A stretch of DNA of 25,983 bases from positions 1-25,983 of IMG/VR virus record IMGVR_UViG_3300009537_000153. One strand, given 5' to 3'. The notes under the pieces were generated by a model. That model had not been told where the DNA came from. It ran no database searches and saw only the letters and a list, made by a program, of their open reading frames with translations. The stretch comes from a virus. Within the stretch, counting starts at the first letter, position 1; every line of letters begins with the position of its first letter. Of this stretch, positions 1 through 25,983 are shown one piece after another. Position numbers and translations under genes: made by a program.

Positions 1-44
1 TCACCTATTCCTGTATGAAAATCTTTTATTACTATGTCTTGCAT
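1..44 (-). CDS. Partial virion gene, first 14 codons only
   Basis: The ATG at 44-42 overlaps the stop of the upstream gene (TAATG), and the frame stays open to the window edge. The visible residues read MQDIVIKDFHTGIG. In metagenomic tailed phages, the gene after a connector-like protein often begins with a similar I-x-x-F-x-x-G-I pattern and encodes a long tail or hub protein. That comparison is from memory, and too little is present to assign a function. Confidence 0.6.
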   Translation of the reverse strand, partial: MQDIVIKDFHTGIG

Positions 45-958
45 TAGCCGATTGAACGAGGATATAGATTCGGGTTGTTATCTATATCTTCATCCTCCTC
101 TACAGTGACGAGTTGAGAGGGTTCATTCGCAGCCATAAGTTGCGATTCTAAATCATCAGCTAATTGACGAAAGTATTGACTTCTATTTTGGTCTGTTTTT
201 GAGTAGTAAAATTCCACAGCACGATAGACGGGAAGTTCATGAAATCCTTCAGGAAGAGGAGAGAGTTCTCCTATAAGATAAGTTGCTGCTCCGCCCGTAA
301 AACTATGTCCTTCATAGGGTTTTTTGAGACTTATCTGAGTAGTAGTCGGAACTAAGCTAATTTCATAAAAATCACCGTCTCCATCGTTGTTAAAAGTGTT
401 GGATTTTACGATTTGCACGAATCTTCCCACCATTGCTGAACCCCAAGTTGTGCCTGAACCTACTAGTATTGTCGAGCCGTTTGTAGCTTGGTTCACAGTT
501 CCCGTATTGTAGTCTGCTACAGAAAGGTTGATGAAAACTTTGTCGTAATCATAAGTTATCACAGCAGACGCAGATGCTGGTGTAGGCCAGTAATGAATTT
601 GACGATTTATTAAGTAATACCATTCGGGGAAGTCCGAAGTGTAAGCGGTAGCGTTTGAAGTATTCAATGAATCCCAGTGCTTTCGGCTGGGCGACCTTCT
701 AAGTTGTTGCGTATTAGAACCTATATTAAAAGTTACGCCACGAAGTTTTTTGACTCTGTTTGGGAGTTCATATGCTTGCCGATTAGCTACCGCCTGAGCT
801 GTTCCTGTTGTGTGTAATAGGTGGTCTCCTATCTTCGCTACTATTCTTCTTGTTTCAGCGTTAATTAAAGTATCTCCTAGCGTGAGATTGTCTGAGTTGT
901 TAGTTCCTGTGGTCAGGTCTCCGTAGAGATTCCTTTGACCTGTGTATGTTAAAGCCAT
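44..958 (-). CDS. Putative head-tail connector / virion structural protein (304 aa)
   Basis: Unnamed structural protein of the head operon. It begins directly after the stop of the 94-aa gene and its own stop overlaps the next start (TAATG), so translation is probably coupled. Visible features are an N-terminal segment rich in short helices (about 25-60), the aromatic stretch PEWYYLINRQIHYWPTPA (about 110-127), a beta-rich middle (about 130-225) and a C-terminal helical part (VYRAVEFYYSKTDQNRSQYF) ending in an acidic tail. A helical tail after a beta insert, downstream of capsid genes, fits head-tail adaptor proteins of short-tailed phages. The family assignment is inference; the virion role is more secure because of its place in the operon. 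Confidence 0.6.
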   Translation of the reverse strand: MALTYTGQRNLYGDLTTGTNNSDNLTLGDTLINAETRRIVAKIGDHLLHTTGTAQAVANRQAYELPNRVKKLRGVTFNIGSNTQQLRRSPSRKHWDSLNTSNATAYTSDFPEWYYLINRQIHYWPTPASASAVITYDYDKVFINLSVADYNTGTVNQATNGSTILVGSGTTWGSAMVGRFVQIVKSNTFNNDGDGDFYEISLVPTTTQISLKKPYEGHSFTGGAATYLIGELSPLPEGFHELPVYRAVEFYYSKTDQNRSQYFRQLADDLESQLMAANEPSQLVTVEEDEDIDNNPNLYPRSIG

Positions 959-1243
959 TTATTTATTTTTATTTAACGCCTCTTTTATATCTCTGAGCAG
1001 ATATAATTGCTCAGAATTGTTGTCTATTAGTCTGTCTAGCTTCGCTATTACTTCGTGGTGATTGTCGTTTCCTATTTCTTTTAATTTTTGCTCAATTTTG
1101 TTATTTCCGTTTCCGTTCTTTTTTTGTTTCCAGATATAAACTCCTAGAATAATTAACGCAAGAGCAGCTAAACCGATTGCTGAAAAATCAGAAAGGATTT
1201 GTAATAAACTTATTTGGTCTGTAACTGGTATTGTTGTTTCCAT
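959..1243 (-). CDS. Small membrane protein with coiled-coil tail (holin-like or virion-associated, 94 aa)
   Basis: One clear transmembrane segment (about residues 22-38, IGLAALALIILGVYIW) is followed by a KQKK positive patch and a charged helical tail (about 50-94) with heptad-like hydrophobics. The N-out/C-in single-pass layout with a cytoplasmic coiled coil resembles BhlA/XhlA-type phage holin accessories. It is embedded in the structural operon rather than beside the lysozyme at 23 kb, so a virion or membrane-docking role is also possible. No Shine-Dalgarno is visible before the ATG, which sits 1 nt after the propeller gene's stop. Function unproven. Confidence 0.6.
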   Translation of the reverse strand: METTIPVTDQISLLQILSDFSAIGLAALALIILGVYIWKQKKNGNGNNKIEQKLKEIGNDNHHEVIAKLDRLIDNNSEQLYLLRDIKEALNKNK

Positions 1244-1244
1244 A

Positions 1245-1928
1245 TTAGTAAGACATTACTTGTTTTAATTTTGGTGAGTCTGCTATCTCGAAACAATTAC
1301 AATTCATTCCCGTGTCTGTGCCTCCAATTCCACTCCAAGTTGAAAGAATAGTATTAGACCAGCCTAATAAAAGTTTATGAAGATTAGGATTAGAATTTGC
1401 ATCAACTAACGCTGCGTTTCCATCATCTCGCCAAGCTGCTCCTCTCGGAAAAGTTAAAGCGGGGTCAATAGATAAGCTGGAAGTCGCAGAAAAACCAACG
1501 TGTCTATCTGCATCTCCGTTGGTATTATCAGAACTTATAACATTTTGGTCTTTTTCTGTGTGTTGCCACCCTATTCCATTAACATTTGTAAAAGCATAAC
1601 CAGACACTCTTTGTGTAGAGAATCCATTATACATATCAACTGAAGAGGCTGAAGCTCTATCTGTCCGAATCATATCTCCAGAGTTAGTAAAAGAAATGTC
1701 GTTTTGTCCTGAGCCAATAGTAATAGTTTCTTGAATAGTTGAACTAAATCCATTAGCTCTATTTAATACTCCATTAGAACTGTTTCCCCAATAGAGGTCT
1801 CCATTATACCAAGTGACTGCTGTAGCTCCTCCGTAAGAAAAATTATCTCTTTGGGTTGAACTAAAACCTACCATTCTTCTTACAATGGCTCTATCTCCAT
1901 CTGTATAAATATAGTCGTTTACAGCCAT
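1245..1928 (-). CDS. Small repeat protein, probable five-bladed beta-propeller (227 aa)
   Basis: The protein contains five copies of a G-[FW]-S-[ST/A/N] motif at residues 21, 60, 102, 145 and 189, spaced 39, 42, 43 and 44 residues. Each is preceded by a hydrophobic-W/S-x-x-x-G-D strand pattern. The C-terminal piece (about 207-227) looks like the missing outer strand of the first unit, as in propellers closed by a velcro strand. That gives five blades of about 42 residues, close in size to tachylectin-2-type propeller lectins. Its place among decoration and fiber genes suggests a virion-displayed binding module for receptor or glycan. The repeats are seen directly; fold and ligand are inference. 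Its start overlaps the previous stop (TAATG). Confidence 0.7.
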   Translation of the reverse strand: MAVNDYIYTDGDRAIVRRMVGFSSTQRDNFSYGGATAVTWYNGDLYWGNSSNGVLNRANGFSSTIQETITIGSGQNDISFTNSGDMIRTDRASASSVDMYNGFSTQRVSGYAFTNVNGIGWQHTEKDQNVISSDNTNGDADRHVGFSATSSLSIDPALTFPRGAAWRDDGNAALVDANSNPNLHKLLLGWSNTILSTWSGIGGTDTGMNCNCFEIADSPKLKQVMSY

Positions 1929-2374
1929 TAAATTAGTATCCCTTTATCACGCCAAATTTCTTCAGCATTTTTCGCCCATTTAACCCCTGTTTCTGTATCG
2001 TTAGGGTCAAGAGATTTTAATTCTGTTACTGACAAACTCTGACTATTAGATAATTTATCAACAATAGACACCACTTTATCTGGGTCGTTTATTACTTTTT
2101 TCTTAGGAGTAATTCTGTCGCTTTCTGCTTTTGCTTCTACGGCATCAATCGCAAAACATCTATCTGTGTTTTTAATCATTTCGTTATAAGCTGCGTCATC
2201 TACACAAGCAATAACCCACTCAAAATCTCCGTTTGCATCTACTTGGGTATTTCCGTGGTCATAAACTAAAAAATCGTTGTATTTCACATAGCTCCACTCT
2301 GGAGGATAACCTTGGCCATAATTAACCGTTCCTCCTGATTTATTTACATAAACCTTGACTTTAATTAGCTTCAT
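1928..2374 (-). CDS. Hypothetical virion-operon protein (148 aa)
   Basis: Not recognised. The N-terminal half (1-75) is beta-rich and aromatic (VNYGQGYPPEWSYVKYNDF) and reads like a compact beta-sandwich. The C-terminal half is charged and helical, with a basic patch ITPKKKV near residue 90 and a last helix around KWAKNAEEIWRDKG. The ATG overlaps the stop of the 539-aa fiber-like gene as ATGA, so translation is probably coupled. A chaperone or tip protein for the fiber is conceivable from position alone. Confidence 0.55.
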   Translation of the reverse strand: MKLIKVKVYVNKSGGTVNYGQGYPPEWSYVKYNDFLVYDHGNTQVDANGDFEWVIACVDDAAYNEMIKNTDRCFAIDAVEAKAESDRITPKKKVINDPDKVVSIVDKLSNSQSLSVTELKSLDPNDTETGVKWAKNAEEIWRDKGILI

Positions 2375-3990
2375 GAATTAAATTCTAATGTTACGATTAA
2401 ACCTCTTGCCGACCCCGTTGCTCCTGCTTGGTCAACATCAATTCTGATTAAATCATTTTGTAAGACTGCACTTCCTGTGTCACTTATTACATAAGCCGTA
2501 GCTGAAGTATTTGAACTAGATTCTGCTGCGTCAATATTTAAAAGCGTTGAGAGCATTGCAGTTCCTGCTACTGCGGTTCCTGAAGTTCCTGTATTTACTA
2601 CATCCACCACAGTTCCAGCACCAGCAGTATTTGTCATTACATGTCTTGCGTGAGCACCTACTAAGTGAAGTCCTGCTAATCTACTATCTGCATGAATAAA
2701 GAATTGTCCATCTCCAGTTCTTACATAAGAATTGTAAGCAGATACTATTGCTTGAACTGAAGCTGTTGCTGCACCACCGCCACCTGTTGCGGCTTGCCAT
2801 GTTGGAAGTGCTCCTGCCCCATTTGAAGTAAGAACTTGAGCTGAGTTACCTAATCCAGCTATCTGCTGTAATGGCTGTCCTGTTGCAGTTCCTCCCGCTA
2901 CTATTGCGTAAGCAGTGAAGTCTGATGTCCCAGTTCCTCCATCTGCTACTGTTATATCTGTAATTCCTGTAACTGAACCTCCTGTTATTGAAACATTATT
3001 AGATGCTTGTGTTGCTATAGTTCCTAGAGATAAATCTGCTCTTGCGTCTACTGCTGATTTCTGAACCCAGTCTGTTCCGTCTGAAACTATAAAAGCTGAA
3101 GCTGCGTGAGTTAGTGCGGCTATGTCATCTAAATCGTTATCCCACGCCTGAACATTAGTTCCTACGATAAGTCCTAAATCACCTCGTGTTTCTGCGGCAC
3201 TTCGTGAAATTAAGTTAGTTCCATCATCTCCTATAAACGCTGAAGCTGATGGTGAGATATTAGCTATATCTGTAAGCTGTGCGTCAAACGCTTGAACATC
3301 AGTTCCTATTACAAGTCCTAAATTAGTTCTTGCATCTCCTGCGTTTGCTGCTCCTGTTCCTCCATATCCTACTGCTACTGCTGTTCCTTGCCAGACCGCT
3401 CCTCCCGCTATTACACCTGTGTCGCCTATTGTTACTACGCTATCTTGAAGCGTATCTCCTGCTGTTCCGTTCCATCTTGCTGGTGCATTGTCAGTAGAAG
3501 ATACTGGACCTGAGATGCCTCCTGCTGCTCCTCCTAAATCATCAGAAACGCTTGGATAAGAAATATAGCAAGTTGCTTTATTGCTTGAATCGGCTGTTAC
3601 TGAATAAGCGTTTATAACTAAATCTCCTGATACACTAAGGTCGTCAACACGACCTGCTGTTCCGTCAATATATAAACTTCTATCAGCAGAGATAGTATCT
3701 GAGTTTCCTAAAAATGTGCCTTTGATACCGAACCAGCCATATTCTCCTAGAACTACTGCTGTTGCGGCAATAGCTACTGCTCCGATTTCATTAGCTTGTA
3801 ATCTTTCTATTGAAAAGTTTGGTCCTATCACCACCCAGTCATTAGCCACAACACTTGCGGTTCCTTGTAAATAAATATACTCGTTGCTGTTGCTGTCTAT
3901 AGCACGAGTTCCCAGCTCTACTTGAGCTGAAGTATCGACTGTTAAAATATCCGATGGATATAATTGTTTAAATCCTGATAGTTGTGGCAT
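2371..3990 (-). CDS. Fiber-like virion protein with capsid-decoration-type N-terminus (539 aa)
   Basis: Three regions are visible. Residues 1-147 align throughout with the separate 156-aa protein at 5625-6095, sharing LG.RA..SN.NE..YL.GTASVVA..WV, YGWF and AG.VDD. Residues about 150-405 are a low-complexity Gly/Ala/Thr shaft. It contains two tandem repeats of about 50 residues (219-267 and 268-318; R..LGL..GT.VQA.D..L.DIA) of the kind common in trimeric tail and head fibers. Residues about 410-539 form a beta-rich tip ending RGLIVTLEFNS. The N-terminal domain probably docks on the capsid or connector and the rest projects outward, so a head fiber is at least as likely as a tail fiber. Few charged shaft residues fit a secreted-like fibrous protein. 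Confidence 0.7.
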   Translation of the reverse strand: MPQLSGFKQLYPSDILTVDTSAQVELGTRAIDSNSNEYIYLQGTASVVANDWVVIGPNFSIERLQANEIGAVAIAATAVVLGEYGWFGIKGTFLGNSDTISADRSLYIDGTAGRVDDLSVSGDLVINAYSVTADSSNKATCYISYPSVSDDLGGAAGGISGPVSSTDNAPARWNGTAGDTLQDSVVTIGDTGVIAGGAVWQGTAVAVGYGGTGAANAGDARTNLGLVIGTDVQAFDAQLTDIANISPSASAFIGDDGTNLISRSAAETRGDLGLIVGTNVQAWDNDLDDIAALTHAASAFIVSDGTDWVQKSAVDARADLSLGTIATQASNNVSITGGSVTGITDITVADGGTGTSDFTAYAIVAGGTATGQPLQQIAGLGNSAQVLTSNGAGALPTWQAATGGGGAATASVQAIVSAYNSYVRTGDGQFFIHADSRLAGLHLVGAHARHVMTNTAGAGTVVDVVNTGTSGTAVAGTAMLSTLLNIDAAESSSNTSATAYVISDTGSAVLQNDLIRIDVDQAGATGSARGLIVTLEFNS

Positions 3991-3991
3991 T

Positions 3992-4558
3992 TTATTTTAA
4001 TTTTGCTCTTTCTTTTTCGAGCCAGTCTCTTAGTTTTTGCTCGTTTTGTTTGAAAAATTCCCTTTGTCCTTTCATATGTTTCTCAAATTTAATTAAGCGT
4101 TTTTGTAAATTCTTTTCTCTTTGAGCAACATCTTTTTCGGTTGAACTAATTTTCTCATATACAGCATCAGCGATTGACTTTAATTCTTTCGCGTCTTTCT
4201 CTCTTACTCTTACATCGCTTTCTTTTGTAATGAGAATAGTCTCTCTTTTTTTAAGAGAACTAGATAGTTTCTTTAGCTCTTCTTCTTTCTTATAGAGAGG
4301 TTCGAGAGCTGTGTCCCGTTCTTCTATAAGTTTCAAGATAGATTTTTGAAGACCATCTTTGTCTTGTTCTAGACTAGAACGCCATTCTATATACTCAGCA
4401 AGAATACTTTTCTTGTCGTTCTCTATCTTGGTCTTTGTTTTATTGAAAGACTTGATAAGAGCTGAAACTTCCTGTGAGAGTTCTGCTGCTTGTATTTGAG
4501 CTAAACTACGCTCTTTTTTGAAAGCGACTTCTCTCTCTTGTGGCTTTAGTAGCCTCAT
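3992..4558 (-). CDS. Long coiled-coil protein of the head operon (188 aa)
   Basis: Nearly the whole chain (about 5-188) is charged Lys/Glu-rich helix with heptad spacing of leucine and isoleucine. There are no cysteines, no membrane segment and no catalytic motif. It ends only 1 nt before the fiber-like gene starts and may serve as a scaffold or assembly chaperone for it, but this is positional inference. The major scaffold candidate is the separate acidic protein at 7781-8650. No family recognised. Confidence 0.6.
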   Translation of the reverse strand: MRLLKPQEREVAFKKERSLAQIQAAELSQEVSALIKSFNKTKTKIENDKKSILAEYIEWRSSLEQDKDGLQKSILKLIEERDTALEPLYKKEEELKKLSSSLKKRETILITKESDVRVREKDAKELKSIADAVYEKISSTEKDVAQREKNLQKRLIKFEKHMKGQREFFKQNEQKLRDWLEKERAKLK

Positions 4559-4571
4559 AATGTATCAAGAA

Positions 4572-4901
4572 TTAGATGTAATAACCAGCTATATTGACAA
4601 AACAAGTTCCTACTCCGTCATAGTGTCTGACATTCAAACTTACTGCACTTCCTGAATTTAATGCTATAGGCACTTTTAATGCGTGATTATAAGCACGATT
4701 TACAGTATTTTGCCATAACTTATCTTCAAAATTAGAGTAAAGTTCAATGTAAGACGTTCCCGATGACTGGTCAGTTCCTCCTGCTATGTCTGTCACAAAA
4801 TAACGTCTACCTGTTGTAGCGGCTAGTGTGACTGTAGCAGAACCGCTTCCAGCGTTGCTGGAGGCTCTGAATCTTGTTCCTCTTTGTTGTATTTGGTCCA
4901 T
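4572..4901 (-). CDS. Small beta-sandwich virion protein (109 aa)
   Basis: Not recognised by name. The protein is almost entirely alternating beta pattern (SATVTLAATTGRRYFVTDI, SAVSLNVRHY, CFVNIAGYY) without charged helices, which fits a small jelly-roll or Ig-like decoration or accessory protein. The start follows a leader containing the AAAAGTCG variant of the recurring upstream motif. Its position between capsid accessory and fiber genes supports a virion role. Confidence 0.6.
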   Translation of the reverse strand: MDQIQQRGTRFRASSNAGSGSATVTLAATTGRRYFVTDIAGGTDQSSGTSYIELYSNFEDKLWQNTVNRAYNHALKVPIALNSGSAVSLNVRHYDGVGTCFVNIAGYYI

Positions 4902-4929
4902 AGTAAAATGTTGGGACTAATTCGACTTT

Positions 4930-5484
4930 TTATTCTTCTTCAAACTCGCCTTCTTCCATTTGTTTAATTGCTTTTTCGTTAGCTTTAACATGAATTCCTG
5001 GGAACCGCTCTCTTAGTTCTGCTGCTTTTTTGTCTCTTGCGAGAACTACTTCCCGCTTTTGAACTTCTCTAGGATTAGCAACCTCTAAGTCTTCGTTTCC
5101 AGGGATTATCTCTACGCATCTGTCTATCATTGTCTGCTTGGATAGTTTGCTTATTTCTGCAGAATTCTGCACTTTGTTCTCTAAATTTCTTCTATCCATT
5201 GCCTGAAATTCAGGTTTAACTCTAAGTTCTTCTAATTTGTTGTTAAAAGCTCTCTGGTATTCCCTGTCAGCTAGATGTTTAGCAAATGTCTCTGCTAGAT
5301 AGAATGGGAGATAATAAGATTTTCCTGCCTTTAAGGTGTATGACTTTTTCTTAGCTATCCACCTTTTGCCCTCACCATCCATACTTCCTAAATCGTATGT
5401 GTGAGTGAAATCTTTATCTGACCAGTTTGTGAAGATTACTTCTTCATCTCTTGATACAATTCTTTTTTCTTTTGTAATGTTCAT
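4930..5484 (-). CDS. Conserved-looking phage protein of the head operon (184 aa)
   Basis: The N-terminal beta domain (1-75) contains EEVIFTNWSDKDFTHTYD followed by AGKSYYLPFYLAETFAKHL, a pattern I associate with hypothetical proteins encoded near capsid genes in metagenomic phages. The C-terminal half is long charged helix ending in an acidic tail (EEGEFEEE). The function is unknown; a capsid vertex or assembly role is possible. Its leader holds two tandem hairpins at 5496-5558, one ending 11 nt before the ATG, so its translation may be regulated by that RNA element. Confidence 0.6.
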   Translation of the reverse strand: MNITKEKRIVSRDEEVIFTNWSDKDFTHTYDLGSMDGEGKRWIAKKKSYTLKAGKSYYLPFYLAETFAKHLADREYQRAFNNKLEELRVKPEFQAMDRRNLENKVQNSAEISKLSKQTMIDRCVEIIPGNEDLEVANPREVQKREVVLARDKKAAELRERFPGIHVKANEKAIKQMEEGEFEEE

Positions 5485-5624
5485 TGTTTTATGAGTTAGT
5501 GACGCTCATCTTTAGCACTAATTAATTTCGAATGAGTGACTTTCGACTTTAGCACTCAATCCCCGTAGGGAAGGAGTTTTTTAAGGAGAAAAACTCTCAA
5601 GAAAAACCAATCTATTAAGGAAGA
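5485..5624 (-). ncRNA. Structured intergenic leader with four hairpins
   Basis: There is no gene in these 140 nt. Four inverted repeats follow one another. 5496-5521 has TTAGTG paired with CACTAA and a 14-nt loop. 5533-5558 has TGAGTG paired with CACTCA and a 14-nt loop. 5561-5570 is CCC/GGG with a 4-nt loop. 5574-5596 has an 8-bp stem GAGTTTTT/AAAAACTC with a 7-nt loop. The first two share the minus-strand loop start CTAAAG and loop length but differ by a compensated base pair. This looks like a 5' leader of the 184-aa gene with protein- or ribosome-responsive RNA structures. No U-run follows any stem, so none is a typical terminator. Confidence 0.5.
5496..5558 (-). repeat. Tandem GTG-CTAAAG hairpins, copies 1 and 2
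   Basis: Minus-strand copies read TTAGTG, then a loop beginning CTAAAG and ending CGT, then CACTAA; and TGAGTG, then a loop CTAAAG...AGT, then CACTCA. Both stems are 6 bp and both loops 14 nt. A third copy occurs at 8666-8690 before the scaffold gene. Stem covariation (T-A against G-C) with a conserved loop end argues for RNA or protein-operator function rather than chance. Confidence 0.55.
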
Positions 5625-6095
5625 TTAGTCCTGTGCAGCGTTATAAGTCTGCGGATAGTTCAGCCATACTGTTACAGCACTTCCTGAACTTGCAGCTTTT
5701 GAAAACGCTCCTTCAATCAATTCACCTGCGGCATCAGCATCGTCAACCATACCTGCGGCAGCGTGTAGATACAAAGCCGCATCGGCAGCGACAGCTTGAG
5801 TGACTTGAGCTTGAGTGTTAACACCTCTCACCTGAAACCAACCATAAGTATTAGCAGTGTGAGCTGTGCCAGCAACTGCGTGTGGACCGACATCGTTAGT
5901 TGTAGAGCGTGAAGTTGCATAATTCTCATCAAAAGCTACCCAACTTCCTGCTACAACAGACGCTGTTCCTCTCAGATAAACCCATTCATTGCCGTTTGAT
6001 TGCACAGCACGAGCTCCTAATGGAACTAGCTGTGAAGCATCTTGCTGAACGGTGTCACCATGAAATACCTGTAAATGTCCGTTTAAATTCGCCAT
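5625..6095 (-). CDS. Capsid decoration-like protein, paralog of the fiber base domain (156 aa)
   Basis: A compact Ala/Gly/Val-rich beta protein two genes downstream of the major capsid protein, where decoration proteins usually lie. It is colinear with residues 1-147 of the 539-aa protein (shared GTASVVA, YGWF, LY...AG.VDD and terminal YP). The two therefore descend from a duplication, or one was built from the other. The family resembles short DUF2190-like or head-decoration proteins, but no diagnostic motif is available. The start is 22 nt after the upstream stop, and the leader carries AAAGGTCG 16 nt before the ATG. Confidence 0.65.
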   Translation of the reverse strand: MANLNGHLQVFHGDTVQQDASQLVPLGARAVQSNGNEWVYLRGTASVVAGSWVAFDENYATSRSTTNDVGPHAVAGTAHTANTYGWFQVRGVNTQAQVTQAVAADAALYLHAAAGMVDDADAAGELIEGAFSKAASSGSAVTVWLNYPQTYNAAQD

Positions 6096-6117
6096 AGTTT
6101 TGTGTAGTTAACGACCT

Positions 6118-6681
6118 TTATAAGACTATGAAGTCTACGTCTAATGCTCCATTTACTATTGCAGCTCCCTGACCTCTTATTTCAATAGTTGCACTTCCCG
6201 CTCCTGGGGTTGCTCTATGAATAAAAGCAGAACCAGCTGTTGCAGCATTAGAACTAATACCAGCAAAGAAAAATCTACTAGGGGCAATCAGCGTATTCGT
6301 TAAGTCAATAAATACTGCTGAACCCGCAGCAATTCCTAATAGCGGAACTGTGATTCTTCCTCTCTGGGCTGAGATAGTTGCTGAAAGCACGCCACCTGCA
6401 GCTTGAGCTGGACTAGCTGTTCCTTGAGCTCCTACAAGAACAGAAGCTGTTCCTGCGGGACTAAGCTGAAGAGCGACATTAGTGTCGTCTCCTGCGGCTG
6501 TAAAAGCTGGAGCATTTCCTGTTGCGGCATTAGCAATCTGAACATAGTTGACTGCTGAAGCAACAGTATCGAGTTCTAATAGTTCATTACCATTAGCATC
6601 TCTGATATCCGCTAAATCAACGTTGACATCTAGGTTAGAGCCATATTTCACTGCTGGATTGTAATCACTTAGATTTGGCAT
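6118..6681 (-). CDS. Capsid-adjacent fiber/decoration protein (187 aa)
   Basis: Lies directly downstream of the capsid gene. Residues about 30-85 carry a pattern frequent in phage fiber and head-fiber proteins: NELLELDTVASAVNYVQI, then NAATGNAPAFTAAGDDTNV, then LQLSPAGTASVLV. Residues about 95-187 are beta-rich and end in FIVL, like a small trimeric head domain. Charge is low throughout. It probably decorates the capsid or forms a short fiber; the precise role is unknown. The leader contains the direct repeat TTAGTCGTTAGTCG on the plus strand just before the ATG, and no clear Shine-Dalgarno. Confidence 0.65.
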   Translation of the reverse strand: MPNLSDYNPAVKYGSNLDVNVDLADIRDANGNELLELDTVASAVNYVQIANAATGNAPAFTAAGDDTNVALQLSPAGTASVLVGAQGTASPAQAAGGVLSATISAQRGRITVPLLGIAAGSAVFIDLTNTLIAPSRFFFAGISSNAATAGSAFIHRATPGAGSATIEIRGQGAAIVNGALDVDFIVL

Positions 6682-6728
6682 TTTAGTCGTTAGTCGTTTG
6701 TTTGTTTAGACCTTTAAATTACTGAGTA

Positions 6729-7754
6729 TTAAACTCCAGTAATACCTGTGAGACGACCGTGTCTCTTAGGATTATTCGTTACCAAGTCACCTCCAAGATA
6801 GATGTGACCGACAACTGCGGCTTGGTTAGATGGTTTCAGCCATCCGCTCCATGAGAAACCGAGACCCAATACGGAGCTGTAATCATTGCCTCTGATATCT
6901 ACGCTCTTAAACTTGACTGGTTCAGTCATAGCAAGCGGCAATGCGTAGAAGTCAACGAAGTCTTCGTTGACGAAATAAAGAGTTTGTGCGGCTGCCTTCT
7001 CATCAGCAAGGATTGGAAATCCTTTGAAGAAAAGACCGACAAAACCCGTTCCCCCTACCAAACCCCTCTTCATCATAGGAACATCTTTTGCAATACGTTC
7101 CTGTGGGTTTAAGAGCTGTTCGTAGAAGTCTGCTACTGCTTCAGGACAAAGTCCCAAAGACGGCTTTTGAGAGCCTGATGCCACATTTGAATAATGTGAC
7201 TGCATAAGAGCGAGAGTTAATGTCCCACCCGATGCGGTCAATACAGAAGCTAGAGTTCCGTAAGTTGACCTCGATTGACCTCCGATATTTGCAACACTTG
7301 TTCCATCATCAATGATGGCAGCGAGACCTAAGAAATCTTTTGAAGAATTTCCTGTGCCGTCTGCATATAACAAAGTTCCAATATCATCAGCCATATCTTG
7401 TGCTGCTCCTGCAATCTCAATCCCTGCGAGGTCAAGAACCTGAGCATCACCTTTGTTCGCTGAAAGCTCGTCTAGTGGAAGAGCAACAGAAATCTGATAG
7501 AACGCAGGACTATAAGTTAATAGAATCCTGTTGTTCGTAGCATTAGTCGGAAGAGAATCGAAACCAGAAAACGAAGTTCCAGTTGCGTTCTTAGATATCT
7601 TGATAGGGAATCTCATTCTCTCACCTGACCATTTCTTTGCACGCCCAATTTGACGAGTAGCGAACACATTTGAATTTAAAACAGAGTCAACCAAGAACGG
7701 CAAGAATTTATCTTGCGTAGTAGATGTAACTCTATTTCCTAGTGCTATCGCCAT
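6729..7754 (-). CDS. Major capsid protein, HK97-fold type (341 aa)
   Basis: Forms the icosahedral shell. The evidence is the length (341 aa is usual for a capsid protein without a delta domain), the position directly after the scaffold and portal genes, and the sequence. The N-terminal arm has RQIGRAKKWSGERMRFPIKIS, typical of phage capsid proteins. Next come a central helix-rich part (DELSANKGDAQVLDLAG), a loop with TYGTLASVL, and a C-terminal beta region with GFPILAD and MTEPVKFKSVDIRGNDYSS. No separate protease gene is seen next to it, so processing is not implied. The upstream leader is TA-rich with AAAGGTTA about 20 nt before the ATG and no evident Shine-Dalgarno. Confidence 0.85.
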   Translation of the reverse strand: MAIALGNRVTSTTQDKFLPFLVDSVLNSNVFATRQIGRAKKWSGERMRFPIKISKNATGTSFSGFDSLPTNATNNRILLTYSPAFYQISVALPLDELSANKGDAQVLDLAGIEIAGAAQDMADDIGTLLYADGTGNSSKDFLGLAAIIDDGTSVANIGGQSRSTYGTLASVLTASGGTLTLALMQSHYSNVASGSQKPSLGLCPEAVADFYEQLLNPQERIAKDVPMMKRGLVGGTGFVGLFFKGFPILADEKAAAQTLYFVNEDFVDFYALPLAMTEPVKFKSVDIRGNDYSSVLGLGFSWSGWLKPSNQAAVVGHIYLGGDLVTNNPKRHGRLTGITGV

Positions 7755-7780
7755 ATTTTTTAATTTATTTGATTTAACCT

Positions 7781-8650
7781 TTAATCTTCAGCTAAATCAG
7801 TAAATGTTTTTCCTCTGAAATCTTCTGAGGTCCGATAATCTTTTTTCTCGTTATCTTTCTCTGAAGACTTTGAAATAGTTCTTCCTGCTATGTTCTTTTT
7901 TTCCTGAACACCAGGACTAGATTTAACAGATGGTTTGTAGGTGTCTTTCCAAAGCTCGTAGCTTTTCTTGATACTTACATTACCTGTTTTCTCGTCTGTT
8001 GGTAGATATTTTGACATTACTTGAGATATATCGCTTTGAATTTTTTCTAAGGTAAGACCTTTTGTTTTTAAGTCCTTCTGGACCTCTGGGTCTTCGCTTA
8101 GGGATTTCCATTCACCTGTAGCCCAGTCATCTAGTTCTTTTTGTTTTTTAGATTTCTCGGCTGTTTCAATAAATGGTTTTAGTTCAGTGAGAACTTCTTT
8201 TTTTATCTGTTCTCTCTCTTCTTTCGAAGATTCACGATATTGACTCCAAGCATTGTCATCACTTCCAAACAGGTTTGTGAACCATTGAGGAGCACTTACT
8301 GGTTTCTCTTCCTCTTTACGAGAAAGAAGTGGCTCAGCACGCTGCTGAAATTCGAGCAATTCTTCGTTTCTTTTTTTAAGTTCTTGAAACTCTTGCTCAC
8401 GGGCTTGCCATCGAGGGTGTTCGTGAAAGGGCACATCTTCTGTGCTGACGGGCTCTTCTTTAGCATCTTCTTTAAGAGAATCCGAATCCTCTGTTTCCTT
8501 CTTCTCTTCGGTTGATGACTCCGTTTGCTCGTCATCGGATTTGTCTTCGGGTGGCGATTCCGCTTGAGTATCCTTCTCAAGTTTTTCCGATTCATCTTCG
8601 AAAGCTGGTTCGCCTTCTTGATGGAGGTTCGCCAAAAAGTCGTTTGACAT
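7781..8650 (-). CDS. Scaffolding protein (289 aa)
   Basis: An internal assembly scaffold is expected between portal and capsid genes, and this protein has the right composition. Residues 1-75 are very acidic (Glu/Asp/Ser/Lys). They are followed by PFHEHPRWQAREQEF, the motif commonly heading the coiled coil of phage scaffolds. A long charged coiled coil follows (about 80-115, then 140-215), and the C-terminus is basic and Ser/Lys-rich, a likely capsid-binding end. There are no cysteines. The leader contains a GTG-CTAAAG hairpin ending about 15 nt before the ATG. Confidence 0.8.
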   Translation of the reverse strand: MSNDFLANLHQEGEPAFEDESEKLEKDTQAESPPEDKSDDEQTESSTEEKKETEDSDSLKEDAKEEPVSTEDVPFHEHPRWQAREQEFQELKKRNEELLEFQQRAEPLLSRKEEEKPVSAPQWFTNLFGSDDNAWSQYRESSKEEREQIKKEVLTELKPFIETAEKSKKQKELDDWATGEWKSLSEDPEVQKDLKTKGLTLEKIQSDISQVMSKYLPTDEKTGNVSIKKSYELWKDTYKPSVKSSPGVQEKKNIAGRTISKSSEKDNEKKDYRTSEDFRGKTFTDLAED

Positions 8651-8665
8651 TTTTTATATGGTGGA

Positions 8666-8690
8666 TAGTGACTCCCACCCTTTAGCACTA
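8666..8690 (-). repeat. GTG-CTAAAG hairpin, copy 3, in the scaffold leader
   Basis: Minus strand: TAGTG, a 15-nt loop CTAAAG...GGGAGT, then CACTA. The stem is 5 bp. It sits between the 61-aa gene and the scaffold start, the same relation to an ATG as copy 1 (11-15 nt upstream). The loop contains GGGTGGGAG, which also occurs at the edge of the structured element near 14.67 kb. Confidence 0.5.
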
Positions 8691-8696
8691 AATCGA

Positions 8697-8882
8697 CTAT
8701 TTAGTTTTTGATTTTTTAATGTTCTTTCGTTTGGGCTTCTTTTTACCCACGACCTTTTTCTTTGGCTTAACTATTCTTTTTACTTCCTCTGCTATTTCTT
8801 TTTTTATTTGTTCTTCAATATTCTCCATTGGTTCTGGTTGTCTTGGCTTTTTGCTAAATATGAAATTTACTTTTACTCCCAT
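8697..8882 (-). CDS. Small, strongly basic protein (61 aa)
   Basis: Not recognised. After a short N-terminal strand (MGVKVNFIFSKKP) there is a charged helix (about 20-38), then a lysine-rich tail of about 22 residues with KPKKK repeats. Such tails bind nucleic acid or the inner capsid surface. It lies between portal (7 nt gap) and scaffold, so co-expression with head assembly is likely. A DNA-condensing or scaffold-accessory role is only a guess. Confidence 0.55.
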   Translation of the reverse strand: MGVKVNFIFSKKPRQPEPMENIEEQIKKEIAEEVKRIVKPKKKVVGKKKPKRKNIKKSKTK

Positions 8883-8889
8883 ATTATTT

Positions 8890-10695
8890 TTATTGTATGG
8901 GGACTTGGTTTATAGAAGCACGACTAACTGCTTCTTCTGTTCCTGTTTGTGGTTGTGGAACTCCTGATTCTCCCGCTTGTCCTGCCTGAGTTGCTTGGAG
9001 CTGACCGAGTTGTAACTGATTCTGCAGAAGTGCGATTGGGTTTGCTTTCCACAAAATTAGTCTTCTTACAAACTCTTTAGGGTCGGGAACTTCAAGTCTT
9101 TCTGCAAGCGTAAGCGGGTCTAGTGCTCCTGCACTCCAGAGTTCTACTGCTTCATTGCGTTGAGTAAGTCTGTCTTTAGGAATCAATGAGCCCTCTTTAA
9201 CACTCACGATAAGCGGAGCTATAAAGTCAGCAGAAGATATTGTGTCATCCCCTGAGCTTCTGGTGACTGGTTTTGGCTCGTCATAATAAACCATCATCAA
9301 CTGAACAAACCAGTTAAAAACGTAGTCATAGAATTGTTCTATGTGGTCAACAATAAGACTTGCTCTATCTGCGTCTTGTCCTCTTATTAAAATCTTTCCT
9401 CTAACTGTGTTCTCGCTTTGTATTCCTTGAGAAGAAAGTCCAGTTACTCCGAAGAGTCCTAGCACTCTGTTGCGGGTATCAACTAAGTCCTGATAGACAT
9501 AGTTAGGAAGTGAAACATTATCAAATTGCTTTATTACTCTGCTCAAATCACCTGTAGGAACTCTTATTGTTTCTCCTCTTCTTCTGGCTATTCCCACGCC
9601 TCGTGCTTGTTCGTGTGTAAATACTTCTCCTGATACTGCGATTCCTCCATTTGCGTTGTCTGCGTTCTTATCAATCTGGCGGACTCTTTTATCTACAATG
9701 TCTTGCAGTGACAAAACTTGTTCAACTAGATTTGTGCTGTCGTATGGTCCTTTGCCTAGATTAAATATTGACAAGAATGCAAAAGGCATCTTTCTTGTTT
9801 CAAAATGATTATTTCCAGGAATGGACTGCATATCGATTATCGGTTCTCCCATCTCATCAAGCTCACCCGTGGGAGCTGGTTGCTGTTCTTCATAATTCCA
9901 GTGCGGGTTCTTTGCTTTATCTAATACTTCGCTTCCTAATGACCAGAAAATAAAATCATTTGTCCACCACTCTATGTAACGGATTTTTGTTCCTAGTTTC
10001 TTTTTTCCTAATGCTCCTAGTATTTCTTTTTTCTTTTTAGGGAATCTGAGAATCAAATCACTTGCCTTGTCTTCTCTGTAGTGTCCTATGTATTCTCCGA
10101 AGTATTCACACTCATCAGTAATTGAATCAGGGTCAAGAATAAGTTTCTGCGGTCTTACTGCTTCCACATCAATTTCGTCTTTCTCTAAATTCCAGCCTAG
10201 TTTTATTACGCCAAGAAAATAAAGCGACCAATTACGAATTGCTTTTTTTACTTTAAGTCTGAGTCTTAAGGAATCAGAAACATCTACAATCTTGTCTTCA
10301 ACTTTTTTCGCAAACTCCGCAAACTGCGGTGATGTGTCAATAAGAGGTTGTGCTATCTGCCTTGACACAACAGGAAGAAATGTTTCTAGTGCTTCAAATA
10401 CTATATTGTCAACGGGCTCTCGTTGTCCTGTCTTTTTTTGGTTTTTTGTGTAGTGTTCACCGAGCCAATATCTTTCGTTTTCTTTTTGTTTCGCTTCAAT
10501 GTCTTCACGAAGTTTTGAGTCTTCCCACTTCTTCTCCCAATCTATTTTTAGCTCAATGAGTTCTTCGTCTGACTTATCAAGCGATAATTCTCCAAGAGGA
10601 ACGCCAACTACGCCTTCTTGTCGTTCGTCTCGTTGCTCGCCTGCGAACTTGTTTGTGTTTTTTCCTAATGATAGAAATCCGTCTAAGAAACTCAT
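8890..10695 (-). CDS. Portal protein (601 aa)
   Basis: Forms the dodecameric DNA-entry vertex. Supporting features are the size and the place between terminase and scaffold. Residues 95-113 (VDNIVFEALETFLPVVSRQ) and 181-203 (RPQKLILDPD...CEYFGEYI) match the stem/wing layout of large portals. A long helix near 425-465 (TVRGKILIRGQDADR...DHIEQFYDYVFNWF) fits the crown/stem helices. The C-terminal 50 residues are Gln/Gly-rich and probably flexible. A rho-independent terminator ends 5 nt before the ATG, so the message must either start inside that short stretch or come from read-through of the upstream leader. Confidence 0.85.
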   Translation of the reverse strand: MSFLDGFLSLGKNTNKFAGEQRDERQEGVVGVPLGELSLDKSDEELIELKIDWEKKWEDSKLREDIEAKQKENERYWLGEHYTKNQKKTGQREPVDNIVFEALETFLPVVSRQIAQPLIDTSPQFAEFAKKVEDKIVDVSDSLRLRLKVKKAIRNWSLYFLGVIKLGWNLEKDEIDVEAVRPQKLILDPDSITDECEYFGEYIGHYREDKASDLILRFPKKKKEILGALGKKKLGTKIRYIEWWTNDFIFWSLGSEVLDKAKNPHWNYEEQQPAPTGELDEMGEPIIDMQSIPGNNHFETRKMPFAFLSIFNLGKGPYDSTNLVEQVLSLQDIVDKRVRQIDKNADNANGGIAVSGEVFTHEQARGVGIARRRGETIRVPTGDLSRVIKQFDNVSLPNYVYQDLVDTRNRVLGLFGVTGLSSQGIQSENTVRGKILIRGQDADRASLIVDHIEQFYDYVFNWFVQLMMVYYDEPKPVTRSSGDDTISSADFIAPLIVSVKEGSLIPKDRLTQRNEAVELWSAGALDPLTLAERLEVPDPKEFVRRLILWKANPIALLQNQLQLGQLQATQAGQAGESGVPQPQTGTEEAVSRASINQVPIQ

Positions 10696-10700
10696 TTTTT

Positions 10701-10731
10701 AAATAAAAAAAGCACCCATTCTGGAGTGCTT
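10701..10731 (-). terminator. Leader terminator directly before the portal start
   Basis: Minus-strand stem AAGCACTC / GGGTGCTT (8 bp including one G-U pair, which makes it better on this strand), 6-nt loop CAGAAT, then TTTTTATTT. The portal ATG is at 10695, only 5 nt after the end of the U-run, and a promoter lies upstream at 10784-10808. This is an attenuator-like arrangement. Confidence 0.75.
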
Positions 10732-10783
10732 CTAATGCGTTTTAGTTAGCTCTCTTTTGAAATTATTATTTCTCTACTCTACT

Positions 10784-10808
10784 AATATAACATAAATTAT
10801 GCAGTCAA
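10784..10808 (-). promoter_or_regulatory. Extended -10 promoter for the head operon
   Basis: Minus strand TGTTATATT (10792-10784), with TTGACT 13 nt upstream of the TATATT hexamer (10808-10803). The expected start is near 10777, giving a leader of about 80 nt that includes the terminator at 10701-10731. The -35 spacing is short for sigma70, but the extended -10 could compensate. Two other sites in the window have the same TTGAC / TGTTATAAT architecture. Confidence 0.5.
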
Positions 10809-10827
10809 TGTTACGAGCTGTGTATAA

Positions 10828-11040
10828 CTATTTATATGTCCACTGATTAATCTTGATTCCCCGTAGTTTCCCGTGCTTATCTCTGTGTATCTCTGCGTGT
10901 CCGTTCTTAAAGCTAAATACCCCTGCTTTGAGCATTGTGTCCAGGTCTCCGTAAGCGTAGGTTCTAAGGTCTTCAAGAAGCTCTCTGTTGTCTGATGTGA
11001 GAGTAAGTTTGATTTCTTGTATGAATGTTGTGCCGTTCAT
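10828..11040 (-). CDS. Hypothetical protein (70 aa)
   Basis: Not recognised. Pattern: an N-terminal beta strand (IQEIKLTLTS), a helix (ELLEDLRTYAYGDLDTMLKAGV) and two C-terminal strands ending INQWTYK. There are no cysteines and no membrane segment. Its start overlaps the methyltransferase stop (ATGA-type), so it is translationally coupled and belongs to the packaging/modification operon. It ends about 20 nt before the promoter of the head operon. Confidence 0.55.
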   Translation of the reverse strand: MNGTTFIQEIKLTLTSDNRELLEDLRTYAYGDLDTMLKAGVFSFKNGHAEIHRDKHGKLRGIKINQWTYK

Positions 11041-12443
11041 AATAAATTATTCACGCTGCTTAATCTTGCCTCCGCTATCTTTACATATTCAGGTTCTTTC
11101 TCTATCCCGATATAGTTTCTCTTTAAGTTCTTACAAGCGATAAGTGTTGAACCTGAACCTGCAAAAGGGTCTAAGACTAAAGCGCCTTCTTTACTTACAA
11201 GTTTTACTAGGTAGGACATAAGGGCGAGGGGTTTAACTGTTGGATGGTTGTTGGATTGTGGTTGTAGTGGTATTTCTTCCCAAACTGGATTTTCACATTT
11301 ACAAGGGCTACCACTAGCTTTTTGGTATCCACATAATTTACACCTAAAATTACTCCTATGTCCTGATTGCTTCTCCTCCAACCCCTCACACCCCATATTC
11401 CTTTCAGATTTTGAACTTTTCGCACAGTAGAAGAAGCGAGAGGCAGAGCCACCATTATCGGAAAACCCTCGTTCATACCCAGCGTCAGTATATTTCCCAT
11501 AAATGTTCCCACTCTTATCGCCTTTGGTCGGAGGTCGTTTATTAGACTTTTCCGTATTCGGAAACAACTCTACTACTTCTTGAGAGCCATCGTGGATGAG
11601 GTTTGCTGGGAAGCGGCCAGTAGTTGTAGTTCCCTCTGAGTCTTGTGGCATACCAGTAGCACTCATGTTTAAACTATTTCCACCTGCTTTATTCCCTGCT
11701 GGTGCATTATTCATAACTTCTGTCCCCACCCTACTCCCATCTATATCTATTCCACCCGTTCCCCATTTAAGGACATTCTCTGCTACTGTCTTTTCGCTTA
11801 AGGGTTTACGAGCTACTGTGATAGGTTCTAGCGCTGGTTTAAGTGCTGTTCCCCAGCCTTCCCATTCGGAAGTGCCTTTGGTGTTATCACATATTCCAGT
11901 GTCATTACTTCCAGCCCAAGCATAAGTTGTTCCTTCCTTGTGAGTAGTTCTAATCGTTGTTGAAAGTTTCTCCCTCTCATTCCCTTGTAACTTATCAACT
12001 GCCTTACCTATATTCAAAGATTTTGGGAAGCCAGACCCATACACCCAAGCAATCATATCTCTAATCTCAAATCCAGCGTCTTCGATGCCTGAAATCATAC
12101 GGTGACACATTCTTGTAGAGTTAGACGCTAATAAGTATCCGCCTGGCTTTAATATTCTTAAACATTCTTCGGCCCATTGCTGACACCATACTTGGTATTC
12201 ATTCTTTGCTTTGGGTGATAAATCATATTCTCCAGCATGCATAGATGGTGAACGAGCTCGGCTATTGTGGTGGTCTCCGCCTATCCATCCTTTTTCTTCT
12301 GCTAATCCTGGCTTAAATGTGTCCCAAGCCTTCCCCATAAATCCTATTCCATAAGGCGGGTCAGTTACCACCGCATCAACAGAGTTCGCTTCCAGCTTCC
12401 TCATTTCTTCAATACAATCTCCTTGTATTATTTTATTAAACAT
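11037..12443 (-). CDS. DNA methyltransferase, beta-class N6-adenine/N4-cytosine type (468 aa)
   Basis: Transfers a methyl group from S-adenosylmethionine to an amino group of DNA. In numbering from the upstream ATG at 12461, the catalytic motif IV DPPYG is at 34-38 and the AdoMet-binding DPFAGSGST at 431-439, preceded by HPTVKP. The motif IV-before-I order is the beta class. The long middle should hold the target-recognition domain. It contains a zinc-ribbon-like cluster C374, C377, C387, C389. I prefer the second ATG (12443): it overlaps the terminase stop by 8 nt, has AGGGAG 9 nt upstream, and gives the usual family start MFNKIIQGDC. No endonuclease partner is next to it, so protection from host restriction is likelier than a complete restriction system. 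Confidence 0.88.
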   Translation of the reverse strand: MFNKIIQGDCIEEMRKLEANSVDAVVTDPPYGIGFMGKAWDTFKPGLAEEKGWIGGDHHNSRARSPSMHAGEYDLSPKAKNEYQVWCQQWAEECLRILKPGGYLLASNSTRMCHRMISGIEDAGFEIRDMIAWVYGSGFPKSLNIGKAVDKLQGNEREKLSTTIRTTHKEGTTYAWAGSNDTGICDNTKGTSEWEGWGTALKPALEPITVARKPLSEKTVAENVLKWGTGGIDIDGSRVGTEVMNNAPAGNKAGGNSLNMSATGMPQDSEGTTTTGRFPANLIHDGSQEVVELFPNTEKSNKRPPTKGDKSGNIYGKYTDAGYERGFSDNGGSASRFFYCAKSSKSERNMGCEGLEEKQSGHRSNFRCKLCGYQKASGSPCKCENPVWEEIPLQPQSNNHPTVKPLALMSYLVKLVSKEGALVLDPFAGSGSTLIACKNLKRNYIGIEKEPEYVKIAEARLSSVNNLL

Positions 12444-14097
12444 CTCTCCAATCTCCCTCATTAATTCCTTCTTGTTCGGCTTTTAGTCTTTGCATAGTTG
12501 CTTGAACTACATCCTGTCCCGCTGGAGTCATAGCTCTTACAGTCTGGTCAGGTTTGACATAAGGAGCTACAGGAACTCCAAAGTTAGGTGATTCTCCTAT
12601 GAATTCTGACTTCGCTTCAGCGAATCTTGATATACCTGCTGTCCATAGCACAGTTGCGAGTGCTTTGTGGTCTCTTCCGCTTCGCACCCATTTATGTCCC
12701 TTGAATCTTAATGTCTGCGGGTCTTCTAGTTTTATTCTTGTCAGATTGTTCCAGTCTAACCAATAATCATACCAGTCGTCTTCGCTTCCCTGACAAGGTA
12801 GTCTTCTGTCTCTGAAGTAATCTACCGCTAATTGAATTCCCCGTTCTCTGTCTACTGCTACAGTCATGTATTCATCTCCCTTTCCCCAGGTAAATAACTC
12901 TTCTCCTTTCTTATCTGATTGCCTGAAATAAGCTAGAAACACTCTCCCTAGCCATCTCTCTTTGAACTTGCGTGAGCCTATAAGGTCTCCTCCTGCATCT
13001 ATTATCGCTATTGCTTTGGGCCATCTTCTCATATGTGTATCTAGTTCATCATAGTCTTTTGCTTCTCCGTGAAAGAATAAACCTTGTTGTCCTCCCATTA
13101 CATAATCTAGTTTGAGTCCTGTATCTATTCCAATTATTACTCTATCGTCTTCTCCTGCTGCTATTATTTCGTGAGTTAGGTTTTGTGCGAATAGCTCCCA
13201 AGTTAGTTTGTTTCCTCCTCCCACATAAGGAAGTCCTAGAACTTTGTTATGAAAATACTCTTCACTCTTATCTTTGTAATAGCCTAGAATCTGCTTTGCC
13301 GATACCCAAGGACAAATTAGAAGCGGTATCCAATATCCTGAATACTCTGCGTTCTCTTTTCCCTTCTTTCTTGCCCATCTTCCTTTTCTTCTATTGTCAT
13401 CTGTGAGTTCAATTCCACACTTTTTACAAATGAATATCTTTTTAGTCTTATCTATTGACTTATCCCAGCTCAAGTATTGTTCGTGTCCTTTATCACACTT
13501 GATAAGCCAATGCTTCTGGTCTGACTTCTGCCAGACTCTATCTACGCCATAACCACTAGCTGACGGGTGAGAAAATACCCACTCCCATCTGTATTTGGAG
13601 TGCTGTAGTCTTGTAGCGTATTGCTCAATAACATCTTGTTTTGATGCGTCTACTTCGTCATAGATATTAAGGTCTGAAGGAACCATAATCGCAGCCTTCT
13701 GAGTCCAAGTTCCTCTGAAGTGTATGAAGTTATCTCCTACTTGTTTCTGCTCTACGCTGTCCTTGTCTTTAGTCCACTCTAAAAGAATTGGGTTCTGAGC
13801 TAAGATTCTGTTCACTTTTCCTCCTACAAATGTGTTTCTATCTGACTCTGTGGGGAGTGTATAAATAAGGTCCATTCTCTTATTCTTTGCTACCCAAAAA
13901 GATTTGATAGTTGCACAGGTGGACATAGTTACCTGAGCTGCTTTCATAATTACCTGCTTCGGGGACATATCACGATAGATGTCCCACATGAATTGGTGGT
14001 CTTTAAAATCTAATGGGATTCCTGTATCTGTCTTTAGGTCATTCTCATCTAGCCAATGATGTATAGAATGGTCTTTTAGAAGGGTTTCTAAGCTCAT
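12436..14097 (-). CDS. terL: Terminase large subunit, GpA-like with zinc finger (553 aa)
   Basis: ATP-driven DNA packaging motor and nuclease. Residues 52-60 (KAAQVTMST) are a degenerate Walker A / Q-type loop. LNIYDEVD at 143-150 is Walker B with catalytic E148. A zinc-binding insertion has C201, C224 and C227 with H205 as a possible fourth ligand, as in GpA-type terminases. The RNase H-like nuclease follows with D325 (IGIDTG) and D367 (AIIDAGGD). 553 aa is normal for the family. Just upstream of the ATG is a six-codon ORF whose TGA overlaps the terL ATG. Confidence 0.9.
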   Translation of the reverse strand: MSLETLLKDHSIHHWLDENDLKTDTGIPLDFKDHQFMWDIYRDMSPKQVIMKAAQVTMSTCATIKSFWVAKNKRMDLIYTLPTESDRNTFVGGKVNRILAQNPILLEWTKDKDSVEQKQVGDNFIHFRGTWTQKAAIMVPSDLNIYDEVDASKQDVIEQYATRLQHSKYRWEWVFSHPSASGYGVDRVWQKSDQKHWLIKCDKGHEQYLSWDKSIDKTKKIFICKKCGIELTDDNRRKGRWARKKGKENAEYSGYWIPLLICPWVSAKQILGYYKDKSEEYFHNKVLGLPYVGGGNKLTWELFAQNLTHEIIAAGEDDRVIIGIDTGLKLDYVMGGQQGLFFHGEAKDYDELDTHMRRWPKAIAIIDAGGDLIGSRKFKERWLGRVFLAYFRQSDKKGEELFTWGKGDEYMTVAVDRERGIQLAVDYFRDRRLPCQGSEDDWYDYWLDWNNLTRIKLEDPQTLRFKGHKWVRSGRDHKALATVLWTAGISRFAEAKSEFIGESPNFGVPVAPYVKPDQTVRAMTPAGQDVVQATMQRLKAEQEGINEGDWRDV

Positions 14098-14147
14098 AAT
14101 CTAGTCTTTTCCATATATTTATTCTTTTATTTTACTAATCTCTTTGG

Positions 14148-14501
14148 TTATTTTGTTTTTAGCTCTTTTAATTTATCCTCGTATTCTCTAATTAATCTCT
14201 TTTTAGCTTCTGTAAGTTCTGTATCTTCTTCATGCTTGTGGAGATGTAAATGCTTTTCTGCTTTATCGTCTGTTTCTCCTAGAATTCTTTTTAAGAAATC
14301 TCGTCTTTCTTGATAGTTCTTTAATTTACTTGCTTCGTTTATGTGGATAAGAAATATATCTAGGTATTTTTCTTTTGCTAACTTATCAAATTCTTCCTGA
14401 GCTTGTTCTCTTATTAATGTTAATTTCCCTTTTCCTCGCTTTCCTATATTCGGTGATTTAAGAGCTGCTTCTCTTGCTTCTATTGGATTTGGATTAGCCA
14501 T
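14148..14501 (-). CDS. Putative terminase small subunit (117 aa)
   Basis: The gene just upstream of terL. A basic N-terminus (NIGKRGKGKLTLIREQAQEEFDK) is followed by helical segments, a histidine-rich turn (KHLHLHKHEE, about 84-93) and a C-terminal charged coiled coil. Size, helical content and position fit a DNA-recognition small subunit. I see no canonical HTH, however, so this is positional inference. The leader contains a perfect TATAAT (14535-14540). Confidence 0.5.
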   Translation of the reverse strand: MANPNPIEAREAALKSPNIGKRGKGKLTLIREQAQEEFDKLAKEKYLDIFLIHINEASKLKNYQERRDFLKRILGETDDKAEKHLHLHKHEEDTELTEAKKRLIREYEDKLKELKTK

Positions 14502-14534
14502 ATTTTTTTATATAAATCTATTTTGTTTGACTTA

Positions 14535-14540
14535 ATTATA
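14535..14540 (-). promoter_or_regulatory. Possible -10 box before the terminase genes
   Basis: Perfect minus-strand TATAAT about 33 nt before the 117-aa gene's ATG. No good -35 lies at 16-18 nt and there is no TG extension, so it is weaker evidence than the extended -10 sites. Position at the border of the early block and packaging genes makes a late promoter plausible. Confidence 0.35.
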
Positions 14541-14546
14541 GCGTAA

Positions 14547-14684
14547 CTCTTAGTGGGTAGTGCCGACAGAAAACAACGATTTTTTTATGTAAGGCCGCTA
14601 GTCAATGGAAAGCGGAAAACCTTGCGCACTTAATTTATGAGATGGGTTTCTAGCGTCAGCATTTACCCTCCCACCCATTAAGAG
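14547..14684. other. Gene-free structured segment upstream of the terminase genes
   Basis: The segment between the 55-aa gene and terminase has no ORF. It is framed by a 12-nt inverted repeat: 14547-14558 (CTCTTAGTGGGT) and 14673-14684 (ACCCATTAAGAG). As RNA this pairs completely on the plus strand (one G-U) and has one C-A mismatch on the minus strand. Inside are a perfect 5-bp hairpin CCGCT/AGCGG (14595-14615) and a weaker GGGT/ACCC pair. A pac/cos recognition site often lies beside terS, so that is one reading; a structured RNA is another. Confidence 0.4.
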
Positions 14685-14845
14685 TCATACCTCTCTATGG
14701 TTATTTTTAATAATTCCTCCTGAACATTAGGCAAATCCTTGATTAAATCATATTGAGATTGGTCCACATCAAGCTCTACTCTCCAGCCCTTGTCTGCTCT
14801 AAGCTGTCTTATAAATGGCTGGCTTGCTATAAACTCAATCTTCAT
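14678..14845 (-). CDS. Small hypothetical protein (55 aa)
   Basis: An ORF with a good beta-alpha pattern: MKIEFIASQPFIRQLRADKGWRV, then ELDVDQSQYDLIKDLPNVQEE, ending LKITIERYDS. It starts inside the 3' end of the zinc-ribbon gene (11-nt overlap, coupled). The pattern of a strand, a W-R-V strand and a Y/I-K-D-L-P helix resembles short hypothetical proteins of other phages, known to me only as unnamed. Its stop lies inside the inverted repeat of the next segment. Confidence 0.55.
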   Translation of the reverse strand: MKIEFIASQPFIRQLRADKGWRVELDVDQSQYDLIKDLPNVQEELLKITIERYDS

Positions 14846-14981
14846 GGGTTATTTTATTTAAACACTCATTGCAAATTGCTCTTATTATCTCTCTATGCCC
14901 CTCGTAGCCTATTCTTGCCTCTTCCATGTCTTTCTTTATTAGCCACTCATTACAAACTATGCATTGCCTTATATCAATCAT
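14835..14981 (-). CDS. Zinc-ribbon miniprotein (48 aa)
   Basis: Two CxxC knuckles, CIVC at 7-10 and CNEC at 37-40, enclose a charged 26-residue spacer. This is the classic treble or ribbon layout for one zinc ion. Its ATG overlaps the stop of the preceding gene by 8 nt and its own end overlaps the next start, so it sits in a translationally coupled chain. Such miniproteins are common in phage early regions, often as host-factor modulators; the target is unknown. AAAGGTCG lies 27 nt upstream of the ATG inside the preceding gene. Confidence 0.6.
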   Translation of the reverse strand: MIDIRQCIVCNEWLIKKDMEEARIGYEGHREIIRAICNECLNKITHED

Positions 14982-15201
14982 TAATCTGCTCTTGTAGGTG
15001 TTTTATAACGACCTTTAGTAATGAATTTATTGCTTCATCTTTTGTTTCTCCTGTGGATTTATAGAACTTATGCTGCCCTCGCTGATAGTCCCCGAAGTGA
15101 TATGGAGCGAAGTGACAATAAGCGTGATAGATTTCTTGCCCCTCTTTCAGGACTATCTTCTCTACGCTGAAGTCTTTGCGTGTTATTTGCTTGTTCTTCA
15201 T
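14974..15201 (-). CDS. Hypothetical early protein (75 aa)
   Basis: Beta-beta-alpha pattern: basic start MKNKQITRKDFSVEKIV, strand IYHAYCHFAPYHFG, then FYKSTGETKDEAINSLLKVVIKHLQEQ. The T-x-x-E/D-A-I-x-x-L helix after a strand is reminiscent of HicB/DUF-type small domains, but the resemblance is too weak to name. ATGA overlap with the upstream gene. Its last codons (HLQEQI) share a 17-nt exact DNA repeat with the gap before ninG. Confidence 0.5.
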   Translation of the reverse strand: MKNKQITRKDFSVEKIVLKEGQEIYHAYCHFAPYHFGDYQRGQHKFYKSTGETKDEAINSLLKVVIKHLQEQIND

Positions 15202-15524
15202 TGTGGATTTTCTAATGCTTTTTGTGTTTTTTTCTGCAGCTTTTCTATATCTTCTAACAAGGTATCTATGAATTTACTTGCTTTAGTTGGCTCATGTAAA
15301 TTGTTTTTTATTATTCTTAATCTGGCGTGGGTGTCTGTTGCTATCTGATTTATAATTTCTAACTCCCACTTTATTTTCATCTGCTTTAAGTGCTGACCTA
15401 TCGGGCAGGCACAGAGCCATTGAACTATTTCTTGAGTTTCTCTTACTTTTACTTCGTAATAGCCGTAATTTTTGCACTTTTTGCAGACATTTATCTTGTT
15501 TTCTTCTGTGACTTGTATATTCAT
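15198..15524 (-). CDS. Zinc-binding hypothetical protein (108 aa)
   Basis: I place the start at the ATG overlapping the HTH gene's stop (ATGA, 15524). An ATG nine codons further upstream would overlap that gene by 31 nt. From 15524 the cysteines are C14, C17 (CKKC), C38 and C40 (CAC), a probable zinc site in a beta-rich N-terminus. The rest is helical and charged with no known motif. It belongs to the chain of coupled small genes and may be a nucleic-acid or protein-binding adaptor. Confidence 0.55.
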   Translation of the reverse strand: MNIQVTEENKINVCKKCKNYGYYEVKVRETQEIVQWLCACPIGQHLKQMKIKWELEIINQIATDTHARLRIIKNNLHEPTKASKFIDTLLEDIEKLQKKTQKALENPQ

Positions 15525-15784
15525 TTCTTTTTCTTGTTTTCTTCTAACCACTTTCTCATATAAACCCTTTGCCAGTCATTGATTTGGTCTTTGTGTTTGT
15601 TTTGATAACGTCTGCATCTATTCAGATGTTCCATTTTAAAATCGGGCTTGCAATAATAAAGAACCATTCCTGACGTAGAAAAGCCTACAAAGTCTGCTAT
15701 TTGCTTCAGCGTAAATCCGCCTTTCTGATAAAGCTGTTTTGCTAGTGCTATTTGTGCCATTGAGTATTCTCTAGGTCTTGCCAT
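15521..15784 (-). CDS. Helix-turn-helix DNA-binding protein (87 aa)
   Basis: A homeodomain-like HTH occupies residues about 8-45: QIALAKQLYQKG, FTLKQIADFVGFS, then TSGMVLYYCKP. The pattern of strand-free helices with L-K-Q-I-A-x-x-V-G-x-S is typical of HTH_23/28-type domains, including resolvase and small-terminase N-termini. The C-terminus is basic (KWLEENKKKK). It is likely a regulator of the early region. Because it lies only 1.3 kb upstream of terL it could alternatively be the DNA-binding small terminase. Confidence 0.65.
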   Translation of the reverse strand: MARPREYSMAQIALAKQLYQKGGFTLKQIADFVGFSTSGMVLYYCKPDFKMEHLNRCRRYQNKHKDQINDWQRVYMRKWLEENKKKK

Positions 15785-16184
15785 AATGTTTCATTATTTC
15801 TCTTACATTATCTCTTATTTCAATCATATCTGGTGATTGACTTATTGCTAATTGGTTTTCTTGCTTTATAAAATCATTGACAGTAAGAATATGTCCCACT
15901 GAAAGAATTGCGAAAATAATTGATGTGCCGATTAAGACAAGAAGCCATGTGGTAGCAATCTCTTTAACTTCAAACAATACTAAAAACATAATTGCTGTGT
16001 CTAAAAGAGCTTTAGGCATAGATAAGTGTCCCATTGCTGCCCCAAAAGCTAATCTTCCATAAAAATAAACAAGTCTTGGTGACCATTTATTTCCTACTTT
16101 TTCTCCCCAAATCTCTGTAGGTCTAGGAAGTTTTAGGTATTTCCTTAATAGACCGTATAAATTTTTAGAATAACCTTCAGACAT
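15771..16184 (-). CDS. Membrane protein with two or three helices (137 aa)
   Basis: Hydrophobic segments at about 58-74 (KALLDTAIMFLVLFEV) and 78-101 (TTWLLVLIGTSIIFAILSVGHIL), with a weaker one at 37-53. The N-terminus is basic and the C-terminal 30 residues are hydrophilic. Size and topology would suit a holin, but it lies in the accessory block rather than beside the lysozyme. A superinfection or host-membrane modulator is equally possible. Overlaps its neighbours by 8 and 14 nt. Confidence 0.6.
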   Translation of the reverse strand: MSEGYSKNLYGLLRKYLKLPRPTEIWGEKVGNKWSPRLVYFYGRLAFGAAMGHLSMPKALLDTAIMFLVLFEVKEIATTWLLVLIGTSIIFAILSVGHILTVNDFIKQENQLAISQSPDMIEIRDNVREIMKHYGKT

Positions 16185-16320
16185 CGATTTTTTTTACTAC
16201 TACTGTTCCGTCTTTTGTTGTCATAACTTTATAGCCGTCTTCTTCAAGTTCTTTCCGTAATCTATCTGCTTCTTCATAAGGATTTATTGTAGTAGTTTGA
16301 TTATTGTTTCTATTCTCCAT
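16177..16320 (-). CDS. Small hydrophilic protein (47 aa)
   Basis: Polar N-terminus (ENRNNNQTTTINP), a helix EEADRLRKELEEDGYKV and a final strand VVVKKIDV, a pattern of a tiny alpha-beta domain. Overlaps the membrane-protein start by 8 nt (coupled). It is overlapped in another frame by the 31-aa membrane peptide. Function unknown. Confidence 0.45.
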   Translation of the reverse strand: MENRNNNQTTTINPYEEADRLRKELEEDGYKVMTTKDGTVVVKKIDV

Positions 16321-16379
16321 ATTGCGTAGATTGCGAATATAATCTTTAGCCATTGGATTATTGTTTCGTGTCTGCTCAT
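16284..16379 (-). CDS. Possible one-helix membrane peptide (31 aa)
   Basis: The ATG overlaps the stop of the 350-aa gene as ATGA. The peptide is almost wholly a membrane helix (IIQWLKIIFAIYAIW, about 7-21) followed by a second hydrophobic stretch. It overlaps the 47-aa ORF by 37 nt in a different frame, which makes it less certain. The start context is exactly that used by real coupled genes here. Confidence 0.35.
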   Translation of the reverse strand: MSRHETIIQWLKIIFAIYAIWRIETIIKLLQ

Positions 16380-17428
16380 GGATTAACTATTTTTATTCCT
16401 GGCTGAGTTGTTCCATTATCCATATTGATATTTACCGCCTGCATTGCTACATGACCTTTTTCTTTATCTATTTCTTTCTTTATTTTAATCCTTTCTGCTA
16501 GGGGTAATCCTCCGAACTCGTAGCCTGCTCTTCTCAGAGAGAAATACCAGTCATCATCATCGGGAAGCATTTCTTGTTTCTCAATCATCATAAGATAATG
16601 TTTTGCGAATTTTTTTGGTTCCTTAAATCTTAAAAGAAAACTAGCTGCTTTTCTCAAGAACTTCCACTTGTCTATCATTAAATTCGTCTTCTCACGCTCA
16701 ATTAAAATATCGAAAAGCCTTAGTATTTCTTTTCTTACATTCTTCTCGGCATTATCTCTAATAAATTCCCTGAATATATCCTGTATTCTGAGTCTATAGG
16801 CGTTGTCGTTTTCTATAAGCTGGTAAGACAATTCAGCAACGCAAGCCATAACTATTAGCTTTTCCCGCTTGCCTATATAGTCTGTTCCCTCAAGAAGAAC
16901 CTGACTACTGTTTATATCTACATCATAGACTTGCCGCATTGTATTCTCGAAACACCATCTTAGATGTCTTACGGGGCGGGAATAGCTTTTGAGATTGGGA
17001 TAACGGACCCTCATAAGAGATAAATCGTGAATACGCTGAAAGATAGTGCGTAGCATGTGCCAGAAATGTTTGCGTGAAAAGATATAAAATCCTACAAGCA
17101 TTATTCTCAAATACCAGCTTCTCAAGAGTTCTCTGGGGACTAAAGAAATCATAGACTTCGGGAGATTAAGCATCTCTACTACTTCTTTGCGGGGAACTCC
17201 TTTAAACAGATGAGGATTGCCGAACATTTTTAGGAATACTCCGCCTTCTGGTTTATGGATTACTTCTTCTACAAGTCCATCGCATTCTGTCATATCTCCG
17301 AATGCTCCGTTGATTACTAGCGTTCCTGTCTTTGTGGTTTTATCTTTTATGGCTTCTATAAGGTCTTTAGTTGTCTGGCTTAGAGTTGTCGTTCCCGTAA
17401 CTATTTTTAATCCTTGGGGTTGTTGCAT
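16376..17428 (-). CDS. Large hypothetical protein (350 aa)
   Basis: Not recognised. The N-terminal 90 residues are a mixed domain (TLVINGAFGDMTECDGLVEEV, FLKMFGNPHLFKG). The rest, about 95-310, is helix-rich with many Arg/Lys and aromatics, and there is no nucleotide-binding or catalytic motif I can identify. The C-terminal 30 residues are low-complexity (INMDNGTTQPGIKI). The start overlaps the upstream stop (TAATG). It is the longest protein in the accessory block and lies among zinc-finger miniproteins. A late-promoter regulator or an internal virion protein are both possible; I have no evidence for either. Confidence 0.5.
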   Translation of the reverse strand: MQQPQGLKIVTGTTTLSQTTKDLIEAIKDKTTKTGTLVINGAFGDMTECDGLVEEVIHKPEGGVFLKMFGNPHLFKGVPRKEVVEMLNLPKSMISLVPRELLRSWYLRIMLVGFYIFSRKHFWHMLRTIFQRIHDLSLMRVRYPNLKSYSRPVRHLRWCFENTMRQVYDVDINSSQVLLEGTDYIGKREKLIVMACVAELSYQLIENDNAYRLRIQDIFREFIRDNAEKNVRKEILRLFDILIEREKTNLMIDKWKFLRKAASFLLRFKEPKKFAKHYLMMIEKQEMLPDDDDWYFSLRRAGYEFGGLPLAERIKIKKEIDKEKGHVAMQAVNINMDNGTTQPGIKIVNP

Positions 17429-17862
17429 TAAATTCTAAATGTTTTTTTAACTCTTTTTGGAAGCGACCTCTCTATATCTTTTGAACCCCTTGCAAGAGAT
17501 GCGTTAGCAGAACCTAGTAATGCTTGTCTTCGTAAAAATAATCTTCTTTGTTTTAATTCTTCCCGCATTTCTTTTTGTTTCTTGGGGTCAACTTTATTTT
17601 TTAAAAAATGCTTTGCTGTTCTCATTGCTTCTCTTGCGGTCTTTCCCCAAACCTGGTCAAAGAGCTTTCCTGTTCTTCCATAAGGTTGAAGCGTGTCCCT
17701 TATGTGCATCCGTAAATATCTAGCGTCATCTATTCTTCCTTCTATTTTGTGATAAATTACTTTTCTTCCACAATGGATACAAACTTCTATGATTGCATCA
17801 GGCAAGTTTCTGTTTTCTTCAAATTCGCATAATATGCTTTTCCGACATCTTGCTTCATTCAT
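17428..17862 (-). CDS. Basic zinc-finger-like hypothetical protein (144 aa)
   Basis: Cysteines C6, C12 and the CIHC pair near 28-31 could form a zinc site at the N-terminus. The remainder is strongly basic and helical (KKQKEMREELKQRRLFLRRQ), so nucleic-acid binding is likely. No family recognised. It is coupled to the zinc-ribbon gene upstream by an 8-nt overlap and to the 350-aa gene downstream by TAATG. Confidence 0.55.
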   Translation of the reverse strand: MNEARCRKSILCEFEENRNLPDAIIEVCIHCGRKVIYHKIEGRIDDARYLRMHIRDTLQPYGRTGKLFDQVWGKTAREAMRTAKHFLKNKVDPKKQKEMREELKQRRLFLRRQALLGSANASLARGSKDIERSLPKRVKKTFRI

Positions 17863-17992
17863 TTGAAATCTCTATTTCTTCTCCACAATTAAAACACTTT
17901 TCCTTTCTTCTTTCTGTGCCTGTTGCGTTGTTTGCCTTGCACTTCGGGCATTCAAAGAAGAAAATTAAAATGTGGTCTAGTTTAGCTTTCAT
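17855..17992 (-). CDS. Zinc-ribbon miniprotein (45 aa)
   Basis: Two zinc knuckles CPKC (15-18) and CFNC (33-36) are separated by a basic loop, a typical rubredoxin-like or C4 ribbon. The hydrophobic N-terminal segment (DHILIFFFE) precedes the first knuckle. The ATG overlaps the previous stop (ATGA). It is the third CxxC-CxxC small protein in the block; the target is unknown. Confidence 0.6.
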   Translation of the reverse strand: MKAKLDHILIFFFECPKCKANNATGTERRKEKCFNCGEEIEISNE

Positions 17993-18216
17993 AGCTTCAT
18001 ATCAATTCCTTTTTTCTTATGTTCCTCATAAAGAATTTCTAGTGCGTCTTCTTCAGAAGAACCTGGGTCTAGGAATTCAACTTTTTCTTTTGGTAGTTCT
18101 ATAGTATCGCCAATCTTTTTTAATAGTTTTGTGATGTGGGTTTCGTTTCTCTGACCAAAAACTATAAGGAGCACCGCCCCTATCATCCCTATTATTATTC
18201 CAAGTGCGAGTTCCAT
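17989..18216 (-). CDS. Single-pass membrane protein (75 aa)
   Basis: An N-terminal transmembrane helix (about 2-20, ELALGIIIGMIGAVLLIVF) is followed by a charged cytoplasmic-type tail with an acidic segment (DPGSSEEDALEILYEEHKK). No signal-peptide cleavage site is apparent. The promoter at 18229-18255 would place the transcript start only about 6 nt before the ATG, so the message would be almost leaderless. Function unknown; a membrane anchor for a partner protein is possible. Confidence 0.6.
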   Translation of the reverse strand: MELALGIIIGMIGAVLLIVFGQRNETHITKLLKKIGDTIELPKEKVEFLDPGSSEEDALEILYEEHKKKGIDMKL

Positions 18217-18228
18217 AAGTCTGTTCTA

Positions 18229-18255
18229 ATTATAACATATTTGAATACTTGTCAA
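18229..18255 (-). promoter_or_regulatory. Extended -10 promoter with consensus -35
   Basis: Minus strand TTGACA (18255-18250), 15-nt spacer, TATAAT (18234-18229) with TGT just before it. It lies at the 3' end of ninG. The predicted start near 18222 leaves about 6 nt of leader for the 75-aa membrane protein and would drive the 18.2-16.2 kb genes. Confidence 0.6.
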
Positions 18256-18622
18256 AGATGTCTTTTAATTCTTGGGGAGTCCATTGCTTGATTTGAAGAC
18301 TCTTTTCGGTCAGCTCTTTAATTATCCCCTCTCCATATTTCTCTTGGAGCTTTAAAGTATAAACCCCGATATTCCCAGCTTTAAACATATTACAATACAT
18401 ACATTGAGCGTGGACATTTCGTTCATCGAATAGAGTATTGTTAAACCTTCTTGATATATAATGACCTGCCTGAAGAGCTCTTGAGCCTGCTAGGTTTTTA
18501 TTACAAGTAATACAGGTATATTTATCTCTTTGTCTTATGTATTTAGAGAATGCTGCCCAAGATTTAGCTTTAAGTTTTGAAAGTTCGCTTTTCCCTCGTC
18601 TTTTTAGACTGGTCTTTTTCAT
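18230..18622 (-). CDS. ninG: NinG/Rap-family recombination endonuclease-like protein (130 aa)
   Basis: Lambda NinG (Rap) binds branched DNA and acts in phage recombination. Here the basic N-terminus (1-22) precedes a zinc/HNH-like core: C37-x-x-C40, AGH at 52-54 (H54), then RRF..TLFDERNVHAQC and C74-x-x-C77-N. The GN...Y...L....G segment typical of the family follows at 83-97. Length is shorter than lambda NinG (about 200 aa) because the N-terminal extension is reduced. The neighbouring SSB-like and Cas4/RecB-like genes support a recombination module. Confidence 0.82.
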   Translation of the reverse strand: MKKTSLKRRGKSELSKLKAKSWAAFSKYIRQRDKYTCITCNKNLAGSRALQAGHYISRRFNNTLFDERNVHAQCMYCNMFKAGNIGVYTLKLQEKYGEGIIKELTEKSLQIKQWTPQELKDIFDKYSNML

Positions 18623-18636
18623 CTTATTTCTCTTTT

Positions 18637-18653
18637 ATCTGCTCTTGTAGGTG
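18637..18653. repeat. 17-nt exact repeat (copy in the gap before ninG)
   Basis: Plus-strand ATCTGCTCTTGTAGGTG is present here and at 14984-15000. At the latter site it encodes HLQEQI at the end of the 75-aa protein. Here the same frame reads HLQEQIKEK then a stop just before the ninG ATG, with no proper gene in front of it, so it looks like a leftover gene end. Confidence 0.55.
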
Positions 18654-18658
18654 GGGGA

Positions 18659-18973
18659 TTAACCTCCCCAAAATTCCACAGGAAGAAATATCTGCGGCCT
18701 ATGTCCTCCAAATGTTCTCCAGAATCCGTTGTTCTTCATATTCTCTGCGGTGGAGGTGTAAGTCTTTTTCTCTTCCGATTCATTAATGATTATTGTGTAG
18801 TTTTCCGAAAGTAATCTTTTTTCAAAAAACTCGCCGTCTATTCCCCAGCTTTCAGGGTCTTTGGATTTGGTTCCGTATAGATGCTTCGACCTTTTGACCT
18901 TTTTTGTGAAAGTCTTGAAAGTTTCATCTAGCTCACCTATTTTTTTATTATTTATTTCAATTATTTTTATCAT
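18659..18973 (-). CDS. Hypothetical protein (104 aa)
   Basis: Begins MIKIIEINNKKIGELDETFKTF, then a basic part (KKVKRSKHLYG), SWGIDGEFFEKRL, a beta strand NYTIIINESEEKKTYT and an aromatic end GGHRPQIFLPVEFWGG. The SWGID...F and PQIFLP-x-x-x-W features recur in small phage proteins I know only as unnamed. Start overlaps the one-helix peptide gene by 17 nt. Function unknown. Confidence 0.55.
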   Translation of the reverse strand: MIKIIEINNKKIGELDETFKTFTKKVKRSKHLYGTKSKDPESWGIDGEFFEKRLLSENYTIIINESEEKKTYTSTAENMKNNGFWRTFGGHRPQIFLPVEFWGG

Positions 18974-19064
18974 TATAAATTAATATTGCAATTAAGATAA
19001 CTATGTCCGCCACAAAAGATATTAAGCCGAAATATAGAAAGAACTCGTGTAGAAAAGCAAACAT
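18957..19064 (-). CDS. One-helix membrane peptide (35 aa)
   Basis: The start overlaps the previous stop as TAATG. The peptide is a single transmembrane helix (about 8-30, FFLYFGLISFVADIVILIAILIY) with a short polar end NDKNN. It lies in a chain of coupled genes, so it is probably real. One-helix peptides of this type in phage early regions can be toxins, holin-like or membrane modulators. Confidence 0.5.
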   Translation of the reverse strand: MFAFLHEFFLYFGLISFVADIVILIAILIYNDKNN

Positions 19065-19441
19065 TATTTACAATGTATCGGACAATGTTTGCATTTGTCC
19101 TCGTTTTTTGATTTCGACTTTTTAGAAGTTGATAGGTATTTAGTTATTAATTTATTCCAGCTTATGTTTTTTCCCTCAGGAAGTTTATTCATATCAGGAT
19201 ATGTATCATAAGTTTTCAGAGCATACCAGAGAGTTCTTTCTGATGTTCCTATATCTAGTGCAAGGGCTTGCAGTAAATTAGTGATTTCTTTTTTGTATTC
19301 CTTTCTCATCAGCTTCCCCACCAACCAATACCCCTCTATCAGTGTCCATCGGCTGTTATGGACCGCTTCTGTGATTGTGCTTTTTATCTCTTCGACAAAA
19401 GCGTGATACTTTTCGTCTTTTTTTACTAATTCTTTACCCAT
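19064..19441 (-). CDS. DUF1016-N-like protein with cysteine tail (125 aa)
   Basis: Residues 10-105 resemble the N-terminal helical domain of YhcG/DUF1016 proteins: SRWTLIEGYWLVGKLM, then LLQALALDIGTSERTLWYAL as an HTH-like pair, then ISWNKLITKYL. The nuclease half of YhcG is absent; instead the chain ends in a basic linker and a cysteine-rich tip (CKHCPIHCK, about 117-125). This is likely DNA- or protein-binding. The truncated architecture suggests a stand-alone recognition domain. Confidence 0.55.
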   Translation of the reverse strand: MGKELVKKDEKYHAFVEEIKSTITEAVHNSRWTLIEGYWLVGKLMRKEYKKEITNLLQALALDIGTSERTLWYALKTYDTYPDMNKLPEGKNISWNKLITKYLSTSKKSKSKNEDKCKHCPIHCK

Positions 19442-19692
19442 ATTATTTTCATATCTTTAACCTTTTTAATAAATAAGGGCAATTTATGAGGAAACTCACA
19501 CTTGGAAATCTCGGTAAATGTCTCTCTTGTCGCTTGGACTCCTTTATCTCCTATTATTTTCATAATCCGAGGGAAAGAAAGCTCTTTTCTAAAAAATTCA
19601 TAGATTTCAGCAGCAAGCTCTTGCTTTGCAGATATTTTTCTTAAAACAAACTTTTTTGAATAATCTTTTATATCCATATTCCGTAGACCCAC
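19426..19692 (-). CDS. Hypothetical protein with GTG start (88 aa)
   Basis: The GTG at 19692 is supported by the strong Shine-Dalgarno GGGAGGAG just upstream; an in-frame ATG follows five codons later. The protein is helical and Lys/Phe-rich (YEFFRKELSFPRIMKIIGDKG), possibly with an HTH-like middle, but I cannot name a family. Overlaps the next start by 16 nt. It opens a new transcription unit after the 200-nt structured leader. Confidence 0.55.
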   Translation of the reverse strand: MGLRNMDIKDYSKKFVLRKISAKQELAAEIYEFFRKELSFPRIMKIIGDKGVQATRETFTEISKCEFPHKLPLFIKKVKDMKIIWVKN

Positions 19693-19696
19693 CTTT

Positions 19697-19704
19697 CTCC
19701 TCCC
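19697..19704 (-). promoter_or_regulatory. Strong Shine-Dalgarno for the GTG-started gene
   Basis: Minus strand GGGAGGAG ends 4 nt before GTG (GGAGG about 7 nt before), the best ribosome site in the window. It decides in favour of the GTG over the later ATG. Confidence 0.6.
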
Positions 19705-19905
19705 AATATCTGGAAACAGTTTTTAAATAAAAATATAAACTCTTTATCTAAAACACTGATGGGAGTCGCCTGTTGTTGGTGGGTGGAACAGAGCAGGCTA
19801 TTTTGTTAAGAGGAGTCTCCTCAAGCAACTCTTAATCAATGTTTTAAATATGTGGGGTGTTTTTGTTGAGAATCACCGAAAACTCTGAGTTGTTTTTCTA
19901 TGTAA
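19705..19905 (-). ncRNA. Gene-free 5' leader with two hairpins
   Basis: No ORF of note in 200 nt. 19806-19835 has an outer stem TTAAGAG/CTCTTAA with an inner perfect palindrome GAGGAG-x-CTCCTC (19810-19822). 19768-19798 pairs GCCTG/CAGGC with an inner TGTT/AACA and a 9-nt loop. They lie between the terminator at 19905-19975 and the strong ribosome site, so they are probably the leader of the 88-aa gene. I could not find a convincing promoter inside. Confidence 0.4.
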
Positions 19906-20013
19906 ATAAAAAACCCTCATTATTAGACAGACAGAATGAGCATTGCCATCCCAGCTGTCCGCCTAATAATAGGGGCTTTTAAGTTGGCAATGTATTCGGG
20001 TTTAATATTTACT
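19905..20013 (-). ncRNA. Candidate small RNA: pseudoknot plus terminator
   Basis: Minus strand. A long stem pairs 19975-19963 (CCCCTATTATTAG) with 19926-19914 (CTAATAATGAGGG), 12 of 13 positions with one wobble. It continues into a 6-bp inner stem GGACAG/CTGTCT and is followed by TTTTTTATTT. The apical loop contains GGCAATG (19947-19941), perfectly complementary to CATTGCC (19992-19986) upstream of the stem, giving an H-type pseudoknot. An extended -10 at 20020-20028 lies about 7 nt before the predicted start. The unit would be a roughly 105-nt RNA. Confidence 0.5.
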
Positions 20014-20019
20014 AGTTTC

Positions 20020-20028
20020 ATAATAACA
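20020..20028 (-). promoter_or_regulatory. Extended -10 (TGTTATTAT) for the small-RNA unit
   Basis: Minus-strand TGT followed by TATTAT (one mismatch to TATAAT). No consensus -35 at 15-18 nt. The predicted start is near 20013. The same TGTTAT core is used at 10784, 18229 and 23775. Confidence 0.4.
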
Positions 20029-20063
20029 CATCACGGACCTCACGCAAACGAGGTTGTGGATAA

Positions 20064-20321
20064 CTATTTTCTAAACTTTTTTGCTATATTATCGTGTTCT
20101 TTAATCATCGACTTCTGAAAGGGGGTGAGAGAGGCAGAAACTTCCCTCTGATGTCTGCATTCCTGCTTCATTGAGCCACGAACGCAGTTACACCTCATCT
20201 CACCACCCCAGAATACATCTACATCATATTTCCAGCCAGGTTCAGAATTACTCTGAATCTTAAAAGTCTGAAATATCAAGTCCTTCTCCATCTCCTGAAG
20301 AATCTTTTTGATTATCTTCAT
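20064..20321 (-). CDS. SWIM zinc-finger protein (up to 85 aa)
   Basis: Contains the SWIM signature CxC...CxH: C44-x-C46, C55-x-H57, preceded by the usual strand pattern KYDVDVFWGGEMRCNC. SWIM fingers bind DNA or mediate protein contacts in recombination and transposase systems. From the first ATG it would overlap the SSB-like gene by 62 nt. An ATG at 20291, or a TTG at 20279 with GGAG 6 nt upstream, would give shorter overlaps and the start position typical of small SWIM proteins. It probably partners the upstream SSB-like and nuclease genes. Confidence 0.7.
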   Translation of the reverse strand: MKIIKKILQEMEKDLIFQTFKIQSNSEPGWKYDVDVFWGGEMRCNCVRGSMKQECRHQREVSASLTPFQKSMIKEHDNIAKKFRK

Positions 20322-20715
20322 AATCTATATCAACGCCATCTTGCGTTGGTTGAACGACCTGAATAAAACTTCTTCCTCCTTTATTCACCATTTCTAAGAC
20401 TATTTCATCTCCTACTTCTACATTCTCTAATCTGCTTAGAAGATAGTGCGGTCCGCCATCTTTAGAATAGATAGGGAAAGACCAGGTTTTTTCATCTCCG
20501 TCTTCTTCTAAAAGAAACTTTAACTCTTGTCTTTCTTTTCCTGTCATAAAATCCTTTCCAGTTCCAATCTTAGGTTCTTCAAGGATTTTTACAGTGTGAG
20601 GACCAGTTGATTTAACCCCACCTTTCTCTTGCTTGACTCCAAGCTGAAGTCTTTGGGATTCGAATTTGATTCCCTTTTCTTCCATTTTTTCTTTTATTTG
20701 TTTTATTGTTTTCAT
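20260..20715 (-). CDS. Putative single-stranded DNA-binding protein (151 aa)
   Basis: Basic N-terminal helix, then a beta-rich middle (about 38-125) of OB-fold type: HTVKILEEPKIG, ELKFLLEEDGDEKTWSFPIY, DEIVLEMVNKGGRSFIQVV. A disordered acidic tail ends in GLDISDF. An acidic C-terminus finishing in a hydrophobic-aromatic pair is the hallmark of SSB proteins that recruit partners. The fold is inferred from pattern only. The position next to a Cas4/RecB-like nuclease and a SWIM protein supports a DNA recombination or replication role. The start has only an A/T-rich leader. Confidence 0.6.
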   Translation of the reverse strand: MKTIKQIKEKMEEKGIKFESQRLQLGVKQEKGGVKSTGPHTVKILEEPKIGTGKDFMTGKERQELKFLLEEDGDEKTWSFPIYSKDGGPHYLLSRLENVEVGDEIVLEMVNKGGRSFIQVVQPTQDGVDIDYEDNQKDSSGDGEGLDISDF

Positions 20716-20724
20716 TTTTTTAAT

Positions 20725-21111
20725 TTATTTATTATCTAATAATTCGGGGTTTTCGTAGATATTGCCGATGATTTCATAAATATGACTACGACCCCCAGTC
20801 ATTCCAAAACTTGCTTGTGCGTAATTCCACTCAACCTTGAATGTCCCACATTCTTTGTTTGGCTTCCTCGGATGGTCTGCAGAATTAAACTTTTTCACTA
20901 TATCCCCCTCGTAAATCTCTTTTCCGTTCTTATCCTTGAGTCCTGTGTATTGCATCCAAACCCAATCATAATTACGAGAAGTTATTTTGATAACTGTGTC
21001 TGGAAAACACCCCTCACTATCTCTGAAAGGAGTTTCGTCATCTTCATACCTCATTTGTGGAGTTTTCTCGTTTCTCCAACAACCCCACGCTCTAAATTTT
21101 ATTTCTCTCAT
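20725..21111 (-). CDS. YopX family protein (128 aa)
   Basis: Clear YopX family pattern: MREIKFRAWGCW at the start, MQYTGLKDKNGKEIYEGDIV in the middle, a V-x-W strand (TFKVEWNYAQASF) and the ending YEIIGNIYENPELL. These proteins are frequent in phage early regions and have no established biochemical function. Length 128 aa is normal. The ATG overlaps the nuclease stop (ATGA). Confidence 0.88.
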   Translation of the reverse strand: MREIKFRAWGCWRNEKTPQMRYEDDETPFRDSEGCFPDTVIKITSRNYDWVWMQYTGLKDKNGKEIYEGDIVKKFNSADHPRKPNKECGTFKVEWNYAQASFGMTGGRSHIYEIIGNIYENPELLDNK

Positions 21112-21749
21112 AAATATTTTTCTTGTTTAAGACAATACTCTTTATGGATATTACAATAGCGATAACGCCAATCTTTTGAATCCCGTATAGGCTCAGGCGG
21201 GAGCTCCTTCTCCCACGCTTCATTAAGTATAGCAAGTTCTCCTTTTACCGCTTCCTCTCTCCCCTCATCATTCAGATAGACAGGGAATTCCATAATAGAG
21301 AGCGTGTCTTTCTCTAAATAGATTAATCGACCTTCTTTCTTTTTTAATCCGTTAAGATATGCCCATAATTGCATTACATGATGTTCTTTTGCTCCAGTCT
21401 TCTCCATATGCCAGAATCCTCTTGAGTTCATAGTCTTTATCTCATAGACCAAATCATTAATCATTAAATCTGCGTAGCCACTAAGACCACCCCACTCTAC
21501 TCTGACCTGGGTTTCTAATTTCTCATTTTCTTTCTTTAAGAGTCCTACAAGCCAGTCTTCAAACATCTTTCCTGCGGCAAAGACTCTCAAAACTCTCTCA
21601 TCAAAGTCCTGCTTAGCTACGCCCTTACGCATTAGATAGGTTGCGGTGAGGCAGTTACCTAATCGGGAGGCGTGCCAGGATTTGATTTCTCTTTCTTTGT
21701 CGTCTTGTTTGACGGCATTATTAATTATGCTTTGAATGCTAAATTCCAT
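21108..21749 (-). CDS. PD-(D/E)XK nuclease, Cas4/RecB-like (213 aa)
   Basis: Likely exonuclease for DNA ends in phage recombination or replication. The catalytic core is D94 (GYADLMI) and E103-x-K105 (VYEIKTM), with a following Q127-x-x-x-Y131 motif (QLWAYL), the RecB-type Q-x-x-x-Y signature. One cysteine in the N-terminal part (C33, RLGNCL) and two at the end (C199, C206) recall the Cas4/AddB iron-sulfur arrangement, but that needs four and only three are placed as expected. Start is 5 nt after the 43-aa gene. Neighbouring SSB-like and SWIM genes fit the role. Confidence 0.8.
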   Translation of the reverse strand: MEFSIQSIINNAVKQDDKEREIKSWHASRLGNCLTATYLMRKGVAKQDFDERVLRVFAAGKMFEDWLVGLLKKENEKLETQVRVEWGGLSGYADLMINDLVYEIKTMNSRGFWHMEKTGAKEHHVMQLWAYLNGLKKKEGRLIYLEKDTLSIMEFPVYLNDEGREEAVKGELAILNEAWEKELPPEPIRDSKDWRYRYCNIHKEYCLKQEKYL

Positions 21750-21753
21750 ATTT

Positions 21754-21885
21754 TTATTTATTATAAATATCCTGAATCTTATCTTCTATTCTGTCTAATT
21801 GACTTGCTAAAGATTTCAGAATACTTACTAAGTTTTCTTTAACCTCTATATCTTGTTCTAATAATTTTTTAATTTGTTTTTCCAT
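21754..21885 (-). CDS. Small coiled-coil peptide (43 aa)
   Basis: An amphipathic helix from end to end (MEKQIKKLLEQDIEVKENL, LASQLDRIEDKIQDIYNK) with regular Ile/Leu heptads. Good Shine-Dalgarno GAGGAG 8 nt before the ATG, partly covered by the hairpin at 21896-21932. It ends 4 nt before the nuclease ATG and could be a small inhibitor or adaptor of it; that is inference. Confidence 0.6.
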   Translation of the reverse strand: MEKQIKKLLEQDIEVKENLVSILKSLASQLDRIEDKIQDIYNK

Positions 21886-21895
21886 ATTTTTTACT

Positions 21896-21932
21896 CCTCG
21901 GATGGCTAAGCTGTTCAGCCAACCACCCGAAG
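21896..21932 (-). promoter_or_regulatory. Hairpin covering the ribosome site of the 43-aa gene
   Basis: Minus strand: CTTCGG pairs with CCGAGG (6 bp, one G-U) and an inner TGGCT/AGCCA (5 bp) closes a 9-nt loop. The 3' arm includes most of the Shine-Dalgarno GAGGAG, so the folded form should hide the ribosome site of the 43-aa gene and perhaps the coupled nuclease. A candidate translational switch. Confidence 0.5.
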
Positions 21933-21959
21933 AGTGAACACCTTAATTTGTTTCGACTT

Positions 21960-22106
21960 TTACTCTCCTCTCTCTATTGTTGGTTCATCGTTATCCGAAG
22001 CGTCGTCGGGATTCTGAACCTCAACCTTATAAGGCTCAACTCCGTAAATCGCCTTATTGATTCTATTCATGTCCTCTACTACATTCTCCAAGTTAAACTG
22101 ATTCAT
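21960..22106 (-). CDS. Small hypothetical protein (48 aa)
   Basis: Start chosen at the ATG whose first codons overlap the end of the 34-aa gene (14 nt). A TTG start at 22145 would give 61 aa but run far into the upstream gene. The sequence has a short helix (LENVVEDMNRINKAIYG) and an acidic disordered end (NPDDASDNDEPTIERGE). Unknown function. Confidence 0.5.
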   Translation of the reverse strand: MNQFNLENVVEDMNRINKAIYGVEPYKVEVQNPDDASDNDEPTIERGE

Positions 22107-22197
22107 AATTTTCTTCGGAGGCGGCAAACATTGCGATAAGCTCAACTGCCCTTTTTTCTTGTTCGGGTGAGAGCTTATGTATTCTTTGTGTCTCCAT
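22093..22197 (-). CDS. Small hypothetical protein (34 aa)
   Basis: Charged amphipathic helix (SPEQEKRAVELIAMFAASEENYESV). It is the first gene after the promoter at 22238-22266. The leader carries AAAGGTCG 21 nt before the ATG. No family. Confidence 0.45.
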   Translation of the reverse strand: METQRIHKLSPEQEKRAVELIAMFAASEENYESV

Positions 22198-22237
22198 ATT
22201 TTTGTTTTTTATGATTGTCGACCTTTCTTATAGTATA

Positions 22238-22266
22238 ATTATATATTAATATATTTAATTATACAA
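22238..22266 (-). promoter_or_regulatory. Sigma70-type early promoter
   Basis: Minus strand TTGTAT (22266-22261), 17-nt spacer, TATAAT (22243-22238). Expected start near 22231. It heads the long chain of small genes from 22197 downwards. About 120 nt of AT-rich intergenic sequence surrounds it. Confidence 0.65.
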
Positions 22267-22321
22267 TAGGCAATAAGCTATCCTGTTGATAACCTCAAAA
22301 AACCGCATAAATACTAGCTTT

Positions 22322-22759
22322 TTAAGCCCTCGTCTTGGTGCAAATCCACATCGCACCCGATTTACTTATTCCCATAGCTTCTGCTATTTCGTCATATTGA
22401 AGCCCTAAATTATTTCTTAAAAAGAGTGCCGCTTCTTTTCTTTTATGGACAATTTTTTTATCCATTGATTTTGAAAATACTTCTGGGTCCTGATGTGATA
22501 ACCATTTTTTTGCTTTCTCTATTCGTGCTTTAGATTCCTCTTTTTTTATTTCGTCTATCTCTTTGCGAATCACTTTTCTTGGATTAAAATCTTCGTCTAC
22601 TTTAATTTTCTGCAAAGATTTCTTTTCTTCCATGCTTGTGAAAAAAAATGGTCTCCAACGCACACCTACTTGCTGAGCTTCTAATACAGAAAGTTCTCTT
22701 CCGTAAGTTTTCTTCGCCCAATCCTGAAACTTTTTTTCTTGTTTTGCGTTTAAAAACAT
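22322..22759 (-). CDS. Helix-turn-helix regulator (145 aa)
   Basis: The C-terminal 35 residues form an HTH: AALFLRNNLGL, QYDEIAEAMGIS, KSGAMWICTKTRA, resembling sigma region 4 or HTH_23-type domains. The N-terminal 100 residues are charged helix with no enzymatic motif. A strong terminator ends 4 nt upstream of the ATG, so the gene is expressed only by read-through from the lysis genes or from an unrecognised start. It sits between the lysis and early operons, a natural place for a switch regulator. Confidence 0.7.
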   Translation of the reverse strand: MFLNAKQEKKFQDWAKKTYGRELSVLEAQQVGVRWRPFFFTSMEEKKSLQKIKVDEDFNPRKVIRKEIDEIKKEESKARIEKAKKWLSHQDPEVFSKSMDKKIVHKRKEAALFLRNNLGLQYDEIAEAMGISKSGAMWICTKTRA

Positions 22760-22763
22760 ATTT

Positions 22764-22800
22764 AAAAAAGAAATCCGTGCTCCTCACAAGCACGGACTTC
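22764..22800 (-). terminator. Strong terminator after the lysis genes
   Basis: Minus strand 12-bp stem GAAGTCCGTGCT / AGCACGGATTTC (one G-U), 7-nt loop, then TTTTTT. It directly abuts the ATG of the HTH regulator (22759). The stem is the most stable in the window by inspection. Confidence 0.85.
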
Positions 22801-22803
22801 TAT

Positions 22804-22995
22804 TTATTCCTCAGAAGACTCTTCTTCGGCTACTTCTTCAGCAGCTTCTACTACTTCTTCTTGAGGGGCTTCTACTTTTTCTTCTGGCATATTTTTATCA
22901 TTTAATGACGACCTTTGGGTTAGCTTGCTAAGATACATAACAATAGCAAGCATCAGAACAAGAGATAGTATTTTAATTAGTTCCCAGCCTATCAT
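22804..22995 (-). CDS. Single-pass membrane protein with acidic tail, possible holin/spanin (63 aa)
   Basis: The ATG at 22995 overlaps the lysozyme stop as ATGA; a start five codons earlier is possible. One transmembrane helix (about 8-24, ILSLVLMLAIVMYL) is followed by a basic patch and a very acidic 28-residue tail (PEEKVEAPQEEVVEA...). Directly after the lysozyme gene, so a lysis partner is likely; a one-helix holin or inner-membrane spanin would fit. An internal ATG at 22890 is preceded by AAAGGTCG 18 nt upstream, so the acidic tail might also be made alone. Confidence 0.6.
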   Translation of the reverse strand: MIGWELIKILSLVLMLAIVMYLSKLTQRSSLNDKNMPEEKVEAPQEEVVEAAEEVAEEESSEE

Positions 22996-23492
22996 GATTT
23001 GCATACCCAATCTTTAACTCCGTTTTTTTGATAAAGAAATAAGGCGTAATCGAGATTATCATAAGGGTCTTCGGCATCAAGATTCATTTCTTCAAGTGTT
23101 TCAGAGTGAACAGCAAGATTTATTTGGGCAATTCCCGTATCTGGCGGATGTATTACTCCTCGCAATACATTTCCCTTTGAATCATACTGCCTCCACCTTG
23201 ATTCGCAATAAAAAATTCTTTTCAGCTTTTCGTAGTCCTTATATGACAACCCCTCCTCTAGCATTCTATTAAAAAGATAGAACTGCCATTGGATGACTTC
23301 GGGTGTTTGTAGGAAATAGTTCTCAAATTCGTCTCTCAGCAGATATTCTGGTGCTTGAGCTACGCTAGATGTCGGTATTGCATAGAGAAACGCTCCTAGT
23401 GCAATCTTGTTCAGGTAAGAACCTTCGACAAAACTCATTATACTAACCGCTCCCAGAATCAGAGATGCTACTACCTTTTTTAATTTTGTCAT
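22992..23492 (-). CDS. Secreted lysozyme/lytic transglycosylase-like endolysin (166 aa)
   Basis: Probably cleaves the glycan strands of peptidoglycan at the end of infection. The N-terminus is a signal peptide or signal anchor (basic MTKLKK, a hydrophobic stretch to about 40, then a possible cleavage after SVAQA at 47). The catalytic region has FYCESRW with E97 as general acid, DTGIAQIN at 118-125 as the second SLT motif, and a C-terminal YALFLYQKNGVKDW. C96 and C164 could form a disulfide in the periplasm. GGAG lies 9 nt before the ATG. The family (SLT/GH23-like) is inferred from motif spacing. Confidence 0.78.
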   Translation of the reverse strand: MTKLKKVVASLILGAVSIMSFVEGSYLNKIALGAFLYAIPTSSVAQAPEYLLRDEFENYFLQTPEVIQWQFYLFNRMLEEGLSYKDYEKLKRIFYCESRWRQYDSKGNVLRGVIHPPDTGIAQINLAVHSETLEEMNLDAEDPYDNLDYALFLYQKNGVKDWVCKS

Positions 23493-23770
23493 TTAGCCAG
23501 ACTCCACGAACTCAATCACAATATTCGTCTTTTGTTAGCAGCCTGTCTCCCGTCTTAATTAAAATGGATACAGGATTTCCATCTGTTTGGGCTTGACGGG
23601 AGATTGCCTTTGAAATAAATCGGAAAAGCCTTTAACACCCAAAATTCAGACGGAAGACAGATTGCTATGTAAAAGAATGAATGGCGGGATTTTTATCATT
23701 CGATGGGTTATGACCCCCAGAATGTTTTGTTGAGCCCGCCGTCTACGCCTTAGATTGCTCTTTAGCGTAT
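23493..23770 (-). ncRNA. Structured gene-free leader upstream of the lysis genes
   Basis: About 280 nt without an ORF, transcribed from the promoter at 23775. Elements in order on the minus strand: TACGC/GCGTA stem near the 5' end; GGCGGG/CCCGCC (6 bp) enclosing CATTC/GAATG and TGGG/CCCA; CTGTCTTCCGTC, able to pair over 12 positions with GACGGGAGACAG further on; and TCTCCCGTC, which competes for the same partner (9 bp). GCAATCT occurs three times (23758, 23665, 23607). Two mutually exclusive stems suggest a switching RNA; an independent small RNA is also possible. Confidence 0.5.
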
Positions 23771-23774
23771 CTTC

Positions 23775-23800
23775 ATTATAACAAATAATAACGGGGTCAA
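23775..23800 (-). promoter_or_regulatory. Extended -10 promoter for the lysis leader
   Basis: Minus strand TGTTATAAT (perfect, 23783-23775) with TTGACC 14 nt upstream (23800-23795). The -35 spacing is short but matches the two other TTGAC/TGTTATAAT sites. The downstream start is near 23768. Confidence 0.6.
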
Positions 23801-23821
23801 ACCTCTGTCTGTGCATAACTC

Positions 23822-23851
23822 AAAACCCCCGTGCGGACAGTTGACGGGGGT
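23822..23851 (-). terminator. Terminator after the 80-aa gene
   Basis: Minus strand ACCCCCGT / ACGGGGGT, 8 bp, 11-nt loop, with TTTT at the 3' end. It separates the 80-aa gene from the lysis promoter. Confidence 0.75.
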
Positions 23852-23897
23852 CTTGGTTTAAGCTACACTAATAATGAGCTTTATTTGTGCGGACCTC

Positions 23898-24140
23898 TCA
23901 ATCTTTGGGAGGTTTTTCGCTTAACCATTCATAAGCATTTTTAAGCTCCTCAAGCGGAAACCTGACAGAGGCTCTGACTAATTTTCCATCTCCATTAATC
24001 TGGTCTATGTTTGCATAGACAGAATTAGAGGCGGGCAATAAATCAAACTGAATAGAGTGGCGAGGGTCTGAAGGTTTTTTCGATTCCTTCATTACTTGAT
24101 TTACATCCTCAATGTAATAATGTTTTAGGTTCATATTCAA
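23898..24140 (-). CDS. Hypothetical protein (80 aa)
   Basis: Not recognised. Basic helical N-terminus, a beta pair (HSIQFDLLPASNSVYANIDQI, LVRASVRFPLEELK) and a last helix (KNAYEWLSEKPPKD). It is transcribed alone between its own extended -10 promoter and a terminator, which is typical of a regulator or a lysogeny-type switch gene. No HTH is visible. Confidence 0.55.
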   Translation of the reverse strand: MNMNLKHYYIEDVNQVMKESKKPSDPRHSIQFDLLPASNSVYANIDQINGDGKLVRASVRFPLEELKNAYEWLSEKPPKD

Positions 24141-24192
24141 TTATTAAGTTGCTGTCCGCTCAACTGATTCCGCCATGCGACTTTTTAGGCGG

Positions 24193-24247
24193 TCAGAACT
24201 TTTGTTCTGATACCTCATTATAGCAAACGCACTTTTTTAATTCGCAA
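24193..24247 (-). promoter_or_regulatory. Extended -10 promoter with a hairpin at the 5' end of its RNA
   Basis: Minus strand TGCTATAAT (24225-24217), with TTGCGA 19 nt upstream (24247-24242) as a weak -35. The predicted start is near 24210, where a perfect 7-bp hairpin TCAGAAC-AAAA-GTTCTGA (24210-24193) begins. Such 5'-terminal hairpins protect messages from decay. A CCGCC/GGCGG stem with TAAAAAGTCG in its loop follows nearer to the 80-aa gene. Confidence 0.55.
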
Positions 24248-24409
24248 TTAAATCGGGTTTAATTCAAAACAAATGCGATGAAATCTACACCGACTTCTAA
24301 AAAGAGGGGCGACTTGACACGATTAAATCTACATCGCAAAAAAAAGATTTCACTATTTTACTACACTTTTGTTTAAGCTATATCTAGCTATCTACAGATT
24401 ATCAACACT
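24248..24409. repeat. Gene-free segment with paired 17-nt direct repeats
   Basis: No ORF. CGATGAAATCTACACCG (24276-24292) and CGATTAAATCTACATCG (24320-24336) match at 15 of 17 positions, 44 nt apart, about four helical turns. CGACTT occurs twice between them, and TGCGATG / CATCGCA frame the set. The copies are nearly palindromic at their ends (CGAT...ATCG), as expected for repressor or initiator sites. They lie just upstream of the 80-aa gene's promoter. Confidence 0.45.
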
Positions 24410-24432
24410 AAAAACCCCGCCAAAAGGCGAGG
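24410..24432 (-). terminator. Terminator after the exonuclease operon
   Basis: Minus strand CCTCGCC / GGCGGGG, 7 bp with one G-U, loop TTTT, then TTTTT. It follows the 54-aa gene by about 40 nt. Confidence 0.8.
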
Positions 24433-24442
24433 CACTGTAAAA

Positions 24443-24513
24443 AGCGTATATACGCTAATTCAATACTAGCGTATCACAGCATATCTGACAAATGTTTTAT
24501 AATCTCAGCGTAT
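24443..24513. promoter_or_regulatory. AGCGTAT operator cluster with a possible promoter
   Basis: Perfect 14-nt palindrome AGCGTATATACGCT (24443-24456) plus two further AGCGTAT half-sites (24468-24474 and 24507-24513); another is at 23764-23770. A minus-strand TTGTCA (24491-24486), 17-nt spacer and TAGTAT (24468-24463) place the palindrome at the start site. Because the terminator follows within 50 nt, what such a promoter would serve is unclear. Repressor or initiator sites are the simplest reading. Confidence 0.4.
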
Positions 24514-24638
24514 TCTTTAACGCATCTTTTGTGGAACTTTTGTCCCTCGCTAGAACTTCTGTAAGTCCATTTAAGATGACTCTCAAGCGACAGCCAGATA
24601 AGACGAATCATTCTCTCTATTTTCTTTTCTTTCCTCAT
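24474..24638 (-). CDS. Small basic hypothetical protein (54 aa)
   Basis: ATGA overlap with the exonuclease stop. A helical, basic protein (MRKEKKIERMIRLIWLSLESHLKW, then SSEGQKFHKRCVKEYAEIIKHL) with one cysteine. Coupled to the exonuclease, it could modulate it; no family recognised. Two of the AGCGTAT half-sites lie in or at the end of this gene. Confidence 0.55.
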   Translation of the reverse strand: MRKEKKIERMIRLIWLSLESHLKWTYRSSSEGQKFHKRCVKEYAEIIKHLSDML

Positions 24639-25303
24639 ATTGAAGTTTTAGTCTTTCTTGAAAATGGAACTATCATCCTATAAAGGTCTTGAGTATCCAG
24701 CACATCCCTCTTGTTATGGTCTAAAGTAGCGGCTAAAGCCCATTTTTCGCCCCTTATACACCCATTTCTAAGGCGTAGTGATAAATGATTCTTTCGGGTC
24801 TTTCCCAGTATATTGCGTGTTCCCGCCTCTAAGCTGTTTCTGCTGAGCTTAAACTTGCCTCTCAAGAGCATCCAGGTATCGGTGTGGGTATAAACTCCAT
24901 ATTCTGGGAATTTAAGACCGCACATAATCGCTCTAGTTCTTATAAAAGGCAAGTCATATCTACACGAATAATGACCGACTAGGCGGTCAAAATTAGACAT
25001 ATCCTTTATTAAGTTTTTTATAAGTCTTTTATCCTCTTTCGCTTCACGACCCCACCTTTTGATGTCGTTTTTGTTTATAGTATCGAAATAAATCTTTTTG
25101 CTTCCTTCGTCTTTAATACAATAAGTAGTTATAATTCCGTAATCTGCCTTTAAATCACTCGCTTCTATGTCTATAAATCCTATTCTTTCTGGTCCGAATA
25201 ATTCTTCAGCACATCCCAAATGAGATAAAAAGGTGTGTCCATGTCGACAGTATGTTTTGCCGAGCTTTCTGATTTGAGCTGCTGTTAAATTATCTAGTAT
25301 CAA
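24635..25303 (-). CDS. DEDDh-type 3'-5' exonuclease, RNase H-like (222 aa)
   Basis: Hydrolyses DNA or RNA from the 3' end with two metal ions. Catalytic residues: D45 and E47 in FIDIEASDLKADYG, D117 in CRYDLPFIRTRA, and H196-x-x-x-D200 in DHNKRDVLDTQDLY, the DEDDh pattern. The N-terminal CRHGHTFLSHLGC (19-31) may bind a metal. Size and motif spacing fit stand-alone RNase_H_2/YprB-like or DnaQ-like phage exonucleases. No polymerase is fused or adjacent, so a role in recombination, degradation of host DNA or proofreading in trans is open. Confidence 0.82.
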   Translation of the reverse strand: MILDNLTAAQIRKLGKTYCRHGHTFLSHLGCAEELFGPERIGFIDIEASDLKADYGIITTYCIKDEGSKKIYFDTINKNDIKRWGREAKEDKRLIKNLIKDMSNFDRLVGHYSCRYDLPFIRTRAIMCGLKFPEYGVYTHTDTWMLLRGKFKLSRNSLEAGTRNILGKTRKNHLSLRLRNGCIRGEKWALAATLDHNKRDVLDTQDLYRMIVPFSRKTKTSI

Positions 25304-25327
25304 TTTATCACATGATTTTATACGACA

Positions 25328-25618
25328 TTATTCCCATCTTATCTTACTTAAAACAGCACTGACTCTTTTCAGGGCGAAGACATAAAGATTTGTTGTAATT
25401 CTATTCATCGAAATTATAACGTTCGCAATAACTGATATTGTCTGACTAAGAAATTTAGTCAAAGACATTGATATTACAGAAATCAAAGTTACAGATAATG
25501 TTCTAAATAAACTAAGTTTTTTCTTTAAGGTTATGTTTGAACTGCTTACAACGGATATAATTTGTTTAGCTATATCCCACGCTGAATCAAACATGAAGTC
25601 GATTAAGGGATGAATCAT
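25328..25618 (-). CDS. Amphipathic/membrane-like small protein (96 aa)
   Basis: Rich in Ile, Ser, Leu and Val, with long weakly hydrophobic helices (about 37-72: LFRTLSVTLISVISMSLTKF, LSQTISVIANVIISM) and few acidic residues. The ATG overlaps the stop of the virion-type gene upstream (ATGA). Composition is unusual compared with neighbours and the DNA has a repeated ISVI-like periodicity plus a perfect 7-bp hairpin TGACTAA/TTAGTCA (25443-25461). It may be a membrane-associated or virion peptide; the coding call itself is moderate. Confidence 0.45.
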   Translation of the reverse strand: MIHPLIDFMFDSAWDIAKQIISVVSSSNITLKKKLSLFRTLSVTLISVISMSLTKFLSQTISVIANVIISMNRITTNLYVFALKRVSAVLSKIRWE

Positions 25619-25983
25619 TTAAGGCCTATAAACTTAGCTAAAGTAAGCAGTTTCTTTGCGACCTTTTCTCCGAATGTTCCGCTTGTTGTGTGACCTGAAG
25701 TAGGCACATCCCATACGGCCGCAGCCGTATCTGTTATAGACTGCTGGAGAATAGAGGCGGAAGTAGACTGAATTAAAGTAACTTGGGTGTAGTCCGTAGT
25801 CGCTATAGGGCTTATTGCACCCCCGTTTGCGTCTTCAGCTACGAGATTCCCTCCAGAAACTACACACTGGACAAAGCTAGGTCCTCCTCTGGCTTCAAAT
25901 GCCAGTTGTGTATTTTCTAGGGTTACTGTAATTCCTACATCTAATCCGCCTCCTAGAGGTTCTTTTCCTCCAGCACGTCCACC
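25615..25983 (-). CDS. Partial virion/tail protein, C-terminal 122 aa
   Basis: Open from the window edge with no start inside. Gly-rich beta region (GGRAGGKEPLGGGLDVGITV, LAFEARGGPSF), then ending AAAVWDVPTSGHTTSGTFGE followed by a helix KVAKKLLTLAKF. The VWD...H...GTFGE-x-helix end is frequent at the C-termini of phage tail or fiber-type proteins. This places the end of a structural operon just upstream of the exonuclease genes. The identity of the full protein cannot be given. Confidence 0.7.
   Translation of the reverse strand, partial: GGRAGGKEPLGGGLDVGITVTLENTQLAFEARGGPSFVQCVVSGGNLVAEDANGGAISPIATTDYTQVTLIQSTSASILQQSITDTAAAVWDVPTSGHTTSGTFGEKVAKKLLTLAKFIGLK

Follow-up and report, generated by a model that had tools for sequence, protein, structure and literature searches.

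The DNA analysed here, hereafter the window, comprises the 25,983 bases of a virus record in IMG/VR. Its recognisable genes all lie on the minus strand, with the structural set to the left and the early set to the right. A gap of 371 nt between a SWIM-like ORF (20064-20321) and the ORF at 19426-19692 contains a compact series of sequence features, all read from the minus strand:

20055..20063, minus strand: TTATCCACA, upstream promoter element that has the DnaA-box consensus and stands 29 nt ahead of the -10
20020..20028, minus strand: extended -10 TGTTATTAT, with a predicted transcription start near 20013
19985..19992, minus strand: 5' strand a, CATTGCCA, the 5' half of the putative antiterminator, extended by GAAT at 19994-19997
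19955..19980, minus strand: terminator left arm b, AAAAGCCCCTATTATTAGGCGGACAG
19941..19948, minus strand: loop strand a', TGGCAATG, which complements a
19910..19934, minus strand: terminator right arm b', CTGTCTGTCTAATAATGAGGGTTTT
19904..19913, minus strand: U-run TTTTTTATTT, the predicted 3' end of a short RNA
19923..20021, minus strand: 32-codon ORF across the element, its ATG overlapping the -10; probably incidental
19426..19692, minus strand: first ORF past the terminator, with possible starts at GTG 19692 and ATG 19674; no recognised replication gene

The hairpin, its promoter and the overlapping ORF

An earlier note on this DNA had described an extended -10, CATTGCC, a left arm, GGCAATG in the loop, a right arm and a U-run, and all of these are present. 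On the minus strand the extended -10 comes first, followed by CATTGCC(A) and one arm of the hairpin; (T)GGCAATG is in the loop, and the other arm and the U-run complete the series. The dimensions differ in part from those first given. The complementarity noted over 7 nt is real and extends to 8 nt, and the left arm described as 13 nt long is found within a stem that does not end there; it continues through GCG/UGU, GACAG/CUGUC and an A/U base to about 24 bp, including one C-A mismatch, and carries a loop of 20 nt. The RNA predicted to run from about 20013 to 19904 is likewise about 110 nt long instead of about 105 nt. Folding of the 124-nt interval gives a minimum free energy (MFE) of -36.2 kcal/mol (z -4.0), a stability reached by none of 200 shuffles; the plus strand is less striking (z -2.0). 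Among the U-run hairpins listed in a minus-strand scan of the window, this hairpin is the most stable, and with a U-run immediately after it the structure has the form of an intrinsic (rho-independent) terminator. Just past the terminator, also on the minus strand (19735-19860), there is a separate strong structure (z -5.5, matched by none of 200 shuffles), built from an outer stem of 16 bp, an inner one of 10 bp and an extended apical part.

The extended -10 ranks fifth among all minus-strand sites of the window by sigma-70 score, and sites of the same kind, TGCTATAAT and TGTTATAAT, occur at 24217 and 23775. In 74 non-redundant related phage loci, the stretch 24-47 nt upstream of promoter-like sites was examined for enriched words, and the most enriched 9-mers were TTATCCACA and its one-base shifts. 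TTATCCACA stands at 12 of 648 promoter-like sites in these loci, about 62-fold above background, and occurs 36 times in total against a mean of 9.2 for permuted words. Thirteen of the 36 copies are followed by a -10 at 24-40 nt, an arrangement that permuted words reach 0.5 times on average and 4 times at most. Because the window has the top enriched 9-mer of the relatives 29 nt ahead of its -10, the element's promoter is credible, and its extended -10 with TTATCCACA in the 24-40 nt range fits a sigma-70-type promoter carrying the upstream element of the clade. Combined with the strong hairpin and its U-run, this supports the idea, put forward in the earlier note, of a compact unit that has a promoter and a terminator of its own. 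TTATCCACA, which is the DnaA-box consensus, may be a DnaA-binding site at the promoter.

The 32-codon ORF had been regarded as incidental, and probably is so here, since its ATG lies within the -10 and its codon score is chance-like (-0.006 bits/codon, rank 36 of 66 among spurious ORFs). With its ATG overlapping the -10, it would not be a leader ORF in a transcript from the candidate promoter, and the search for a family match to it found none.

Several other features of the window were recorded, the first three on the minus strand. At 10690-10790, a box-like TTATACACA lies 29 nt from an extended -10; then come a short RNA and a terminator (10711) whose end is about 16 nt from the portal gene. 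A promoter-terminator layout ahead of the portal gene is also seen in several related phages. A leader of about 290 nt (23493-23782) leads from the promoter at 23775 to the ORF at 22992-23492, and within it TCTCCCGTC and GACGGGAGA could pair. Two gaps between structural genes (8651-8889 and 5485-5624) share a 26-nt similarity, TTAGTGCTAAA...GTCACTA. A 30-nt direct similarity (80%) between 19977-20006, in the region of the element's 5' strand, and 24234-24263, the upstream stretch of another promoter, was set aside as marginal after correction for multiple comparisons.

Recurrence of the design in other phages

Among shuffled sequences, 0.4-0.6% give an 8-nt Watson-Crick match of the loop to the 53 nt upstream, and 9-11% do so when G-U pairs are allowed. 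The prefix fold that uses a:a' has an energy of -22.4 kcal/mol, which is matched by 6 of 1000 upstream shuffles. By itself the 8-nt complementarity is only suggestive; as it is barely above chance, related sequences were needed. Within IMG/VR, no close homologue was reached through the SSB-like, Cas4-like or 350-aa protein, and a search with an exact 19-mer taken from right arm and U-run gave no homologue of the locus. The same was true of GTDB genomes searched by Cas4-like protein or terminase alignment and of 33 related records, and phage isolates yielded nothing of use. The terminase matches about 100 phage contigs at 31-65% identity, and the early regions of these terminase-related contigs showed no homology to the element's surroundings. 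Rfam returned no family at the gathering score, and chance-level matches only at low thresholds. Since there was no close homologue of the locus, the comparison was of the design and not of covariation in the element's own sequence.

For this comparison, 1.56 Mb of related phage DNA was searched for strong hairpins that have a loop of 14-60 nt and a U-run behind the stem. Pairing of the 5' flank with the loop was compared to shuffles, with the 3' flank serving as the control. Over 22 strong hairpins, Fisher P was 9e-5 for the 5' side versus 0.04 for the 3' flank. P values of 0.02 or below were obtained for the window, L117, L127 (two elements), L040, L098 and L005, and L114 gave z -2.6; L087, L144 and L006 are similar in look and statistically weak. 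The pairing often consists of two nested blocks, exemplified in L127 by TTCAACGAAA/TTTCGTTGAG and CTGGAAG/CTTCCAG. The sequences are nearly all different between phages, so that the pairing persists in spite of the changed bases, and the recurrence is treated as a shared design rather than as proven homology. In one element of L127 (18400-18660), GGGTTTGAATCCCCCTTGTTGCACC is also similar to the T-arm and acceptor 3' end of a tRNA; ARAGORN and Rfam gave no tRNA call there, and this candidate was dropped.

Over all 600 long-loop hairpins there was no 5' excess (26 versus 29 at z <= -2.5). The claim was therefore limited to the strong, promoter-linked subset and then put to a held-out test. IMG/VR was scanned for AGTTATCCACA, a gap of 24-37 nt and TATAAT or TACAAT, with hairpins disregarded. 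This gave 212 unique promoters, 26 of which have a U-run hairpin within 220 nt, compared with 15 in an upstream control stretch. Thirteen promoters with loops of at least 10 nt formed the testable set, and z for the 5' side was -2.5 or lower in six of them (L196, L258, L159, L269, L309 and L190), against none of 13 for the 3'-flank control. These six are every tested held-out element with a stem score of at least 26. The binomial P is 9e-6 against a 4.3% background, and Fisher P against the set's own 3' control is a modest 0.015. The complementarity in the held-out set is confined to the 5' side. The pairing of 5' strand and loop singled out in the earlier note is in this way found again as an architecture, in related and in held-out phages.

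Exclusive helices and a proposed attenuator

The interleaved segments had been read as an H-type pseudoknot superposed on a terminator, in which both helices would stand at once. They do occur in pseudoknot order, and a 10-nt linker could span the basal 13 bp alone, but the pairs of the upper stem would be lost and the energies are far worse: the full hairpin reaches -34.4 kcal/mol, as against -13.4 kcal/mol for the basal stem with an open loop plus -10.4 kcal/mol for the 8-bp helix, before any pseudoknot penalty. The comparison with relatives points the same way. The a:a' helix comprises 8-24 pairs in 16 of 17 elements, L006 being the exception, and a' ends 0-1 nt before b' in 12 of the 17 and 6 nt before it in the window. 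Where a' ends 0-1 nt ahead, b' cannot reach b without melting a:a', and the two helices are thus mutually exclusive on geometric grounds in most relatives; with the 6-nt right linker of the window, exclusion rests on the energies and the short left linker. The a-b-a'-b' order is compatible with an H-type pseudoknot or with two exclusive hairpins; energies and linker lengths together leave a stable pseudoknot scarcely credible and argue for an antiterminator/terminator switch. The earlier note had offered either a new regulatory RNA or a regulated terminator, and the second option is the better supported.

Computed folding during synthesis gives two exclusive hairpins, the first preceding the terminator, as in an attenuator. 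The a:a' hairpin is the MFE structure when nt 73 to 93 have been made (-20 to -22 kcal/mol), and the terminator is dominant from nt 97 onward. The window terminator is about 14 kcal/mol more stable than the antiterminator, which counts against a switch. Along the best nested path from antiterminator to terminator the barrier is about 18-20 kcal/mol, and an early-formed antiterminator could thus persist long enough to matter; the folding energies exclude tertiary effects and proteins, and strand exchange via a transient pseudoknot would lower this barrier.

The element is best explained as a promoter-proximal transcription attenuator in which an antiterminator competes with a 24-bp terminator, a reading to which we assign a probability of roughly 0.58 and whose whole case is comparative and computed. 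RNA polymerase would start near 20013, at the promoter marked by the DnaA-box-like element. The first-made RNA a, CAUUGCCA, would pair with a', UGGCAAUG, which lies 3' of the left arm, and the resulting antiterminator hairpin would enclose the left arm in its loop. If the antiterminator persisted as the right arm emerged, polymerase would continue into the genes that lie downstream from 19.7 kb. If it were undone, the 24-bp terminator would form and an RNA of about 110 nt would be released. The switch might be flipped by a protein (an initiator or DnaA, for example), by a ribosome or by a second RNA.

Downstream genes, rival readings and known systems

Nine of the 17 elements precede replication-initiator, O-like or DnaD-like helicase-loader genes. 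The next gene matches Pfam Phage_rep_O in L005 and L114 and HTH_36 in L127 (both elements) and L117, and was assigned through PHROGs in L258, L159, L269 and L144. L190 is followed by a T5orf172/GIY-YIG protein and L309 and L196 by uncharacterised proteins, and there is no gene directly downstream of L006, L040, L098 or the window element. In most relatives the terminator lies between the promoter and the gene, mostly 5-45 nt from the start codon (about 250 nt in L114); the next ORF of the window begins 218 nt (GTG) or 232 nt (ATG) past the terminator. No good promoter was found in the window between the terminator and the gene at 19692, so the genes from 19692 to 18230 would need read-through, until the promoter at 18229. 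The downstream ORFs of the window have no match to any replication family, and the predicted fold of the downstream gene is too poor for use (mean pLDDT 60). In five isolated phages with related replication genes, these genes lie inside operons and room for a leader is mostly absent.

Some features bear on what might flip the switch. A leader ORF with its ATG at the predicted 5' end, open through the element, is present in six of the 17 elements against 0.67 expected (P <= 0.003). The predicted transcript of the window has no start codon for a translated leader peptide over the 5' strand. Shine-Dalgarno-like words precede just 5 of 41 starts in the window phage, which makes leaderless translation plausible in the six leader-ORF elements. 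Their near-absence before the start codons of the window points to non-SD or leaderless initiation in the host. A shared antisense promoter was not found over the 17 elements (mean percentile 0.50), the best site of the window being at the 92nd percentile.

Three further readings have to be weighed against an attenuator. The RNA of about 110 nt could be a stand-alone small RNA whose trans-acting targets would be phage RNAs, host RNAs or a protein, with the pairing shaping the RNA and not its termination. Its own promoter and terminator suit such a role, as does the precedent of lambda oop (PMC3985674), and the lack of a gene immediately downstream of the window element, L006, L040 and L098 agrees with it; a trans-acting RNA is conceivable in the window because its downstream genes start no sooner than 218-232 nt on. 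In most relatives, by contrast, the element lies 5-45 nt before a gene, on which the terminator must act, and no target is known, so we regard this reading as unlikely. An ordinary operon-end terminator past the SSB-like and SWIM-like genes, its loop complementary by chance, would account for the position 80 nt past the end of the SWIM-like ORF and would resemble the plain terminators in other window gaps, and a match of 7-8 nt has a chance of a few per cent with all options counted. It would not explain why a promoter element separates the gene from the terminator or why promoters of this kind are repeatedly followed by the interleaved design, and seems quite improbable.

In the remaining reading the locus is a DNA element, for example an origin of replication containing a DnaA box and inverted repeats, and RNA folding is a by-product. 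The DnaA-box consensus, the AT-rich inverted repeats and the replication genes nearby in relatives would all be expected of an origin. The one-direction layout of -10, 5' strand, terminator and U-run would not, nor would complementarity restricted to one side in the held-out set, and an origin is accordingly given very little weight. The attenuator remains the preferred reading for the window.

Since the design recurs, in unrelated sequences, ahead of DNA-replication genes of other uncultured phages, it has the look of an undescribed on/off switch of phage genes. The chances seem about even that these elements form an undescribed and widespread class of phage RNA switch, found mainly at replication-initiator operons, of which the window would be a variant gating other early genes. 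In such a class, phage replication would be gated at transcript elongation. No report of antiterminator/terminator leaders of phage replication genes was found in the literature searched, which was covered in part, and Rfam has no family for them. If confirmed, the class would show the means by which many uncultured phages control the onset of replication or sets of early genes, and it may tie this control to the host replication-initiator box TTATCCACA. It would also offer a signature, made up of box, -10, 5' strand and long-loop terminator, by which promoters and regulatory RNAs could be annotated in phage genomes lacking expression data.

Parts of this arrangement are found in known systems. 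For the Escherichia coli his leader, a DnaA-dependent attenuator with alternative leader structures has been proposed (PMC10989985). The likeness lies in these alternative structures and in the part in attenuation that is proposed for DnaA; in the his system the leader RNA contains the boxes, whereas the putative box here is in DNA upstream of the promoter. In lambda, pO-oop-tO is described as a unit close to the replication genes and to DnaA boxes, in which a short RNA has a promoter and a terminator to itself (PMC3985674). As described there, it shares with the present element a short promoter-terminator RNA and nearby DnaA boxes, but is transcribed against the neighbouring genes, antisense to cII, and the account of oop in that source describes no competition with an antiterminator. 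The late attenuator of lambda, pR'-6S-tR', comprises a promoter, a short RNA and a terminator followed by an operon that requires read-through, and lambda Q loads on promoter DNA. The same succession of promoter, short RNA, terminator and dependent operon is predicted here; the lambda system differs in the action of Q on promoter DNA and is not known to be defined by complementarity between 5' strand and loop.

Attenuation of rep-initiator mRNA is a classic plasmid device. In the rep-mRNA attenuators of pT181 and pIP501, a pre-emptor competes with a terminator hairpin just before the gene, and an antisense RNA acts as the switch (PMC5703833). The pairing scheme differs, in that the 5' strand here pairs with the terminator loop. 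The plasmid attenuators are flipped by a counter-transcribed antisense RNA, whereas no shared antisense promoter was seen here, and the next gene of the window is not a known initiator, initiators or loaders following 9 of the 17 elements, all in other phages. In both designs, as computed for the phage element, an upstream leader segment competes with a terminator ahead of a gene, and the plasmid systems are rated the closest working analogue of the phage element.
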